NCBI GenBank assembly: GCA_009837355.1
Contig: VXTR01000087.1
Location: 1 to 64,000, forward strand
Origin: Chloroflexota bacterium
GTDB lineage: Bacteria > Chloroflexota > Dehalococcoidia > Lucifugimonadales > UBA3495
Direction of reading: 5' to 3'
Length of the DNA stretch: 64,000 nt
The notes beneath the pieces were generated by a model. That model worked only from the letters and a program-made list of their open reading frames with translations. It did no database searches and was not told where the DNA came from. Position numbers and translations under genes: made by a program. Positions 1-64,000 of the stretch are shown here, one piece after another (position 1 is the stretch's first letter; each line of letters starts with the position of its first letter).

Positions 1-205
1 CGGATCGAGATTACCGTCATAGACACAGGAAGTGGCACGGTGCGACCACAGCTGCCATTGGCGGAGTGCTAACTACCGCCACAAACACTGGAAGTGGTAG
101 TGCGTAAGACCCCCCCGGCCGTGGGACTGACAACGACCAGCGTGATTTCCGGAAACCGACCTCAGGCAGGCTACAACCCAACACCAACCAAAGGAGGCCA
201 ACCCA
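1..205 (+). repeat. Repeated intergenic element, copy A (continues off the left edge)
   Basis: This non-coding stretch is homologous to the reverse complement of 16438-16745. Bases 1-100 carry degenerate repeat units spaced about 62 bp (ACCGTCA at 13-19, ACCGCCA at 75-81). Bases 105-200 match the second copy at most positions, including the shared blocks GGCCGTGGGACTGACAACGA and CCGACCTCAGGCAGGCTAC and a Shine-Dalgarno-like AAAGGAGG at 190-197. Similarity fades just after an ATG at 206. In both copies the element lies upstream of a gene and points the same way relative to it. It could be the 5' end of a mobile element or a shared regulatory leader; neither is proven. Confidence 0.75.
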
Positions 206-385
206 ATGAAAACTCCGAAAACCCCCAAATCCAGTAGACCACGATCCTGCCTGACCCCAAGGAGCCCACCCGAAAAACGTCCGGTTGACAACGCCCTTGC
301 TTTTGAGTACATTCGCCGGGCGGTCGTGTCTCTACCGAGAAATCAGCGTAAACGTTTCACGAACGCAACCGTCTCAATTCGCTAA
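206..385 (+). CDS. Hypothetical short basic protein (59 aa)
   Basis: This short open frame starts with ATG, has a strong Shine-Dalgarno sequence (AAAGGAGG, 190-197) at an 8-nt distance, and ends with TAA 22 nt before the binding-protein start. The product is rich in Lys, Arg and Pro, with MKTPKTPKSS at the N-terminus and a C-terminal segment containing EYIRRAVVSLP. No family is recognised. The ribosome-binding region belongs to the repeated element; the second copy (near 16438) has ACG where this one has ATG, and its frame closes after about two dozen codons. A good promoter for the next gene lies inside this frame, which argues against coding. It may be a leader peptide, a remnant of a mobile-element gene, or chance. 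Confidence 0.3.
   Translation: MKTPKTPKSSRPRSCLTPRSPPEKRPVDNALAFEYIRRAVVSLPRNQRKRFTNATVSIR
285..313 (+). promoter_or_regulatory. Sigma-70 type promoter for the ABC importer
   Basis: TTGACA (285-290), a 17-nt spacer and TACATT (308-313) give a near-consensus promoter. Transcription would start near 320, leaving a leader of about 87 nt before the GTG at 407. Confidence 0.65.
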
Positions 386-406
386 TCGGCGCGGAGGTGC
401 ACAACA

Positions 407-2284
407 GTGAATAAGGCTCTTTCGATACGCAGCGTGATTTTCGGAGCGCTCGCCGTTGCTTTGACCGTCGCACTTGCCTGCGGCGGCACTGCCGAAGAAA
501 CGACGACGTCAGATTCGGGTTCCGGCGCGTCTCAGTCGGCCGCCCAGCAGCAACAGCAGCAGCCGGCGGACCAGCAGCAACAGCAGGCTGCCGAACCCAC
601 CGCTACCACCGCGGCGGCCCAGCCCGTCGGCATGACCGACGCCAGCACGGGCGGCGCCGCGCCTACCGCAGTGCCGGAGCCCACCGCAGCCCCGGCGGAC
701 ACTGCCGGAGTACCGGTGCAGGCCGACCTGCGCGTCGCTATCACCCCGCCCTATGCCGAGAACCTGCTGGGTTGGCGCGTGGGCGGCACCAACCAGGGCA
801 TCCTGCAGCCGATGCAGGAAGCGCTCTTCCAGCGCAACTACCAGACTTGGGAAGCCATGCCCATGCTGGCCGAATCCTGGGAGGTGTCGGCTGACGGCAA
901 ACAGTGGACGTTCCAGCTGCGGGAGAACGTGCCCTTCCACCACGGCGAGGACACTTTCGGCGTTTCCGACTTCGTGTTCAGCTTCCAGCTCTGGTCGCAC
1001 CCTGAGGCCAACACCGGCTTCGGCGCCTTCTGGGACCAGATCCTGGGGCCGGAAGGGGACGACGTGCGGAGCTTCACCACCGAGACCCTGGGCCAGGCCG
1101 CTACGGTGACGGAAGTCAGCGACAGCGAAATGGTCTGGAACATGAACCGGCCCGAGCTGTGGATCCCCTTCTACGCTTCGGAAGCCACCACCGACCCGCT
1201 GATTTACAGCCTGGACTACTGGGAAAGTAACGGCGAAGACGCTTATGCCCAGAATCCAGTGGGAACGGGCCCCTGGAAGCACATCAGCTACGAGCAGGGC
1301 GCCAAGCTGGAGTACGAACGCGCCTTTGAAGACCACTGGCGCGTCAACCCTGACTTCGACAGCCTCACCTTCTTCTTCGCCGAAGAAGACCTGACCCGCG
1401 TCGCCATGCTCCGGGCCAAAGAGGCCGACATCGCCGAGATTCCCCGCGAATTGCAGGGCGAAATCGTGGACGCCGGCTTTGCCATCACGCAGAGCACGCT
1501 GCCAGCCTTCATGGTGTGGGCCGGCATCGGCGGCCAGTACCTGGAAGACAAGCGCAACGCCGACGACCCTCACACCAACGTCCTTGTGCGCCGCGCCATG
1601 AACCACGCCATCGACCGCGATGCCCTCAACGAAGCCTTCTTCGACAACAAGATGGAGCTCATGGCCAACACCGGCTGGCATCCCACCGACCCGTCATACG
1701 ACCCGGCGTGGGAGATTCCGGCCTATGACCCTGATCTCGCTCGTGAGCTCCTGGCCGAAGCCGGCTACGCCGAAGGCGCCGGCCCCAGCATTGAGTTCAT
1801 GTCCGGCAAGCTGGTGGGCGTGCCGGAGCTCACCGAGATCGCTGTGCCAATGATTTCCTGGATGGAAGAGGTCGGTTTCAACGTGGACGCGCAGATTGGC
1901 GAGTTCCAGCCCATCCGCACGCGGTACCGGGCGCGGGAGATGAACAGCGTCGTTTGGACGCACCGCACCGGCTTCTGGCCGGCCGGCCGCAATATGCGCG
2001 TGTACTTCGTCAGCCCGGCGCTGGCCGGCGCGGTGTTCATGTATGAAGACCCCGTTACCGAAGACCTGTTCAGCCGCTGGCAGAGCAGCGTGGACGAAAC
2101 GGAACGCCTCAACCTGATGAAAGAGGCCGGTCAGTATATGTACGAACAGAACGCCACGATTCCCCTGGGCTTCCTGTTCGCCGAGTTCGGCATCAACCCC
2201 GAGGTTATCGCCGAATACTCGGTCAACAATAGCTACTTCGGCGGGATGAAGGGGCACGAGTACACCAAGGTCGTGCGCCAGTAA
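407..2284 (+). CDS. ABC transporter substrate-binding lipoprotein, family 5 (peptide/nickel type)
   Basis: This is the extracytoplasmic solute receptor of a dipeptide/oligopeptide-type ABC importer (SBP_bac_5 family), 625 aa. A hydrophobic signal segment (about 8-24) leads to Cys25 after Ala-Leu-Ala, a probable lipidation site. A low-complexity linker follows, with glutamine runs at 47-52 and 56-60 and Ala/Pro/Thr-rich sequence to about 105. The two-lobed binding domain fills the rest, with family-type stretches such as QNPVGTGPWK and RRAMNHAIDRDAL. The start is GTG with GGAGGTG 7 nt upstream. Two permease genes follow, but no ATPase genes, so the transporter must share ATPases encoded elsewhere. 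The substrate cannot be told from sequence; peptides are only the family default. Confidence 0.9.
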   Translation: MNKALSIRSVIFGALAVALTVALACGGTAEETTTSDSGSGASQSAAQQQQQQPADQQQQQAAEPTATTAAAQPVGMTDASTGGAAPTAVPEPTAAPADTAGVPVQADLRVAITPPYAENLLGWRVGGTNQGILQPMQEALFQRNYQTWEAMPMLAESWEVSADGKQWTFQLRENVPFHHGEDTFGVSDFVFSFQLWSHPEANTGFGAFWDQILGPEGDDVRSFTTETLGQAATVTEVSDSEMVWNMNRPELWIPFYASEATTDPLIYSLDYWESNGEDAYAQNPVGTGPWKHISYEQGAKLEYERAFEDHWRVNPDFDSLTFFFAEEDLTRVAMLRAKEADIAEIPRELQGEIVDAGFAITQSTLPAFMVWAGIGGQYLEDKRNADDPHTNVLVRRAMNHAIDRDALNEAFFDNKMELMANTGWHPTDPSYDPAWEIPAYDPDLARELLAEAGYAEGAGPSIEFMSGKLVGVPELTEIAVPMISWMEEVGFNVDAQIGEFQPIRTRYRAREMNSVVWTHRTGFWPAGRNMRVYFVSPALAGAVFMYEDPVTEDLFSRWQSSVDETERLNLMKEAGQYMYEQNATIPLGFLFAEFGINPEVIAEYSVNNSYFGGMKGHEYTKVVRQ

Positions 2285-2305
2285 GCCGGCAAGTCGGCAA
2301 CCACT

Positions 2306-2331
2306 GCGGGGCGGCCATGCGGTCGCCCCGC
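2306..2331 (+). terminator. GC-rich hairpin between binding protein and permease genes
   Basis: An 8-bp perfect stem (GCGGGGCG / CGCCCCGC) with two further inner G-C pairs lies between the receptor and permease genes. There is no U-tract. It probably lowers read-through or stabilises the receptor mRNA, giving more receptor than permease. Confidence 0.5.
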
Positions 2332-2369
2332 CACTTCAACTATCCCACTCGGCATAGCGAAGGTCTCCG

Positions 2370-3290
2370 ATGCAGCGATTCATTTTTCTGCGGGTGATTC
2401 AGTCCATCCTGGCGATCCTGGTCATCAGCGCCGTGGTCTTTGCGCTGGCCCGCGTTACCGGCGACCCTGTGGCCATTCTCCTGCCCGAGGATGCTCCTGA
2501 CACCGTTGTCGAGCAAGTGCGAGAGAAGTGGGGCTTGGACCAGCCCATATACATCCAGTACGTCCGCTACATCGGCAATTTCGTCACCGGAGACTTCGGC
2601 GAAGCTTGGGCTTACGGCGGCGTCCCCATCACGGGGCTGATTGCCAACCGGCTCCCCAACACCGTTATGCTGGCGGCTTTCGCCTGGATCGTCAGCGCCG
2701 CCATTGCTTTGCCAATTGGCGTTATGGTGGCGGTCAAGAAAGACTCCGCCTTTGACTGGGCCGGCAAGGTCGTCGCCCTGATTGGGCAATCGGCCCCATC
2801 CTTCGCCATCGGCCTGATTTTGATGTGGATCTTTGCGGTAATCTTGGGATGGCTGCCCACCTCGGGCAATGATGACGGCTTCAAGTCCATCATCCTGCCC
2901 GGCGTCGCCCTGGGCTACTACAACGTGGCCGCCGTGATGCGGCTCACCCGGTCCTCAATGCTGGAAGTGCTGGATACGGAGTATGTGAAGCTGGCCCGCA
3001 TCAAGGGGATGCCGGAGTGGAAGGTCATCTGGAAGCACTGCTTCCGCAACGCGCTCATCGTCCCCTTCACCTACATGGGCCTGATTGGAGCAATCCTGCT
3101 CACCGGCTCCGTGGTCATCGAGACGGTGTTCGTCTGGCCCGGCCTGGGCGACCTTGCCATTGACGCCATCCGCAACCGGGACTTCCCGGTAATCCAGAGC
3201 ATCGTCATCCTGTTCGCCGCCTGCTACATCTTCATCAACCTGCTGGTTGACGTGATGTACGCCTACCTGAATCCCCGGATCCGCTACTAA
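2370..3290 (+). CDS. ABC transporter permease, DppB/OppB family
   Basis: This is the first inner-membrane subunit of the importer, 306 aa, the usual length for the DppB family. About six hydrophobic segments are visible, beginning with one at residues 8-28. The cytoplasmic EAA loop that contacts the ATPase is clear near 205-225 (ARIKGMPEWKVIWKHCFRNA). The N-terminal part has the family-type segment around RVTGDPVAILLPEDAP. The ATG lies a few bases after AGCGAAGG. It should pair with the next gene's product. Confidence 0.92.
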   Translation: MQRFIFLRVIQSILAILVISAVVFALARVTGDPVAILLPEDAPDTVVEQVREKWGLDQPIYIQYVRYIGNFVTGDFGEAWAYGGVPITGLIANRLPNTVMLAAFAWIVSAAIALPIGVMVAVKKDSAFDWAGKVVALIGQSAPSFAIGLILMWIFAVILGWLPTSGNDDGFKSIILPGVALGYYNVAAVMRLTRSSMLEVLDTEYVKLARIKGMPEWKVIWKHCFRNALIVPFTYMGLIGAILLTGSVVIETVFVWPGLGDLAIDAIRNRDFPVIQSIVILFAACYIFINLLVDVMYAYLNPRIRY

Positions 3291-3332
3291 CCCAGCGCAT
3301 CCCCGGCCAGTCCCGCAAAGGAAAATTTGGCA

Positions 3333-4256
3333 ATGACCACTCCCACGGCAGCACCGGTCGCTACCACGCCAGCCGAGGCCGCTCCGGATCTTGCCCAACG
3401 CGGCAAGTTCGGTCAAGCAGTCTTCAACATCAAGCAGTACCCTATTATTCCGCTGCTTATCCTGCTGGTGATGCTGATTATCCCAGCCATCTTTGCCAAC
3501 CTGATTTCCCCTCACGACCCGGTGGACGTCAATTTGCGCGACCGCCTGATGCCGCCGGCATGGCTTGAGGGCGGCAGCTGGCAATACGTGCTGGGCACCG
3601 ACCGTCAGGGTTTTGACATTCTCAGCCGCATCATCCACGGCGCCCGTATCTCGCTGTCCATCTCCCTCCTGGCCATCGCGCTGGGCGGAGGCGTTGGCAC
3701 GGTGCTGGGCCTGTTGGCGGCCTACGGCGGGGGCTGGATTGACAACCTGATAATGCGGATTGTGGACATCAAGCTGGCGTTCCCGTCCATTCTGCTGGCG
3801 CTGGTGCTGGTGGCAGTGAGCGGCCCCGGCTTCCAGACGGTGGTGCTGGTCATTGCGCTGCTGTTGTGGGCCAGGTTTGCCCGTATGGTGCGGGGCGAGG
3901 CCCTGGCCATCAAGCAGCAGGACTTCATTGCGCGGGCGCAGGTGGCCGGCGCGTCGCCGACACGGATCATGGTTCGCCACATCTTCCCCAACGTAGTCAA
4001 CACCGTGGTCGTACTTGCCACCCTGGAGGTTGGCCACGTCATCATCCTTGAATCGACGCTCAGCTTCCTGGGCGCCGGCTTGGTGAAACCGACGCCGGCC
4101 TGGGGCTTGATGGTGGCCGACGGACGGGCGTTGATTGTCACGGCGTGGTGGCTGTTCTTCTTCCCCACCATGGCCATCGTGCTCACCGTGCTGTCCATGA
4201 ACCTGCTGGGCGACTGGCTGCGCGACCGCCTTGACCCCAAGCTGCGGAACGTCTAA
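3333..4256 (+). CDS. ABC transporter permease, DppC/OppC family
   Basis: This is the second permease subunit, 307 aa. A short variable N-terminus precedes the first membrane segment (about 37-57). The family signature [20 protein letters not shown] lies near 88-107, and the EAA loop near 197-220 ([20 protein letters not shown]). An in-frame TTG at 3327 is a possible alternative start, but AAAGGA at 3317-3322 is better spaced for the ATG at 3333. It follows DppB by about 40 nt in an apparent operon. No oppD/oppF-type ATPase gene follows; the next gene is unrelated. Confidence 0.92.
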
Positions 4257-4323
4257 AAATTCGCCCGTAATCCGGATTTCAGCGGCGGGGTGTCGAAACA
4301 CATCCCGCCAACCTTTTGCTCGT

Positions 4324-5694
4324 ATGTCCACCAGTCAAACTAACGGCACAGAATCGGACCCGTTGCTGCCCGATTGGGCGCAGCAAGCGTCGCGTCGCCG
4401 TCGCTTCATATCCCGCCGCAACATTGCCATCGCAGTGGCGGCCCTTCTCGTGATCGGCGTCGTCGTGTGGCTCAACTTCCCTTTCATTCCAGACCCGGTG
4501 ATACTGCTGACGCGCCAGCCTGAGCTGCGCTTCGATTCGGCATCCACCGGCCAGCAATGGACAATGGCCGCCCGCACCTTGGGGCAATCCCGTTATGCTC
4601 CCGACTCACTGTCGGAGCCAACGGGTCGGCTGCTCTGGAGCGTTGACACCGGGCCGGCAACCCTGGCCGCGCCCATAGTGTCCGGCGGGAGTATCTACCT
4701 GGGCGCGCACTTCCGCATCGCCGTGCTGGACGCCACCACCGGCGAGGAACTGGATTCCATGCCGGCCACCGGGCCCATTGGCAACTCCCTGGCGCTGGCC
4801 GACGGCGCGCTGTACTACTCAATGCCCGACCGACGGCTGGTGGCCCGCGACGCGGCGTCCGGCGCAATCCGGTGGGAATTCCAAATGTCCGACTCCACCG
4901 CCGGACCGGTCGCCGTCGCTAACGGAATCGTGTACGCCGGCGGGCTGGACGGCGTAACTTACGCGGTCAATGCCTCGACGGGCAAACTCGTCTGGCGGCA
5001 CGAAACCCTGAGCGAGGTTCGCTCTCCGGCGGCAGTGGGCGAGGGAATCGTGTACGTCGCCTCCGCCGACCGCAGCCTCTACGCGCTGGACGCGCGCACC
5101 GGGCAGGAGCGCGCGCGCTTTCGCACCGGAGCATCGCTGGCTGCGGCGCCGGTAACCGCCAATGGGCTCGCCTACTTCGTTTCCGGCCGGCAGCTGTACT
5201 CCATGGCAGCCGACGCCCTGGAATATCCGGGGCAATACGCCGTAACCCGCACCTGGAGCCAGCTGTGGCTGTGGGGATTCCCACTGCCGTCGCCGCCGTC
5301 CCAACCCGGCGACAAGTGGCGATTACAGCCCGATTACCCGGAGGGCATCTCCAGCCGCCTTAAGAGAACCGAGGGCATCATATCCGCGCCGGCCGTAGCC
5401 GGCGACCGGCTCTACGTCGGCGACACCCTGGGCAAGATGTACGCCGCCGACGCCGTCACCGGCGAGGAAAAGTGGCAGTTCCAAGCCGAGGAGGGCATCG
5501 TGGCTTCCCCGGCAGTGGTAGGCGAATTGCTGGTATTCGGCGACAAGTCGGGTCGGTTGTACGGCCTGAACCGGGCCGACGGCTCAGAGCGGTGGCGTGT
5601 CCAGTTGTCCGGGCCCGTCCGCGTCAGTCCGGTGTATGCAGAGGGGCGACTGCTGGTGAGAACGGAGGACGGGACGCTGCACGCGGTGGAATAA
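4324..5694 (+). CDS. Membrane-anchored PQQ-like beta-propeller repeat protein
   Basis: This protein of about 456 aa has one membrane anchor (about 34-50) after a basic stretch, then an extracytoplasmic domain of repeated blades. Each blade carries the motif type [YV]ALDA.TG.E.W or VNASTGKLVWRHE, as in BamB and PQQ-dependent dehydrogenase propellers. No haem or quinoprotein catalytic residues were recognised, so a binding or scaffolding role is more likely than an enzyme. The reading frame is open further upstream to 4231, overlapping the permease gene. The ATG at 4324 is preferred because it removes the overlap and gives a normal anchor, though its ribosome-binding site is weak. Confidence 0.75.
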   Translation: MSTSQTNGTESDPLLPDWAQQASRRRRFISRRNIAIAVAALLVIGVVVWLNFPFIPDPVILLTRQPELRFDSASTGQQWTMAARTLGQSRYAPDSLSEPTGRLLWSVDTGPATLAAPIVSGGSIYLGAHFRIAVLDATTGEELDSMPATGPIGNSLALADGALYYSMPDRRLVARDAASGAIRWEFQMSDSTAGPVAVANGIVYAGGLDGVTYAVNASTGKLVWRHETLSEVRSPAAVGEGIVYVASADRSLYALDARTGQERARFRTGASLAAAPVTANGLAYFVSGRQLYSMAADALEYPGQYAVTRTWSQLWLWGFPLPSPPSQPGDKWRLQPDYPEGISSRLKRTEGIISAPAVAGDRLYVGDTLGKMYAADAVTGEEKWQFQAEEGIVASPAVVGELLVFGDKSGRLYGLNRADGSERWRVQLSGPVRVSPVYAEGRLLVRTEDGTLHAVE

Positions 5695-5700
5695 CGGCCG

Positions 5701-6483
5701 CTACTGCGCCGTGTAGCCGCCGTCAATCACCAGTTCGCTGCCGGTCATAAAGGACGCTTCGTCCGAGGCCAGGAACAGCACACCGTTGGCGATGTCGTCC
5801 ACGGTGCCGATGCGTCCTATGGGCGTGGCGTCAATCCGCATCTGCCGTATCTCCGGGTCGGACATCATCCGCTCGGTCATTGCCGTGTCGATGTAGCCCG
5901 GATGGACCGAGTTGCAGCGGATACCGTCGCCGGCGTACTGCACGGCGGTGGACTTGGTAAGGAGCCTGACCGCGCCCTTGCTGCTGGCGTAGGCGGAGCC
6001 GGCGCCGGAACCGGGGTACAGGCCCACCAATCCGGCGATGGACGATATGTTGATGATGGACCCGCCGCCGCCAGCGCGCATTGCCGGTATCGCGGCGCGG
6101 GTGCCCAGAAAGACGCCCTTGCCGTTCACGTCCATTATCTGGTCCCAAACTTCGGCGGGAGCTTCGTGGATGCGGGGCGCGCTGAGGCCGCCGACATTGG
6201 TGCTGCCGATGCCAGCGTTGTTGACCAGGACGTCCAGCTTGCCGTAGCGGTTGACAGCCTCGGTAACGGCGTCCGCCCACTGGTCGGCATCGGTAACGTC
6301 CAAGTGGACATAGGTGGCCTGGCCGCCCAGCTCGCGGATTTCCGCCTCCAGCTTCATCCCGTCCTCGTCCAGGATGTCGCCGATGACCACCGCTGCGCCT
6401 TCCTGCACGAACAGCCGGGCCTCCGCCGCGCCCTGCCCTCGCGCGCCGCCGCTGATGAGCGCCACTTTGCCTTCCAGTCGCAT
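5701..6483 (-). CDS. SDR family NAD(P)-dependent oxidoreductase
   Basis: This is a classical short-chain dehydrogenase of 260 aa. The cofactor motif GGARGQG lies at 12-18, Asp62 sits in the HLDV segment, NNAG is at 88-91, and the catalytic Ser147/148, Tyr165 and Lys169 (YASSK) are all present. The C-terminal part has the usual DIANGVLFLASDEASFMTG stretch. The ATG at 6483 has a good GGAGG upstream; the longer frame to 6567 has none. It is convergent with the propeller gene, 6 nt away. The substrate is unknown; SDRs of this type oxidise or reduce alcohols and ketones. Confidence 0.92.
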   Translation of the reverse strand: MRLEGKVALISGGARGQGAAEARLFVQEGAAVVIGDILDEDGMKLEAEIRELGGQATYVHLDVTDADQWADAVTEAVNRYGKLDVLVNNAGIGSTNVGGLSAPRIHEAPAEVWDQIMDVNGKGVFLGTRAAIPAMRAGGGGSIINISSIAGLVGLYPGSGAGSAYASSKGAVRLLTKSTAVQYAGDGIRCNSVHPGYIDTAMTERMMSDPEIRQMRIDATPIGRIGTVDDIANGVLFLASDEASFMTGSELVIDGGYTAQ

Positions 6484-6618
6484 GGTTAACCTCCCTGCCT
6501 GAGCGCGTATTGCGATTCCGCCGGCCATCGTAGCGCAATCGCCCGTGTCCGGGAAGAACTCCGGCACCGGCGGGGAAACTGACGTCTCTCACTCACCGAA
6601 AACCGGCACGCCGCGCCG

Positions 6619-7392
6619 CTAGTACCGGCCGATGAACTCCAGCACCAGGCCGTTCCAAACGTCGGGCCGCTCCCAGAACCCGGCGTGGCCAGCGTCGGGC
6701 AAGGACACGAAACGCGAGCCCGGGATATGCGCTGCCAGCATCCGCATCAGCGCCGGCGGTGACATCAGGTCGGCCTCGCCCGATATTACCTGAGTGGGGA
6801 CGCGCATGGTCTGCAACCGTGCGTAGGTGATTGGCTCGCGGAGGGGCTGCGTCGGAACCCGGCCACCGGGCCGGCTGGCGCGTTCAATCTCCAGCCAGCG
6901 GCTTGCCCCGTCGGGGTCGGTGCCCCGATACGACGGGCCAAGCTCCCGCAACTCCACCGGGAGGTTTTGGATTTCCGCCGGGCGGAGGCGATGCTGCACT
7001 TCCAGGTAATCGGCATCCTGCACGCCGCCGATGGTGTTCGCCACCACCACGCTGCGCACGCGCTCCGGGTGGGTCAAGGCATAGTCCAGCGCCGGGATGC
7101 CGCCGGCCGCGGTGCCCACCAGATGGACCCGCTCCAGGGCCAGGCTTTCCACTAAGGCGTGCAGGTCGTCGCCGGCAAACCCCGGCTGGCTTTCCGTATC
7201 GGTGGGCGTGGAACGGCCCCACGTGCGACGGTCGTAGGAGATGCAACGGTAGCCGGCCGCCGCAAAAGTCGGCAACTGATGTTCCCAACATTCGCAAGTG
7301 CCGGACGCGGCGTGCAGCAGGATAACCGGCGTTCCATCCGCGCCGGTGTCTTCATACCACAATGCAACGCCGGGCAGGTTCAAATAGGGCAT
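6619..7392 (-). CDS. Alpha/beta hydrolase-fold protein lacking the nucleophile
   Basis: This 257-aa protein has the alpha/beta hydrolase fold: LLHAAS oxyanion-type turn (about 25-30), the YDRRTWGRS turn near 53-61, a late acid in SGEADLMSPP and a catalytic-type His in DAGHAGFWERP. The nucleophile elbow reads G93-T-A-A-G97, so the usual Ser/Cys/Asp at position 95 is Ala. The other triad members are kept. Either it is a non-hydrolytic relative, as seen in some oxygenase or binding members of the fold, or the gene carries a mutation. ATG at 7392 follows GGGAGG and excludes an overlap with the upstream gene. Confidence 0.85.
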   Translation of the reverse strand: MPYLNLPGVALWYEDTGADGTPVILLHAASGTCECWEHQLPTFAAAGYRCISYDRRTWGRSTPTDTESQPGFAGDDLHALVESLALERVHLVGTAAGGIPALDYALTHPERVRSVVVANTIGGVQDADYLEVQHRLRPAEIQNLPVELRELGPSYRGTDPDGASRWLEIERASRPGGRVPTQPLREPITYARLQTMRVPTQVISGEADLMSPPALMRMLAAHIPGSRFVSLPDAGHAGFWERPDVWNGLVLEFIGRY

Positions 7393-7451
7393 AACGTCAT
7401 GCCTCCCGTTGGCAGGGCAGCGATTTCTGCAAGTGCGCGCCGGGATTTGCT

Positions 7452-8501
7452 CTATCCCAGCGTCGTGGTCAAGACCCACATCGGACGTGCTCCGACCGCA
7501 TAGGCTCCCAGGGGCGTCAACTCGCCGGTGTCGCCATTGATGCTGTAGGAGGCCAGCTGTCCGGTGGCGGAGCCGGCGGCGTACACGAAGCGGCCCGACG
7601 GGTCCAGGCTGAACGCGCTGGGCACCGCTTCGGTGGCAACGTGGCCCGCCGGCGTCAGCCGTCCATCGCCGCCCACCGAGAAACTGGCGATGCTGTTGTG
7701 TCCCCGGTTGGGCACGAAGAGCAAGCTGCCGTCGGGCGAAAACTGTATCTGAGAGCAGGTGTTGCGCTCGGTTACCCCCTCCGGGAGCGTTGACACCGTT
7801 TGCAACGCCGTTAAGCGGCCAGCATCATCCATCCGGTAGGCTGACACGCTGCAACCCTGCTCGTTGGAGAAACACACCACGTCCAAGGTGGGGTGGAAGG
7901 TGAAATGCCGCGGCCCGATGAAGTCATCCTGGGTCAGCACGGGAGGGTCGCTGTGAGTCAACACCCCGGTGGACTCATCAAATCGGAACTGGTAAATAAC
8001 GTTGGGCGCCGGTATGTTCTTGGGCGGTTCCAGCACGTTGTCGTTCTGTCTGGCGATATGAGGCACGTAGGCGAACCGATTGGAGCGGTCGGTCTGCATA
8101 GCGTGAGCGCCCACCGCCGTATTCACGACCGACGTGGGGGCGCCGCCCACGCTGCCGTCGTCGCCCAAGGGGTGCACCGCAGCCTTGCCGTCGGCGTAGT
8201 ATGACGACAGCAGGAATCGCCCGGTGCGGTCGGTGGCTAGAAAGGCCGGCTGTCCCGGCGGTATCACCGAGCCGGTTTGGGTCAGCCCGCCGGTATCCTG
8301 GTCGATCCGATAGCTGCTGATTTCCGGCTCCTCCCGGTGGCCGGCATACAGCGTTCGCCGGTCGGGGCTGATGGCCAGCAGGGACGGACCTCCGGACACC
8401 GGCTGCTCGCCCGCCAGCGTCAGGGCGCCGCTGGCCTCGTCCATGGTGAAGATGGATACCTTGTTATCATCCTGGGCTGCCACGTACACGTAGGTTGCCA
8501 T
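7452..8501 (-). CDS. Lactonase-family seven-bladed beta-propeller
   Basis: This 349-aa protein resembles the cytosolic 6-phosphogluconolactonase / YbhE lactonase family (Pfam Lactonase). Blade-type repeats recur, for example YVAAQDDNKVSIFTMDEASG, YAGHREEPEISSYRIDQDTG and VYAAGSATGQLASYSINGDT. No signal peptide is present. ATG at 8501 has AAAGGAGG at ideal spacing; a longer frame to 8522 is less likely. The family includes sugar lactonases, but many members are uncharacterised, so the substrate is open. It lies upstream of the hydrolase-fold gene with a gap of about 60 nt and may be co-transcribed with it. Confidence 0.82.
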   Translation of the reverse strand: MATYVYVAAQDDNKVSIFTMDEASGALTLAGEQPVSGGPSLLAISPDRRTLYAGHREEPEISSYRIDQDTGGLTQTGSVIPPGQPAFLATDRTGRFLLSSYYADGKAAVHPLGDDGSVGGAPTSVVNTAVGAHAMQTDRSNRFAYVPHIARQNDNVLEPPKNIPAPNVIYQFRFDESTGVLTHSDPPVLTQDDFIGPRHFTFHPTLDVVCFSNEQGCSVSAYRMDDAGRLTALQTVSTLPEGVTERNTCSQIQFSPDGSLLFVPNRGHNSIASFSVGGDGRLTPAGHVATEAVPSAFSLDPSGRFVYAAGSATGQLASYSINGDTGELTPLGAYAVGARPMWVLTTTLG

Positions 8502-8623
8502 GATTGCTGCCTCCTTTCCCAAACACTTCCGGTCAGCCCGGAAAGCTCAAATCTTGCTCACTTCTGAGTTTACCTTTCAGACCAACGGTAGTGGCCCATT
8601 TTGGTAGCAATCGCTAGAGTGCG

Positions 8624-9130
8624 TTAGACCCTCGGCATCTTCGTCTTACGACGCAAAACGACTTGGATACGTATCGCAACCTGATGCAGAGAAAGTAGTG
8701 CTGCAAAAGCCACCACGGTTATCAATCCGGGCTCAATCGCAGCCACCAAATCAGCGGTCCCGTACACGATCGCTAATGCCGCTATTAACATCACGGGCGG
8801 GGCCCAGTAAATTGACTGGCGACGCTGATAATTGTAGCTGGTGACAATAGCCAACAGCACTATAAGCACGGGACCAAGAGTGAGGATAGCCGCCTGCAAT
8901 GGCGACACCGTGAATAGGTATTCGTTCATCGGCGGCAACAGCAACACTACGACACCTATGCCGGTTAGCGCTTGCTCCCCGCCATCCAGCGTCACCCACG
9001 GCAACGCCATCGCTATCAAGGGTACTAGCGTGGCCACAAAGGGCACCAGTCGCATGACTAATGTGACCAACTCACGATTTTTCGTTTGGTCGGGTTCGCC
9101 CCGTTGCCGGCTACGGCTCCTTTCTCGCAT
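8624..9130 (-). CDS. Hypothetical integral membrane protein (168 aa)
   Basis: A basic, Arg/Ser-rich N-terminus (MRERSRSRQR) is followed by about four hydrophobic segments: one near 23-46, one with TGIGVVVLLLPP, one with ILTLGPVLIVLLAIV and one with PVMLIAALAIVYG. The C-terminus is basic (VVLRRKTKMPRV). No family is recognised. It starts 3 nt after the stop of the upstream gene, so the two are almost surely one operon. The promoter at 9887-9915 probably serves both. Confidence 0.7.
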   Translation of the reverse strand: MRERSRSRQRGEPDQTKNRELVTLVMRLVPFVATLVPLIAMALPWVTLDGGEQALTGIGVVVLLLPPMNEYLFTVSPLQAAILTLGPVLIVLLAIVTSYNYQRRQSIYWAPPVMLIAALAIVYGTADLVAAIEPGLITVVAFAALLSLHQVAIRIQVVLRRKTKMPRV

Positions 9131-9133
9131 TGG

Positions 9134-9835
9134 TTATTTCGCCTCAAAAGGGGAGTCGGTGGCAGCGCGTATGGTCTCGCTTGCCACCTTAAATTCGCTG
9201 AGTTCGGCATTCAGTTCGAGTATCGCCGCTGGAACTTCTTGAAATGACGAAGAATCGAATGCGAAATCTGATCGCAGTTCCAACTTGCGAAGCGTGGCGT
9301 CCATGTCATCCAGCTGCAAACCGATGGCACTGGCTTTGGCCAATGCGGAACCCGCTTGGACCTCCCATTCGCTGTACAAGGCCAAGTCATGCTCATCGTC
9401 CAGTCGCGCTTGAGCCTTGATTGACGGGTCATTGATTTGCTCGGTAATCGCCTGCTGAGCTGCGAAGTAACTGGCTGCACTCGCTTTAGCATTCTCTATA
9501 GCGGCTTCAAATTTCAGATGCGCCAACTTCGCATTGCTATAACTCGGTTCCCATCTAGCAATGAGGGTTTCGATGTTGGCAATCTTACCGATGTCCAAAT
9601 TTGCGGGCTGAGATCCTACCTCTGAAGATGCACCCATGAAGTTCCCAGCGGCGAAGGCACTAACATCCCCTAGTGAGCGGTTCATGTTTTCCGCTTGGTT
9701 CTGTGCCAACTGCACTGAATCGGACATCCTGGCGGCCTCGGTTTGTGTTACCTCCCCGTACACCGTTAATCCGGCATACGCGATAACAGCGACGACAGCC
9801 ACGAGCAAAACATACTTCAACGTCCGACGTATCAT
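9134..9835 (-). CDS. Hypothetical protein with N-terminal membrane anchor (233 aa)
   Basis: A basic N-terminus (MIRRTLKY) and one hydrophobic segment (about 8-26) are followed by a largely helical domain rich in Ala, Glu, Gln and Ser. This has the look of a coiled-coil or four-helix bundle exposed outside the membrane. No family is recognised. ATG at 9835 has GAGGTG upstream; an upstream in-frame start at 9898 lacks a site. Its base composition is lower in GC than the flanking genes by eye. The partner membrane protein follows at once, suggesting a two-component complex of unknown role. Confidence 0.7.
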   Translation of the reverse strand: MIRRTLKYVLLVAVVAVIAYAGLTVYGEVTQTEAARMSDSVQLAQNQAENMNRSLGDVSAFAAGNFMGASSEVGSQPANLDIGKIANIETLIARWEPSYSNAKLAHLKFEAAIENAKASAASYFAAQQAITEQINDPSIKAQARLDDEHDLALYSEWEVQAGSALAKASAIGLQLDDMDATLRKLELRSDFAFDSSSFQEVPAAILELNAELSEFKVASETIRAATDSPFEAK

Positions 9836-9886
9836 AATTTCACCTCGAGTCGCTACGCGTGCACATCGACAAGACGACTGTGTCCT

Positions 9887-9915
9887 AGTATTCAGCAAGC
9901 CATCGCCCTAATCAA
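9887..9915 (-). promoter_or_regulatory. Candidate promoter for the two unknown membrane proteins
   Basis: Read on the minus strand: TTGATT (9915-9910), a 17-nt spacer and AATACT (9892-9887). The leader to the ATG at 9835 would be about 45 nt. Confidence 0.45.
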
Positions 9916-9940
9916 TCATCACGGGCATGAAAAGGATAGT

Positions 9941-10792
9941 TTACCGCACCAACTCCTCCGCCATTCGCTCCAGTTGCTCGCCCATTTCCGTTTCGGTGTC
10001 GGTGTGGTTGGGCCAAACGCAAACCCGCAGCGCGCCGGCGTTCAGGAAGTCGTCAACGGTCTGCCGGTTGGTTTCGGGCGGCTGGCCGAACACGGATATG
10101 GTCAGCGATTGCGGGTCGCGGCCCCGCTCGGCGGCCAAGGCGTCTAACTGACGTCGGCTGTCCTCAATTTGCTCCGGCGTGGTGCGGTTGGGCAGCCAGC
10201 CGTCGGCGTAGCGCGCCACGCGACGCAGAACGTTGCGGGCGTTGCCGCCCAGCAGGATGGGCGGGTGCGGCTGCTGTGCCGGCTTGGGGTACATATACAC
10301 GGGCGGGAAGTTGTAGTAGCGTCCGTGGAACTCGGCCTGGTCCTGCGTCCACAGCTCCTTGAGAGCGTTCACCGCTTCCTCGGTCTGCGTCCAGCGATGG
10401 TCAAAGTCGCCGCCCATCATCTCGGTTTCCTCGCGGTTCCAGCCGGCGCCGACGCCGAAGACGAAACGGCCATTGCTGTGCCGGTCCAGCACGGAAATCT
10501 GCTTGGCGAGAATCAGCGGGTTGCGCTCCGGCACCAGCGTGATGCCCGTGCACAGCTTGATTCTCTCGGTTACGGCGGCGGCCATGGCCAGCGACATGTA
10601 CGGGTCGGAGAAGTGGCGATACGTCCAGGGAATTTCGCCGCCGGTAGCCGGGAACGGGCTTTCGCTGTGAACCGGCAGGATGGGATGCTCGTGGTACCAG
10701 ATGGACTCAAAGCCCAGTTCCTCGGCCTTTCTGGCGATAAACGCGGGATCCAGCGTGTAGGCCGGCAGGGGTACGATAATTCCAACGGACAT
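9941..10792 (-). CDS. LLM-class F420-dependent-type oxidoreductase
   Basis: This 283-aa TIM-barrel protein belongs to the luciferase-like monooxygenase superfamily and resembles the TIGR03619-type F420-dependent group. Characteristic stretches are AEELGFESIWYHEH, LVPERNPLILAKQISVLD and GRFVFGVGAGWNREE, and the region PILLGGNARNVLRRVARYAD. The cofactor could be F420 or FMN; sequence alone does not decide. ATG at 10792 has AAGGAG upstream, whereas the longer frame to 10852 has none. No F420 biosynthesis gene is in the window, but a PPOX-type F420 protein at 61279 fits F420 use. Confidence 0.88.
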   Translation of the reverse strand: MSVGIIVPLPAYTLDPAFIARKAEELGFESIWYHEHPILPVHSESPFPATGGEIPWTYRHFSDPYMSLAMAAAVTERIKLCTGITLVPERNPLILAKQISVLDRHSNGRFVFGVGAGWNREETEMMGGDFDHRWTQTEEAVNALKELWTQDQAEFHGRYYNFPPVYMYPKPAQQPHPPILLGGNARNVLRRVARYADGWLPNRTTPEQIEDSRRQLDALAAERGRDPQSLTISVFGQPPETNRQTVDDFLNAGALRVCVWPNHTDTETEMGEQLERMAEELVR

Positions 10793-10907
10793 TGCCTTGC
10801 TCCTTCGACGCAGAAGTGCCGTCGACTTTCGATATTGTTCTCTACGGTGCATTGCAGTTTATCAGATGGATGCTTGCGTGGCGCGCAACCCGACAATGCT
10901 GGCGGAG

Positions 10908-12563
10908 TTATTCATCTCCGTCGTTCAGCAACTCCACGGCCAGTTCCCTGGCCGACTCCAGCCCATCGACGAAACGTTCCGCCGGCAGCCGACGGAAAAC
11001 GTTCAGAGAGTTGAGGGTATCGCCTACCGAGCCCGACAAATTGAGCACGATACACTCCGTCTTGGCCGCAGCCGCCCGGTCGATTAGCCTCTCTATCACC
11101 AAGGCGGCGCTGTCGTCCATGTGAACCGTGTTGGAAAAGTCAAAGATAACTGCCTCGTGCTGTTCGATGTCTGCGCCAATCGTCCAGGCCAGTTCATTCG
11201 AGGACGCAAAGGAAAACTCGCCCCGTAAATCCACCAGCCCCACCCGCGCCGCGAACCGGTCAACGTCGGCGTCGTCAGCGTCCTGACCGCCGGAGAAAAA
11301 CTCCGTATCCAGCAGCGGCACCGATACGACGCTGCTCAGCTCCCGCCGTTCCGATTCCCGAGCCCGGGCGAATCCGGCTACGATGAGTCCCACCACAATA
11401 GCCGTTATTAGGTCCACGAACACGGTGAGGGCCAGCGTCAACAGCATCACCAGCAGGTAATTACGCCGCACGTGGCGAATTCGCGTGATGAGCCGCCAGT
11501 CTATGATGTCCCAACCCACTTTAACAAGAATGCCGGACAACACGGCCAGCGGTATCGGCTCGGCAATCCTGCCCAAACCCAGGACTATCGCCAGCAGCGC
11601 CGCCGCGCACAACACGCCCGAAACCGGGCTGCTCCCGCCGGCCCGGATATTCACCGTAGTTCCCGATGGCGCGCCGGCCCCGGGCAGCGCACCCAGCAGG
11701 CCAGCCGCGACGTTGGCGATGCCTTGCCCCGCCATCTCCCGATTGGGTTTATGGCGCGTGCCCGTGAGGGAGTCGGCCACCAGCGATGCCACCATGCTGT
11801 TGACGGAACTGATGAGAGCCAGCGTTAATGCCGGCTGTATCGCCGACAACAGAAATCCGGCCGACATCTCCGGCGCTTGCAAAGAGGGCAAGCCTCGCGG
11901 CAATTCCCCGATAACCGGCGCGCCGGGCAACCACAGCATCGCTATCACGGTTCCGACCAGCAGCGCCAGCAGCGGCCCGGGCAGGTACCGGCCCAATCGA
12001 CGCGGCCAAAACACGCAGATTGCCAGCGACACTATCCCCACTGTAACGGCATGGAGATTGAACGTAACCAACGCCTCCGGCCAGGCGCGAATGATGTCGA
12101 ACAGCCCGCCGGGCGCCGGCGCCGCGCCCAGAAATGGCAAAGTCTGGATTACTATGATGATCACGCCGATTCCGGAAGTGAATCCGGCAATCATCGAGTA
12201 CGGCGTGTAGGTGACGAAACGCCCAATCCGCAAGATGCCCAAGGCTATCTGAATCAGGCCGGCCATCACGATGATGGTAAAAGCCTCGGAGACGCTCTCG
12301 GCGTGCTCAGTGAGCACCACCATCATCGCCACCGCCATGGCCGCGCTGGGATATGCGATTCGGGCCGGCGTCCCGCCGAATACCGACGCGAAGAACCCCA
12401 CCACGATGGCGCCGTACATACCGGCGATGGCCCCCAACCCGGTAGCGACGCCGTATGCCAACGCCATCGGCAGCACCGTCGCCGCCGTAGTAACTCCTCC
12501 GAAAATATCCCCGGACAGCTGGCGCAGTTCGTAAGGCGGGCGCATTACGTCAATCGCTCTCAT
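10908..12563 (-). CDS. SulP family inorganic anion transporter with STAS domain
   Basis: This 551-aa membrane protein has the SulP layout: about 10-12 hydrophobic segments (to about 415) and a C-terminal cytoplasmic STAS domain (about 450-550). The SulP N-terminal segment with ATVLPMALAYGVATGLG is clear, as is the TGTRHKPNREMAGQGIANV region. The STAS part contains FDFSNTVHMDDSAALVIERL, with the conserved DxS-type turn. The family transports sulfate, bicarbonate or dicarboxylates; the substrate here is unknown. The ATG at 12563 has no Shine-Dalgarno sequence but has TATAAT 8 nt upstream, which suggests a leaderless mRNA; ATG at 12545 is an alternative start. Confidence 0.9.
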   Translation of the reverse strand: MRAIDVMRPPYELRQLSGDIFGGVTTAATVLPMALAYGVATGLGAIAGMYGAIVVGFFASVFGGTPARIAYPSAAMAVAMMVVLTEHAESVSEAFTIIVMAGLIQIALGILRIGRFVTYTPYSMIAGFTSGIGVIIIVIQTLPFLGAAPAPGGLFDIIRAWPEALVTFNLHAVTVGIVSLAICVFWPRRLGRYLPGPLLALLVGTVIAMLWLPGAPVIGELPRGLPSLQAPEMSAGFLLSAIQPALTLALISSVNSMVASLVADSLTGTRHKPNREMAGQGIANVAAGLLGALPGAGAPSGTTVNIRAGGSSPVSGVLCAAALLAIVLGLGRIAEPIPLAVLSGILVKVGWDIIDWRLITRIRHVRRNYLLVMLLTLALTVFVDLITAIVVGLIVAGFARARESERRELSSVVSVPLLDTEFFSGGQDADDADVDRFAARVGLVDLRGEFSFASSNELAWTIGADIEQHEAVIFDFSNTVHMDDSAALVIERLIDRAAAAKTECIVLNLSGSVGDTLNSLNVFRRLPAERFVDGLESARELAVELLNDGDE

Positions 12564-12571
12564 AGAGCGAT

Positions 12572-12577
12572 ATTATA
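12572..12577 (-). promoter_or_regulatory. -10 box of the SulP gene (leaderless pattern)
   Basis: A perfect TATAAT on the minus strand ends 8 nt before the ATG at 12563. Transcription would therefore begin at or next to the start codon. No convincing -35 box is visible. Confidence 0.5.
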
Positions 12578-12599
12578 ATGCCGCACCAGACACCGATAA

Positions 12600-12620
12600 G
12601 GGCGGGTTTGAAACCCGCCC
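12600..12620 (-). terminator. Palindromic hairpin downstream of the NHL gene set
   Basis: GGGCGGGTTT / AAACCCGCCC is a perfect 10-bp inverted repeat with one central base. It lies between the NHL gene stop (12651) and the SulP start. A closely related palindrome lies at 27099-27119. There is no clear U-tract, so it may be a Rho-aided terminator or a REP-like element. Confidence 0.45.
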
Positions 12621-12650
12621 CTGCGTGCCAGGTGAGGACTTTCTGCCGCC

Positions 12651-13652
12651 TCACAGATTCAACGGGTGCTCCTCGTAGTCCTTCACTTTGTCGTACACCT
12701 GGACGCGGTGGCGGCTGGATTCCAGCACGAAGATGCGGTCGTTTTCGTCCACCCGCACGGCGACGGGGCGTCGGAATCGCCACTCCGGTTCCAGGTTGAC
12801 GCGGCGGCGGGCCTTGACGATGTCCGGGTTGGCGTCAATGTAGGTCTGCGTCCAGGGGGACGGCTGCTGGGCATCGCCGACCAGGGACGTGACAAACCGG
12901 CCGTCGGGAGCGTACACCTGCAGACGGTGGTTGCCCCAGTCGGTTACGTACACGTCGCCGTCGGAGTCCACGGCAACGCCGGTGGGCCCGTGGAGATCGC
13001 CCACGCCGGAGCGGGGGGCGGCCTCAAACTTGAGCAGGAAGTTGCCGTCGGCGTCGAACTTCTGAACCCGGTTGTTCTTCCAGTCCGCAACGTACACATT
13101 GCCGGCATCGTCGAGGCACAGGCCCCAGGGCAGGTTGAACTCCCCTTCGCCGTCGCCCTGCTGTCCGAAGCTGGCGAGATGCTTGCCCTTGCGGGTGAAC
13201 TTCTGCACCCGGTGATTCTGGCTGTCCACCACCAGCATGTTGCCGTCGGCGTCGAAGGCCATGCCGCAGGGGCCGTTGAGCTGGCCCTTGCCGTCGCCGG
13301 CCTCGCCCCAAGCGGACACGAAGGCGCCCTCCGGGTCGAACACGGAAATGCGGTTCAGAAAGTCGTCGGAAGCGTACACGTTGCCGTCGGCGTCCAGCGT
13401 AATGGAACGGGGCCAGATGAATTGCCCGTCGCCCCGGCCAAAGGCGCCGAATTGGCCCAGAAACTGGTGGTCAAGGGTAACGCGGCTAATGCGCTGGCCC
13501 AGTTCTTCCGCGCCCCGGCTGATGACGTACATCAGGTTGTCTTCGGCCAGCGCGAAGTCCTGGGGTGTCCAGAAACCCTGCCCCGACATTCCGTACATTC
13601 CGATGCAGTAGCTGTAGTCAAAGACCCGCCCGGCGGCCACTGTGGTAAGCAT
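12651..13652 (-). CDS. NHL-repeat beta-propeller protein
   Basis: This 333-aa protein is built of NHL repeats. Each has the pattern GP.G.A.D..G..YV.D..NHR.QKF, seen for example in GPCGMAFDADGNMLVVDSQN, LPWGLCLDDAGNVYVADWKN and GPTGVAVDSDGDVYVTDWGN. No signal peptide or membrane segment is present. Such propellers bind proteins or small ligands; some hydrolyse peptidylglycine-type substrates, but no such residues were recognised. ATG at 13652 has GGAAGGAGG upstream. It is the last gene of a three-gene group with the DUF1501 and DUF1800 genes and presumably works with them. Confidence 0.85.
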   Translation of the reverse strand: MLTTVAAGRVFDYSYCIGMYGMSGQGFWTPQDFALAEDNLMYVISRGAEELGQRISRVTLDHQFLGQFGAFGRGDGQFIWPRSITLDADGNVYASDDFLNRISVFDPEGAFVSAWGEAGDGKGQLNGPCGMAFDADGNMLVVDSQNHRVQKFTRKGKHLASFGQQGDGEGEFNLPWGLCLDDAGNVYVADWKNNRVQKFDADGNFLLKFEAAPRSGVGDLHGPTGVAVDSDGDVYVTDWGNHRLQVYAPDGRFVTSLVGDAQQPSPWTQTYIDANPDIVKARRRVNLEPEWRFRRPVAVRVDENDRIFVLESSRHRVQVYDKVKDYEEHPLNL

Positions 13653-13684
13653 AGTTAGACCTCCTTCCCTTTGAGCCGCCCGTC

Positions 13685-14821
13685 CTACACGAAGTCCAGC
13701 TGCTCGAAGTTGCCGCCCACGATGGGAACTGCGTCCAAGCCCAGCCACTTCTCGATGACGGTGGAGTAGAGGCCGCGGAAGTCGTAGTTGGGTTCCAGGT
13801 CGCCCTGGGTCAAGTCCTCGGGGGCGAGGGACGGGTAGGCGCTGTAATGGCCGCCCTTAACCTGGTTGCCGATGACGAAGGCCGCGCCGCCGGCGCCGTG
13901 GTCGGTGCCGGTGCCGTTATCCCTGACGCGGCGCCCGAACTCGGTGAACAGGACCATGATGAGGTTGTCGCCGGCGTCGTGCTCGGCCAGGTCGTCGAAG
14001 AAGTCGCTGATGGCGCGGGACATATCGGTCCACAGCTTGGTGTGCATCGGCGGCTGGTTGAAGTGGGAGTCGAAGCTGCCATGCTGGGTGTAGAACAGCT
14101 GCGTGCCCAGGTCGGCCAAATATACTTGGGAGATGTCCCGCAGGTACTTGGCGATGGGGGTGTCGGCGTATTCCACCGTGGAGGTGTACTGTTCGGGCGC
14201 GGCGCGAATGACGTCTGCGCCCTTGAGGGCGTCCCGACCGGTCTGGCCCAGGTAGTCCATCACCGGGCCGGTGCCGACGGTGGGGGAGTACATGCGGGCG
14301 AAGCGGTCCAGAATCTTGTTGTGCTCCTCCTCGGCGGCGATGCCGGGGACGCTGGAGAGGACGCCGTAGGATTCCAGGCTGGATACGGAGGTGACGGGCA
14401 CGCCGCGCAGGGCCAGGGCCCGGGGCAGGCCCTGGCCGAAGTTGACGCCCTTGAGCACGTTTTCGCCGCGGGGGTCGAGGTCGCGGATGACGCGGCCGGC
14501 CCAGCCTTCCGTGCCGACGATGTCCGGCTCGCAGGTGTGCCAGATGTCCATGGAGCGGAAGTGGGAACGCGGCGAGTTCTCGTAGCCGATGCCGTGGATG
14601 ATGGCGACCTTGCCCTCATCCCACAGCTTCTTGATGGGCGCCATCTGCGGGTTGAAACCCAACTCGTCGTTGATGGGAATAACCTGATCCGCGGGGATGC
14701 CCACCTTCGGCCGAGCGTCGTGGTAGTAACCGTTGGTGTAGGGGATGACCGTGTTCAGGTAGTCGTTGGCGCCGGTCATCTGGAGAACCACCACCACCGG
14801 GTCTTTAGTCGTCGTCGTCAT
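13685..14821 (-). CDS. DUF1501 domain-containing protein
   Basis: This 378-aa protein matches the DUF1501 family, whose members have an alkaline-phosphatase/sulfatase-like fold. Recognisable parts are VVVVLQMTGANDYLNTVIPY near the start, GNGTGTDHGAGGAAFVIGNQ-type sequence (DHGAGGAAFVIG) near the C-terminal third, and FTEFGRRVRDN. Most family members carry a Tat signal peptide; this one begins at once with the core and has none, so it may be cytoplasmic. It is encoded beside a DUF1800 gene, the common family pairing. GGAGGGA precedes the ATG at 14821. The function of the pair is unknown. Confidence 0.88.
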   Translation of the reverse strand: MTTTTKDPVVVVLQMTGANDYLNTVIPYTNGYYHDARPKVGIPADQVIPINDELGFNPQMAPIKKLWDEGKVAIIHGIGYENSPRSHFRSMDIWHTCEPDIVGTEGWAGRVIRDLDPRGENVLKGVNFGQGLPRALALRGVPVTSVSSLESYGVLSSVPGIAAEEEHNKILDRFARMYSPTVGTGPVMDYLGQTGRDALKGADVIRAAPEQYTSTVEYADTPIAKYLRDISQVYLADLGTQLFYTQHGSFDSHFNQPPMHTKLWTDMSRAISDFFDDLAEHDAGDNLIMVLFTEFGRRVRDNGTGTDHGAGGAAFVIGNQVKGGHYSAYPSLAPEDLTQGDLEPNYDFRGLYSTVIEKWLGLDAVPIVGGNFEQLDFV

Positions 14822-14863
14822 GTTGTCCCTCCATACGGGGTATGGGTTGTCCCAGGGGTGGGG

Positions 14864-16267
14864 TTACGCAAACTGGAAGTCGCGGGATGCGGCGATGAGG
14901 GCCAGCATCACGCCGACGCGTTTTTCGGATTCGGCGGCGTCTGCGTCGGAGTCCCAGCGCAGTTCGCCGTCGCTGCGGGCCTGGTCGAGCAGTTCGGCGC
15001 GGGTGCCGTCGCCGACCTCCATGGGGCCGACCAGTTCCAGGCAAGCGTCCACCATGGCATCGGGGCCGAGCGGGCCACGCTGTCGCAGGTTGGACACGAT
15101 GGACTGTACGCCGGGGAGCGAAACGTCGCCCAGCAGGCCGGCGGCGAAGTTGACCCTCCGCACCAGCGCGCCGCCGTCAATCCACTCGCCGCCGGTGTGC
15201 CAGCTTTCCACGCTGGGCGGATTGAGCAGTTCCTGGCCCTGGTAGGCGCACTCGAAGGCGAGAGAATTGAAACCGGGACGGGGCTGGTTGAAGTTGCCGG
15301 CCAGCCGGGCCGTGCTGATGACCAGCTCGGCGGGACTCTTGACGCGGCTAAAGCGGGCCTGCTTGAAGAAGTCGGAGTTGAACAGGACGCGGAGCATGGC
15401 GCGGACGTCGCCGTCGGATTCGTCGTAGGCGGCCACCAGTTGGTCGATGGCGTCCGGGTCGTTGGGCGGCGTGATGTTCCAGCTGGGCACCTGGGGTTCG
15501 TCGGCCACGAAGAAGTTGTAGAGGTGGCGGGCGAGGAACCGGGCAGTGGCCGGCTGGTTGACCACGATGTCGATGATGTCCTGGCCGTCGAAGTTGCCGG
15601 TGTGGCCGAGGAAGGTTTTTTCCTCGTCGTCGTGGTCTTCGGGGCGGTACTCAAAGTTCCAGTAGAAGCGGCCCAGTGGGTTGCGGGGAATCTTGGGGCC
15701 GATGGTCCAGCCGGTAAAAGCGCGGCTGGCTTCCTTGATGTCTTCTTCGGAGTAGTTGCCCACACCCATGGAGAAAAGTTCCAGCAACTCGCGGCCCCAG
15801 TTCTCGTTGATGGCGCCCATGTGGTTGCCGTTGTTGTCCAGCCAGAAAATCATGGCCGGGTTCTGGGCCAGCTCCAGGAGGATGTCGCGGAACTTGCCCA
15901 TCCCGACGCGGCGGAACATGGCAATCTGCTGGGTGAGCTCGGGGGGGTTGTCCACCTTGGAGTTGCCGGTGGCAAAGAGCTGGTGCCAGAAGAGCGCCAT
16001 TTTCTCTTCCAGGGGACGCTGGGTATTGACCATGCGATAGACCCATTCCGCCTGGTTCAGGGGCGGGCCGAGGGCGCCCTCGTAGCCGGGCAGGTAGCGG
16101 TAGAGCAGGTCGTCGTCCACCGGGTCGAACCGCTCGGGGTTGAGCAGTTCTTCCACCACGGACTGGTACTCTCTGCCGGCTTTTTCCTGCAGCTCATCGT
16201 GGGTTGCGCCGAAGCCGGCCCGGCGCATGAGATGGCCCATCAATGCAATGTCTTCTCGATTCGCCAT
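14864..16267 (-). CDS. DUF1800 domain-containing protein
   Basis: This 467-aa protein matches the DUF1800 family. Family-type stretches are HLMRRAGFGATHDEL (about 10-25), EKMALFWHQLFATGNSKV, NENWGRELLELFSMGVGNYS and ASRAFTGWTIG. It lacks a signal peptide. ATG at 16267 follows GGAGGGGAG; a longer frame to 16315 has no site. It is the first gene of the DUF1800-DUF1501-NHL group, with gaps of 42 and 32 nt. A consensus promoter pointing toward it lies about 570 nt upstream (16838-16867), beyond a repeated element. The biochemical role is unknown. Confidence 0.88.
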   Translation of the reverse strand: MANREDIALMGHLMRRAGFGATHDELQEKAGREYQSVVEELLNPERFDPVDDDLLYRYLPGYEGALGPPLNQAEWVYRMVNTQRPLEEKMALFWHQLFATGNSKVDNPPELTQQIAMFRRVGMGKFRDILLELAQNPAMIFWLDNNGNHMGAINENWGRELLELFSMGVGNYSEEDIKEASRAFTGWTIGPKIPRNPLGRFYWNFEYRPEDHDDEEKTFLGHTGNFDGQDIIDIVVNQPATARFLARHLYNFFVADEPQVPSWNITPPNDPDAIDQLVAAYDESDGDVRAMLRVLFNSDFFKQARFSRVKSPAELVISTARLAGNFNQPRPGFNSLAFECAYQGQELLNPPSVESWHTGGEWIDGGALVRRVNFAAGLLGDVSLPGVQSIVSNLRQRGPLGPDAMVDACLELVGPMEVGDGTRAELLDQARSDGELRWDSDADAAESEKRVGVMLALIAASRDFQFA

Positions 16268-16437
16268 TGGTCTCCCCTCCTGTAACAAGGATTGGCCAGA
16301 ACAGAACGTATTCAAAGCTGATTACGGCAAGCGTATGGGGCTATGCTACGGAATGAGCAAGTAGGTGTCAAGGGAAGGGTGGTTCCGTCCGCCTGGAGCG
16401 GCGGGCGCGCTTTTGGATGCGATGGTTGGTTTTCGTC

Positions 16438-16745
16438 GGGGTTGCCTCCTGTGGTTGGTGGTTGGGTAGCCTGCCTGAGGTCGGTTTCCGGAATTCACTT
16501 TGGTCGTTGTCAGTCCCACGGCCGGGGGGTTCTTACGCACTTCCACATAGGTGTTTTTGTGACGGGGTCATTTCTCCGCCAATGGCCGCAGTGGTATCGC
16601 GCCGTGCCACACCTGGTCTTTTGCGACGGGGTCAGTTCTCCCGCCAATGGCAGCAGTGGCCGCTCCGGTGTCACGTCTGGTGTTTTGTGACGGGGTCATT
16701 TCCCCGCCAATGGCAGCAGTGACCGCTCCGTCGTGCGATTTAGGA
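16438..16745 (-). repeat. Repeated intergenic element, copy B
   Basis: Read on the minus strand, this stretch matches copy A at 1-205. From right to left it holds three 64-bp tandem units, then the conserved block with GGCCGTGGGACTGACAACGA and CCGACCTCAGGCAGGCTAC, then a Shine-Dalgarno-like AGGAGG at 16445-16450. The base triplet that is ATG in copy A is ACG here. The rest of the gene-free interval 16268-16891 holds no convincing gene. A strong minus-strand promoter lies just outside, at 16838-16867, reading into the element. Confidence 0.75.
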
Positions 16746-16752
16746 TTAGCTG
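16561..16752 (+). repeat. Three tandem 64-bp repeat units
   Basis: The core GACGGGGTCA recurs at 16561, 16625 and 16689, an exact 64-bp spacing. Each is followed by CCGCCAATGGC and GCAGTG. Units 1 and 2 are similar over the whole length, and unit 3 diverges in its last third. The core contains the small inverted repeat TGAC-GGG-GTCA. Related units with about 62-bp spacing occur at 1-100 in the opposite orientation. Confidence 0.8.
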
Positions 16753-16837
16753 ACTGGTTGGTGGCCGTTGACGACCGCAGTGATGTTGACCTCGTTGGCA
16801 GGCTGGGTGTGATGGATGATTTGCTAGCAGTGAGGCC

Positions 16838-16867
16838 ATTATAGAATGTATGTTCCCATTTTGTCAA
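16838..16867 (-). promoter_or_regulatory. Consensus sigma-70 promoter reading into the repeat element
   Basis: On the minus strand: TTGACA (16867-16862), an 18-nt spacer and TATAAT (16843-16838), both hexamers perfect. Transcription would start near 16831 and run through the 64-bp units. It would reach the DUF1800 gene after a leader of about 560 nt. It could instead serve a small RNA made from the repeat region. Confidence 0.7.
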
Positions 16868-16891
16868 GCCAAGGTTGTCAGGTGGCGGGGA

Positions 16892-17104
16892 TCATTCCGA
16901 CGCGGGCCGTTTCCAGTAGTAATAGACGAAGCAGTCCGTGGGGTTCTGGGGGATGAAGAGGGGCATGGCGGAGACCAACTCCCAGCCCAGCGCGCCCCGC
17001 TCGTTCAGGAAATCTTCGTCCACCGCGTCCATATTCATCGGGCCGTCGCCGAAGAAGCCGCCGGAGCGAATGGGCATCTTGTCAACCCGGTATTCCCACT
17101 TCAT
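16892..17104 (-). CDS. Small DUF4177-like protein (70 aa)
   Basis: The N-terminus MKWEYRVDKMP and the segment LNERGALGWELVSAMP match the pattern of DUF4177-type small proteins (W-E-Y...L...G..GWELV). No membrane segment or signal is visible. The ATG at 17104 lies just after the stop of the GMC oxidoreductase frame (17109), so it is probably the last gene of that operon. The function of such proteins is unknown. Confidence 0.65.
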   Translation of the reverse strand: MKWEYRVDKMPIRSGGFFGDGPMNMDAVDEDFLNERGALGWELVSAMPLFIPQNPTDCFVYYYWKRPASE

Positions 17105-17108
17105 AGCG

Positions 17109-18654
17109 TTACAACCCCGCCTTCAGCCAGTCGGCGCAGCGTTCGCCGATCATGATGGTGGTGCAGTTGGTGTTGGCGCGGATGACGTTGGGCATTACCG
17201 AAGCGTCGGCGACCTTGATGTTCTCCAGGCCGTGTACGTTGAGGCGGGGGTCAACCACGGCCATGGCGTCGCTGTTCGGCCCCATCTTGCAGGTGCCGGA
17301 GGCATGGGTGGTGTTGAAAACGGTGCGGCGCATATAGTCATCCAGAGCGTCGTCGGAGGCCAAATCGTCGGGCGAAGGCTGGATGATTTCGGCAACGATG
17401 GGGCCGAAGGCGTCGTGTTCCAGCAGGCTGACGCTGAGGCGCACGGCCTCGCGCAGGCGTTCCCGGTCGCGTTCCGGCTCCAGGTAGCGGTAGTTCAGGG
17501 ACGGCTGTGTGTGGGGGTCGTTGGCGGAGAGCCGCACCTCGCCGGCGCCGTCGGCCAGCTCCAGGATGCACTGGATGCGGACGCCGCCGGGCTCGAAGGG
17601 GTCGGCGCCGCCGATGGGCGTGGAGAAGGACGAGGCCATAATCTGCATATCGTTGCGGTCGGGGGAGCCGGCGGCGGTGTAACGCAGCGCGGTTTGAGTG
17701 CGCGGGGCCAGCGGGTCCTGTTCGTGGTCGTCGCGGGCCTTGCAGATGACGGCGACGATGGGATGGTCGCGCAGGTTCTGGCCGACGCCGGGGAGGTCGT
17801 GAACCACCGGTATGCCCATGGCGCGCAGGTGGTCGGCGGGGCCGATACCGGAGAGCATCAGGATTTGGGGCGAGGCCATGGCGCCGGCGCTGAGGACAAT
17901 TTGACCGGCTTCTACCTGGAACACATCGCCGCCGCTTTCCACTTCGACGCCGACGGCGGTTTTGCCCTCAAAGAGGATGCGGCGCACCACCACGTTGGCC
18001 CGCACTGTCAGGTTCAGCCGGTGTCGCACCTCCCGCAGGAACGTCAGCGCGGTGCTCATGCGGACGCCTTCCGGATTGTTCATCGGAATCGGCCCCACGC
18101 CGCCGGAGTCGGGATGGTTCATATCCTCGTCGGCGGGATAGCCGGCCTCCAGGCAGGACTGTACGAACGCCTGCTGGAAGGGCAGCCACGTCTCCCGGGC
18201 AAAGCGGCGCACGGGAATGGGCCCCTCGGAGCCGTGGAAGTCGTCGCTGATGTCCAGGTCAGTTTCCATCTTGCGGAAGTAGGGCAGCACGTCCACGAAA
18301 CCCCAGCCGTCGTTGCCCCTCGGCGGCCCAGCCGTCGTAGTCCTCGGGCACGCCGCGGAGCAGCACCTGGCCGTTGATGGCGCTGGTGCCGCCGACGACC
18401 TTGCCCCTTGGGGCGGGCAGCAGCTCGGTCTGCTCCGGCGAACCCTGGGCCCACCAGGTCCAGTTGTGGGGTGCGCCCTGGGCGGAGGCGTCGGGCTTGT
18501 AGCCGTACTTCAGGTCGTCGGGGTAATGCTCGTATTCCGGATAGTCGGGGCCGGCTTCCAGCAGCAGCACCGAGCGATCAGGGTCTTCGGCCAGTCGGGA
18601 GGCCACGACGCAGCCGCCGGATCCGGCGCCGATCACGATAACGTCGTATTTCAT
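17109..18654 (-). pseudogene. GMC family oxidoreductase (choline dehydrogenase type), frameshifted
   Basis: Two overlapping frames make one GMC flavoprotein of about 514 aa. The first part (18654 down to about 18316) has the FAD motif GAGSGGCVVASRLAE (about 8-22), LLLEAGPDYPEYE and the GMC signature GKVVGGTSAINGQVLLRG. The second part (from about 18318 down to 17109) has the second GMC signature GAMASPQILMLSGIGP and the C-terminal catalytic region THASGTCKMG with its His, and MPNVIRANTNCTTIMIGERC. One extra C in the run at 18316-18319 shifts the frame at the WAAEG position, where family members continue as NDGWGF. The cause is either a sequencing/assembly error or a recent inactivating mutation. 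Flavin-dependent alcohol oxidation is the family role. Confidence 0.88.
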
Positions 18655-18772
18655 GGTTGCACCTGTGGTGGCGTTGGTTACCGTATCTTGAACTCGGTGA
18701 AGGATAAAGCACGGTGCTGGCGTTGAAAAGGGTTATGCCGGAGGGCGGCGCGGACGATTACCGGCGTCAATA

Positions 18773-18801
18773 ATGACTCTACTATCGCCAGGCACTATAA
18801 T
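18773..18801 (+). promoter_or_regulatory. Candidate promoter for the LLM oxidoreductase
   Basis: ATGACT (18773-18778), a 17-nt spacer and a perfect TATAAT (18796-18801). The leader to the ATG at 18841 would be about 33 nt. Confidence 0.6.
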
Positions 18802-18840
18802 TCTGCCCACCAAGCACGGGTTCACTCGGGGAGGAACGCA

Positions 18841-19869
18841 ATGAATTTCGGTATGTTCACCGACTTCCACGTTGGGGAAAACAAGACCCAGGCGGAGGCA
18901 TTTGACGAATCGTTCGCGCAGGTCGCCGACGCCGAGGCGATGGGGTTCGACACCGTGTGGCTCGCGGAGCATCACTTCAGCCCGGAGCGGGCGGTACTGG
19001 CGTCGCCCATGGTCATCGCCAGCGCCATCGCGGCCCGCACCGAGCGCATCCGGACCGGGTTGGCGGTGCAGGTGCTGCCCCTGACCAATCCGCTGCGAGT
19101 CGCCGAGGAAGCCGCTACCGTTGACCACATCAGCAAGGGTCGGTTCGAGTTCGGCATCGGGCGCAGCGGCCTGACCAAGTATTACCAGGGATACAACGTC
19201 CCCTACTCGGAGAGCCGGGCCAGGTTCCTGGAGGCGTTGGAAATCATCATGAAGGCGTGGAACAGCGACGAGTTTTCCCACGATGGCGAGTTCCACAGCT
19301 ACCAGCAGGTCGCGGTGGTGCCCAAACCCTTCCAACAGCCCTATCCGCCCGTGCGCGTGGCGGTGGCCGGCGAGGACACATTCCCCTTGATTGGCAAGCT
19401 GGGGCATCCAATTTTCGTAAGCGCCAATACCGCAAAGCCGCAGCTCCAGGAACGCATCGCGTCCTACAACGCCAGCCGCGCCGGGCACGGGCATACCGAA
19501 GTGGCCGACATCGCCATCCGGGTGCCCGTGTACGTCGCCGAAACGACCCAGCAAGCGCATTCGGAACCGGAAGCAAGCGCCATGTCCGCCATCCGGTACG
19601 CGGCCAGCGAGTTGGTCAAGACCGCGGCCAGCGAGGAAACCGCCGAACGCATCCGCCGGACTGCCAACGCTGCCTATGAGGACGTGCTGCGGCAACGCGT
19701 TGTCTTCGGCACGCCCCAGGAAATCGTGGAACGGTTCCAGGGCTACCAGGAGCACTTCGGCGTCACCGGCGTGGTGATGGAGGTGAACTACGGCGGACGA
19801 ATCCCTTATGACCGGGTTCGGAACTCGCTGCGTCTAATCAGCGAAAAGGTGATGCCGCACTTCAAATAG
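18841..19869 (+). CDS. LLM-class flavin-dependent oxidoreductase
   Basis: This 342-aa TIM-barrel protein belongs to the bacterial luciferase-like monooxygenases. Family-type stretches are ADAEAMGFDTVWLAEHHFSP, RTGLAVQVLPLTNPLRVAEE and STVDH-type ATVDHISKGRFEFGIGRSG. The ATG follows GGGGAGGAACGCA. FMN-dependent oxidation of an organic substrate is likely, but the substrate is unknown. It is divergent from the GMC gene and convergent with the VOC protein gene, a grouping that suits degradation of complex organic compounds. Expansion of such flavin monooxygenases is known in marine SAR202 genomes. Confidence 0.9.
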   Translation: MNFGMFTDFHVGENKTQAEAFDESFAQVADAEAMGFDTVWLAEHHFSPERAVLASPMVIASAIAARTERIRTGLAVQVLPLTNPLRVAEEAATVDHISKGRFEFGIGRSGLTKYYQGYNVPYSESRARFLEALEIIMKAWNSDEFSHDGEFHSYQQVAVVPKPFQQPYPPVRVAVAGEDTFPLIGKLGHPIFVSANTAKPQLQERIASYNASRAGHGHTEVADIAIRVPVYVAETTQQAHSEPEASAMSAIRYAASELVKTAASEETAERIRRTANAAYEDVLRQRVVFGTPQEIVERFQGYQEHFGVTGVVMEVNYGGRIPYDRVRNSLRLISEKVMPHFK

Positions 19870-19897
19870 CATAACGCGTCGCATGAAACGTGATAGG

Positions 19898-19915
19898 GGC
19901 GAATAATCATTCGCC
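19898..19915 (+). terminator. Hairpin between convergent genes
   Basis: A 7-bp stem (GGCGAAT / ATTCGCC) with an AATC loop lies between the convergent LLM and VOC genes. It could end transcripts from both sides. No U-tract is present. Confidence 0.4.
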
Positions 19916-19943
19916 TCCACCTATGATCTCATTCCAGCCGCGA

Positions 19944-20453
19944 CTAGTGCGCTGCGCCCACCAAGGCGGCCTGGGCGGCCAGTTCTTCGTCCCAGGGGCC
20001 GGAGAGGCGACCTTTTTCGGATGCGCCGATCATGTAGCCCTGCTCGTCGAATCCCCACTGGTCGCGGGGCATTTCGTAGGACAGCTCGATGCCGTTGCCG
20101 TCGGGGTCGCGGATGTAGATGCCGATGGAATGGCCGTGGTCGGAAACGCGGTCGATGGGTACGTTCTTCTCCTTGACCCGGTGGTACAGCTCCTTGAGGT
20201 CGTCCAGGGTCTCCATGTACCAACACATATGGTTGAGGCCGACCTGCCCGCCCTGGGGGCCGAGGGCGTTCTCGCCCACCTCGGTGAGGGCGATATCGTG
20301 GGAGTTGCCCAGGTCGGCGGACATGAAGGCGGCGCGGCCGGGGAAGAACCCGTAAGTGTGGAGGCCGAGCAGGTCTTCATACCAGTCGCGGGAGCGTTCC
20401 GCATTGCGGACGAAGATGTTGACGTGTCCGAGGTTTCGCGGTGTGTAGCTCAT
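19944..20453 (-). CDS. VOC (glyoxalase/extradiol dioxygenase) family protein
   Basis: This 169-aa protein has the vicinal-oxygen-chelate fold in two beta-alpha-beta-beta-beta modules. The expected metal ligands are visible: His in NLGHVNIFV (about 9), His in VGLNHMCWYM (about 75) and Glu in GNGIELSYEMP (about 121). It resembles the catechol 2,3-dioxygenase-like branch by the YEDLLGLHTYGF and HSIGIYIRDPDGNGIE stretches. ATG at 20453 has an AAGGAGGAG site; the frame is open further upstream but without a start signal. It is downstream of the TPP enzyme gene and probably co-transcribed. Confidence 0.85.
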   Translation of the reverse strand: MSYTPRNLGHVNIFVRNAERSRDWYEDLLGLHTYGFFPGRAAFMSADLGNSHDIALTEVGENALGPQGGQVGLNHMCWYMETLDDLKELYHRVKEKNVPIDRVSDHGHSIGIYIRDPDGNGIELSYEMPRDQWGFDEQGYMIGASEKGRLSGPWDEELAAQAALVGAAH

Positions 20454-20535
20454 AATCTCCTCCTTTTTCCGCAACGGATGGGGTTTGGGTTGCGCAATGA
20501 TAGCAAAGGCGGCAGGCGAAAGGGAAGTACGGCGG

Positions 20536-22260
20536 CTACCCAATCTCCCCGCTGAGGCTGTAGATTGGGGCGGGCCGGCCGCCCTGGGGCAGGCCCAGGG
20601 GCAGATGGACGTTGAGCAGGTAGGGGCGCTTCTCGTCTTCGACGACGCGGAGGCCGCGCTCGATGGCGTCGCCGATGGTGGCTTCGTCGGTGGCGTCGGC
20701 GGCTTCCACGCCAAAGCCCTCGGCCAGCTTCACCGGATCGATGTTGTCCAGCACCACGCCGCGGTATTCGCCGGTGTCCTTCATCTGGGCGCCGGCGTTG
20801 GCCCAGGAGTTGGCGACGATTCCGTAGGCCCCGTTGTTGGAGATGACGTACATGACCGGCACGCTGTGGCTGGCCGCCGTCCACAGGCCGTGGTCGGAGT
20901 AGTAGAGGGAGCCGTCGCCGACCAGGCCGACCACGGGCTTGTCGGGCGCACCCAGCTTGGCGCCGATGGCTGCGCCGACGCCATAGCCCTCGGAGCCGCC
21001 GGCGGGCCGGACGTACTGGTTGTTGCCAGCGCCGCCGGTGTTGTCCAGGATGTCCTGGGCGACGGCGAACTGCTCGATGGTAACCAGGCCGCCGCCGCGT
21101 CGTTCCAGGGCCGCGTCCAGCGCGTCGCCGAGGACCACGGGACGGACCCTGCCGTCTTGCGCCGGGACGTTCTGCGCGTTGGCACGGAGGCGGGCGCGCA
21201 GGGACGCCACCTCCTCGCGGGCCCAGGCGCGACGGCCGGACATATCATCGGCGGCGGAGTCGGTGGCGTCCAGCAGGCTTTGGGCAGCGCGCTTTTCGTC
21301 GGCCAGCACGGCCAGGTCCAGGCCGGGGATGTTCTCCAGGTTTTCCGCGTCGGCGCCGATGGCGATGGTGCGCTGCGCGTTGAAGAAGGCGGTGTAGTCG
21401 CTGGCGTTGCCGGCCCCGTTATGGGTAACGCCAATGCAGAGGATGAGGTCAGGGTCGATGTCGCCGGCCTGTTCCAGGCGACGGCCACCGGCGTGGAGCG
21501 GGTGCTTGATGGGGAAAGCGCGGGGGTCGCCCACCACGGGAACGCCGAACCGCTCCGCCAGGGCGGTAACCTCGGAGATGGCGCCGCTCTTCCACACGCC
21601 GTCGCCGACGTACATCATGGGACGGCTGGCGTCGCGGAGGGCGCGGGCGACGGCTTCGACGTCGGTATCGGAGGGGTAGCCGGCGCGGAACTCGGGCAGG
21701 CCGCCGTCGATGATGTTGGCGGTGTGCTCCTGGGGCCCCAGCAGGCGGTCGTACACGGCGAGATGCACCGGGCCGACGGGCGGAGTCATGGCGACGCGCA
21801 GGGCGCGCTCCAAGGCGGCGGGCAGGCCCTCCGGCTCGATGACCGTCCAGTTGGCTTTCATCATGGGCGCGGCGATGGCAGTGGGGCCGGCGTTGTGGCT
21901 GACGTCCAGGCTGATTTTGCCGGCGAAGCTGCCGGTGTCGCCGGCGAAGGTGATGACGACTACCGGGAGGCTGCCGGTCCAGATGTTGATGAGCTGGCCC
22001 ATGGCCTGGGCCAAGCCGGCGCCCAGGTGGACGACCATCACGCCGGGGGCGAGGTCGGCCTGGGTGTAGCCTCCGGCCATGGCGGTTACGGCGCCCTCGT
22101 GGAGGCCGAGGATGCCGTGGATGTCGGAACGGGCGTGGAGGGCGTCGAAGAACAGCGCCTCGCGGGAGCCGGAGTTGTTGAAAACGTACTTGACGCCGGA
22201 GGCCACCAGCTGCTCAACCATAAGTCGGGAAGCGCTGGCGGTCATCTGCCTGGTCTGCAT
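20536..22260 (-). CDS. Thiamine-diphosphate enzyme (acetolactate synthase / benzoylformate decarboxylase type)
   Basis: This 574-aa protein has the three-domain layout of pyruvate-oxidase-like TPP enzymes. The catalytic Glu of the Pyr domain is Glu55 (LGLHEGAVTAMAGGY). The PP domain carries the cofactor motif GDGSLYYSDHG near 446 and the matching NN about 25 residues later (ISNNGAYG). The N-terminal region FNNSGSREALFFDALH is not that of biosynthetic acetolactate synthase. No regulatory subunit gene is nearby, which favours a catabolic decarboxylase, lyase or ligase. ATG at 22260 has a GGAGA site. Confidence 0.87.
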   Translation of the reverse strand: MQTRQMTASASRLMVEQLVASGVKYVFNNSGSREALFFDALHARSDIHGILGLHEGAVTAMAGGYTQADLAPGVMVVHLGAGLAQAMGQLINIWTGSLPVVVITFAGDTGSFAGKISLDVSHNAGPTAIAAPMMKANWTVIEPEGLPAALERALRVAMTPPVGPVHLAVYDRLLGPQEHTANIIDGGLPEFRAGYPSDTDVEAVARALRDASRPMMYVGDGVWKSGAISEVTALAERFGVPVVGDPRAFPIKHPLHAGGRRLEQAGDIDPDLILCIGVTHNGAGNASDYTAFFNAQRTIAIGADAENLENIPGLDLAVLADEKRAAQSLLDATDSAADDMSGRRAWAREEVASLRARLRANAQNVPAQDGRVRPVVLGDALDAALERRGGGLVTIEQFAVAQDILDNTGGAGNNQYVRPAGGSEGYGVGAAIGAKLGAPDKPVVGLVGDGSLYYSDHGLWTAASHSVPVMYVISNNGAYGIVANSWANAGAQMKDTGEYRGVVLDNIDPVKLAEGFGVEAADATDEATIGDAIERGLRVVEDEKRPYLLNVHLPLGLPQGGRPAPIYSLSGEIG

Positions 22261-22336
22261 GGGGAAATCTCCTTGTGCCGGGATAGGGTGAGCTGGCAAT
22301 ACCGGCATAGTAAGCCGCTGCCGGGCGGATGTCCAC

Positions 22337-23263
22337 TTAAGGCCGGTTCAAGCCCTGGCGGATGGCGTCGGCGGCGGCCGGCCCGAACCGGGTGGCGATG
22401 ATGGCTGCGCCCTCTTCGGCGATGCGCCAGTCCCGCGATTGAATCTGCTCCACCGTCTGCCCGGCCAACCGCCGGCCGTAGTCGGCGACGAACCTGGGCA
22501 GGGCGTCGTCACCGCCGCCGCCGGTCATCTGACGGAAGAGGCGAAACATGGGGTCGGTGCGGGCGGCGTTCCAGGCGTCTTCAAAGGTGAGACTGTCGGG
22601 ATGGTCGTCCAGCAGCAGGGCGACGCCGAAGTCAATGAGGCGGATTTCGCCATCGGGACGGATGATGATATGGGAGCGGCCATCGGGGTCGGAGATGGTG
22701 GCGTCGTTGTAGCAGACGCCGGCGGCGTGGAGGCGGGTCATCGCGTCGGACAACCCCTGCCCGACGGCGCGCATCCGTTCCGGTGTTGCCTGCTCCGGGG
22801 TCAAGTCAGTGAGGAAAGGGCCGTCAACGAACTCTTCACTGATGAAGCCGGGGATGGTGGGCAGCTGGGCCGGGCCGACGTTCAGCTGGCCGGCGAGAGC
22901 GGCGATTTCCGCCTCGCGTCGGCTCTGGCATGGTTTGATGACGACGGTGGTTGACTCGTTGGAGATGATGGCGACGCGGCCCCGGGTGCGTCCGTCGTAG
23001 CGTATGGTAGCCGTGTCGTTGCCATCCGCGCCGTACACCAGTGGGTAGGCGGCGGGGAACAGGCCGTACACCGAGAAGCGCTCGATGCGCTCGTCGTTGA
23101 GCAGGTGGTTCCACAACGCGTGGTCGGACTGCGCCAGAGGCCAGAGGGGCCATAGGCGTTCAGGGCATTGTGCGGCGAACACCGCGGCATCGCGCTCCCG
23201 GATGCTTTCGGGCGTCAAATCGGGCAGGCCGGCGATGACCTCACGTATTGCCGCCAGTTGCAA
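22337..23263 (-). CDS. Protein-kinase-fold (RIO/APH-like) protein
   Basis: This product of about 308 aa has kinase-like features in its second half. A lysine in TTVVIKPCQSRREAEIAAL may be the beta-3 Lys with a following helix-C Glu. SDAMTRLHAAGVCYNDATI holds a catalytic-loop-type Asp, and GEIRLIDFGVALLLDD is a clear DFG motif near 208. The N-terminal 90 residues are unassigned. It may phosphorylate a small molecule or a protein. The start is uncertain: TTG at 23263 has no good site, and ATC at 23275 lies 6 nt after CGAGG. It follows the broken DUF952 gene in the same reading frame, after its TAA. Confidence 0.7.
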   Translation of the reverse strand: MQLAAIREVIAGLPDLTPESIRERDAAVFAAQCPERLWPLWPLAQSDHALWNHLLNDERIERFSVYGLFPAAYPLVYGADGNDTATIRYDGRTRGRVAIISNESTTVVIKPCQSRREAEIAALAGQLNVGPAQLPTIPGFISEEFVDGPFLTDLTPEQATPERMRAVGQGLSDAMTRLHAAGVCYNDATISDPDGRSHIIIRPDGEIRLIDFGVALLLDDHPDSLTFEDAWNAARTDPMFRLFRQMTGGGGDDALPRFVADYGRRLAGQTVEQIQSRDWRIAEEGAAIIATRFGPAAADAIRQGLNRP

Positions 23264-23296
23264 TTCGGAGTAGCGGATTGGATGCCTCGGACGGAC

Positions 23297-23653
23297 TTAC
23301 TCAGCGTCAGTCAGCGTAAACGCGCCGGGGTTGGCGGTATCGGGAATCAGGGCGCGCACCCGGAGCACGGCATCGGGGTTGATGGGGCCGTACACGTGGG
23401 GGTAGATTTCGCCGGAGCGGGCCGGTTCGCGGATTACGGGGGAGTGGGCGGGCAGGCGTTCCGTGTCCACGTCCAGGGCCAGCAGGTCTTCGCGGCCGGC
23501 GAAGAGGCGGGCGGCGACGCGGAGCATCTGCGCCTCATCGCCGCTGGCGTGGATGAAGCCTTCTTCGGCCAGCGAGGGTGCGCGCTACTCGCCGGCGGCG
23601 AGGCCGTCTTCCCAGTCGGAGCGAAAGGCGAGGTGGTAGATGGTGGAGGGCAC
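23297..23653 (-). pseudogene. DUF952 family protein gene with in-frame amber codon
   Basis: Read from a GTG at 23653, the frame encodes a complete DUF952 protein of 118 codons but has a TAG at 23585-23587 (codon 23). Before it stands IYHLAFRSDWEDGLAAGE, after it RAPSLAEEGFIHASGDEAQM and then VLRVRALIPD near the end. The conserved EGFIHAS and FPH-type YPHVYGPINPDAV parts are intact. Family members have Tyr where the TAG stands, so TAC to TAG is a single base change. A downstream ATG at 23527 could give only a truncated 76-aa product. Members of the family are of unknown biochemical role. The gene starts 3 nt after the serine hydrolase stop. Confidence 0.8.
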
Positions 23654-23656
23654 CGG

Positions 23657-24766
23657 CTACTCGCAGGCGGCGCGGACGGCGCGGGAGATGGCGGCCAGGC
23701 GGGGGTTGTTGGTGGCGCTGGCGCGGAAGCCGTTGGTGATGTAGGCGACGGCCAGGCCCATGGACGGGTCGGCCCAGCCTACCGACGTGCCGGCACCGCC
23801 GTGTCCGAAAGTGCCGGCGCCGGCAGTCGCGCTGACGCCCATGCGGTTGTCGGCGAGCACCAGGCCCAGGGAGCGGCGCATCCGGGTGCCCAGGGAGAAG
23901 TCGTTGGCTTCCAGCTGGAGACGGGTGCCCTCGGCGACGGTTTCGGGTTTGAGGATGCGCACGCCGTCCAGCTCGCCGTCGTTGCCCATCATGGCGTAGA
24001 AGCGGGCCAGCGCGCGGGCGGTGAAGATGCCGCCGCCGGCCGGATGCACTGCCTGGTGAACCTCCGGGCGATTGTAGGGGCGAATCATGCCGGGGCGGTC
24101 GCAGTCTTCCATGGCGTGGATGCGGGACACCCGAGGCTCCAGCTCGGGCGGGAGGCCCACGTAGCCGTCAAAGATGCCCAGGGGGTCGAGGATTTCTTCG
24201 CGCAGGAACACGCCGATGTGTCGCCCGTCGATGCGCCGCACCAGTTCGCCGATGACCCAGCCAAAGTTGCGCGGGTGGTAAGCCATAATCTGACCGGCCG
24301 GGTAGTCGGGCCTGATGTCCTCCATGCACTCGACCACGTAGTCCCAATCCTGCCAGCGGTCCCAGGAAAGTTCGGGCGGCGTTTCCGGGAAACCGCCCCG
24401 GTGGGTGAGGATGTGCCGGATGGTTACACCGCCCTTGTTGTGCCTGGCGAACCGGGGCCAGTACTTTGCCACCGGGTCGTCCCAGTCCAGCTGGCCGCGC
24501 TCCCACAGGATGTGCAGGCACACGGCGGCCAGGGGTTTGGTGGACGAGTACAGGATGAACATGGTGTCGGCGTTGACGGGCGTGCCGGCGGCATCGTCGG
24601 CCAAGCCGCCCCACAGGTCAACGGCGAGCTTGCCGTGGCGATAGACGGCCAGGCCGGCGCCGGGATGCAGGCCCTGGTCGATTTGCTGGCGGAAGAGGGT
24701 TTCCAATTCCTGAACGGCGGCGGGATTCATCCCAGCCTGGTCGAGAACGGCAGTAGTGGTGGTCAT
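23657..24766 (-). CDS. Serine hydrolase (class C beta-lactamase / esterase family)
   Basis: This 369-aa protein belongs to the beta-lactamase-related penicillin-binding fold (Pfam Beta-lactamase). The nucleophile motif SxxK is SSTK in MFILYSSTKPLAAV near 74. The Tyr motif is YHPRNFGW, where family esterases have YSNxG or YHxxT, and the third motif is HGGAGTSVG near the C-terminus in place of KTG. No signal peptide is present, so it is likely a cytoplasmic esterase or amidase, not a beta-lactamase. ATG at 24766 lies a few bases after CGGGAGG. Confidence 0.88.
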   Translation of the reverse strand: MTTTTAVLDQAGMNPAAVQELETLFRQQIDQGLHPGAGLAVYRHGKLAVDLWGGLADDAAGTPVNADTMFILYSSTKPLAAVCLHILWERGQLDWDDPVAKYWPRFARHNKGGVTIRHILTHRGGFPETPPELSWDRWQDWDYVVECMEDIRPDYPAGQIMAYHPRNFGWVIGELVRRIDGRHIGVFLREEILDPLGIFDGYVGLPPELEPRVSRIHAMEDCDRPGMIRPYNRPEVHQAVHPAGGGIFTARALARFYAMMGNDGELDGVRILKPETVAEGTRLQLEANDFSLGTRMRRSLGLVLADNRMGVSATAGAGTFGHGGAGTSVGWADPSMGLAVAYITNGFRASATNNPRLAAISRAVRAACE

Positions 24767-24787
24767 TGAAATCCTCGGGAGGTTTAT

Positions 24788-24813
24788 GGATTCCGGCGAA
24801 AGCCGGAATGACG
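24788..24813. repeat. REP-like palindrome
   Basis: ATTCCGGC / GCCGGAAT (24790-24797 and 24802-24809) with a GAAA loop, flanked by GG and GACGG. The same motif with a TTTT loop is at 40894-40920. It lies in the leader of the serine hydrolase gene. Confidence 0.6.
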
Positions 24814-24838
24814 GTAAGGAGCGGGATGACGGACGAGG

Positions 24839-25276
24839 CTAGTCGGCGAAAGCGGTGTTGAGGTTGGCGGAGAGGTCGAAGAAGTGCTGCAGGCTCTGGT
24901 TGTAGCGGAAGAAGAGGTCGGCGCGCAGCTGGTCGCCGACGGCGTTGGTGGAAATCTCATTGAGCATATCCAGGCTGACCAGCGTCTGGCCGGCCTCGGC
25001 GCCGCCGTTGGTCTTGATATTTTCCAGCATGGCGCGCCAAGCGACGGGTTCCATCTCGATGAAGAAATCCACGTTGATGAGGTCGTACTCGCTGCCGGCG
25101 CGGACGGAACGACACTGGAAGGCCTCGAAAGTGATGATGAACACGCGGTCGGCGACCTTGACGCCCATCTCGGCGTCCACGGTGCCGATTTGCCGATAGC
25201 CGGCGTCCTCGTTGACCATCCCCTGCAGGGCCTCGAACCAGGCCAGGGATGGGAATTCGATAGCTGCGTCAGCCAT
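24839..25276 (-). CDS. Hypothetical protein (145 aa), possibly SCP2-like
   Basis: This soluble protein has no signal peptide. The central part GVKVADRVFIITFEAFQC and the following acidic stretch, then INVDFFIEMEPVAWRAML, suggest an alternating strand-helix fold like sterol-carrier (SCP2) proteins, but this is a loose resemblance. ATG at 25276 follows AGGAGGC at normal spacing. It sits between the FmdB-type gene and the serine hydrolase gene on the same strand and may be part of one transcript. Confidence 0.6.
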   Translation of the reverse strand: MADAAIEFPSLAWFEALQGMVNEDAGYRQIGTVDAEMGVKVADRVFIITFEAFQCRSVRAGSEYDLINVDFFIEMEPVAWRAMLENIKTNGGAEAGQTLVSLDMLNEISTNAVGDQLRADLFFRYNQSLQHFFDLSANLNTAFAD

Positions 25277-25325
25277 TCGGTTTTATGCCTCCTGGGAATG
25301 AACGGGCCGGCTCTGGCGGCCCGGA

Positions 25326-25634
25326 TTACTCGTTGAAGTAGGGGTCTCCGGTCTTTTCGGCGGCGGAGAAGGGAGCCATCTGCCGCAGGTAGTGGTCGGG
25401 GTCGGATGTTGACGACGCCTTGCCCATGGCATCGTCCACCATCTTGTAGTAGCGGGGGTCCAGGTTGCGGTACTCGTCGGCCTCGGTGCGGCCTTGGGAG
25501 AAGGACGACATGATGCGCTCGAGGCGGGCGTCGCCGCAGTGCTCGCAGCTAACGTCGGCAGCGGCGGAAGCAACCTTGAAGAAGAAGCTGCTGACCCGGT
25601 GGCAGGCCTGGCAGCGGTATTCGTAAATCGGCAT
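25326..25634 (-). CDS. FmdB-type zinc-ribbon protein
   Basis: The N-terminus MPIYEYRCQACHRV and the second pair VSCEHCGDARLERIM form the zinc ribbon of the FmdB/putative regulatory protein family (C8, C11, C30, C33). The total is 102 aa. The tail after residue 45 is acidic and unusual: it includes PRYYKMVDDAMGKA and a C-terminal PYFNE. Family members have been linked to regulation of formamidase genes, but most are uncharacterised. ATG at 25634 begins the family core; its ribosome-binding site is weak. Confidence 0.8.
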   Translation of the reverse strand: MPIYEYRCQACHRVSSFFFKVASAAADVSCEHCGDARLERIMSSFSQGRTEADEYRNLDPRYYKMVDDAMGKASSTSDPDHYLRQMAPFSAAEKTGDPYFNE

Positions 25635-25728
25635 AAGGACAGCACCGTCGAGCATACCCGGCAGCGGGCAGGAAAGAACCGCAGATGATGGTATCGGAAC
25701 GGCCCGGCGGTGTCAAAAGCCGGCGGCT

Positions 25729-26175
25729 TTATCGCACAGGCCCGTCGAAGGCCGGACGATGCGGCTTGATGTCGATTACCGGGGAACCATCCTGGGCGTC
25801 CAGCTCGGTCACCGAGATGACCGCGCCGCCGGTGTCGGGATCGGCCTGGATGGCCTGGACCTGGGCCACGGTGGCGGCGATGAAGTTGGGACGGTACTGG
25901 CTGCGGGTGGCGAACACCCCGCGAATGGGGTTGGCGGGGTCATGCCCCGGATGCAGCCGCAGTTCGTAGCCCGTGGCCATGGCGCGGTGCAGCACGAACA
26001 GCGTCAGGATTTGGTCGCCGGGTTCCAATCCCATCAGGCCGTCGGCGAATGCGGGCAGCACGATAATCTCCGACGGACTGCAGCGCATCTCGTCGGAGGG
26101 GGCATAGGCGCTGAAACGGCTGCGGACGTAGCCGATGGGTGCGATGGTGATGGTGTCTCGCGCCGGGTCTGCCAT
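25729..26175 (-). CDS. trmO: TrmO-type tRNA methyltransferase (TsaA family)
   Basis: This 148-aa protein matches the TsaA/TrmO family, which N6-methylates threonylcarbamoyl-adenosine 37 in certain threonine tRNAs using SAM. Visible motifs are IAPIGYVRSRF at the start, GLEPGDQILTLFVLHRA, the ring-type motif SQYRPNFIAATVAQV (usual RPNPIG) and ELDAQDGSPVIDIKPH near the end (usual DGTPVLDIKPY). Pro and Gly of RPNPIG are replaced by Phe and Ala, so activity is not certain. It starts 5 nt after the upstream hydrolase stop and is probably translated with it. Confidence 0.8.
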   Translation of the reverse strand: MADPARDTITIAPIGYVRSRFSAYAPSDEMRCSPSEIIVLPAFADGLMGLEPGDQILTLFVLHRAMATGYELRLHPGHDPANPIRGVFATRSQYRPNFIAATVAQVQAIQADPDTGGAVISVTELDAQDGSPVIDIKPHRPAFDGPVR

Positions 26176-26180
26176 AGTGG

Positions 26181-27062
26181 TTAGTCGGCGGCGACTGCGG
26201 ATGCGCTTGCAACGGACAGGGACGCCAGCCAGTCGATGACGGCGGAGCCGGCGGCCGGCATCATGTTGGTGAGGGAGTGGTTGCCGCCCTCCAGCACCAG
26301 GTACTCGGCCCGCGGACTGTTCACGGCGGCGGCGGTCATATCCCGGGGCACGTCCAGCAGACGGGTGTGGGTTTCCAGCGAGCCGGCCAGCACGAACAGG
26401 GGTATGCGAATCTTGGGGGCGTGCTGGATGATGTTGTAGCGTTCCAGCGGCCCGTGCTTGTCGATGTAAGCCATGGCGGAAAACAATTCCTTGATGGGAA
26501 AGTCCACGGCGAACAAGTCCAGGGCGCGGCCCTCGGCTTCCATCCGGTCGGCGGTTTCCAGGTTGGCGCGGAACTCGGCGGCGTCGGGCGATTCCAGGTA
26601 GTAGGAGCAGGACAGGCGAACGGGCGACACCGGAATCACAGCGGCGACGCGGGGGTCGTCCTCGACGGCGGCGTAGTAGGCGACCTTGACCGCGCCCATG
26701 CTGTGGCCCAGGATGGCGACGCGGCCATAGCCCAGGCTGGCGAGATAGTCAATGCCGGCGCGCAGGTCCTGGCGGCTGTTGTCGAGGATTTCGTAAGCGT
26801 TGCCCTCGGCCACGCCGGTTTGCCGGTCCACCCAGACGGTATCGTGGCCGCGGGTGTTCAGGGTCAGGGCGGCATAGCCTCGCTTCCGGAGGTCGTGGGC
26901 CATGTTGGCCGTGGCGGGGGTGTAGAAGTTGCGTCCGGAGCCGTGGATGCAGAGCACGGCATCGATTCCCCCGGCGGGGGCGATGCCCGGCTCCGGCGCG
27001 AAGTAGGCTCCGTCCAGTTCCATACCGTCGGCGGCGGTGAGGCGAATCAGGTCAACCAGCAT
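26181..27062 (-). CDS. Alpha/beta hydrolase
   Basis: This 293-aa protein is a serine hydrolase of the alpha/beta fold. The oxyanion-side motif is CIHGSGRNFY, the nucleophile elbow is VAILGHSMGAVKVAYY (GHSMG), an acid lies in LFVLAGSLETHTRLLD (Glu or nearby), and the catalytic His is in VLEGGNHSLTNM. No signal peptide is present. The ATG at 27062 has TGGAGGA upstream; the longer frame to 27098 has none. The trmO-like gene follows at once. Carboxylesterase or dienelactone-hydrolase-like activity is the family expectation. Confidence 0.88.
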   Translation of the reverse strand: MLVDLIRLTAADGMELDGAYFAPEPGIAPAGGIDAVLCIHGSGRNFYTPATANMAHDLRKRGYAALTLNTRGHDTVWVDRQTGVAEGNAYEILDNSRQDLRAGIDYLASLGYGRVAILGHSMGAVKVAYYAAVEDDPRVAAVIPVSPVRLSCSYYLESPDAAEFRANLETADRMEAEGRALDLFAVDFPIKELFSAMAYIDKHGPLERYNIIQHAPKIRIPLFVLAGSLETHTRLLDVPRDMTAAAVNSPRAEYLVLEGGNHSLTNMMPAAGSAVIDWLASLSVASASAVAAD

Positions 27063-27098
27063 GGCGACGTCCTCCATTGGGTGATTTGCAATAAGCAA

Positions 27099-27119
27099 GG
27101 GCGGGTTTGAACCCCGCCC
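27099..27119. terminator. Hairpin between the cta operon and the hydrolase gene
   Basis: GGGCGGG / CCCGCCC with a 7-nt loop lies between the end of the cytochrome oxidase operon (27162) and the hydrolase leader. It is nearly the same sequence as the palindrome at 12600-12620. Confidence 0.45.
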
Positions 27120-27161
27120 CGGCGTGTTTTCGACAATCGGGAAACTCTGCCCGCACGGCAG

Positions 27162-28013
27162 TTACTGCAAGGTCAACAGGTAATCTACCAGATTTTCGAT
27201 GTCCTCGTCGCTCAAGGCAGGCAGGATGCCGGCCATGGTGGACAGCATCAGGTTGCCGTCGTAGTCCTGCGAGAGACCATCGGCGGTGCCGGCGGCGTGG
27301 GCGTCGGGTTCCAGTATGGATTCCCGGATGTACTCCTCGGCGGAATAGCCGGGTAAGCGGTTGGCTGCCGCCGAGCCGATGCCGTTGAGGGGCGGTCCGA
27401 GGATGCCCTGGGCTACGCCGTCGATGGTGTGGCAGGCAGAACAGCCGCCGACGCCGACAAACAGGGCCTGACCGGGATGGCTGCCGGTCGGCGCAGGGAC
27501 GTTCCCTCCTGGCGTCGGGCAAGCACCAACCGGGCAAGGCGTGGGCACTACCAGGGCTTCGTAATGGGGCTTTTCTTCGGCGTGATGTTCGAAGGGCGCC
27601 TGCCGGTTTTCGGAGAAGGCCCGGGGCGTAGGCCGGAATACGCCGAAGAGCAGCACCAGTGACAACGCAACCACCAAGCCCAGCGCGAGGCCGGCCACGA
27701 AAATCTGCCACAGCAGCGGGCTCTCGAACTTCAAGTGCATGAAGAAGGCGACGACGCAGAAGAACTTGATGACGGACAGAATGACCAATGGCGCGATGAC
27801 GACGCTGGAACCCTGCAGACCCTCCGGGACGATGATGAGGAACTCGACCAGGGTAATGATCGCCAGGAAGATCGCCAGCAGGCCGTACTGCTTCAGGCCG
27901 CCGTGCACTCCCGCCGGAACGCGCCCGAAGAAGAACCGCCCGATACCGGCGTCCTCGTGAGCGCCGTGCTCTTCGTGGGGCAGAGCGCCTTCGTGTCCGG
28001 GGTTACTGCTCAT
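27162..28013 (-). CDS. Cytochrome c oxidase subunit IV fused to a cytochrome c domain
   Basis: This 283-aa protein joins two parts. Residues 42-125 hold three membrane segments like caa3-type oxidase subunit IV (VIKFFCVVAFFMHLKFESP is the family hallmark). After a Pro-rich linker (about 128-178), a class I cytochrome c domain follows with the haem motif C191-S-A-C-H195 and a candidate axial Met in MLSTMAG near 258. The C-terminal DEDIENLVDYLLTL is typical of cytochromes c. The haem domain would face the outside. The gene is the last of the cta operon, 21 nt after ctaE. With the haem domain of subunit II, the oxidase would carry two covalent haems. Confidence 0.88.
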   Translation of the reverse strand: MSSNPGHEGALPHEEHGAHEDAGIGRFFFGRVPAGVHGGLKQYGLLAIFLAIITLVEFLIIVPEGLQGSSVVIAPLVILSVIKFFCVVAFFMHLKFESPLLWQIFVAGLALGLVVALSLVLLFGVFRPTPRAFSENRQAPFEHHAEEKPHYEALVVPTPCPVGACPTPGGNVPAPTGSHPGQALFVGVGGCSACHTIDGVAQGILGPPLNGIGSAAANRLPGYSAEEYIRESILEPDAHAAGTADGLSQDYDGNLMLSTMAGILPALSDEDIENLVDYLLTLQ

Positions 28014-28034
28014 TGCGTGAGTGCCTCCTGGGAG

Positions 28035-28739
28035 CTAGGTGATGATGCCGGTTATCCACTGCCATCCCTGGGCGGCGGCGTGGCCGACGTCGGGGCCGGC
28101 ATCGAAACCGCCGATGAGGTAGAGCAGGGTGAAAATGACAATCCAGACGATGTCAACGAAGTGCCAGTACAGGCCGGCGATGTCCACGTCTTCGCCGGAA
28201 GGACGGCCGGCCGGGTTGCGGGCTGAGATGACGGCGAGGCAAATCAGCCAGAAGATGCCCAGCGTAACGTGCGCTCCGTGGAATCCGGTCAGCGTGAAGA
28301 AGGTGCTGCTGAACAGGTTGGTTTCGTAGCGCAGCCCCTCGACGCGGAAGAGGTTGAACTCATAGACCTGGAAGCCGATGAAACCGCCGCCCAGCACGAT
28401 GGTGCACACTAGCCATTGAATCAGCCGTTTCTGGTTGCCGTTGCGCGCCGCCGCCACCGCCATCACCATGGTGAAGGAACTCATCAGCAGGACGAAGGTG
28501 CTGATGGTGGTGATGGGAACGTCGATGATGTCGATGGGATAGGGGCCGACGATACTCTGGCCCCGGTACACCATGTAGGTGGCGATGAGGGAGCCGAAGA
28601 ACAGGCAGTCGGAGCCCAGGAACACCCACATGAGGAGCTTCCGGTGGCTGATGCCGGTGTTGGTTTCCTCCTCGTGGGCAGGAGGATGGGCCGACGCCTC
28701 ATGTGCCGGTGGAGCGTGAGTGGTATCTGCGTGGGCCAA
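28035..28739 (-). CDS. ctaE: Cytochrome c oxidase subunit III
   Basis: This 234-aa protein has five or more membrane segments and the haem-copper oxidase subunit III signatures: KLLMWVFLGSDCLFFGSLIA near the start, the FHGAHVTLGIFWLI segment and the C-terminal WHFVDIVWIVIFTLLYLIGG. The His-rich N-terminus (AHADTTHAPPAHEASAHPP-type) is soluble and variable. It is 53 nt after ctaD. Subunit III stabilises the catalytic core and proton uptake in A-type oxidases. Confidence 0.93.
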   Translation of the reverse strand: MAHADTTHAPPAHEASAHPPAHEEETNTGISHRKLLMWVFLGSDCLFFGSLIATYMVYRGQSIVGPYPIDIIDVPITTISTFVLLMSSFTMVMAVAAARNGNQKRLIQWLVCTIVLGGGFIGFQVYEFNLFRVEGLRYETNLFSSTFFTLTGFHGAHVTLGIFWLICLAVISARNPAGRPSGEDVDIAGLYWHFVDIVWIVIFTLLYLIGGFDAGPDVGHAAAQGWQWITGIIT

Positions 28740-28792
28740 CGGGCGCCTCCTGCGTGATACGTTTGACAGGGCGGATCGAGTCGATGCCGCGG

Positions 28793-30664
28793 TCAGTGGT
28801 GGGCTTCGGCTTCGTGGTGCTCTTCGGCGGCGGGTTCGTTGGACCAGCCGATGACGCCGATGATGGTAATCAAACCGCCGATGAAGCTGATGGGGAAGCG
28901 GATGTAATCCCAGCCAAAGTCGATGAGCAGTCCGCCGGCAATCCAGACGACGCCGAAGGAGGTAATCAGCGGCCAGTAGGACGGGCTGGGCATGTGGATG
29001 GTGGAGGGGTCAACGTGAGGTTCGGCCGGCACGGTTTCGCCGCGGGCCTCGGCCTCGCGCTTGGTAATCCAGTAAGCGTCCTGGCCCTTGACCACCGGAA
29101 TCTCGGCAAAGTTGTACACAGGCGGCGGCGAGGAGATGCTCCACTCCAGCGTGGGGGCGTCCCAGGGGTCGTGGCCGGCTTCTTCGCCCTTCTTGAGGCT
29201 GCGGAAGAAGTTGTGGATGAACACCAGCAGGCTGATGACGATGACGAAGTAGCCGATGGTGGCCAGCAGGTTCATGAATTCCCAGCCGAAGCCCTCCGCG
29301 TAGGTGTAAATGCGGCGGGGCATTCCGTTCAGGCCGGCGTAGTGCATGGGGAAGAAGGTGAGGTTCATGCCGATGAACATCAGCCAGAAGTGCACCTGGC
29401 CCAAGGTTTCGTGGTACATCTTGCCGGTGATTTTGGGATACCAATAGTAGATGCCGGCGAAGATGCCGAAGATGGCGCCGCCGAACAGCACGTAGTGAAT
29501 GTGCGCGACGATGTAGTAGGTGTCCTGCTGCTGGAAGTCGGAAGGCGACACGGCGTGCGAGACGCCGGAGAGGCCACCGACGATAAACAGGGCAACGAAC
29601 CCGATGGCCATCAGCATCGGCGTTTTCAGGTCGATGGAACCCTGCCACATCGTGCCAATCCAGTTGAAGATTTTGACTCCGGTGGGGACAGCGATGAGCA
29701 TGGTGGTGATGGTGAAGACCGAGTTGGCGATGGCGCCCAGGCCCACCGTGAACATATGGTGGCTCCAAACGGCCCAGCTCATAATGGCGATGACAATGCC
29801 GGAGAACACCACCACCGGGTAGCCGAACAACGGCTTGCGGCTGTAGGTAGGGATAATCTCGGATACGACGCCCATGGCCGGCAGGATCAGGATGTACACC
29901 TCGGGGTGGCCGAAGAGCCAGAAGAGATGCTGCCACAGGATGGGGTCGCCGCCGGCGGCGGTGTTGAAGAAGTTGGCGCCGAACTGCCGGTCGGCGGTGA
30001 GTTCAATCAGCGCGACGGTGATGATTGGGAAGGCCAGCACCAGCAGGATGCTGGTTACCAGCGTCATCCACACGAACACCGGCATCCGCATCAGGGACAT
30101 ACCGGGGGCGCGCATATTGATGATGGTAACGACGAAGTTGAAGCCGGCCGCCAGGGAGGCGACGCCCAGCACCTGGAGGCTCAGCGCCCAGAAGTCAAGG
30201 CCCTTGCCTTCGCTGAATGGCGCGGCGGTCAGGTTGGCGTAGGAGAACCAGCCGGCATCGGGGACTTGTCCAATCAGGAAGCCGGCGTGCATCAGCAGCG
30301 CGCCGAAGAGGAACGTCCAGTAGGAAAAGGCGTTGAGACGGGGGAAGGCCACGTCCCGGGCGCCAATCATCAGGGGAACGAGGAAGTTGAAGAACGTTGC
30401 GCCGAAGGGCATGATGGCCATGAAAATCATGGTTGTGCCGTGCATGGTGAACATGGCGTTGAACCAGTCCGCCGACACCAACGAGGCGTCCGACGTGGCC
30501 AACTGCAGGCGCATAATGCCGGCCTCGATGCCGCCGACCATAAAGAAGAAGAAAGCGGAAAAGCCGTAGAGCGCGCCGATGCGTTTGTGGTCAACCGTCG
30601 TCAACCAGCTCCACAGGCCGGTGTAGGTATTCGGACGGGGTATCACGCCGGTGATGGTTACCAT
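28793..30664 (-). CDS. ctaD: Cytochrome c oxidase subunit I
   Basis: This is the catalytic subunit of an A-type haem-copper oxidase, 623 aa with at least 12 membrane segments. Key parts visible are the low-spin haem His region FTMHGTTMIFMAIMP, the D-channel region GARDVAFPRLNAFSYW, the CuB/Tyr crosslink motif GHPEVYILILPAMG with the A1-type Glu, the paired His in WAVWSHHMFTVGLG, and HIHYVLFGGAIFGIFAG. The His-rich C-terminal tail is unusual but harmless-looking. It follows ctaC by 105 nt and is part of the ctaC-D-E-F operon. Confidence 0.96.
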   Translation of the reverse strand: MVTITGVIPRPNTYTGLWSWLTTVDHKRIGALYGFSAFFFFMVGGIEAGIMRLQLATSDASLVSADWFNAMFTMHGTTMIFMAIMPFGATFFNFLVPLMIGARDVAFPRLNAFSYWTFLFGALLMHAGFLIGQVPDAGWFSYANLTAAPFSEGKGLDFWALSLQVLGVASLAAGFNFVVTIINMRAPGMSLMRMPVFVWMTLVTSILLVLAFPIITVALIELTADRQFGANFFNTAAGGDPILWQHLFWLFGHPEVYILILPAMGVVSEIIPTYSRKPLFGYPVVVFSGIVIAIMSWAVWSHHMFTVGLGAIANSVFTITTMLIAVPTGVKIFNWIGTMWQGSIDLKTPMLMAIGFVALFIVGGLSGVSHAVSPSDFQQQDTYYIVAHIHYVLFGGAIFGIFAGIYYWYPKITGKMYHETLGQVHFWLMFIGMNLTFFPMHYAGLNGMPRRIYTYAEGFGWEFMNLLATIGYFVIVISLLVFIHNFFRSLKKGEEAGHDPWDAPTLEWSISSPPPVYNFAEIPVVKGQDAYWITKREAEARGETVPAEPHVDPSTIHMPSPSYWPLITSFGVVWIAGGLLIDFGWDYIRFPISFIGGLITIIGVIGWSNEPAAEEHHEAEAHH

Positions 30665-30769
30665 TGCTTCAGTTCCTCCGCTGCGGCGTGGTCTTACGGC
30701 CGGAGCCGTGCGTTAGCGGCGTTGGTTTTCTCACTATGTGTATTGTAACCCAGGATAGCTGCCGGAGGG

Positions 30770-32185
30770 CTATTTCTGAGCCATCAGGTATTCCACCAGG
30801 TCGCTCAACTGGTCCTCGGTGAGGTCGGCTCGGTGGTCCGGTCGGGTCTGGTAGATGGCCGCCAATTCGGACATCCGGTTGCCGGGTTTGATAGCATCGG
30901 GGTTGCGAATCCACTGGCGCAGCGTTTCCCGGTTCAGGTCAACGAGGCCGGAGCCAAGGGTGGTGCGCGCGCCCAGGTCGGTAAGGTTCGGCGCGGCGAA
31001 CGCGGTAGGCGGTTCTTGCCCGGTCCGCACGTCGGCCAGTTGTTCACCAGGGGACTTCTGCAGCCACTCGGTGTAGGCGATGTAGGTCTCCATCCGGGCG
31101 TGCTGCACGCCCTCGCCCACTTCGTCAACCTGGTCGGCGCTGCCGACGGTGTGGCAGGTAACGCACTGACCGTCGCCCAGGAAGACGAGCTGTCCGCTTT
31201 GAGCCGCCGCCGGGTTGTCAGCAGTTGACAAGTCCACCGGCTTTCCCCAGCCGTCAACCCAGGCCTTGTATTCGGCCTCGGGCAGGGCGTGGACGCGGAA
31301 CTTCATCTGCGCGTGGGCGGTGCCGCAGAACTCGGCGCACTGACCGTAGTACATGCCAGTGTCTTCAGCAAGGAACCACATCTGGTTGTCGCGGGTGGGT
31401 ACTACGTCCTGCTTACCGGCGAGCTTGGGAATCCAGAAACTGTGGATAACGTCATCGCTCTTGAGGGTCATGATGACGGGGCGGTCAACAGGAATCCGCA
31501 TCTCGTTGGCGGTAGTTATCAACTCGCATTCAGGGTCTCTAGACTCGCCCGCCGGCACGACATTGGGCGCGGAGCATTCTCCCGTATCCGGTAGGGCATT
31601 CTCGTAGCGGAACTCCCACCACCATTGGTGGCCGATGGCCTCCACGTGCAGCGGCTCCTTACCCTGTTCCGCGGCCAGGGCAATGGCCTCGCCGGGTTCC
31701 AGTTTGAAAAGGACGAACACGGACCAGATACCCAAGCCCAGAATCAGTATGGTGGGAATTATGGTCCAGGCGATTTCCAGGGGCGTGTGGCCGTGGGTCT
31801 GCGGGGGCAGCGGGTCGCCGGGCTTGCGGCGGTAGCGGATGGCGGCGTAGAGCAGGGCGCCCTCAACCAGCACGAAAACGACCACCATGGTCCAGAGCAG
31901 GACGTTGAAAAGGAGGAGCTGGTCGCGGGCGACGGGGCCGTTTGCTCCGTCCAGGGTCCACGGTGTAGAGCTGAGGACGGACTGGTGAGCGTCAGAGTCG
32001 CAACCCAACGCGGCCAGCATCAGGATGATGCCGAGAAGGGCCAATACGACCAGGGAACGCCGGCCATTGCGGCGGGAAGGGGAATCGGAGGCGTTGCTCA
32101 CCGGATTAAGGCCGTTCGGCTCGGGGCCGGAACCCGCTTTGGAGATGGTCGGTGAGTCTTTCTCAGAGAAGGGCAGCAGCCCCAT
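30770..32185 (-). CDS. ctaC: Cytochrome c oxidase subunit II with C-terminal cytochrome c domain (caa3 type)
   Basis: This 471-aa protein begins with a soluble 43-residue extension, then a lipoprotein-type signal (LMLAALGC, Cys62) and two membrane segments. The cupredoxin domain carries the CuA site: GQCAEFCGTAHAQM near 278 with the expected Cys, Glu, Cys, His and Met. A cytochrome c domain follows, with CVTCH near 340 and a likely axial Met in KPGNRMSELA. An insert of about 60 residues lies between the haem motif and the axial Met region. A strong promoter lies at 32253-32281. The start is the annotated ATG; its leader lacks a strong Shine-Dalgarno sequence. Confidence 0.93.
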   Translation of the reverse strand: MGLLPFSEKDSPTISKAGSGPEPNGLNPVSNASDSPSRRNGRRSLVVLALLGIILMLAALGCDSDAHQSVLSSTPWTLDGANGPVARDQLLLFNVLLWTMVVVFVLVEGALLYAAIRYRRKPGDPLPPQTHGHTPLEIAWTIIPTILILGLGIWSVFVLFKLEPGEAIALAAEQGKEPLHVEAIGHQWWWEFRYENALPDTGECSAPNVVPAGESRDPECELITTANEMRIPVDRPVIMTLKSDDVIHSFWIPKLAGKQDVVPTRDNQMWFLAEDTGMYYGQCAEFCGTAHAQMKFRVHALPEAEYKAWVDGWGKPVDLSTADNPAAAQSGQLVFLGDGQCVTCHTVGSADQVDEVGEGVQHARMETYIAYTEWLQKSPGEQLADVRTGQEPPTAFAAPNLTDLGARTTLGSGLVDLNRETLRQWIRNPDAIKPGNRMSELAAIYQTRPDHRADLTEDQLSDLVEYLMAQK

Positions 32186-32252
32186 CGTGAACCCCCGGAT
32201 ACGGCGTTATTGCAGCGGCCGCCGTATGTGCAAAATTTCACTAGCGGCGGAT

Positions 32253-32281
32253 AAAATAGCACAAGGCATTTTACCTGTCAA
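32253..32281 (-). promoter_or_regulatory. Promoter of the ctaC-D-E-F operon
   Basis: On the minus strand: perfect TTGACA (32281-32276), a 17-nt spacer and TATTTT (32258-32253). The leader to ctaC would be about 60 nt and contains a GGCGGCCGC-rich region that could fold. Confidence 0.75.
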
Positions 32282-32331
32282 TTTGCGGAGCGGCTCGTCG
32301 GCGCGTCTTTCGACTCCCGTCCGCATATGTA

Positions 32332-33207
32332 CTATGGCAGGTTTACCACGCTGTCCACCATTATCGCCACGAACAGCAGCGCCAGGTAAGCCAGCGAGTA
32401 CAGATACGCAGCCTTCGCTCGACCCCGCGAATCATCTCGCCAGAGTCGCCAGGCCAGGAAAATGAACGGCGCGCCCAAGATTACCGCCGACGCCAGGTAA
32501 ATCAGCCCAATGTCGGGCAGTAACGCGAACATCAGCGTGAGCCCGGTCAGCGCGATGGAATACAGCAGCACGTGCAGCGTGGTCTGCCGGCGCGAGGATA
32601 CCACCGGCAGCATGGGCACGCCGGCCTGCTCGTAGTCGGACTGAATCAACAGCGACAGCGCCCAGAAGTGGGGCGGCGTCCAAAAGAAGATGATGGCGAA
32701 CAGGTACACGGCCGGCAAGTCCAGGCTGCCCGTTACCGCCACCCAGCCCACCATGGGCGGAACCGCGCCCGCCGCGCCGCCGATGACAATGTTGTTGGGG
32801 GTCGTCCGCTTGAGCCACAAGGTATAGACGAACACGTAGAACAGGCTGGCGGCGAGAGTGAGGATTGCCGCCAGCGGGTTCACCAGCGTAGTCAGCAAAG
32901 CGAAAGCCGCAACGTTCAACCCGACGCCGAATGCCAGGGCATAACGGGGGGAGACCCGATCCCCGGCCACCGGGCGGCTTTGCGTGCGTCGCATCTCCCG
33001 GTCGATGTCCCGGTCCAGGTGCTGGTTGATGGCGTTGGCGCCGCCGGAGGCCAGCGCGCCGCCAATCCAGACCCAGGCCAAAGTCAGCAGCGAGGGCACG
33101 CCCTGCTCGGCCAGGAACATCCCGCCGGCCGCCGTCACCAGCAGCAGGGAGATGATTTTCGGCTTGGTGAGCGCCAGGTAGTCCCGGGCGACGGCGGTGG
33201 CAGCCAT
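32332..33207 (-). CDS. ctaB: Haem O synthase (protohaem IX farnesyltransferase)
   Basis: This 291-aa UbiA-type prenyltransferase transfers a farnesyl group to haem B in the haem A pathway for the neighbouring oxidase. The first Asp-rich motif is INQHLDRDIDREMRRTQSRP near 60-79; the second region has DYEQAGVPMLPVV. About eight to nine membrane segments are visible, with the YLALTKPKIISLLL N-terminus typical of CtaB. Its ATG lies 1 nt after the ctaA stop, so the two are translationally coupled. ctaB ends 51 nt before the ctaC promoter. Confidence 0.95.
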   Translation of the reverse strand: MAATAVARDYLALTKPKIISLLLVTAAGGMFLAEQGVPSLLTLAWVWIGGALASGGANAINQHLDRDIDREMRRTQSRPVAGDRVSPRYALAFGVGLNVAAFALLTTLVNPLAAILTLAASLFYVFVYTLWLKRTTPNNIVIGGAAGAVPPMVGWVAVTGSLDLPAVYLFAIIFFWTPPHFWALSLLIQSDYEQAGVPMLPVVSSRRQTTLHVLLYSIALTGLTLMFALLPDIGLIYLASAVILGAPFIFLAWRLWRDDSRGRAKAAYLYSLAYLALLFVAIMVDSVVNLP

Positions 33208-33208
33208 G

Positions 33209-34174
33209 CTAGTCAGCCTGCTGCGATGCCCGGCTGCCCCACGCCGTCCGAGCGTTCATGTAGGCCACCACGGCCATGCCCACCGCGCCGGCCCACACCG
33301 CCGTGGCCGCCGTCAGGTGCAGCGCGCGCCAGTGGGCCTGAAAGTCCAGCCAGACGGTGGCCGCGCCGACGACGACCTGGGCGATGAAGGCCGCCAGGGT
33401 GAGACCGGCCAGCCAGCGCATGGTACTGTCGCCCTTTGACCCAGCGACGCAGCGCCATACGGCGTAAAGCAGCAATATCCCCAAGACGAGCACCACGTAG
33501 CGATGGAACATGTGAATCGCCGTAAGGTGGTGCATGGGGAAAGCGCTGCCCTGGCACAGCGGCCAGGTGATGCAGGCTCCGGTCGCGCCCATGGCGGTGA
33601 CCAAGGCTCCCGATATGATTACGGCATAGAGGCCCAGGGCTCCGGCGATGGCCCAGCGGTGGTAACCGTCCCCGACGACGGTTGTAACCCGTCTTATCGG
33701 CGTCCGGTAGGATGCAACCATCAGGAACAGGCACACCGCCAGCAGAGCCTCTGCGGTTCCCAGGTGCAGGGCCACTATCCCGCCGGGCAGGTGCGTCAGC
33801 ACGGTTACGCCGCCGAGCAGGCCCTGGACAATCAGCAGCGGAACCGACACGGCGGCGGGTATCCAGACCCAGCGGTCATGGCGGTATCGCATCAGGCCTA
33901 CCACCGCCGTTGCCAGCACCAGCGGCCCGACGATGACCGAGGCCACGAAGCGGTGGGTGTACTCGATGATTGCCGTGTATTCCAGCGGCGGCAGCACCTT
34001 GCCGTAGCACAGCGGCCAGTCGGGACAGCCCAAGCCGGACTCGGTAACCCGGACTACTCCGCCAATTATCACCAGTATGAAAACGCACACCGCCGTCGCG
34101 GTGGACAACCCCTTCAGCCAGGTTACGCGCCTCTGGGCGCCGTCCGGTTGTCCAGTTATGCCGATTGCTGCCAT
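33209..34174 (-). CDS. ctaA: Haem A synthase (COX15/CtaA)
   Basis: This 321-aa membrane protein oxidises the C8 methyl of haem O to a formyl group, giving haem A. CtaA signatures are visible: GGVVRVTESGLGCPDWPLC with the paired Cys region, IEYTHRFVASVIVGPLVL with the His, the second-half GATGACITWPLCQGSAFP and AIHMFHRYVVLVLG with matching His. Eight membrane segments are expected. It is first in the ctaA-ctaB pair and divergent from a lipoprotein gene. The ribosome-binding site is weak. Confidence 0.95.
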   Translation of the reverse strand: MAAIGITGQPDGAQRRVTWLKGLSTATAVCVFILVIIGGVVRVTESGLGCPDWPLCYGKVLPPLEYTAIIEYTHRFVASVIVGPLVLATAVVGLMRYRHDRWVWIPAAVSVPLLIVQGLLGGVTVLTHLPGGIVALHLGTAEALLAVCLFLMVASYRTPIRRVTTVVGDGYHRWAIAGALGLYAVIISGALVTAMGATGACITWPLCQGSAFPMHHLTAIHMFHRYVVLVLGILLLYAVWRCVAGSKGDSTMRWLAGLTLAAFIAQVVVGAATVWLDFQAHWRALHLTAATAVWAGAVGMAVVAYMNARTAWGSRASQQAD

Positions 34175-34268
34175 TTACATCCGTTGCGGCCCGCCGGCCG
34201 ATTTGCCTGAATCCGATAGACGGGGAGCGGAGCCGCCAATAATGATAAAGCACGGCGGTACGATTTGC

Positions 34269-34274
34269 TACAAT
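34269..34274 (+). promoter_or_regulatory. -10 box of the lipoprotein gene (leaderless pattern)
   Basis: TACAAT ends 7 nt before the ATG at 34282, and no Shine-Dalgarno sequence is present. This fits a leaderless transcript. No strong -35 box was seen. Confidence 0.4.
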
Positions 34275-34281
34275 TTGACTC

Positions 34282-34677
34282 ATGCAACCGAACCGACGTC
34301 ATCGCGTGGCAACCCTGGTGGCCGCTGGACTGCTTGGGGTTATCATGCTGGCGGCGCTGGCGGGCTGCGGGACCGGCGGAGCCGATACACCGGGAGCCAG
34401 CACGCCGGGGCATGGCGACGGGGATGCTCTGTATCCCAAGCTGCCCAAGGTTACTGGGCACATTGACCTGGTAGAGGCTCAAACCGACAACCCCCGCTAC
34501 TTCAGCCGGCTGCTGATAACCGACGACGCCGGGCAGAGTTGGGAGTTCCGCTCCGAAGATTGGGGCGGGGTTTCCGTAGGCCACCTCAAAGACCATCAGA
34601 TTCAGGGGACGCCGGTGACCGTTTGGTACGAAAAGGGCGCCGACGGCAGCTTGCTGGCGCGCTTTGTCGGGGATTAG
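34282..34677 (+). CDS. Hypothetical lipoprotein (131 aa)
   Basis: A basic N-terminus (MQPNRRHRV), a hydrophobic segment and the lipobox LAGC (Cys29 in LAALAGCGTGG) mark a lipoprotein. A short Gly/Thr/Pro linker leads to a domain of about 80 residues with strand-like sequence (TGHIDLVEAQ, SRLLITDDAG, TPVTVWYEKG, SLLARFVGD), possibly an OB-like barrel. No family is recognised. It is divergent from ctaA, which hints at a role near haem or oxidase assembly, but this is weak. Its stop overlaps the stop of the convergent gene by 4 nt. Confidence 0.75.
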   Translation: MQPNRRHRVATLVAAGLLGVIMLAALAGCGTGGADTPGASTPGHGDGDALYPKLPKVTGHIDLVEAQTDNPRYFSRLLITDDAGQSWEFRSEDWGGVSVGHLKDHQIQGTPVTVWYEKGADGSLLARFVGD

Positions 34678-35414
34678 GGCCGGGGGTTCCTGGCGACAAC
34701 TCCCGGCTGTGGCGTCTCAGACTCCCCGCCGGACGCGTCTCCCTGGTTCGGCTCGTCCTCGATGGCCGGCAGAGTTGGGGGAGCGGCCGGGGCGCCGCTG
34801 CCGGTTTCGGCCTCCCGCTTGCCGAACAGGAACTTGAAAATCACAAAGAGGAACCGCAGAACCAACTCCAGAGCCACCAGGAATAGCAGGTAGTAAAAGA
34901 TGGTGTCCCCGTGCTCACTCACCTCCCGCAAAGCCGCCAACGAGCCGATGGCATCGAGCGAATCGGCAGTGACGATGAAGAAGCTCAGCACCGCGAAAGG
35001 CAGCATCTTGGACAGGTCCCTGGACAGGTCCTCGTTGTAATACGCCGCCACCCGAATAGCGCTGACCGTGGCCATGGCGATGAGGAGAACGCTGTCCAGC
35101 GTCCGGTCCTCGGAGAGAAAAGCCAATACCAGGGTCAGCACGGCCAGCCAGAAGAAGGCGAAGGCCGGATACAGAAAGACGAACCTGACGACCCACCACA
35201 CCAGACGGAAGAGGTCCCCAAACAGGGAAATGCGCTCCCCTTCGATACGGGACAGGTTCAGCCGGAACATATCGCGAGCGGCCACGAACCGGTAGAAGTG
35301 GAACACGAACACGGCGTACACCGTCATGCCAACCACTACCGCCAGCACCGGCCACAACAGTCGCAGGGCATCTTCCAGAACCAGCCCGTTGGGGAAAATC
35401 CCGTCAATACCCAC
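34674..35414 (-). CDS. Hypothetical membrane protein with C-terminal cytoplasmic tail
   Basis: This protein of about 246 aa has around five hydrophobic segments (for example LLWPVLAVVVGMTVYAVFVF, VRFVFLYPAFAFFWLAVLTL, MLPFAVLSFFIVTAD, and IFYYLLFLVALELVLRFLFV) and a Pro/Glu/Gly-rich tail. No family is recognised. The start is uncertain: GTG at 35414 has AAAGGAG 5 nt upstream, while ATG at 35435 has no good site. It overlaps the convergent lipoprotein gene by 4 nt. Confidence 0.7.
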   Translation of the reverse strand: MGIDGIFPNGLVLEDALRLLWPVLAVVVGMTVYAVFVFHFYRFVAARDMFRLNLSRIEGERISLFGDLFRLVWWVVRFVFLYPAFAFFWLAVLTLVLAFLSEDRTLDSVLLIAMATVSAIRVAAYYNEDLSRDLSKMLPFAVLSFFIVTADSLDAIGSLAALREVSEHGDTIFYYLLFLVALELVLRFLFVIFKFLFGKREAETGSGAPAAPPTLPAIEDEPNQGDASGGESETPQPGVVARNPRP

Positions 35415-35520
35415 ACGCACTCCTTTGCGATACATCCGCCGTTATGTCCAGCGGCTCAACGCAGGCCGAGTATAGTCTTGCGCCGAGAAGACGGTCAACC
35501 GACGGCAGCATGGGGCAAGG

Positions 35521-35549
35521 TTGCCCATTGCTTCGTATTGTCCTAAACT
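35521..35549 (+). promoter_or_regulatory. Candidate promoter of the CoA-transferase operon
   Basis: TTGCCC (35521-35526), a 17-nt spacer and TAAACT (35544-35549). Each hexamer matches consensus at four of six positions. The leader would be about 40 nt. Confidence 0.4.
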
Positions 35550-35597
35550 GGCGGCGCAATCGTTTTGAGATTAGCCTACGCCACAGGAGGCTTGCCG

Positions 35598-36923
35598 ATG
35601 CCCCTGCCAACGCCGTTACAAGGTGTTCGCGTCGTTGACTTCACCTGGGTTCGCGCCGGGCCCTGGGCGGCCCGCTGGCTGGGCACCCTGGGCGCGGAGG
35701 TCGTCAAGGTTGAGTGGCCGCTGAACCTGGACACCCTGCGCCAGAATCGCTTCACCGTGCCGCCGGGCGTGGAACCCGGCCCCAACTCCACCGGCCAGTT
35801 CGCCGATACCAACGCCAACAAGCGCGGCATCAGCGTCAACACCCGCACCGAGGAAGGGCTGGAGCTGGTGAAGCAGCTGATTTCCGTGTCCGACGTGGTG
35901 ATTGAGAACTTCAGCAGCCGCATCATGCAGCGCTGGGGGCTGGGCTACGAGCAGTTGAAGAAAATCCGGCCCGACATCATCTACGTGTCCATGGCCGGCT
36001 TCGGACACACCGGACGCCATCACTGGTACGGCACCATGGGGCCGGCAGCCCAGGCTTTGAGCGGCCTGACTCACCTATCCGGCCTGCCCAGCGCGCCGCC
36101 GGCGGGCTGGGGCTGGTCCTACCTGGACGACACCGGCGGGATGTACGGGGCAATTTCGGCGCTGACGGCGTTGCGACATCGCTCGGCGACAGGCAAGGGG
36201 CAGCACGTTGACCTGTCCCAGATGATTACCGGCATCACACTGACCGGACCGGCGTTCCTGGACAAGACGGTGAACGGGCGCAAGGCGCGGCGCGAGGGTT
36301 TCCCGCCGGGCAACCGCACCGTGTGGCCGGGCGCCGAGGTGGTCAACAACTACCGCGGCCCCATCGCCGCGCCGCACAACGCCTACCGGACGGCGCCCGA
36401 AGGCTACAACGACTGGGCCGTCATCGCCTGCTTGTCCGATGACGAATGGCAGAAGTTGGTGGAGCTGATGGGCAGTCCCAAGTGGGCCGACAGTCGCTTT
36501 GACACCATCGACGGCAGGCTGGAGCACCAGGAGGAGATGGACGGGCACATCGAAAAGTGGACCGCGACGATGGGCAAGTACGAGCTTACCGAGAAGTGCC
36601 AGGCCGCCGGCATCCGCGCCATGGCCGTGCAGAGCAGCCAGGACCGGGTGGACAACGACCCGCAGCTGAGGCACCGGGATATGTACGTGCCCATGGACCA
36701 CCCGATGCTGGGGCCCTGGAAGTTCCAGAACGCACCCTTCAAACTGTCCAAGTCGCCGGCGCGCATCGCCAACCCGCCGCCCATGATCGGGCAGCACAAC
36801 CGTGAGGTGCTGGAAGACCTGCTGGGCGTAACCCACGAGGAGCTGCTGGACGGCTACGAGAACGGAGTCTTCTGGCCCACTACGATGGACCGGTACCCGT
36901 ACATTGAGGAGGCGCTGCGATGA
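35598..36923 (+). CDS. CaiB/BaiF family CoA transferase (first of two)
   Basis: This 441-aa protein is a family III CoA transferase, which moves CoA between carboxylic acids. The N-terminal core PLQGVRVVDFTWVRAGPWAA and GTLGAEVVKVEWP is clear. NANKRGISVNTRTEEG follows. The catalytic Asp lies in GKGQHVDLSQMITG near 207. ATG at 35598 has GGAGG upstream; a longer frame from 35565 has no site. It overlaps the next gene by 4 nt (ATGA), so the pair is translationally coupled and may form a heteromer. The acid substrate is unknown. Confidence 0.92.
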   Translation: MPLPTPLQGVRVVDFTWVRAGPWAARWLGTLGAEVVKVEWPLNLDTLRQNRFTVPPGVEPGPNSTGQFADTNANKRGISVNTRTEEGLELVKQLISVSDVVIENFSSRIMQRWGLGYEQLKKIRPDIIYVSMAGFGHTGRHHWYGTMGPAAQALSGLTHLSGLPSAPPAGWGWSYLDDTGGMYGAISALTALRHRSATGKGQHVDLSQMITGITLTGPAFLDKTVNGRKARREGFPPGNRTVWPGAEVVNNYRGPIAAPHNAYRTAPEGYNDWAVIACLSDDEWQKLVELMGSPKWADSRFDTIDGRLEHQEEMDGHIEKWTATMGKYELTEKCQAAGIRAMAVQSSQDRVDNDPQLRHRDMYVPMDHPMLGPWKFQNAPFKLSKSPARIANPPPMIGQHNREVLEDLLGVTHEELLDGYENGVFWPTTMDRYPYIEEALR

Positions 36924-38236
36924 CATCCGCCAACAACGGCAATCAACAAGATAGCGCTGACATTGGCGGGGCACGTCCTGCCGACCTGAGCCTGCCCGGA
37001 GCGTTGGACGGTTTGCGGGTGCTGGAAGTCTGCGACGAGAAGGGCCAGTTCTGCGGCAAGCTGATGGCCGACAACGGCGCCGACCTCATCAAGATTGAGC
37101 CGCCCGGCGGCGAGGCCTGCCGCAACTTCGGCCCATTCATGGACGACGTGCCCCACCGGGAGCGCAGCCTGTCCTTCTGGCATTACAACACTTCTAAGCG
37201 CGGCATCACGCTGAATCTGGAAACGCCGCAAGGCCAGGACGTGTTCAAGCGGCTGGCGGCCACCGCCGACATCGTGCTGGAAAGCCGGAAGCCCGGCTAC
37301 CTGGAATCGCTGGGCCTGGGCTATGCAACGCTGTCGGCGGACAATCCCGGCCTGATCATGTGCTCGCTGACGCCCTACGGCCAGACCGGCCCGTGGCGGG
37401 ATTACGTGAGCAGCGACATCACGCAGATGGCCGGCGGCGGACAGATGGCGTCGTCGGGCTACGACGAGATTGACGTGCCGAACCCGCCGCCCATCGCGCC
37501 CGGCGGCGGCAACTCCTGGCACATCGGGGCGCACTACGCCTACATCGGCATCATGGCCGCGCTGTACTACCGTTTCCTGAGCGGCGAGGGGCAGTACATC
37601 GACGCGTCCATCCACGAGGCCTGCGCGCTGACCACCGAGGGCGCCATCGCCATCTACCTGTCAACGGGCGACGTGGTGCAGCGGCACACCGGACGCCACG
37701 CCGCGCCCGATATGTCGCCGGCCATCCAGTTTCCCACCGGCGATGGCGGCTGGCTGAACACCACGCGCTCCGGCACCAACCTGACGCCAGCGCGTCTGAA
37801 ACTGCTAGCCGAGTGGTTCGACCAGTCGGGCATGGCCGACGACCTGGCCGACGAGCGGTATCAGGACCCGGCGGTGATTGCAGAAGAGAACGACCACATC
37901 GTGCAGGTGATGAAGAACTTCTTTATGAACTCCACGCTGGAAGATGCCTTCCACGGCGGGCAGCAGCGGGACTTCCCCTGGGGCGCCATCCGCAGCATGG
38001 ACGAAATCGTAGGCGACGCCCACCTGACCGACCGGGAGTTTTTCAAGGAAGTGGAACACCCGGAGCTGGGGCGGACATTCACCTACCCGGGGCCGGCCGC
38101 GCTCTTCAACGGGTCACCCTGGCGCATTAGCCGGCGCGCCCCGCTCATCGGCGAGCACAACTCTGAGATACTGCAAGGGGAGTTGGGGCTGACCAACTCG
38201 CAGATGCTGCTGTACGCCGAGGGCGGGGTGATTTAA
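36920..38236 (+). CDS. CaiB/BaiF family CoA transferase (second of two)
   Basis: This 438-aa paralog of the preceding gene has the family core ALDGLRVLEVCDEKGQFCGK, then NTSKRGITLNLETPQGQDVF, MCSLTPYGQTGPWRDY, and the catalytic-Asp stretch GEGQYIDASIHEAC near 230. An N-terminal extension of about 25 residues is variable. It starts inside the stop of the first gene. Two adjacent copies suggest either a two-chain enzyme, as in some racemase or succinyl-CoA transferase systems, or two substrates in one pathway. Confidence 0.92.
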   Translation: MTSANNGNQQDSADIGGARPADLSLPGALDGLRVLEVCDEKGQFCGKLMADNGADLIKIEPPGGEACRNFGPFMDDVPHRERSLSFWHYNTSKRGITLNLETPQGQDVFKRLAATADIVLESRKPGYLESLGLGYATLSADNPGLIMCSLTPYGQTGPWRDYVSSDITQMAGGGQMASSGYDEIDVPNPPPIAPGGGNSWHIGAHYAYIGIMAALYYRFLSGEGQYIDASIHEACALTTEGAIAIYLSTGDVVQRHTGRHAAPDMSPAIQFPTGDGGWLNTTRSGTNLTPARLKLLAEWFDQSGMADDLADERYQDPAVIAEENDHIVQVMKNFFMNSTLEDAFHGGQQRDFPWGAIRSMDEIVGDAHLTDREFFKEVEHPELGRTFTYPGPAALFNGSPWRISRRAPLIGEHNSEILQGELGLTNSQMLLYAEGGVI

Positions 38237-38278
38237 CGGAGGCCCTACACACGGTTGACGCCGGTATTTAGCGTCAGA

Positions 38279-38572
38279 TTAGACACCCTCTATGATGAAC
38301 GCCGTGGATGTGGCGTACCGATGACGTTCCTCTTGAAGTTCGCGAACTCCGGCATCCTCGAAAAGAGCCTCGGCGTCCTCGACGCTGTTGAACTCCACCA
38401 CCGTCATGCGTACCGGAGGAGCGGCGTTGCCATGTTTGGGGGTGATAGCTCCGCCGCGAACCAAAACTTCTCCGTGATCGCGGGTCACCACCTGACGCAC
38501 CCGCTCGGACATGGCGGCCAGCCCCTCGGGATCGTTAATTTCGGTGTCAATAATCACTACGTAACCTTTCAT
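38279..38572 (-). CDS. DUF1330 family protein
   Basis: This 97-aa protein matches DUF1330, a dimeric ferredoxin-like alpha/beta barrel family. It starts MKGYVVIIDTEINDPEGLAA, contains GEVLVRGGAITP and then RMTVVEFNSVEDAEALFED, and ends with a short strand. GGAGAAG precedes the ATG. It is convergent with the CoA-transferase operon. A small palindrome (38603-38616) lies about 30 nt upstream and may be an operator. Function is unknown. Confidence 0.88.
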   Translation of the reverse strand: MKGYVVIIDTEINDPEGLAAMSERVRQVVTRDHGEVLVRGGAITPKHGNAAPPVRMTVVEFNSVEDAEALFEDAGVRELQEERHRYATSTAFIIEGV

Positions 38573-38602
38573 TTCTTACTTCTCCTTCGTGCGAATTGGA
38601 CT

Positions 38603-38616
38603 GATACGGACGTATC
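38603..38616. promoter_or_regulatory. Small palindrome upstream of the DUF1330 gene
   Basis: GATACG-GA-CGTATC is a perfect 6-bp inverted repeat. A further TCCGTATC half-site lies about 50 bp to the right. It could be a repressor site for the DUF1330 gene. Confidence 0.3.
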
Positions 38617-38723
38617 CGCGTCTCCAGGGAGAGCAGTCTAGCACATCAAAGCAGCGAAAAAAATCCGTATCGCTAAATCGCGTTCGTGCGTGTCTAATCA
38701 TGTACGTAGTCCCAGATTGAGCG

Positions 38724-39833
38724 CTACCCAACGAACAAATCCTCGGGCAGGAAAACCGACACGGTGTAGTTGGGCACGTCCACGACGTTGCTAACCTTCA
38801 GGTCCACAGCCACGCTGCAGATTACGTAAGCCTGGTTGCGGGTGAAGCCGCGCTCCTGCAGCAGGTCAATCATGTTCAGGATGGCGTTGCGGCAAGCTAG
38901 CGTCAGGTTCTCGCCATCGTTGGTTCCGTCGTCGGTTACAGGCATCCCCATGGTGGCGACGAAACGGCGGGGCGCGGCCCACTCGGGCGCAATATAATAA
39001 TCCTCACGGCTGAAGCGGGGCCAGCGGATACTGTGGCGCTCCGCCTCGCCTTTCAGCACGCGGAATCGCACAGTGCAGGTTGCGCCCATTTCCACGGCGG
39101 TTACGCAGACCTCGCCGTCGCCCTGGGCGAAGTGGCCGTCGCCGGTGGAGAACAGCGCTCCGTCCACGGCCACCGGCAACAGCAACTTGGAGCCGGTGGA
39201 GAGCTGCTTGACGTCGAAATTGCCGCCATTCTCCCGGGGAGGCAGCGTGCGGATGCCATGGGTAGCGCCGACGCCCGACACCGGAACCGCGCCGGCAACG
39301 TCGGGCGGAAGAGCCACGCCGCCGCGCTCAGCGAGTTCCGCTTCCCGTCGAGTCCACTGCTCCAACTGCGCGTGGGACGGGGCGACGCCGGAAACGCCCA
39401 TGAACGACGCGCCGGGAACGCGGACGCCGGGTATCTGGTCGGAGGTTGCGTAGCCGTCGGCGATGTTCCAGTGCACCATGAACGGCTCGGTGAAAACGTC
39501 GCGGAGGAAGCCGAAACCGGGGAAGATGACGCTGAACGCATAGGGTTGCGGCTGAATGTCCACGAACTCTACTTCCAGCAGGTCGCCGGGCGCAGCGCCC
39601 TTGACGGCCACCGGCCCGGTGAGCGGGTGAATGACGCCGGCGTCCATACCGGGGAAGTCGGCCTCGGTTACGCCGGGACGCATCTGGCCGTCGAAGGCAT
39701 CGCGGGTTTCCAGCGTAACCTCCTCACCTTGGTCAACCTCCACGACGGGCGGGATGTCAGGATGCCAGCGGTTATGCCCTGTGTTAGACTCCTCGCGAAG
39801 GGGTTTGCTGCGGTCGATGGTGATGCTCTGCAT
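38724..39833 (-). CDS. Acetamidase/formamidase family protein
   Basis: This 369-aa protein belongs to the FmdA/AmdA family, which hydrolyses small amides to ammonia and the acid. The N-terminal stretch with HNRWHPDIPPVVEVDQGEEV, the GVIHPLTGPVAVKGAAPGDLLEVE core, GVAPSHAQLEQW and DVKQLSTGSKLLLPV and the DGHFAQGDGEVCVTAVEM region are all family-type. GGGGAGGG lies upstream of the ATG. The gene lies alone between divergent and convergent neighbours. It fits ammonia release from amides. Confidence 0.9.
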   Translation of the reverse strand: MQSITIDRSKPLREESNTGHNRWHPDIPPVVEVDQGEEVTLETRDAFDGQMRPGVTEADFPGMDAGVIHPLTGPVAVKGAAPGDLLEVEFVDIQPQPYAFSVIFPGFGFLRDVFTEPFMVHWNIADGYATSDQIPGVRVPGASFMGVSGVAPSHAQLEQWTRREAELAERGGVALPPDVAGAVPVSGVGATHGIRTLPPRENGGNFDVKQLSTGSKLLLPVAVDGALFSTGDGHFAQGDGEVCVTAVEMGATCTVRFRVLKGEAERHSIRWPRFSREDYYIAPEWAAPRRFVATMGMPVTDDGTNDGENLTLACRNAILNMIDLLQERGFTRNQAYVICSVAVDLKVSNVVDVPNYTVSVFLPEDLFVG

Positions 39834-39939
39834 GGGGTAATCCCTCCCCGGCCGCGCTGTACCCGTGGCCGCCTGGCCGGATGCTACCGGCGGCCCCTGA
39901 AAGTGTCAACAATCGCAACTATTGAGAGGTGCAGCCGCC

Positions 39940-40356
39940 ATGTCCTCCGCCACTGAGAACCCGGACATCATTGCCGCCAACCTAGCCGCCGTGGAGGCGC
40001 ATTTCCACTCGGAGGCGACCAACGAAGTGGAGGCGGCCCTTGACCTGTACACCGACGACGTGGTGTGGGAGGCGCCGGCTCGTGGACTGCGTTTTGAGGG
40101 CAAGCGGGCCGTGGCCGACAACTACACGCAGATGTTCGCCAAGATGGAGGACGTGGAGTTTGAGACCCTGCAACGCTTCGCCACCGAGGATAGAGTGGTG
40201 GACGACAGCGTGGTGCGGTTCCGCCTGACCGGTGAGGGCTACCTGCCGCTACAACCGGGCACTCAGGTGGAAATGCGCCTGGTGCACATCTTCGAGATGC
40301 GTGGCGGGTTAATCAGCAAGGAAATCGGCTACGAGATGTGGAGGTCGGCGAGTTAG
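39940..40356 (+). CDS. SnoaL/NTF2-like protein
   Basis: This 138-aa protein shows the cone-shaped NTF2-like fold pattern: an N-terminal helix (NLAAVEAHFHSEATNEVEAA), DLYTDDVVWEAPARGLRFEG, then strands such as VEMRLVHIFEMRGGLISKE. Such proteins act as small isomerases, hydrolases or binding proteins. ATG at 39940 has AGAGG upstream; an in-frame TTG at 39922 is less likely. Substrate unknown. Confidence 0.85.
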   Translation: MSSATENPDIIAANLAAVEAHFHSEATNEVEAALDLYTDDVVWEAPARGLRFEGKRAVADNYTQMFAKMEDVEFETLQRFATEDRVVDDSVVRFRLTGEGYLPLQPGTQVEMRLVHIFEMRGGLISKEIGYEMWRSAS

Positions 40357-40361
40357 GCTGC

Positions 40362-40877
40362 TCACCCCGCCGGCACTTCGTGGGACCAGGTGAAGGTGGC
40401 GTCGTCGGGTTCGTCGATGAGGCGCCATTGGGGCATCATGAAGCCCTCTGATACGGGCTGGAAGGCTACCTCGACGCGCTTGCCGATGCCGACGTTTTCC
40501 TCCTTTTCCATGTTGAAGTCGGCGTCCACCAGGTTGCCGGTGATGCGCAGGCCGTCAAACTCGGTGGGCTGGCCGCGCTGCTCATCCAGCTCAACCAGCA
40601 CGATGGCGAAGGGCGTCAGGTCGCGGAAGCTGGGAATCACGGTGTGGGCCACCACCTGGTAGGAGTAGATGGTGCCCTTGCCGGACACCTGCTGCCATTC
40701 CCAGTTGATGGAGGTGCACCAGGGGCAGGCCGGCCCCGGTTCGCCCCGAAGCAGGCCGCAGTCGGCGCACTTCTTGACCACCAGGCGGCCCTCGCCGGCG
40801 GCCTCGAAGTAGCCCTTGTACTCAGAATCGTTGTCGGGGATGCTGAGGGTGATGCCCCGGTAGGTGTAGTTCGGCAT
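40362..40877 (-). CDS. DUF35 zinc-ribbon/OB-fold protein (thiolase partner)
   Basis: This 171-aa protein has the DUF35 layout: an N-terminal helix region, a zinc ribbon with CADCGLLRGEPGPACPWC (four Cys near 37-54), and an OB-fold CoA-binding part starting at SGKGTIYSYQVVAHTV. DUF35 proteins form complexes with thiolase-like partners (for example in 3-hydroxy-3-methylglutaryl-CoA or steroid side-chain systems) and channel acyl-CoA. The thiolase gene lies 62 nt upstream on the same strand, with a REP-like palindrome between. Confidence 0.9.
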   Translation of the reverse strand: MPNYTYRGITLSIPDNDSEYKGYFEAAGEGRLVVKKCADCGLLRGEPGPACPWCTSINWEWQQVSGKGTIYSYQVVAHTVIPSFRDLTPFAIVLVELDEQRGQPTEFDGLRITGNLVDADFNMEKEENVGIGKRVEVAFQPVSEGFMMPQWRLIDEPDDATFTWSHEVPAG

Positions 40878-40893
40878 TGTGGTTCTCCGGTCT

Positions 40894-40920
40894 GGATTCC
40901 GGCTTTTGCCGGAATGACGG
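40894..40920. repeat. REP-like palindrome
   Basis: ATTCCGGC / GCCGGAAT (40896-40903 and 40908-40915) with a TTTT loop, flanked by GG and GACGG, identical in stem and flanks to the copy at 24788-24813. It lies between the thiolase and DUF35 genes. Confidence 0.6.
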
Positions 40921-40939
40921 GTTGGGAATTATCAAGGGG

Positions 40940-42172
40940 TCAGTTGAGGACGTTGCCCATGATGAGGGAGCTGCCGACGGCGGGGGTTCCCCAGCCCATG
41001 TTCATGCTGATTTTGGCGTCCTTGACCTGGCGGCAGCCGCCTTCCTCACTGTAGTCGTAGGAGTGGTTCCCTTCGGACGCGCCGGAGCAGTAGCAGTCAA
41101 CGGTACCGCGGAGTTGGCGGACGTTCTCGATGACCATGTTCATGCCGTGGGTGTAGCCCTCGCAGAGGTGGCCGCCGCTGAGGTTGTTAGGGCGTTTGCC
41201 ACCCAGGTTGATGATGCCGCTGGTTACGTAGTCCTTGCCCTCGCCCTTTTCACACCAGCCGTAGTCCTCGAACTGGAGCAGGACGGTGTAGGTGAAGGCG
41301 TCGTAGCAGCCGGTGATGTCAACGTCCTCGTGCTTGACGCCGGCCAGCTCGAACACGCGCGGGCCGACGTAGTGTCCGGCGACGCGGGTGATGGGGCCGT
41401 GCTGGTAGTGGAAATCGCCGCCGGGCTTGGTGCCCCGGCCCTGGACGCCCTTGATGTAGATGGGCTTGTGCTTGAGGTCGCGGGCGCGCTCGGCGGAGGT
41501 TACGATGACGCAGGTGGCGTTATCGGTTTCCAGGCAGCAGTCCAGCAGGTGGGCCACCGGGCGGATAATCCAGCGGGAGTTCATCACGTCGTCCACGGTG
41601 ACCCGGTGCTTCATCAGGGCCTTGGGGTTGTTGGAGGCGTGGTTGGAGTGGGCGACCTTGATGGCGGCCAGGTCTTCGCTCCTGACGCCGTACTCGGCCA
41701 TGTGGCGGGTGAAGGTGTAGGCGAACTGCTGGACAGCGCTGATGAGTCCGTAGGGGCGCTTCATCAGGTCCAGGCCGCCGATGGGAGCGGACGCGCGGGC
41801 GCCGGTGCCGCCGATGCGGATGTTGGAGTAGCCGTTCATGGAGCGGAAGATGGCGACGACGTCGCACATACCGGCCTCGATGGCGCCGATGGCCAGCCCC
41901 ACCAGGGCCTCGGTGGAGGAGCCGCCACCGGAGCAGTCCATGTAGAAGTTAGGCCGGATGCCCAGGTCGTACTGGATGGACGTGGAGGGCGTGGAGTCGC
42001 CGCCGTGGTAGCTGAGCATCCCGTCCACCTGGTCGGGAGTCAGGCCGGCGTCGTTGATAGCGTTGCGGATGGCCTCGGCGCCCAGGGCGCGGGTGGTGCG
42101 GCCCGAGGCGCGGCTGTATTCGGTTTCGCCGACTCCGACGATGCAGTACTTGTCGCGTGGATTGCCTGCCAT
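40940..42172 (-). CDS. Thiolase-like protein (lipid-transfer/SCP2-thiolase type)
   Basis: This 410-aa protein has the thiolase fold: IVGVGETEYSRASGRTTRAL, GAEAIRNAINDAGLTPDQVD, and the active-site-type segment FYMDCSGGGSSTEALVG with a Cys in place of the usual thiolase CxSG environment near 90. The conserved C-terminal parts GCYDAFTYTVLLQFEDYGWC (His/Cys region altered) and NLSGGHLCEGYTHGMNMV are recognisable. It belongs to the non-condensing thiolase-like proteins that pair with DUF35 proteins. ATG at 42172 follows GGAGGGA. Role in acyl-CoA chain shortening is inferred from the pair. Confidence 0.88.
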   Translation of the reverse strand: MAGNPRDKYCIVGVGETEYSRASGRTTRALGAEAIRNAINDAGLTPDQVDGMLSYHGGDSTPSTSIQYDLGIRPNFYMDCSGGGSSTEALVGLAIGAIEAGMCDVVAIFRSMNGYSNIRIGGTGARASAPIGGLDLMKRPYGLISAVQQFAYTFTRHMAEYGVRSEDLAAIKVAHSNHASNNPKALMKHRVTVDDVMNSRWIIRPVAHLLDCCLETDNATCVIVTSAERARDLKHKPIYIKGVQGRGTKPGGDFHYQHGPITRVAGHYVGPRVFELAGVKHEDVDITGCYDAFTYTVLLQFEDYGWCEKGEGKDYVTSGIINLGGKRPNNLSGGHLCEGYTHGMNMVIENVRQLRGTVDCYCSGASEGNHSYDYSEEGGCRQVKDAKISMNMGWGTPAVGSSLIMGNVLN

Positions 42173-42224
42173 ATCGTTCCCTCCGATGCAATGCCAGGTG
42201 TATCTGCGGTGTTTTGTCTTTACG

Positions 42225-43241
<1,017 letters not shown>

Positions 43242-43243
43242 GG

Positions 43244-45475
43244 TTAGTCCTCTTTGTCAGCAACGCCGGCCATGGCGCGGGCGCGTTGACGTATGGTTTC
43301 GGGCAAGGCGTCGCGCTTCCGGCGATGCTTTTGCAGATATTCCAGCAGGTTGTGGGTGGCAGACTCTTTGCAACGTCCGCAGAGGAGTTCTCCGGAGCGG
43401 CAGCGCTTCTGGAGCGCAGCATAGGCGTCCGGCTCGGGGGTGGCGTGAAAGGCGTGGAGGCTGGACACGCTGCAAATGCGAGGGTCGGGGTTGCCGCCTT
43501 TTTCACGCTGCTCGGCCAGGGTCGGACGGCCTCCGGTGTAGGCACGCCCGATGCGCCGGCGGACGTCCTCGGGTGAGTCGTCGTAGGTGATGCGTCCCTG
43601 CGGCACCGCGTTGGTCATAACCTCGATTGCGCTGCCGGTGCCAGGGTCGTCGTAGGTAGTCAGGCCGCGCGTCATGCGCAGGTAGAGGGCGGATGGCTTG
43701 ACCAACCCGAACCGGTCGGCGAGGTTCCGAGCCATGCGCACGTACACGTCCCCGCCGATGCCGTCTATGACCAGGGTGCGGCAGGGGCCGCCGTATTCGG
43801 GCTGCTGGGTGTGGAGTATGTCGGCTAACCGCAACAAGGGAAGGAAGGTATCGGTGGCGCTGCTGCTCAGCCGCAGCCCCAAGGCGGAGTTGAGCACGCT
43901 CAGGGGCGTGGCGCGTCCAAGGGAGAAGGCGGTTTCCACGATGGCGGCGCGGTTGAGCTGGAGGTAGGCGTCGGCGCGTTGCAGGTCAAGGCCGGCGGCG
44001 GCCAAGGCCAGCAGGCGGTCGAGCATATTGCGGAGCGCCTGTTCGCGGGAGTCGGATTCGTCCCGGAAGCCCAGGACTATCTCGGCGCCCAATGAGTGGA
44101 AGTAAATCAGCAGGTTGCCCAGTGTCATGTGACCCAAGTGCATCGGCCCATCCGTTGACATGCCGGCGATAATCTTGCACCGTTCGCCATCCGCCAGCGC
44201 CTGCATGAACAGGTCGGCGTCCCGGCTGCCCACGACTTGACCGGTCAACATATAGGGATGCGGCGCCTCAAACCATTGCACGAATCGCGCTCTTTGCTCC
44301 GGGTACGCCTCGTTGAGGCCGGTAATTCGCAGTTCTTTGACCAGCTCATTTTCGCGAGCCAACGGCTGGTCGCCGGAACGCACGACCAGCGACGGGATGG
44401 CGATGTCGGCCTCCTCCGCACTGGTTTCGGGAGAATCGGCGTCCAGGATCTGCCCGTGCAGTTGGCTCAGCCGCTGGGCAATGTCGTTAAGGGTCCGTTC
44501 CTGGACTTCGCGGGCGTTAGACAGGAGCAGACGGGCGATGTCCTCGGCGGTTTCCGGGGACAGGCCGAGTTGCCGGGCGCGGCGGCGGGCGCTGACAAAC
44601 AGGTTTTCTTCCACCGCCGGTTTGTGGATGGTGTCGCTTTCCAGGTATTTCTCAGCCGCCACGTTGCGGGAGGCTTCGATGCGGGCGTGGGTCAGCTCCA
44701 GGATGCGGTCGTGGCTGCCGGCAATGATGGCCCGCTGGCGTCCGCGGTACTCGGCATAGGGCAAACCGCCGGCAGGCATTTCGGAACGCACCAGGGCCGG
44801 GTCTTCGCCGGCCAGCAGCCGGCTTACGCCCCGCTCTACCTGGGAAACTTCCGACAGGCGACGCCAGTCGGTCGGCACCAGCGACGCCGGCTGTTCGTCC
44901 AGCCAGGCGGCCAACCGGGCCATTCGCCGGTCGTAGATGGCTGCCGCCTCCGGCATAGATATAAGCTCCCGCAGGCCGAGGGCTGGCAACAAGCAATCGC
45001 GGCGATAGGCGGATAGGTATTGCGCCCGCTGGGGGCCGGCCGCCGGCGCATCCCTGAGGTGGTCTGAGTTACGTTCGATGCCGACCAGGTCCAGCTGCGC
45101 GGCGTGCCAAAGCAGCCGGCCGTTGGCGTTGCCGTCGTTTACGTCCAAGTCGGCAGCCCATGCTGCCAACAGGGCGTCGCAGACTGTGGCGACGAACTGC
45201 TCCGGCGCGTCGGCTCCGCGGAGCCAGGCGGCGGCGACGGCGGCGGAATCTCGAGCGCGGTCGGGGGCGTCGGGCCGGCCGGCGAGGTGAAACAGCGCTG
45301 CCGCGTTGACTATTACGGTATCGGCGAGCGGGTAAGACTCGGACAATTCGGCGGCAGTTACGGCGATGCGGCGGGCTGCCGGCAGGCCTGTTGAGTCAGG
45401 ATGGTCGGCGTAAATTGCGGCCAGCGAGACGGCCAAGCGGTGGGCGTCAGGCGTGTAAGACTGGGCGGTAGTCAT
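43244..45475 (-). CDS. Fusion: pseudo-HD domain + AroQ-like domain + Fe-S-type TrpRS-like domain
   Basis: The 743-aa product shows three regions. Residues about 28-135 follow the helical pattern of HD hydrolases, but the metal residues are lost (AAALFHLAG where AALLHDIG is usual). Residues about 245-328 follow the AroQ chorismate-mutase pattern (ILELTHARIEASRNVAAEKY, then HKPAVEENL, then LGLSPETAEDIARLLL), keeping Arg265, Lys276, Glu289 and Gln325 but with Val288 for the key Arg. Residues about 395-720 resemble TrpRS, with H446-L-G-H449 and the region AYTGGRPTLAEQREKGGNPD. Four Cys (668, 692, 699, 702) spaced x23-x6-x2 match the [4Fe-4S] site of Thermotoga TrpRS (x22-x6-x2). The KMSKS position reads VMTNA, so aminoacylation is doubtful. 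The start could be ATG 45475 or GTG 45508. Confidence 0.78.
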   Translation of the reverse strand: MTTAQSYTPDAHRLAVSLAAIYADHPDSTGLPAARRIAVTAAELSESYPLADTVIVNAAALFHLAGRPDAPDRARDSAAVAAAWLRGADAPEQFVATVCDALLAAWAADLDVNDGNANGRLLWHAAQLDLVGIERNSDHLRDAPAAGPQRAQYLSAYRRDCLLPALGLRELISMPEAAAIYDRRMARLAAWLDEQPASLVPTDWRRLSEVSQVERGVSRLLAGEDPALVRSEMPAGGLPYAEYRGRQRAIIAGSHDRILELTHARIEASRNVAAEKYLESDTIHKPAVEENLFVSARRRARQLGLSPETAEDIARLLLSNAREVQERTLNDIAQRLSQLHGQILDADSPETSAEEADIAIPSLVVRSGDQPLARENELVKELRITGLNEAYPEQRARFVQWFEAPHPYMLTGQVVGSRDADLFMQALADGERCKIIAGMSTDGPMHLGHMTLGNLLIYFHSLGAEIVLGFRDESDSREQALRNMLDRLLALAAAGLDLQRADAYLQLNRAAIVETAFSLGRATPLSVLNSALGLRLSSSATDTFLPLLRLADILHTQQPEYGGPCRTLVIDGIGGDVYVRMARNLADRFGLVKPSALYLRMTRGLTTYDDPGTGSAIEVMTNAVPQGRITYDDSPEDVRRRIGRAYTGGRPTLAEQREKGGNPDPRICSVSSLHAFHATPEPDAYAALQKRCRSGELLCGRCKESATHNLLEYLQKHRRKRDALPETIRQRARAMAGVADKED

Positions 45476-45549
45476 TGCGGTCAACCGGGGTTGAACTCGG
45501 ATGACCACATAATACCATCAATCTACCGTCCCAAATCAGCCGGGGCTCA

Positions 45550-46230
45550 TTAGTCGGGCAGCCGCTCCAGAAAGCGGGCGACGGCAGTGTTGACGGCTGC
45601 GGGCTGTTCCAAGGTGACGAAGTGCCCGGAGCCGGGGACAACCACTACTTGGGCGTCCTGCAGCTCACGGCCCAGGTACTCGGCGTAGCGCACCGGCGTC
45701 ATCACGTCGTCGGCGCCGACGATGACGAGCGACGGGATGGCGATTTCCTTGACGCGTTCCATCACGTCGAACTTGTCGCAGGCCAAAAGGTCGTTGTGCT
45801 CGACCATGGGGCCGGATTGGAGGGCGCGGGCAGCCAATTGCGGGGCGAGTTCGCGGTTGATGGCCTCATAGTAGGCCGGGGCTTCGGCCCGCCACTGGTC
45901 ATCGTCCAGGCATCGGTCCAGGTAATCAGGATGGACGCGCAGCCTGGCGCCGGTGCCGATGAGGACGAGGCCGGCCAAATCCTGGGGGAAGCGCAGGGCG
46001 TAGTCCAGGGCGATGGCGCCGCCCATTGAGTGGCCGAAAAGCACGAAGGGCGGGTAGCCGTTACCCACCGCATACTCGCGCAGCCAGTCCACGTAGCCGG
46101 AGATGGTGTCCCGGGGCTGACCGTGGGGGTGGCCCGGCAGGTTCACGGCGTCGGCGTTGGCGAACTGTGCAGTCTGGTAGTGGTAGGTAAGTTCGTTCTG
46201 GCCGGAGCCGTGAACCATGAGGAGTTGCAT
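45550..46230 (-). CDS. Alpha/beta hydrolase
   Basis: This 226-aa hydrolase has the full triad. The oxyanion turn is MVHGSGQNELTYHYQ, the nucleophile elbow is FVLFGHSMGGAIALDYAL (GHSMG near 69-73), the acid is in LVIVGADDVMTPVRYAEY and the His is in VVPGSGHFVTLEQP. It is short, with a small cap. It lies just downstream of gyrA (12 nt) on the same strand and may be read through from it. Substrate unknown. Confidence 0.88.
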   Translation of the reverse strand: MQLLMVHGSGQNELTYHYQTAQFANADAVNLPGHPHGQPRDTISGYVDWLREYAVGNGYPPFVLFGHSMGGAIALDYALRFPQDLAGLVLIGTGARLRVHPDYLDRCLDDDQWRAEAPAYYEAINRELAPQLAARALQSGPMVEHNDLLACDKFDVMERVKEIAIPSLVIVGADDVMTPVRYAEYLGRELQDAQVVVVPGSGHFVTLEQPAAVNTAVARFLERLPD

Positions 46231-46242
46231 GGCGGCTTATCC

Positions 46243-49008
<2,766 letters not shown>

Positions 49009-49027
49009 CGCGGGTCTCCTTGGGTAC

Positions 49028-49645
49028 TTATGGGCTCTCTATGAACAGTTGGGCGCGTTCCACCAGTCCGAGGAACAGGCTGTTGAAAGCGGCCGGGACT
49101 TCCTCGCCCTGTTCCGGCAGGAACTGCACGGCGATAACCCAACTGTGCTCCTTGCTTTCCAGCCCTTCAATGGTTCCGTCGTCCAGCTGGTAGGCGATGG
49201 TCATCAGGCGTTCCGCTCGCTGGGGTTCGCGCAGGGCGAGTTTATGGCGGCTATTCACGCGGAACATACCGGCGCTGCCGATGATGGCGGCCACTTTGGA
49301 GCCGGGCGACAGGTAAATTTGATGGCGCAACGGTTCCGTTTCGTCGTCGGGATAGTGTCGGGCAACGGGAGAGGGAAGCTCGCCGCCGAAGTGGGCGTTG
49401 AGCAGGTGCATACCGCTGCCGGTGGCCAGAACGGGCATATCGTCGTCCAGGGCGGCGGCCAGAGGCGCTGCTGCCTGGGGGTCGGCGCCGTCGGGGATGA
49501 AAAGCCCGCCGGCTCCGGCCAGGGCATCGGCGCCCTCGCCGGGCGCAAGGACGCGAACCTGTCCGCCGGCGGCTTCAACCGCGCGGATGCCCGGGGTGGG
49601 ATGCTGGCCGTTGCGCTGGGCGGCCGGGATGGCGATAGTGGGCAA
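49028..49645 (-). CDS. Inactive class I glutamine amidotransferase-like protein (peptidase C26 type)
   Basis: This 205-aa protein follows the gamma-glutamyl-GABA hydrolase (C26) pattern, with [12 protein letters not shown], then the elbow [13 protein letters not shown] where active enzymes have G-I-C-R-G, and [10 protein letters not shown] where they have VNSxHHQ. Near the C-terminus [10 protein letters not shown] replaces the usual VQWHPE. The Cys, the second-site His and the HPE His are therefore all lost. It is likely a binding or regulatory protein, not an enzyme. The start codon is TTG (no ATG is available), without a clear Shine-Dalgarno. It lies upstream of gyrA in one operon. Confidence 0.75.
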
Positions 49646-49678
49646 AAGACAATCTACCAGAACGAAATTCCGGTTTAT

Positions 49679-49684
49679 ATTATA
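49679..49684 (-). promoter_or_regulatory. -10 box upstream of the GATase-like/gyrA operon
   Basis: A perfect TATAAT on the minus strand in an A/T-rich patch (49665-49702), about 33 nt before the TTG at 49645. The -35 region is weak. Confidence 0.5.
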
Positions 49685-49745
49685 CTAAAAAATGGACTAA
49701 ATTGCCCGTCGTACCGCCTTCGGGTTTCAGACGAAATCGCCTGCT

Positions 49746-51065
49746 TCACGACTCCCCATTCTCCATCACCATGCGGGCCACCTGGCGGCCCATGCGGACC
49801 GAGTAGTTGGTGCCGCGGTCTTCGGGGTAGATCTGCGTGGTGTTGGCCAGGTACAGCGACTCTACCGGCGTACGGTGGTCGGGGATGCGTTCGCTGTAGT
49901 TGACGCCGATGATGGGCTGGGCGCCGTCCACCCGGTGGTGGTGGTATTCGATAACCCAGTCCCGGGAAAAGTCGGGGTTCAGCTGTCGCAGGTGAGGCAG
50001 GAACTCTTCCAGCAGCTCGGCCGGTTCCTTGCGGTACAACTCGCTGTTGCGGTCGGGGTAGTTGGTGAGATAAACGATGTGATGCCCGCCGTACAGGTTC
50101 CGGTCAATCATGTTGGTGTGCTCGATGACACCCACGAAGGGTAGCGAGCGGTCGGCCACGTTGAGCCAGTACTTGGACGTCAGCGGCCGGTCCAGCACCA
50201 GAATCATCAGCACTGCCGACAGGTACTCCGCCGATTCCAGGATGGCGCGGTAATCGTCGGGCAGCTCGGGAACCAGCCGGGTGAACACGTAGGACGGCGT
50301 GGTGGCGATAACGGCGTCGTATTCGTAATTCCGTTCTTCGCCGCCATGCGGCGCGGCGGTGAACCCCATCGCTTTGCCGTCCCGGACGTTGATCCGCCGA
50401 ACGCCGACGCCGACGTGCACCTTCCCGCCCTGCTCCACGACCCGTTCTCGGCATACGTCAAACACGGTTCCGAAGCTGCACATGGGGTAGCCCAGGCGTT
50501 CCTTTTGCATCCGCTTGCGGGACGCGACCCGCAGGTAAATCTTACCCCACAGCCAAGTCATGCTGACCTTGTCGTAGTGGTCGCCGAACTTGCCCCGCAG
50601 CATGGGTTCCCAGATGACGCGGTAGGCAGCGTCGCCCATGTGCCGACGGGTCCATTCGGCGGCGGTTACGTCCTCAAACTTGCGCCAGTTGCGCGTCTTC
50701 TGCAGCAGGAACGTCCAGAGGCCCAAGCGGATGCGTTGCGTAAAGGGCAAGGGCGAAAACCGCAACAAGTCCATGGGAGTGGCAAAGTCCCAGATGCGTC
50801 CTCCGTGAAACAGGCCGACTTTGGACTCCAGCCATTCCATTGAGTCGCCCAGGCCCAGCTCATGGACCAGTTCCACCATGTCGGTGTCGCTGACGAACAG
50901 GTGGTGATAGCCTCGCTCCAGCTGGCCGCCGCCGACTTCAAAGGTGGACGCCTGCCCTCCCAGGAAGGGCGCAGCTTCAAAGACCTCGGCGAAGTGTCCC
51001 CGGTTCGTCAGCTCCAGAGCCGCCGCCAGGCCGGCCGCGCCGCCGCCGATAATTCCCACTCGCAT
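49746..51065 (-). CDS. FAD-dependent oxidoreductase (amine oxidase / phytoene desaturase-like)
   Basis: This 439-aa flavoprotein starts with the FAD Rossmann motif MRVGIIGGGAAGLAAALEL, followed by VFEAAPFLGGQASTFEVGG. The C-terminal FAD segment is YLANTTQIYPEDRGTNYSVRMG. The middle part (RIRLGLWTFLL...EPMLRGKFGDHYDKVSM) matches NAD(P)-binding oxidoreductases found beside glycolipid or isoprenoid genes. It is followed 3 nt downstream, in the transcript upstream direction, by the LPG-synthase-type gene, so a role with lipids or polyprenyl glycans is plausible. Confidence 0.88.
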   Translation of the reverse strand: MRVGIIGGGAAGLAAALELTNRGHFAEVFEAAPFLGGQASTFEVGGGQLERGYHHLFVSDTDMVELVHELGLGDSMEWLESKVGLFHGGRIWDFATPMDLLRFSPLPFTQRIRLGLWTFLLQKTRNWRKFEDVTAAEWTRRHMGDAAYRVIWEPMLRGKFGDHYDKVSMTWLWGKIYLRVASRKRMQKERLGYPMCSFGTVFDVCRERVVEQGGKVHVGVGVRRINVRDGKAMGFTAAPHGGEERNYEYDAVIATTPSYVFTRLVPELPDDYRAILESAEYLSAVLMILVLDRPLTSKYWLNVADRSLPFVGVIEHTNMIDRNLYGGHHIVYLTNYPDRNSELYRKEPAELLEEFLPHLRQLNPDFSRDWVIEYHHHRVDGAQPIIGVNYSERIPDHRTPVESLYLANTTQIYPEDRGTNYSVRMGRQVARMVMENGES

Positions 51066-51068
51066 CGG

Positions 51069-52175
51069 CTAATCGTCCTGTGCGGCCCGCACACCGCTGA
51101 CTGCCTCATCATTGCGGCTCGGCGTGGTCTCCGTATGCGGCAGCGCAGCGAGCCCGCGCAGCGATACGTTATGCCACAGCAACAGCGCCAAGCCGGCCAG
51201 GTTCACCGGCAGCCAGAGGGCCAGCAGGTGCACCGCCACCGAGTAGGACGCCGCCGTGGCTGCGCCAACTCCAAGGATAAACAATGTTTGCTGTGCCACC
51301 ACCTCAAAGGCGCCAATGCCGCCGATAGACGCCGGAATCGCGGTTATGAGATTGGACGTTACCGTAACCAGCGTAACCGCCACGGCCAGCAGCCAGAAGG
51401 AAGCGAAGTAGGCGTCCAGGTTGAAAGAATAAGCCACAATCAGATAGACGCCGGCCTCGGCCAGCCAGATGGGGAGGGAGCTGACGAACAGCGCCGCGTG
51501 TTTGCGGGGGGAGTTGAGTGTCGCCAGTCCCTCCACAAACGCGGTGATTACCTCGCCGGCCAGCGGACGAAAACGCGCCGGCAGCAACGCGGTCATTCTC
51601 AGGAACCAGTCCACCGTGCGCCGGCTGCACGCCAACGCCGTGAGTACCCCCAACGCTACGGCAAAGCTGATTACCACTCCGACCATCAGCGCTATGGCGG
51701 TGGACTGGTAGGCCAGGCTGGCGTCGCTGAACAAGCCGGCGGCCAGTAGAATGGGCGCGGCGACGGCGCCCAGGGCCAGCAGCGTCAGGCCGTCATAGAG
51801 CCGCTCCACGCTGAGGGTGGCGATTGAAGCCGGCACGCTGACCTCGTCCTCACGCTGGGCCAGATAGACGGCGCGCACGAGTTCGCCCAGCCGGGCCGGG
51901 AGCACGTTGTTGGCCAGGTAGCCGATGACAATGACCGGATAGAGCCGGGCGATGGATATGCGGGCGATGGGAGAGAGCAGATATTGCCAGCGGAGCGCGC
52001 GAAACCACTGGCCCACGAAATAGAGCGCAACCGCCGGAATCAGGTACAGGTAGTTGGCGGCACGCAGCGCCTCCCACAACTCGCGCCGGTCCACGAACAG
52101 CACCAATAAGGCCAGCGTGATTACGCTGACCAATACGCCGGCCCAGAACCGCCAGTTGCCGAGAAAGTAGGTCAT
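51069..52175 (-). CDS. Lysylphosphatidylglycerol synthase-type (UPF0104/YbhN) membrane protein
   Basis: This 368-aa protein has eight or so membrane segments and the flippase-like UPF0104 signatures: LYLIPAVALYFVGQWFRALRW, VIGYLANNVLPARLGELVRA (the most conserved stretch), and SIGGIGAFEVVAQQTLFILG. Relatives include YbhN and the transmembrane half of MprF. The role may be lipid or glycolipid transfer across the membrane. TACAAT/AATACT boxes lie 10 and 7 nt before the ATG, with no strong Shine-Dalgarno. It stops 3 nt before the FAD oxidoreductase gene starts. Confidence 0.87.
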   Translation of the reverse strand: MTYFLGNWRFWAGVLVSVITLALLVLFVDRRELWEALRAANYLYLIPAVALYFVGQWFRALRWQYLLSPIARISIARLYPVIVIGYLANNVLPARLGELVRAVYLAQREDEVSVPASIATLSVERLYDGLTLLALGAVAAPILLAAGLFSDASLAYQSTAIALMVGVVISFAVALGVLTALACSRRTVDWFLRMTALLPARFRPLAGEVITAFVEGLATLNSPRKHAALFVSSLPIWLAEAGVYLIVAYSFNLDAYFASFWLLAVAVTLVTVTSNLITAIPASIGGIGAFEVVAQQTLFILGVGAATAASYSVAVHLLALWLPVNLAGLALLLWHNVSLRGLAALPHTETTPSRNDEAVSGVRAAQDD

Positions 52176-52208
52176 TCCGGCTAGTATTGTACCACCCAGC
52201 TTGGGGGA

Positions 52209-55200
52209 CTAATTGGCATCCGGCACCCTGGTGTATTGATAGTACTCGGCGTAATACCAGTCGCTCTGCTGCCGGCGGGCGGTGATGTACTCGATCGCCT
52301 GCCGCCACTTCTCGGGGTCGGCGGCAGCGTCGCGGAAGAAGTCCACGTCCGCCGACAGCTGCTGCCAGAATGCGGTTTCGGTGCGCGCCTCTCCGGGACG
52401 ACGGTACGTTTCGGGATACCACAGGATGTTGCGTCTGGGTCCGTCCCGGCGGTAGGCGTCGGCATCCTCCGGTTCAACCGCGTGGGCTGCTTCCGCAAGG
52501 TACGCCGTTGGGGCGGTATCTTGCCCCACTTTCCGGCATTCGTCCGAATCGCCGTCGGCGCCGGCCGCGCAGAAGCGGTCAAACTGTAACACGCCCTGCT
52601 CTGTCTCGTTACGCACGTACCACTGGAAGGGGTACCACATATCGTAATCCACCTTCACGGCGGGGGTTTCCTGGCCGCCCAACGCGGCACTCTGCAGCTC
52701 GCGGTACGAGTCAACCAGGTCGGCCGACCCCTGCGCGTAGGCCAGTACCTCCAGCCTGGAGTCGTCGTAGGTGTAGGCCGCGCGGAAGGCGCTCACGGTT
52801 CCAAACACCAGCAGCAGGCCGGCGATGCCCAGGGCCGCCGCCTTGCCGCCGTTGGGCTGCGCCCGTATCAGCCAAGCGACGCCTACTGCCATGGGCAGCA
52901 GCAGCACCGCGGCCAACCAGGCCGGCAGATTGGCGGCGTCGCCCCGGGCGGCCAGCCACGCTACCCAAATCGCCAGCACCGTCCACATCGGAGGCAGCGC
53001 GAACAGCAGGCTCATTCGCCAACGTTCGCCGATGGCCTCGGGCCAACGGACGCCGTCAAGCAGGCGTCCCAGCAGCATTCCCGCCGCCAGAGCCAAAGGC
53101 ACGGTGATATTCACCAGCAGCCACGGCATTTTTTCCGCCGCTATGGTGTACAGCACCAGCGTCGCCAGGACCCAGGCGGCCAGGATCAGGCCGAAGGGCT
53201 CCCGGCGTCGTATCAGCCAAACCACCGCCACCAGGCCAAAAACCAGCGCCAGCAGCTCGTACACCGTAAGCCCTACGCCGTAGTAGTACCAGGGCTGATT
53301 GCCGCGAGCCACCTCCTGCTGGGCCAGCCAGTAGCCCAGGCTTTGCCAGGCTCCGGTGAACACGCCCGGCCAGTTGGTGAAGAACGTGGTGTACAGCGTG
53401 GTCCAGATGGCATAAAACAGCCCGGCGCACAGCAGCCAGACGCCGCCGCCCCAGGCGATGCCCACGGCTGCCCCAACCGCCAAAAGCAGCAGCAGAGTCA
53501 GCACCGGAACCAAGTAGTTCACGGCGATTTTCCCCTCGGCCAGCTCCGCCACCGGCGCGGCGGCCGGCAGCAGCTCCGTCGCCAGCGTCAAACCGCCGCC
53601 GAACACAGACAGCCACAGCCACGTCAGCAGCATGGCCGGCCCCAGCAGCAGCATGACACGACGCCAGCCGCCCAACGCGCTGGGCGCCACCCAGGCCATG
53701 GCCGCGCCCAGTAGCAGAAAGGCACCGCCGGCCGCGCAGTCGAGATACATTGCCGTCGTGCCGGCGTTGGGCAGCAGCAATGCCACCGGGCCGGCCACGA
53801 CCGCCGACACTGCTGACACGGCGCAGATGGTCGCTACCGTCGTTGCCGCCAGGCCCAGCGCGGCGCGCACCCTCCACAGGAAACGAGCTACTGCCAGCGC
53901 TACGCCCAGCAGCGCCAGTGCAGCGACCATGTTCAACCAGAGCGGAGCCTCCCAGACGGGCAGCGTTACGAACGGCTCCGCCCATACCGGCGCGCCCGTG
54001 TCGCCCGTTGAGCCGGTGTCGCCGGCGGCCGTGTTCAAGCCCAACGGGCCCTGGAACACCGCAATGACGGCCGCCGCCTGGGGCAGCGTCAAGGTTGCCA
54101 GCATTATGAAAAATCCCGCCGCGCCGCGAGCGTCGGCCAGGGCAGCCTGTCGCCTGGCTACACGCCAGAGATAACGCCAGCCCAGGGCCAGCACCGCCAG
54201 ACCCATGAACAGGATGACGAAGTATGCCGTTTCCTTGGACGCCAGCATCAGCGCAGTTACCGCTGCCGACCCGTAGAGATAGCGTGAGCGGCTGGATTGC
54301 GTGTATTTCCACAGGAAAGTCAGCAGCAGCACCGCCCACACCACCATCAGGATGTCGTTGCGTCCGAACCGGCTGAAATAGAGCAGCGACGGCGACAGGG
54401 TCAGTATCACCGCGGCGCAAATCGCCCCTTTCTCGCCAAGCTCCCGGCGCAAGAAGTAAGGCAGGACTACCAGCGCGACGCCGAACAACGCATAGGGCAG
54501 TCGGGCCACGAAATCTGTGTCGCCGAGCACCTTTAGGAAAACCGCCACCATTTCGACCTGCAACGGCCCGTGCATCCATGGGGAGTGCAGAAACTCGATA
54601 CCCCTGGCCAGTTTCCAGGCGAAATGCAGGTGAATGGCTTCGTCATAGTGCATCACCCGGCCATCCAGCTCCCACAGGCGGAGCACGGCGGCCACCAGCG
54701 CAATCAGCAGGAATGCCCATTCCAGCGGACCAAAGCGGGGACGATTGAAACGCAGTGAGCGCAGTTCTCCAACCCGTGCTGCCATCGTTCGAGCCAGGTT
54801 GCGCCGGCTGGCCTCCGTTGACGGGTGTTCCTGGCCCAGGATAGTTTCCCGGTCGCCTACGTTCTGCCGGTGCAATTCCTCGGCCTCCCCGTAAAGGCCG
54901 GCCTCGTGCAGCGCGTTGGCGAGGCTGCCTCGGCTGCGCAGCGTGTCGGGATGGTTTTCGCCCAGCGCGGCCCGTCGTTCCTTCAGCAATTTCTGGAACA
55001 TCTCGATGGCGTGGTTGGTGTGGCCGGCGGCGTAGTGGCAGTTGGCCAGGCTGCTGCGGTAGTTCAGAGTTAACGGGTGAGTGTCGCCGCGCGTAGCTGC
55101 GCTGCCCGCTGCGGCGGATTCAAACCAGCGCAGGGCTTCGTCGTATCGCTGAGCGGCACGGTAGGCATGGGCCAAGCGGTGCTGGGCGGCCGGCAGGTTG

Positions 55201-55271
55201 CCATCGCCGGAGTCGCGCACGGCTTCCAGCTCGGCAAGCCGCTGGTGAATTTTATCGTCGAACACGCTCAT
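52209..55271 (-). CDS. TPR-repeat + Agl23-like (TIGR03663) membrane glycosyltransferase fusion
   Basis: This 1020-aa protein begins with TPR-type repeats (about 1-165), for example AQHRLAHAYRAAQRYDEALRWF and EMFQKLLKERRAALGENHPD, the latter of kinesin-light-chain type. From about 180 it is a polytopic membrane protein of the GT-C / TIGR03663 (flippase-associated Agl23) type, with DGRVMHYDEAIHLHFAWKLA (the Asp motif DEA), SPWMHGPLQVEMVA and LSPSLLYFSRFGRNDI. A soluble C-terminal part (about 850-1020) carries WYPFQWYVRN. Usual family proteins are about half this length without TPRs. No Shine-Dalgarno precedes the ATG; TATAAA lies 8 nt upstream. Confidence 0.85.
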   Translation of the reverse strand: MSVFDDKIHQRLAELEAVRDSGDGNLPAAQHRLAHAYRAAQRYDEALRWFESAAAGSAATRGDTHPLTLNYRSSLANCHYAAGHTNHAIEMFQKLLKERRAALGENHPDTLRSRGSLANALHEAGLYGEAEELHRQNVGDRETILGQEHPSTEASRRNLARTMAARVGELRSLRFNRPRFGPLEWAFLLIALVAAVLRLWELDGRVMHYDEAIHLHFAWKLARGIEFLHSPWMHGPLQVEMVAVFLKVLGDTDFVARLPYALFGVALVVLPYFLRRELGEKGAICAAVILTLSPSLLYFSRFGRNDILMVVWAVLLLTFLWKYTQSSRSRYLYGSAAVTALMLASKETAYFVILFMGLAVLALGWRYLWRVARRQAALADARGAAGFFIMLATLTLPQAAAVIAVFQGPLGLNTAAGDTGSTGDTGAPVWAEPFVTLPVWEAPLWLNMVAALALLGVALAVARFLWRVRAALGLAATTVATICAVSAVSAVVAGPVALLLPNAGTTAMYLDCAAGGAFLLLGAAMAWVAPSALGGWRRVMLLLGPAMLLTWLWLSVFGGGLTLATELLPAAAPVAELAEGKIAVNYLVPVLTLLLLLAVGAAVGIAWGGGVWLLCAGLFYAIWTTLYTTFFTNWPGVFTGAWQSLGYWLAQQEVARGNQPWYYYGVGLTVYELLALVFGLVAVVWLIRRREPFGLILAAWVLATLVLYTIAAEKMPWLLVNITVPLALAAGMLLGRLLDGVRWPEAIGERWRMSLLFALPPMWTVLAIWVAWLAARGDAANLPAWLAAVLLLPMAVGVAWLIRAQPNGGKAAALGIAGLLLVFGTVSAFRAAYTYDDSRLEVLAYAQGSADLVDSYRELQSAALGGQETPAVKVDYDMWYPFQWYVRNETEQGVLQFDRFCAAGADGDSDECRKVGQDTAPTAYLAEAAHAVEPEDADAYRRDGPRRNILWYPETYRRPGEARTETAFWQQLSADVDFFRDAAADPEKWRQAIEYITARRQQSDWYYAEYYQYTRVPDAN

Positions 55272-55279
55272 AACTGACG

Positions 55280-55311
55280 TTTATAGCAACGTTATGGATT
55301 CCCGCATTATA
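55280..55311 (-). promoter_or_regulatory. Two -10 boxes upstream of the Agl23-like gene
   Basis: On the minus strand, TATAAT at 55311-55306 and an extended TGC-TATAAA at 55285-55280. The second ends 8 nt before the ATG at 55271, a leaderless arrangement. Confidence 0.4.
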
Positions 55312-55393
55312 CGGCCTGGCGCTCTGATAGAATGGCAACGGTCGGCGTCGCCCTGCGGCCCGGCATACCAGTATAGCGACAGGAGAAACCGAA

Positions 55394-56332
55394 ATGGCAA
55401 AAGTAGGATTCATCGGTCTGGGCACCATGGGCGCCAGCATGGCGTACAACTGCCTGAACGGCGGCAACGACATGGTCGTCCACGACATTCGCCGCGAGGC
55501 GGCCACCCAGCACGTGGAGGCCGGCGCAACGTGGGCCGACACGCCCCGGGAAGTCGCCGAGTCCACTGACGTGGTGTTCACGTCGTTGCCAGGGCCGGTA
55601 GAGGTCGAGGCCGTGTCCCTGGGCGAGGACGGAATTATGTCCGGCATGTCGGCCGGCAAGACCTACTTCGACCTGAGCACCAGCTCGCCGACGCTGATCC
55701 GCCAGATTCACGACCGGGTCGCGGCGCAGGGCATCAACGTGCTGGACGCTCCGGTGAGCGGCGGGCCGGCCGGGGCCGCCAGCGGTCGCCTGGCCATCTG
55801 GGTGGGCGGCGACAAGGCGGCCTTTGACCAGCACAAGGCGGTGCTGGACTCCATCGGCGACGCCGCCTACTACGTGGGGCCCATCGGCAGCGGCGCGGTG
55901 GCCAAGCTGGTGCACAACTGCGCCGGCTACATCGTGCAGACGGCGCTGGCCGAGGTGTTCACCATGGGCATCAAGGCCGGCGTGGACCCGCTGGCGTTGT
56001 GGCTGGCCGTGCGCAAGGGCGCCGGCGGACGCCGCGGGATGTTCGAGGGGTTGGCGCAGCACTTCCTCATCAACGACTACGACCCACCGGACTTCGCCCT
56101 GCGCCTGGCCCGCAAGGACGTTGACCTGGCTGTTGCCGTAGGCCGGGAGTTTGACGTGCCAATGAAGCTGGCCAACACCACGCTGGCTGAGATGACGGAG
56201 GCACTCAACCGGGGCTGGGCCGGCCGCGACTCCCGCGTGGCAATGCTATTGCAGCAAGAACGGGCCGGCGTGGAGTTCGAGGTTGACCGGGAAGACATCC
56301 GCCGCGCGCTGGAGGCCGAGCAGGGCGGGTAG
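55394..56332 (+). CDS. NAD(P)-dependent 3-hydroxyisobutyrate dehydrogenase-type oxidoreductase
   Basis: This 312-aa protein belongs to the beta-hydroxyacid dehydrogenase family. The dinucleotide motif is GFIGLGTMGASMA (about 5-17), the substrate-side motif DAPVSGGPAGAASGRLAIWVGG follows near 119-139, and the catalytic Lys is Lys171 (GAVAKLVHNCAGYI). Related enzymes oxidise 3-hydroxyisobutyrate, tartronate semialdehyde or 2-(hydroxymethyl)glutarate. The ATG has AGGAGAAA upstream. A good hairpin terminator lies at 56354-56381. Confidence 0.92.
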   Translation: MAKVGFIGLGTMGASMAYNCLNGGNDMVVHDIRREAATQHVEAGATWADTPREVAESTDVVFTSLPGPVEVEAVSLGEDGIMSGMSAGKTYFDLSTSSPTLIRQIHDRVAAQGINVLDAPVSGGPAGAASGRLAIWVGGDKAAFDQHKAVLDSIGDAAYYVGPIGSGAVAKLVHNCAGYIVQTALAEVFTMGIKAGVDPLALWLAVRKGAGGRRGMFEGLAQHFLINDYDPPDFALRLARKDVDLAVAVGREFDVPMKLANTTLAEMTEALNRGWAGRDSRVAMLLQQERAGVEFEVDREDIRRALEAEQGG

Positions 56333-56353
56333 AGCCGTATCAATACCCAGACA

Positions 56354-56381
56354 GTAGGGCGGCTCCGGTGAGCCGCCCTAC
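56354..56381 (+). terminator. Terminator of the hydroxyacid dehydrogenase gene
   Basis: A perfect 12-bp stem (GTAGGGCGGCTC / GAGCCGCCCTAC) with a CGGT loop, followed by GTTTCTTAT. It lies 22 nt after the stop codon. Confidence 0.7.
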
Positions 56382-56456
56382 GTTTCTTATCTTCACGAAT
56401 GTCCAGAGCACACGCGGCACCCTGACATGAACCGACGGAGTGTTGCCGACTCCGTA

Positions 56457-57101
56457 TTACTCCATCCTCCTGGTGAACCCTAGTTCCTCTAGAAAATCCG
56501 CAATATCAACGGTTTCGCTTGGAGTGAGTTGGGCGACATTCTCAATCATTTGAGCGACACTTCCCACGGATAAGCCGAGAGCAATTTCCGCTTGCTTAGT
56601 TTCTTGTGCCATGTTCCCCCATAATCTAGACCCATCCTTAGCCTTCCATTGCCTGCATTGGGCGCCTACCTTACCGGCTGCTCTGTCAAGTGCCCAACCT
56701 ATAGGATTGGGTGGAACCATTAAACGGGTGTTACCTGTTTCCTCGACATCATCTTTGAACTGTGCATCACTCAGGGCAAAAAGCGCGTGAGTATGCCCTC
56801 TAACAGTTGCGTGGTGAACGTCCAAGATGCTATCGGACCGCAAGAATTGCGTCGCCATCATCTCAATACTCCCCGGCCAGCGCAGAAGCACTACCGGCGA
56901 CCACAAATTATTCCCGGGGATTGTGGGGTGCGGGCGAGTGAACATTAATGTGAATCCCAGCATTACTGGCATTGGTTTGTCCGGATCCAGTTCAGGTAGC
57001 CCGGGAGGGGAAAATGTTCTGCTGAATGCTTTTCGGATGGCCTTCTCGGGAGATAGGTCAACAATGTCGTTGGGATTCACCCACGAATATGGTGCGTTCA
57101 T
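56457..57101 (-). CDS. Hypothetical protein (214 aa), atypical composition
   Basis: No family is recognised. The product is soluble, with the segment GNNLWSPVVLLRWPGSIEMM, a helix-rich C-terminus (VGSVAQMIENVAQLTPSETV) and no signal peptide. Its GC content is visibly lower than the flanks. The C-terminal segment reads like a four-helix regulatory or helix-turn-helix end, but no clear motif was found. The ATG at 57101 has a weak GAGAG upstream. It stands alone between the dehydrogenase gene and gcvPB and may be a recent acquisition. Confidence 0.6.
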   Translation of the reverse strand: MNAPYSWVNPNDIVDLSPEKAIRKAFSRTFSPPGLPELDPDKPMPVMLGFTLMFTRPHPTIPGNNLWSPVVLLRWPGSIEMMATQFLRSDSILDVHHATVRGHTHALFALSDAQFKDDVEETGNTRLMVPPNPIGWALDRAAGKVGAQCRQWKAKDGSRLWGNMAQETKQAEIALGLSVGSVAQMIENVAQLTPSETVDIADFLEELGFTRRME

Positions 57102-57141
57102 GTGGGACTCTCTTCGTTTTCGGCCGTAATATCAACCTGTC

Positions 57142-58617
57142 TTAATCCGCCGCCGCCGGTTCTTCCCACCGCAGCACCGGACGCCGCGCCGCCGTCGCTT
57201 CGTCCAGGCGGGATACTGGCGTGGTGTGGGGCGCGTGCTGGACGGTTTCCGGTTCGTTGGTGGCTTCGGCGTCGATGGCGCGCAGGGCGGCGATGAAGGC
57301 GTCCAGCGTTTCCTTGGTTTCCGATTCCGTCGGCTCAATCATCAGCGCTTCGTGGACGATGAGGGGGAAGTACATGGTGGGCGCGTGGAAGCCGTAGTCC
57401 AACAGCCGCTTGGCTACTTCCAGGCCGCTGACGCCCCGCTCCCGCTGGCGGTCGGCGGAGAACACCACCTCGTGCATACAGGTGCGGTCGTAGGGCAGGG
57501 CGTAGATGTCCTTCAGCGTGTGCATGATGTAGTTGGCGTTGAGCACGGCGTTGCCGCTGATGGATTGCAGGCCGGCCGCGCCCAGGGTGCGGATGTAGGT
57601 ATAGGCCCGCACCAGCACGCCGAAGTTGCCGTGGAACCCGCTGATTTTACCGATGCTCTGTTCCGGCTCCGCTAGGGTGTACTGGCCGGCGTCGTTGCGC
57701 TCAACCACCGGAGCCGCCAAGAAGGGGGCGAGAATCTCGCCGCAGCACACGGGGCCGGCGCCCGGGCCGCCGCCGCCGTGGGGCGTGCTGAAGGTCTTGT
57801 GCAGGTTCAGGTGGCACACGTCGAAGCCCAACTCGCCCAGCTTGGCGCGGCCCAGCAATGCGTTCATGTTGGCGCCGTCGCCGTACACCAGCCCGCCGCA
57901 TTGGTGAACCACCCGGCAGACTTCGACGATGTTGGTGTCGAACAGGCCCAGGGTGCTGGGGAGAGTAATCATCACGCCGGCCAGGTCGTCGCTAACGATT
58001 TCGCGCAGGGCGGCCAGGTCGGTGTTGCCGTCGGCGTCGGAGGGGATAGTAACCACGTCGAAGCCGGCCATGGCCGCTGAGGCGGGGTTGGTGCCGTGGG
58101 CGCTGTCGGGGATGCCCATCTTGGTGCGGCCGGTGTCGCCCTTTGCCAGGTGATAGGCGCGCATCATCAGCACGCCGCCCAGCTCGCCGTGAGCGCCAGC
58201 CAGGGTGGCCAAGCTGGTGGCGGCCATCCCGGTTACTTCAGTCAGGAACCCCTGCAACCGGTACAGCAGCTCCAGCGCGCCCTGGGAGTGCTCGGCCGGC
58301 TGCTGGGGATGGATGCCGGCGAATCCGGGCAGGAAGGCCACTTCGTCGTTGACCTTGGGGTTGTACTTCATGGTACAGGAACCCAGGGGATAGAAGTGGG
58401 TGTCGATGCTGAAGTTGAGTTGGCTGAGGGCGGTGAAGTACTGGACGACCTCCGGCTCGGACACTTCGGGCAGCGGGAGCGAGTCCCGCAGCAGGGCGGC
58501 GTCGGGCAGCGGCGCGGCCGGCACGTCCAGCTCGGGCGTGATTACGCCTACGCGGCCGGGGACGCTGCGGTCCATCAGCATCATGGTGGTGTCGCGGTTG
58601 CCGCCTTTGTTCAGCAT
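57142..58617 (-). CDS. gcvPB: Glycine dehydrogenase (decarboxylating) subunit 2
   Basis: This 491-aa PLP protein is the C-terminal half of the split P-protein of the glycine cleavage system. The cofactor Lys lies in HLNLHKTFSTPHGGGGPGAGP near 273. PLGSCTMKYNPKVNDEVA is typical. It lies 51 nt after gcvPA and completes the P protein. The last 30 residues are extra and Arg/Ala-rich. gcvT and gcvH are not in the window. Confidence 0.95.
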   Translation of the reverse strand: MLNKGGNRDTTMMLMDRSVPGRVGVITPELDVPAAPLPDAALLRDSLPLPEVSEPEVVQYFTALSQLNFSIDTHFYPLGSCTMKYNPKVNDEVAFLPGFAGIHPQQPAEHSQGALELLYRLQGFLTEVTGMAATSLATLAGAHGELGGVLMMRAYHLAKGDTGRTKMGIPDSAHGTNPASAAMAGFDVVTIPSDADGNTDLAALREIVSDDLAGVMITLPSTLGLFDTNIVEVCRVVHQCGGLVYGDGANMNALLGRAKLGELGFDVCHLNLHKTFSTPHGGGGPGAGPVCCGEILAPFLAAPVVERNDAGQYTLAEPEQSIGKISGFHGNFGVLVRAYTYIRTLGAAGLQSISGNAVLNANYIMHTLKDIYALPYDRTCMHEVVFSADRQRERGVSGLEVAKRLLDYGFHAPTMYFPLIVHEALMIEPTESETKETLDAFIAALRAIDAEATNEPETVQHAPHTTPVSRLDEATAARRPVLRWEEPAAAD

Positions 58618-58668
58618 AAGTCAGGTTGTCTCCGGTGGGAGTGATAGTTCATGGGCGCCGGGCAAGGA

Positions 58669-59994
58669 TCAGGCGATTTCCGCCAGCGCGGAGACCAGGG
58701 CGTCGATGTCAGCCCGGCTGTTCATCTCGGTTACGCAGAGGAGCATCCCGTTGTCAAAGCGGTCGCTGACGTCCAGGCCGCCCAGGATGTTGCGCTCCAT
58801 CAGCTGCCGGTTGACCTCTGCCGGGGCGACGGGACACGACACCACGAACTCCTGGAAGAAGTCGGCGGACTGGGGCAGCGAGTAACCACCCAGCTTGCCG
58901 ATGGCGTCCGCCGCGTAGTGCGCCTTGTGATAGCACAGCTCCGCCACCTGGCGCAGCCCGTTGCGTCCCATGACGGCCAGATAGATCGACGACGCCAGGG
59001 CGTAGAGGGCCTCGTTGGTGCAGATGTTGGAGGTAGCGCGCTCACGGCGAATGTGCTGTTCGCGTGTTTGCAACGTCAGCACGTAGCCGGTGCGCCCTTC
59101 GGTGTCGGTGGTGCGCCCCACCAGGCGGCTGGGCATCTGGCGGATGTACTGCTGCTTGCAGCTGAACAGGCCCAGGTAGGGGCCGCCGAAGGACGGGGGT
59201 ATGCCGATGGGCTGCCCCTCGCCGGTAACGATGTCGGCGCCGAACTCGCCGGGGGGACGCAGCATCCCCATGGTCAGCGGGTCGGCGGATACCACCAGCA
59301 ACGCGCCGTCAGCGTGGGCCGCCGCGCCTAGCGCCGCCAAGTCTTCCAGCGAGCCGTAGAAGTTGGGGTACTGCACGACCACGCCGGCGGTGGCCTCCGT
59401 AACGGCGTCCGCGGCCCGGTCGGCGGGCACAATGTCGATGGCGATGCCCTGGGCCTGGCAGTAGGTGGCGATGACCTGGCGGTAGGCCGGGGCCACGGTG
59501 TCGGCGACGATGACCTGCTGGCGTCGGGTGACGCGGCAGGCCATCAGCACGGCCTCGGCCACGCTGGTGGCGCCGTCGTACATTCCGGCGTTGGCGACTT
59601 CCATCCCGTAGAGGGCGGAAATCATCGTCTGGAACTCAAATATCACCTGTAGTGTGCCTTGGGACACTTCCGGCTGGTAGGGCGTGTAGGCAGTGAGGAA
59701 CTCGCCCCGGGTCATAATCGCCTTGACGATGGACGGGATGAAGTGATGGTACGACCCAGCGCCCAGGAAGGAGGGGCCGGCGGACAGCGGCCGGTTGCGG
59801 GCCGCCATTTCGCCCAACTCGCGCTGGATTTCCAGCTCCGACAGAGGCGCGGGCAGCTCCAGCGGAGGATTGCGAAAGTCGTCGGGGATGTCGGCGAACA
59901 GGTCGTCAACGCTGCGCAGGCCGATAGCCGCCAGCAGCTCATCCTGCTCGGCGGGCGTGTTAGGGATATAGTGAGACTGGAAGTTGGTAACCAT
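58669..59994 (-). CDS. gcvPA: Glycine dehydrogenase (decarboxylating) subunit 1
   Basis: This 441-aa protein is the N-terminal half of the split P-protein. Family-type parts are HYIPNTPAEQDELLAAIGLRS at the start, FLGAGSYHHFIPSIVKAIM, TAYTPYQPEVSQGTLQVIFE and EVANAGMYDGATSVAEAVLM. It lacks the PLP lysine, as expected of this subunit, which forms a heterotetramer with GcvPB. GGAG lies about 10 nt before the ATG. The adjacent flavoprotein and PPOX genes upstream may share its transcript. Confidence 0.95.
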   Translation of the reverse strand: MVTNFQSHYIPNTPAEQDELLAAIGLRSVDDLFADIPDDFRNPPLELPAPLSELEIQRELGEMAARNRPLSAGPSFLGAGSYHHFIPSIVKAIMTRGEFLTAYTPYQPEVSQGTLQVIFEFQTMISALYGMEVANAGMYDGATSVAEAVLMACRVTRRQQVIVADTVAPAYRQVIATYCQAQGIAIDIVPADRAADAVTEATAGVVVQYPNFYGSLEDLAALGAAAHADGALLVVSADPLTMGMLRPPGEFGADIVTGEGQPIGIPPSFGGPYLGLFSCKQQYIRQMPSRLVGRTTDTEGRTGYVLTLQTREQHIRRERATSNICTNEALYALASSIYLAVMGRNGLRQVAELCYHKAHYAADAIGKLGGYSLPQSADFFQEFVVSCPVAPAEVNRQLMERNILGGLDVSDRFDNGMLLCVTEMNSRADIDALVSALAEIA

Positions 59995-60092
59995 TCAGGG
60001 TTGCTCCGCAGAGATGGATTAGCCGGTATCTGGTATCCGCCACACTTGAGCTACGAATCGCAAGCGAACTCGTGGCGTCAGGAAAGCCCACC

Positions 60093-61289
60093 CTACGCCA
60101 GCACCCGGTAGCGGTAGCTGGAATTGAGCAGGTCGTCCTCGACGAAGCGGGTGAAGCGCAGGGGCGACAGGTCAACGTCCTGGGCGCTGCCTTCCACTAC
60201 CAGCTCGGCGACGGACTTGCCAACGGCCGGCGACAGCTTGAAGCCGTGTCCACTGAAGCCAACGGCGCAGTAGAGGCCCTCCGTGCCGGGCACGGCGTCC
60301 AGCACCGGATGCCAGTCGGGTGTGGTGGTGAACAGGCCCGACCAGCCGCCCCGGTAGTAGGCGTCGGCCATGCCGGGGACGCGGCGGGCCAGCTTGGCCC
60401 GGGCAACCGCCGCCTCCGGTAGCTCCAGCCCCTGGGGATACGCGTCGGGATTAGACTGTTCGTCGTCGTCCCCGAACCCCATGGTGGTGAAGTTGGAGCC
60501 GTCGGGGCGGAAGGAGAAGGACTGGCTGATGTCGCCGACGGTGGGATGATGGGGAACCGCCTCCACAGGTCGGGCGACGGTGGCGACCTGGTGGCGCACG
60601 GGAATCAGGGGCACGTCAACGCCCACGCCGGCGAGCACCTGCCTGGACCAGGGGCCGGCGGCGACGATGACGGTATCGGTGGCGATGCGCTCGCCGGCTA
60701 CGGTGACGACGGCCTGCACCCGGTCGCCCTGCACCTCGATTCCAGCGGCGGGAGCGCGGGTCAGGATGCGCGCTCCGGCCTCGCGGGCGCGGGCAGCGTA
60801 GGACACGGTTACCTGGTAGGGGTCGGCGTAGCCCGATTCCGGCTCCCAGGCGGCCCGCTCGTCTTCATAGAGGGTAACCATGGGGGCCACCCGCGACAGG
60901 TCGTCCTGGGACACCACCGAGGTGGGCACGCCCAACTCCTGCTGCATGGCCACGTTGCGTTCCAAGCCTCCCTCGTCGGCTTCGTTGACCACCACCAGGT
61001 AGCCGGTGCGCACGAAACCGGAATGTCCGCCGACGCGGGCGTCGAAGTCGGCGAAGACCTGCAGGCTCTGCCACGCCAGCTGGGTGGTGATGCGGTTGGA
61101 ATAGTGCATCCGGCAGATGGCCTGGGAGCGTCCGGTGCTGCCGGAGCCGAGCACGTCGCGTTCTAGAAGGACGGTGTTGGCCACGCCGAGTTGGGCCAGA
61201 TGATACTGGATGGCGCAGCCGATGACACCGCCGCCGATGATGACGGCGTCGGCGGTTTGGGGAGCGGCTGATGCGGGGTTACTCGCCAT
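60093..61289 (-). CDS. FAD-dependent amine/amino acid oxidase (DAO family; sarcosine oxidase-like)
   Basis: This 398-aa flavoprotein starts with the FAD motif DAVIIGGGVIGCAIQYHLAQ (about 14-33) and then GSTGRSQAICRMHYSNR, the covalent/near-FAD region of the DAO group. The C-terminal segment GLYCAVGFSGHGFKLSPAVG is the sarcosine-oxidase-type substrate region. It probably oxidises an N-methyl glycine derivative or a secondary amine. The neighbouring gcvPA-gcvPB fits a route from sarcosine to glycine and then C1 units, but this is inference. Its start overlaps the stop of the PPOX gene by 11 nt. Confidence 0.88.
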   Translation of the reverse strand: MASNPASAAPQTADAVIIGGGVIGCAIQYHLAQLGVANTVLLERDVLGSGSTGRSQAICRMHYSNRITTQLAWQSLQVFADFDARVGGHSGFVRTGYLVVVNEADEGGLERNVAMQQELGVPTSVVSQDDLSRVAPMVTLYEDERAAWEPESGYADPYQVTVSYAARAREAGARILTRAPAAGIEVQGDRVQAVVTVAGERIATDTVIVAAGPWSRQVLAGVGVDVPLIPVRHQVATVARPVEAVPHHPTVGDISQSFSFRPDGSNFTTMGFGDDDEQSNPDAYPQGLELPEAAVARAKLARRVPGMADAYYRGGWSGLFTTTPDWHPVLDAVPGTEGLYCAVGFSGHGFKLSPAVGKSVAELVVEGSAQDVDLSPLRFTRFVEDDLLNSSYRYRVLA

Positions 61290-61719
61290 CGCCTTTCCAG
61301 GACAGGATGCGATTGACGTCGACGACGATGGCCACCAGCTGCTGATCGCCCTGGGTCAGCTCGTTGGCATCCTCTTCGCCGCGTTCGGCGCCCTCGTAGC
61401 GGGAGAAGATGCTGCGCACCGCCTCTTTGATGTTGTCGTCGGAGACGGTGGCATCGCCTTCCAGGATAACGTACTGGTACGGCCATTCGTCGGTGGCGAC
61501 GGAGATGGCGACCTTGGGATTGCGGCGGATGTTGCGGGTCTTGACCGCGGAATCGCCGGATACGACGGTTACGGTGCCGGTGTCGGGTTCGCCGCCGGCT
61601 TGCCACTGGTACCAGACCGGCGAGATGTGAGGGGCGCCATTGGGCCGAATAGAGGCGAAATGGGCAACGTGAGGGCCGGCCAGATAATCGTCAACTTCCT
61701 GTGGGGTTAGCCGCGGCAT
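61279..61719 (-). CDS. PPOX-class (F420-dependent type) oxidoreductase
   Basis: This 146-aa protein has the split-barrel flavin-binding fold: PHVAHFASIRPNGAPHISPVWYQWQ, KTRNIRRNPKVAISVATDEWPYQYVILEG and the acidic SYEGAER-type region, as in PPOX/F420-dependent oxidoreductases. ATG at 61719 has GAGG upstream; an in-frame start at 61761 is less likely. The gene overlaps the flavoprotein gene, so the two are translationally coupled. Upstream lies a 25-bp palindrome that may be an operator. Confidence 0.88.
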   Translation of the reverse strand: MPRLTPQEVDDYLAGPHVAHFASIRPNGAPHISPVWYQWQAGGEPDTGTVTVVSGDSAVKTRNIRRNPKVAISVATDEWPYQYVILEGDATVSDDNIKEAVRSIFSRYEGAERGEEDANELTQGDQQLVAIVVDVNRILSWKGDGE

Positions 61720-61774
61720 CGTATCCTCGGGCCCCGGGCGTCGGCGGATGGTCCAACTCAAACCCGGCGGCGGT

Positions 61775-61799
61775 GTATGGTACGAATATCATACCATAC
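61775..61799. promoter_or_regulatory. 25-bp imperfect palindrome (candidate operator)
   Basis: GTATGGTA and TACCATAC form perfect 8-bp arms around a 9-nt core (CGAATATCA). It lies about 55 nt upstream of the PPOX gene. On the minus strand it contains TATGAT, a possible -10 box, so binding would block transcription. Confidence 0.5.
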
Positions 61800-61848
61800 G
61801 GGCATGGGGCCGGCCCGGGTTGTGCTTTCCTGGCCGGCGCGGGCTGCG

Positions 61849-62034
61849 CTACATCGCCAGGTATGCGACGCAGACTGCACAGCCGCCGGCGAAAAGAATC
61901 GCGGCGGTCAGGGGGAGGAAAATCAGGCAGTAGCTAAGCCGAAGTCGCGCGTCCGGCCAGAGCAGCATCAGGGAGGCCTCCGGCAACTGCGGGGGGGAAC
62001 TGGATGGACATGGGCCTGCGAGATTCTTCCACAT
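61849..62034 (-). CDS. Possible small membrane protein (61 aa)
   Basis: The C-terminal half is one hydrophobic segment (LSYCLIFLPLTAAILFAGGC) after a short Pro/Ser-rich start. No Shine-Dalgarno sequence is visible and no family is recognised. It lies in a 475-nt gap between the PPOX gene and the kinase gene; otherwise that gap holds only the operator-like palindrome and the promoter at 62130-62138. Confidence 0.25.
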   Translation of the reverse strand: MWKNLAGPCPSSSPPQLPEASLMLLWPDARLRLSYCLIFLPLTAAILFAGGCAVCVAYLAM

Positions 62035-62129
62035 TGGTCAAAGTTCGAGGAATTGCACGGACGAAATGTGATATTTACGTGAGAACGAGGTAATTTTTCA
62101 TTAAATCAGTGTGAGTTTTACGAGCGGTC

Positions 62130-62138
62130 TGCTATAAT
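62130..62138 (+). promoter_or_regulatory. Extended -10 promoter of the hybrid kinase gene
   Basis: TGC-TATAAT, an extended -10 element with a perfect hexamer. The -35 region is poor, as often with extended -10 promoters. The leader to the ATG at 62195 is about 50 nt. Confidence 0.55.
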
Positions 62139-62194
62139 CGCCCTGAAAGGCGGGGAATCGAGGTCAGTCGCAATCGCCTTTAGGTGCATAAGAG

Positions 62195-64000
62195 ATGAAC
62201 CGGGACGACGCGCAGGACCGAGAACTGGAGTCGCTGAGGAAGGTGAAGGCCGACCTGGAGACGCTGATTGACACGTCGCCGGTGGGAGTGGCGGTCTTCG
62301 ACGGGAGGACGGGCGGGCTGGTGTCGGTGAACCGGGAGATGCGGCGGATAGTGGACGGACTGCGCAACCCGGACCAGCAGGCGGAAGAGATTTTGGACGC
62401 CCTGACGGTGCGGCGCGCCGACGGGTCTGAATTGTCGCTGGAAGAGCTGCCCCTGGCGGAGGCGCTGGGCGCCGGGGAAACTGTGCGGGCGGAGGAGATA
62501 ACGCTGCGGATGCCCGACGGTCGCAGCGTGCGGGCGCTGCTGAACGCAACGCCTATCTACTCGAATGAGGGTGAGCTGGAATCATTCGTGGCGATTTTGC
62601 AGGACATGGCGCCGCTGGAGGAGCTGGAACGGCTGCGGGTCGAGTTTTTGGGGATGGTGAGCCACGAGTTGCGGATACCTCTGACATCCGTGCGGGGCTC
62701 CATCGCCACGCTGCTGGACCCGCCGGCCTCGCTGAACCCGGCAGAGACGCGGCAGTATCACCGGGTCATCGAGGCGCAGACGCAGCGGATGCACGTGCTG
62801 ATGAGCGACCTGCTGGACGTGGCGAGGATCGAGAGCGGAAGGCTGTCGGTGTCGCCGCAGCCGTCGGACGTGGTGGCACTGGCGGAGGAGGCGAGGGACG
62901 CGTTTCACAGCGGCGGGGGCCGGCACGAGGTTGAAATCGAACTGGCCGAGGATTTGCCCTGGGTGATGGCGGACCGGATGCGCATGGAACAAGTGCTGGG
63001 GAACCTGCTGTCCAACGCGGCGGGGAACTCGCCGGAATCGTCGCCCCTCCGGGTGAGCGCAGAGCTTGAGGGCGGACACGTCGCAGTGACGGTGTCGGAC
63101 CGGGGGCAGGGGATACCGCAGGAGAGCCTGCCGCATCTGTTTCGGACGTTTTCCCGGGTCGGCGGCGAGGAACGGAACGGAGGCACCGGGCTGGGTCTGG
63201 CGATTTGCCGGGGTGTAGTGGAGGCCCACGGGGGCCGCATCTGGGCGGAGAGCGACGGGCCGGGGCTCGGCGCGCGGTTCACCTTCACCATACCGGCGTT
63301 AGGGCCGGCCGGGTACCTGCCGTCCGTGCCGGCGACAGCCCGGGAGACGCGTGCGTCCCGTCGGCAGAGGCCGGTGCGGGTGCTGGCTGTGGACGACGAG
63401 CCGCAGGCGCTGCGGCTGATTCGGGACGCGCTGGTAAAGTCGGGCTACACCCCCATCGTGACGACGGATCCGGCGGATGCGGTGCGGCTGGCGATGGAAG
63501 AGCATCCCGACCTGGTGATGCTGGACCTGGCGTTGCCCGGCACAGACGGACTTGAGCTGATGCAGGAAATCGTGTCGAGGGTGGACGTGCCGGTGATATT
63601 CCTGTCGGTGCACGGCCAGGAAGAGCTGGTGGCGCGCACGCTGGACATGGGGGCGCTGGACTACCTGACCAAGCCCTTTTCGCCGGTGGAGCTGGGGGCG
63701 CGGATCCGGGCAGCCCTGCGCCAGCGGGAGGCACCGCAGCTGCCGGAGCCTTACGAGCTTGGGGGGCTGGCCATTGATTACGCGCAGCGCGAGGTGAGGG
63801 TGTCCGGGCGTCCGGTGCCGCTGACGGACATCGAGTACCGGGCGCTGGCGGAACTGGCAAGCAACGCCGGACGAGTGGTGACGTACGAGGATCTGCTGCG
63901 GCGAGTTTGGCGGCTGGATCCCGGCGGAGACTTGCGACCGATACGCACGTGCATCAGCAGCCTGCGGCGGAAGCTGGGTGAAGACGTGAAGAGGCCGAGG
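62195..64000 (+). CDS. Soluble histidine kinase fused to receiver and OmpR-type DNA-binding domain (partial)
   Basis: The frame is open from ATG 62195 to the window edge (602 codons, incomplete at the 3' end). Residues about 20-130 resemble a PAS domain. HisKA has the H-box VSHELRIPLTSVRGS with His157. HATPase motifs follow: NLLSNAAGNSPE, DRGQGIPQ and GGTGLGLAICRGVVEAHGG. After a short linker a receiver has the acidic VDDEP pair, phospho-acceptor Asp444 (VMLDLALPGTDG) and Lys493 (LTKPF). A PhoB/OmpR winged helix (about 515 on) shows GLAIDYAQREVRV, LTDIEYRALAELASNAGRVV and ISSLRRKLGED. No membrane segment is present, so it senses a cytoplasmic cue. Kinase and DNA-binding output lie on one chain. 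Confidence 0.9.
   Translation, partial: MNRDDAQDRELESLRKVKADLETLIDTSPVGVAVFDGRTGGLVSVNREMRRIVDGLRNPDQQAEEILDALTVRRADGSELSLEELPLAEALGAGETVRAEEITLRMPDGRSVRALLNATPIYSNEGELESFVAILQDMAPLEELERLRVEFLGMVSHELRIPLTSVRGSIATLLDPPASLNPAETRQYHRVIEAQTQRMHVLMSDLLDVARIESGRLSVSPQPSDVVALAEEARDAFHSGGGRHEVEIELAEDLPWVMADRMRMEQVLGNLLSNAAGNSPESSPLRVSAELEGGHVAVTVSDRGQGIPQESLPHLFRTFSRVGGEERNGGTGLGLAICRGVVEAHGGRIWAESDGPGLGARFTFTIPALGPAGYLPSVPATARETRASRRQRPVRVLAVDDEPQALRLIRDALVKSGYTPIVTTDPADAVRLAMEEHPDLVMLDLALPGTDGLELMQEIVSRVDVPVIFLSVHGQEELVARTLDMGALDYLTKPFSPVELGARIRAALRQREAPQLPEPYELGGLAIDYAQREVRVSGRPVPLTDIEYRALAELASNAGRVVTYEDLLRRVWRLDPGGDLRPIRTCISSLRRKLGEDVKRPR

Follow-up and report, generated by a model that had tools for sequence, protein, structure and literature searches.

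A dispersed, pseudoknotted RNA with a LexA-type promoter box and its link to an HEPN-fold protein gene in Dehalococcoidia

The window, by which we mean the whole stretch of 64,000 nucleotides analysed here, belongs to contig VXTR01000087.1 of a Chloroflexota bacterium (assembly GCA_009837355.1; class Dehalococcoidia). The interval between the end of a DUF4177-like gene (~16894) and the start codon of a DUF1800 gene (16267) is without a convincing gene, as the initial annotation of this DNA had stated. The same annotation had described three tandem units with 64-bp spacing, which we confirmed: copies start at 16555, 16619 and 16683, with exact steps of 64 and 64, and TRF run on the window reported a period of 64, 2.8 copies, 82% matches and a score of 242, far above that of every other TRF array in the window. 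Its further claim of a promoter with two perfect hexamers reading into the units also held, as TTGACA-N18-TATAAT at 16867-16838 on the minus strand agrees with the consensus at 12/12 positions; promoter-like sites numbered 2, as compared with 0.3 expected in shuffles. We found that positions 16445-16867 (minus strand) are one copy of a dispersed RNA family, the features of which are listed in Table 1.

Table 1. Positions of the RNA copy, its parts and its neighbours in the window.
Feature	Position	Strand	Basis or remark
-35 hexamer TTGACA	16862..16867	-	Conserved in the genome's 29 promoter regions
LexA-type box GAACATACATTC, filling the spacer up to the -10	16844..16855	-	One mismatch to GAACN4GTTC
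-10 hexamer TATAAT	16838..16843	-	Promoter scan
Perfect palindrome TGCTAGCA close to the predicted transcription start	16822..16829	-	Other copies have other palindromes there
Structured RNA body, from AGCCUGCC (16797-16804) to GGCAGGCU (16468-16475)	16468..16804	-	Fold z -3.8; pairing, covariation
Helix P2, 5' strand GGUCGU; partner ACGACC at 16502-16507	16771..16776	-	Family alignment and window fold
Pseudoknot strand ACGGCC; partner GGCCGU at 16518-16523	16763..16768	-	98.6% of cells paired
Helix P3, 5' strand GUCAG; partner CUGAC at 16509-16513	16750..16754	-	98.3% of cells paired
Helix P5, 5' strand CGCAC; partner GUGCG at 16536-16540; encloses the variable domain	16733..16737	-	98.3% of cells paired
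Variable inner domain: three 64-nt units, a hairpin each	16550..16730	-	GACGGGGTCA core is a hairpin arm
AGGAGG in the single-stranded 3' tail	16445..16450	-	Precedes the HEPN start codon in complete relatives
DUF1800 promoter TTGACA-N17-TAGCAT, downstream of the inserted RNA	16343..16371	-	Kept upstream of 13/13 orthologues
DUF1800 gene, neighbour outside the element	14867..16267	-	PF08811, E 1e-99
DUF4177-like gene, flanking the insertion on the opposite side	16894..17104	-	PF13783, E 9.8e-7
Second RNA copy, truncated by the contig end	32..213	+	3' half only

When the interval was used as a query against the window's genome, 45 aligned pieces were obtained on many contigs, the window's own included. 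The second copy in the window shows the GGCCGU hairpin at 116-138, followed by the closing stem. This genome holds about 30 copies overall, 29 of them with a readable promoter region, and we counted 24 sites of the exact 3' motif and 26 of the 5' motif in it; these counts rest on exact motifs in a fragmented assembly, several contigs of which end within RNA copies. On the minus strand of the window, the conserved block extends from the promoter through AGGAGG, and the flanks are unrelated among copies. One copy (L007/L026) was seen by eye just upstream of a 5S rRNA-like gene and beside a tRNA-like stretch. The exact 3' motif was present in 8 of the 14 genomes of the genus, with 0 control matches, and the named relatives that it retrieved are MAGs from Dehalococcoidia or Chloroflexi. 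The single-contig genome OY282456.1 (G007) supplied most of the listed loci and has 68 exact motif matches, many of its copies being near-identical and hence non-independent. Single pattern matches in two genomes of another genus (G064 and G065) equalled the reversed-pattern control and were attributed to chance, and nothing was found in viral contigs, searched with the pattern and with the protein, or in phage genomes, searched by tblastn. Two copies (L001 and L002) have bodies identical over 221 bp and different promoters, tails and flanks, which suggests gene conversion between copies.

The spacer of the promoter carries a conserved box. Among the 29 copies of the window's genome, GAACN4GTTC was exact in 23, had one mismatch in 5 and two in 1; the inner four letters took 18 forms and the preceding hexamer 26. 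In a larger set of 87 copies, with promoters located by hexamers alone, 71 copies had the box, with at most one mismatch, at an offset from the -10 hexamer between -15 and -11, and the 37 further offsets tested gave no match. Since many of the 87 copies are closely related, the counts from the window's genome are the stronger datum. An excerpt of PMC3323433 gives GAAC-N4-GTTC as the LexA box in Gram-positive bacteria. The window's genome has one LexA, as judged by Pfam PF01726. Its recA promoter has GAACGCACGTGC, with one mismatch, flush against a -10 hexamer TAATAT, which is the same position as in the RNA copies; upstream of lexA, only AAACAAACGTTG was found, with two mismatches to GAACN4GTTC. 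The promoter of the RNA is very probably under LexA control, judging from the form and position of the box. We found no description of a Chloroflexota LexA regulon in the open-licence papers searched.

A palindrome of at least 8 bp follows the -10 hexamer at the same place in 22 of the 29 copies, as compared with 8% of shuffled sequences. Its letters change from copy to copy and it stays palindromic, with TGCTAGCA, TGTGCACA, GTGTACAC, CGCTAGCG, ACACGTGT and CACGCGTG among the forms seen. One possibility is that the palindromic 5' end lets two RNAs pair with each other.

The RNA body is predicted to be closed by the stems AGCCUGCC/GGCAGGCU and GAGGUC/GACCUC, both included in the minimum-energy fold of the window strand (z -3.8). 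Inside them lie GGUCGU/ACGACC, GUCAG/CUGAC, CGCAC/GUGCG and a CCC/GGG hairpin, and ACGGCC forms a pseudoknot with GGCCGU in a loop. For the family alignment, 74 of 128 copies passed the extraction pattern and were reduced to 29 representatives, 24 of which were aligned. These 24 joined-arm sequences come from several species; 88.8% of their cells pair, as compared with 22.3-41.7% when the partners were slid by 1-3 columns, and the observed pairing and covariation scores were each reached by 0/500 shuffles. The measure of further pair types was not above shuffles (193/500), and the slid control at +3 gave 26 cells changed on both sides versus 19 for the native register. P2 is only 67.6% paired because its register differs between two subtypes. 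In an alignment-free test of the outer stems in 17 divergent representatives (L157, having no anchor, was left out), the native partner gave a mean of -34.4 kcal/mol versus -20.9 for swapped partners, and the native total was reached by 0/10000 permutations. With this strong support from pairing and covariation, the predicted transcript is a pseudoknotted RNA. Rfam gave no match across the window, none up to E 5 in 16300-16950 and none up to E 0.5 in eight HEPN loci (see below), and no prior description of this RNA was found in the open-licence papers searched; the RNA family is previously uncatalogued.

The tandem units have a subordinate place in this structure. In the window's genome, 3 of the 17 complete copies contain three GACGGGGTCA units, 9 contain three units of another kind and 5 contain none. 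Because the middle of the RNA varies in this way among complete copies, the 64-bp repeat is an inner domain of one RNA subtype, and its core is not the conserved part of the family. Folded singly, one unit clearly exceeded shuffles in stability (z -2.8), and the other two did not (z 0.1 and -0.8). The initial annotation had proposed that the repeated TGAC-GGG-GTCA cores could bind a dimeric protein, in which case the 64-bp units would be sites for a dimeric regulator on DNA. The core is near-palindromic and present in three repeats, in line with this proposal. However, it is missing from 14 of the 17 complete copies, and its letters are the hairpin arms of the units in the RNA; we found no support for the proposal and consider it extremely improbable.

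To place the window copy in its setting, we compared orthologous DUF1800 loci, which were found in 12 relatives. Among the 13 orthologues, the window's insertion is unique to the window's locus. The orthologue in G007 has an RNA copy in the opposite orientation, and in G006 and G008 no more than a few tens of bases separate the DUF4177 stop codon from the -35 hexamer of DUF1800. Since the site is empty in G006 and G008, the DUF1800 promoter occurs in all 13 loci and the G007 copy is independent, the window copy is a lineage-specific insertion between DUF4177 and the DUF1800 promoter. When the 14 genomes of the genus were searched for DUF1800 itself at E 1e-50, each gave 8 to 12 matches. The initial annotation had left two fates for the transcript carrying the repeats, a long leader of the DUF1800 operon or a separate non-coding RNA. 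The second is well supported by the compensatory stem changes and by a promoter conserved over dozens of copies. The first is weak, given that DUF1800 has its own promoter in 13/13 loci and that the insertion occurs in the window's orthologue only.

Transcription may still read through into DUF1800, as no terminator was recognised after the window's RNA copy. One explanation built on this is that the element is a mobile SOS promoter, whose read-through would bring its neighbour, DUF1800-DUF1501 in this case, into the SOS regulon. The lack of a terminator-like site after the window copy agrees with it, as does the orientation of the 8 tandem-context copies in the window's genome, all of which (8/8) are co-directed with their neighbours. 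In the relatives' loci, however, mostly from OY282456.1, tandem contexts had 18 copies in the same and 25 in the opposite orientation; gene orientation in both sets of counts rests on a home-made codon score. Moreover, DUF1800 retains its own promoter, and a bare promoter needs no conserved RNA. We therefore regard a mobile SOS promoter as quite improbable.

A few of the copies found through the 5' motif run past the tail into an open reading frame. These complete relatives have AAGGAG after the RNA and, next, an open reading frame for an HEPN-fold protein. The protein was present in 13/13 genus genomes examined and in 0/36 other genomes of the family. Pfam HEPN (PF05168) was matched by 8 of 27 aligned members, with a best E of 1.1e-5; single HEPN proteins searched against Pfam and PADLOC gave nothing reliable. 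The AlphaFold model was of middling quality (pLDDT 70.8, pTM 0.58). Its top Foldseek match was the HEPN protein 2hsb, with a probability of 1.00 and a TM-score by target of 0.74, and many HEPN entries were among the matches, with weak E-values of 0.17 and above. PDB sequence-profile matches to designed helical proteins and ribosome recycling factor were not taken as relatives. A class-wide profile search gave matches in 8/294 genomes at E 1e-5, of which the seven besides the window's were weak, limited to about the first 65-115 positions, and set aside as general HEPN similarity. Across the 27 members, no column pair conserves the R-x4-6-H motif of HEPN RNases; the pair that is conserved is R35-x3-H39 (25/27), which lies in helix 2, and R34-x4-H39 occurs in 12/27. 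Since R-x4-6-H is unconserved, the HEPN-fold protein may not be a nuclease.

After duplicate removal, 30 HEPN genes remained, and the 27 with at least 450 nt upstream were examined, 3 shorter ones being set aside. The RNA core was found upstream of 21/27, and 12/27 passed a strict test for the box plus the -10 hexamer. No RNA core was recognised upstream of 6/27, of which a looser search recovered one (L234). Distant members have different stem sequences, which still pair. This pairing of divergent stems is the strongest sign that the RNA and the HEPN protein belong together, and from these comparisons we have hardly any doubt that the RNA family is real and linked to HEPN. In addition, the form of the recA box, GAACN4GTGC (L248, L249), was also seen to precede several HEPN genes. 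Three clear HEPN genes were found in the window's genome, and in its fragmented assembly none of them was seen directly beside the RNA subtype of the solo copies, that is, of those without the protein gene. The window copy is without an HEPN open reading frame, and several solo copies of OY282456.1 keep remnants of one. No description of HEPN with LexA in Dehalococcoidia was found in the open-licence papers searched.

How the copies spread was addressed through their ends. In OY282456.1, the same RNA is carried within an IS-related element: many copies lie in units of ~560 bp bounded by the terminal inverted repeats GGYAGCGTTCCGTTTYAGGTGGT and by target duplications of 9 bp, and the ends of these units are shared by an element of 1076 bp that encodes a Mutator-type transposase (L276, G007:C1:79100-80400). 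The repeat end, with up to two mismatches, has 211 sites in OY282456.1; some of these sites are paired at a distance of 1076 bp, and one such pair flanks the Mutator-type transposase. One complete HEPN copy (L136) lies inside such a terminal-repeat unit, and another (L112) has no such ends nearby. These units and the transposase element, along with the empty site in G006 and G008, would suit a purely selfish element, namely a non-autonomous mobile unit whose damage-inducible promoter serves its own spread and which has no role for the host. However, neither terminal inverted repeats nor target duplications were found for the copies of the window's genome, and this genome has a single site of the repeat end, with 2 mismatches. 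There, the RNA thus spreads or persists independently of that transposon. A parasite, moreover, needs no conserved pairing with a pseudoknot, and we consider a purely selfish element improbable.

Another possible explanation is that the RNA is a cis-acting leader, an autoregulatory 5' leader of the HEPN mRNA that is bound by its own product or senses a ligand, and that the solo copies are functionless relics. The RNA adjoins the HEPN gene and both share AAGGAG, and the window copy is not followed by a recognised terminator, as a leader would have it. AGGAG is retained in most solo tails, and the ATG that would follow AGGAGG is replaced by ACG in about half of them, which looks relic-like; the purine stretch of the solo tails may also have a use beyond translation. 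However, in the window's genome the solo promoters, operators and palindromes are kept in form with varying letters, and this constancy of form despite letter change speaks for selection on the solo copies. The two bodies identical over 221 bp despite differing promoters and flanks also argue against relics. We hold the cis-acting leader to be unlikely, if still worth weighing.

We prefer the hypothesis that the window copy is a solo, LexA-controlled structured RNA, which would act as partner or antitoxin of the HEPN protein; for this reading as a whole, we see the balance as about even. It builds on what the sequences themselves hold, namely a promoter with an operator-like box, a pseudoknotted RNA, its dispersal in many copies and loci joining the RNA to an HEPN gene. 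According to this hypothesis, the window copy would be a non-coding RNA transcribed leftward. DNA damage would remove LexA, so that the RNA is made, together with the HEPN mRNA in complete loci. The folded RNA would then bind the HEPN protein directly, which we think rather probable, and would be its antitoxin or obligate partner, as RCd22 is for AbiF. That the RNA neutralises a toxic HEPN protein is plausible, if somewhat short of probable. The solo copies, having lost the protein gene, would add RNA in trans, and each SOS episode would yield far more RNA than HEPN mRNA. More tentatively, the family could represent a class of LexA-controlled RNA-HEPN ribonucleoproteins with an origin apart from ToxIN and AbiF-RCd22, having 30-70 solo RNA loci per chromosome, in which DNA damage floods the cell with the RNA partner or antitoxin and palindromic 5' ends let an RNA pair with a second copy. 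A damage-induced RNA in dozens of copies would be an unusual layout of an SOS response, and if RNA-HEPN had a second, unrelated lineage, the pairing of RNA with HEPN would seem to have arisen more than once.

HEPN-MNT pairs are type VII toxin-antitoxin systems. They have the HEPN fold in common with the present family, and HEPN-MNT toxins in the PDB were among the first Foldseek matches; unlike in HEPN-MNT, the partner here is an RNA and R-x4-6-H is unconserved. The SOS-induced toxin loci SymE-SymR and TisB-IstR, as described in excerpts, resemble the present loci in being small, LexA-controlled and equipped with an RNA component. In those systems, the RNA acts on the toxin mRNA (SymR being encoded opposite symE), whereas here the RNA is in the same transcript and on the same strand.

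The closest likeness is to systems with an RNA gene upstream of a protein gene. According to excerpts of PMC12373285, the RNA upstream of AbiF in C. difficile, RCd22, binds the HEPN-type toxin directly and thereby neutralises it, both in cis and in trans. AbiF-RCd22 and the present family both have a structured non-coding RNA directly upstream of an HEPN-fold gene, under one promoter, as far as those excerpts describe the former. The RNA body is ~340 nt with a long-range pseudoknot here, as compared with ~100-130 nt and two 33-35-nt motifs reported there for RCd22, and the LexA-type operator and the tens of solo RNA copies per genome also set the present family apart from AbiF-RCd22. The abiF motif (RF03085) was absent from 16300-16950 (up to E 5) and from the eight HEPN loci (up to E 0.5), and Abi_2 was not among the 15 families listed for the 27 HEPN-fold members. 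For these reasons, which concern both the RNA motif and the protein family, we do not assign the family to AbiF, though it may work like AbiF. Type III toxin-antitoxins (ToxIN, TenpIN, CptIN and AbiQ), in the same excerpts of PMC12373285, likewise place an RNA gene ahead of a protein gene, and tandem repeats and pseudoknots are frequent in that RNA. Unlike in type III, the protein here is HEPN-fold and not ToxN-like, no terminator was recognised between the RNA and the gene, and the repeats are missing in many copies, three units being present in 12 and none in 5 of the 17 complete copies of the window's genome. Taken together, these comparisons suggest that the family most likely works like AbiF-RCd22 or type III toxin-antitoxins and belongs to neither.

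Follow-up and report, generated by a model that had tools for sequence, protein, structure and literature searches.

The window, a stretch of 64,000 nucleotides of contig VXTR01000087.1, carries a fusion gene that appears to encode the working chorismate mutase of its genus, fitted with a regulatory domain derived from a retired tryptophanyl-tRNA synthetase (TrpRS) and tuned by tryptophan supply. We assign this reading a probability of about 0.55. The gene, its parts and the neighbouring synthetase gene are located as follows.

43244..45475, minus strand: fusion gene, 743 aa, comprising pseudo-HD, AroQ chorismate mutase and pseudo-TrpRS domains; orthologues in 14/14 genomes of the genus
44867..45460, minus strand: degenerate HD-fold domain, residues ~6-203 (VIA-align to 2pq7, Z 16.8)
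44498..44725, minus strand: AroQ (CM_2) chorismate mutase domain, residues 251-326 (PF01817, 31 bits, cut-off 27)
44366..44476, minus strand: linker from the mutase to the pseudo-TrpRS, residues 334-370, unusually conserved (I.IPS.VVR.GDQPLARE)
43256..44365, minus strand: TrpRS-like domain of archaeal type, residues ~371-740 (3a04, Foldseek E 7e-13; NF008925, E 5e-55)
42225..43241, minus strand: canonical trpS, 338 aa, KMSKS intact (TIGR00233, 307 bits, cut-off 177)

The open reading frame of the fusion starts at the ATG at 45475. A single full-length copy is present in each of the 14 genomes searched of the window's genus, a SAR202 genus, at 68-78% identity. Profile searches of 400 genomes of the phylum recovered two further genomes, both from one genus of another class, that encode a 549-aa mutase plus pseudo-TrpRS core with E values of 1e-70 on the mutase side and 1e-117 on the TrpRS side; the HD part, present in the SAR202 genus, is absent from this second genus. 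The homologue set comprises 16 sequences, MAG-derived at least in part, from two genera (14 and 2). Other genera of the window's family and order yielded only ordinary trpS-like matches and no fusion. Nei-Gojobori dN/dS values of 0.01-0.04 for the mutase (93% identity within the genus), 0.01-0.06 for the linker (93%, taken over residues 334-396, which are 67% identical to the distant genus), 0.06-0.16 for the TrpRS-like domain (72%) and ~0.22 for the HD-like part (62%) indicate purifying selection. By these measures the mutase domain is the most constrained part of the protein and the linker is equally so. Because it is full length in all 14 genus genomes and under purifying selection, the fusion is a real conserved gene, and a chance or mis-called reading frame is ruled out by the conservation across orthologues and the dN/dS values. 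The original prediction had divided the 743-aa product into the same three domains, and Pfam, NCBIfam and structure alignment bear out each assignment. The AF2 model of the fusion, built on shallow alignments, has a mean pLDDT of 63, and the mutase modelled alone reaches 73. A collection-wide scan with two exact peptides of the mutase, which is not sensitive to distant relatives, returned SAR202/Dehalococcoidia MAGs as the owners. An origin from phage was rejected, with no relative in viral contigs by a scan of two short peptides only, as was an origin from plasmids, on which only haloarchaeal TrpRS at 25-36% identity were seen.

Chorismate mutase sends chorismate towards phenylalanine and tyrosine and away from tryptophan. 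Similarity to AroQ had been named beforehand as one of three points on which the prediction could fail; the CM_2 match lies above the Pfam cut-off, so the AroQ reading stands. The same profile scores above its cut-off in the fusion of all 14 genus genomes and reaches 35-36 bits in the two distant homologues. Within each genus genome it does so once, inside the fusion (14/14), with one genome showing a second match below the cut-off, and no match above the cut-off was found in 22 other genomes scanned. A mutase of the unrelated AroH type was found in none of the 14 genus genomes, whereas all 11 that were tested from other genera of the family and order have one. By these searches, the window's genus has no recognised chorismate mutase other than the AroQ domain. 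Prephenate dehydratase and prephenate dehydrogenase were each found in 12 of the 12 genus genomes searched; since both enzymes are kept, prephenate must be made and the pathway needs a mutase. Two prephenate-dehydratase matches occur in the window's genome (C46:208654-209190 and C25:7728-8258) and in one other (G010), and most members of the genus have one.

The active site of the domain is consistent with catalysis. In a gapless register, R248, R265, K276, E289 and Q325 are equivalent to R11, R28, K39, E52 and Q88 of E. coli PheA. These core catalytic residues fall in and just outside the CM_2 match at 251-326, are invariant in 14/14 genus sequences and are kept in both distant homologues. 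The accessory active-site residues Asp48 and Arg51 of the E. coli enzyme are replaced by Lys285 and Val288, which do not vary within the genus and are shared by the distant one. The accessory residues are not defining for the AroQ class; their replacement means that the mutase activity could be weak or differ. Since the five core residues are invariant, no other mutase was recognised and the pathway needs one, the AroQ domain is probably a working mutase, and its conversion of chorismate to prephenate is strongly implied. The proposal that a chorismate-mutase-like fold lies beside a tryptophan-binding fold holds as to the AroQ similarity; a role as a mere sensor probably does not, as the domain is the sole recognised mutase and keeps the core catalytic residues. 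The fusion is probably the working chorismate mutase of the genus rather than merely a sensor, and any regulation probably acts on the AroQ part. In the mutase region the AF2 model has a long helix (241-279), a short helix (285-302) and a second long helix (307-344), and a fold search with the model of the mutase alone placed AroQ entries among the matches, tied with unrelated helical bundles. A profile-profile comparison of the mutase block with E. coli PheA gave no match, the 14 near-identical rows probably providing no profile depth, and a search of the PDB with a profile of that block returned only a Y-family polymerase and other helical chance matches.

The TrpRS-like domain retains the fold of a class I synthetase. 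Pfam places a class I W/Y synthetase domain at residues 431-714 and NCBIfam an archaeal-type TrpRS at 399-728. The best solved relative is the A. pernix TrpRS (3a04), onto which model residues 371-740 align with the TrpRS fold (VIA-align Z 25.1, 332 residues, 4.0 Å). Four sites bear on its function.

44129..44140, minus strand: HIGH position, HLGH, residues 446-449 (HLGY/HLGR/HLGN/HLGQ in homologues)
43607..43621, minus strand: KMSKS position, VMTNA, residues 619-623 (VMTNA/R in 14/14 genus sequences, VMHGA/G in 2/2 distant ones)
43370..43474, minus strand: Cys668-x23-Cys692-x6-Cys699-x2-Cys702, a [4Fe-4S]-type motif (invariant in 14/14, kept in 2/2 distant homologues)
43820..43822, minus strand: Asp552, equivalent of T. 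maritima Asp136 (retained by 12/14 genus sequences and 2/2 distant homologues)

The HIGH signature is not conserved, its last position drifting among H, Y, R, N and Q in the homologues. The predicted loss of KMSKS is confirmed in 16/16 sequences, all of which read VMTN(A/R) or VMHG(A/G) there, and the residue numbers given for HLGH and VMTNA proved exact. An intact KMSKS equivalent, which together with normal tRNA charging would have spoken against the prediction, was not found. The predicted Fe-S-type cysteine set is likewise present in the anticodon-binding region, C668, C692, C699 and C702 matching C-x(21-24)-C-x6-C-x2-C, the [4Fe-4S] motif of some TrpRS described for the T. maritima enzyme (PMC2954223). 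In that enzyme, Asp136 is the Asp of bacterial TrpRS that contacts indole N1 (PMC2954223). The GEDQ motif, which makes tryptophan contacts in bacterial TrpRS, reads GIGG or GLEH/GLER in the fusion homologues; this change to GIGG, together with the loss of Asp552 in 2 of the 14 genus sequences, means that free tryptophan may not be the ligand. Residues 431-520 are the most variable stretch of the domain (59% identity in the genus), and residues 521-600 form an 85%-identical block. The domain is unlikely to be a normal tRNA-charging synthetase. Its ATP chemistry looks lost and its anticodon side and part of its ligand-side architecture look retained, a combination that is the pattern of a sensor.

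Model residues 6-203 adopt an HD fold, aligning to the HD hydrolase 2pq7 over 161 residues at 3.2 Å. A profile of this part had a sole PDB match, to BH2835 (3dto, E 0.042), an HD-domain protein. Among other Chloroflexota it picks up HD proteins of ~215 aa that stand alone, with E values down to 2e-7. Alignment to these relatives shows that the H...HD...D metal ligands are missing, and the prediction of an HD-like N-terminal part that has lost its metal residues is therefore upheld by fold, profile and alignment. No intact relatives of the pseudo-HD domain nearer than these stand-alone proteins were found.

The trpS gene lies downstream of the fusion in every one of the 14 genus genomes and in both distant ones, so the gene order, whose conservation in related genomes had been proposed as a check, holds in 16/16. 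The coupling to trpS originally proposed is universal as to order; the exact 2-nt gap from the fusion stop to the trpS ATG is found only in the window's genome, with gaps of 2-900 bp across the genus. Eight genus loci contain at least one small membrane-protein-like reading frame between the fusion stop and the trpS start; these small hydrophobic frames include one of ~55 aa, beginning MKEFFLNHICTTPPYTV, and a second of ~60 aa. Upstream of the fusion, most loci carry an alpha/beta hydrolase and gyrA. One conserved element precedes the start codon.

45509..45517, minus strand: conserved TGGTATTAT, an extended -10-like box ahead of the fusion start, seen upstream of the gene in all 14 loci

This TGGTAT.AT box stands shortly before the fusion start in 14/14 loci. 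A generic sigma-70 scan of the upstream region called no promoter, so the box stays a conserved-motif reading only. Control at the RNA level by a T-box or leader was considered and rejected, with no Rfam match at 40-47 kb; the box ends ~33 nt before the ATG, too short a distance to accommodate an attenuator. Gene order suggests that the fusion and trpS are co-transcribed.

The second genus provides a view of the history of the pair. Within its class, only 2 of 41 genomes carry the core, and there too trpS directly follows the core gene, although the chromosomal surroundings differ. The trpS of the window's genus is 71% identical to the second-genus trpS and only 41% identical to the trpS of other genera in its own family and order, and in a tree the two cassette trpS groups come together with full support. 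The canonical trpS of the window's genus (42225-43241) is thus foreign to its family; its second-genus counterparts are at L069:322-1335 and in L070. The shared 71% identity and the tree indicate that the fusion and trpS moved or descended together. The pair looks like one travelling cassette that displaced the native trpS and aroH in the SAR202 genus. In the class of the second genus, genomes that carry the fusion and genomes that do not both lack AroH, so the displacement reading rests on the SAR202 genus.

Several known systems resemble parts of this arrangement. HisZ is a catalytically inactive paralogue of HisRS that activates ATP phosphoribosyltransferase, the first enzyme of histidine synthesis, and mediates its inhibition by histidine (PMC10795190). 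The likeness lies in a former aminoacyl-tRNA synthetase that has become the partner of an enzyme making the amino acid it once charged, or acting in that pathway. In contrast, HisZ of the short-form ATP phosphoribosyltransferase is a class II protein, a separate subunit, and acts at the first committed step, whereas the fusion places a class I TrpRS in one chain with an enzyme whose demand for chorismate competes with that of tryptophan synthesis. The fusion domain is class I TrpRS-like and does not descend from the class II HisRS; it would work like HisZ without being a member of that family. The AroQ fusions of E. coli PheA and TyrA and of B. subtilis DAHP synthase share the AroQ module, the CM_2 match and the core catalytic residues, but their partners are enzymes of the same pathway, and here the partner is a tRNA synthetase. 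No description of an AroQ-TrpRS-like architecture was found in the open-access literature searched. In yeast, Trp activates chorismate mutase and Tyr inhibits it (PMC12459221). This control logic of yeast Aro7 is the one proposed for the fusion, although the yeast effector site lies inside the mutase fold and not in a synthetase domain. The archaeal-type A. pernix TrpRS and the Fe-S TrpRS of T. maritima share with the fusion the fold, the anticodon-binding half and C-x(21-24)-C-x6-C-x2-C; the fusion differs from them in the lost KMSKS, the unstable HIGH, the lost GEDQ and the intact trpS adjoining it. The HisRS-like domain of GCN2, a sensor of uncharged tRNA, is similarly a degenerate synthetase domain serving as a sensor fused to an enzyme, but GCN2 is a kinase of eukaryotic translation control and its synthetase domain is of class II.

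By analogy to HisZ, the pseudo-TrpRS is most likely a regulatory domain that sets the mutase according to the supply of tryptophan or tRNA-Trp. In the proposed mechanism, the AroQ domain would convert chorismate to prephenate for phenylalanine and tyrosine. The pseudo-TrpRS, having lost the adenylation machinery and charging no tRNA, would keep its fold, its anticodon-binding half with the Fe-S-type cysteines and, in most members, the Asp that contacts indole, and would sense tryptophan supply as free tryptophan, another aromatic amino acid or uncharged tRNA-Trp. The signal would pass to the mutase through the tightly conserved linker, such that ample tryptophan directs chorismate to phenylalanine and tyrosine and a shortage reserves it for tryptophan. 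Sharing a transcript with trpS would tie the amount of the switch to the tryptophan charging capacity. Both the sensing by the pseudo-TrpRS and the direction of control are inferred with moderate confidence. A more specific and rather doubtful version holds that the pseudo-TrpRS binds uncharged tRNA-Trp, perhaps with an Fe-S cluster at the anticodon, and thereby turns the mutase off, the sensor being carried between bacteria with its own trpS. If true, such a switch would let the demands of translation govern metabolic flux through a protein built into the branch-point enzyme itself.

Other assignments of the two halves have to be weighed against regulation of the mutase by the pseudo-TrpRS. 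The AroQ domain may be the enzyme and the pseudo-TrpRS only a ligand-free, dimer-forming scaffold left by an accidental fusion. In its favour, AroQ mutases are dimers. TrpRS is an obligate dimer as well (PMC2954223), and the tryptophan pocket and ATP motifs of the pseudo-TrpRS are partly eroded. Nevertheless, dN/dS of 0.06-0.16 over the whole domain, the 85% block at 521-600 and four cysteines kept in 16/16 sequences exceed what a scaffold needs, and the pairing with trpS is conserved in two classes, which makes the proposal rather unlikely. Alternatively, the roles may be reversed, with the AroQ domain sensing chorismate or prephenate and the pseudo-TrpRS half regulating the neighbouring TrpRS through mixed dimers or competition for tRNA-Trp. 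This direction is among those that the original prediction suggested, and the adjacency to trpS in 16/16 genomes and the shared origin of the pair speak for it. A sensor, however, need be neither the sole mutase nor keep catalytic residues, and the pathway needs a mutase; moreover, the archaeal-type and bacterial-type TrpRS parts are only ~25% identical, so mixed dimers are unlikely, and we consider such a reversal quite improbable.

It is also conceivable, at long odds, that the TrpRS-like domain has stayed catalytic but changed its reaction, such as to an adenylation or transfer of an aromatic acid that needs no KMSKS. The conserved pocket residues, including the new genus invariants R549 and G574-G575-D576, would suit such an activity. 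Against this, KMSKS, HIGH and GEDQ are all degenerate across the homologues, and no substitute lysine is conserved where KMSKS would lie.

A mutase regulated by its pseudo-TrpRS would be to class I synthetases what HisZ is to class II, with a former charging enzyme controlling the aromatic amino-acid branch point, and the sole-mutase pattern makes its function directly testable. For the SAR202 genus, the locus is an apparent case of a whole cassette, consisting of a charging enzyme and a regulated mutase, replacing two unrelated native genes, trpS and aroH.
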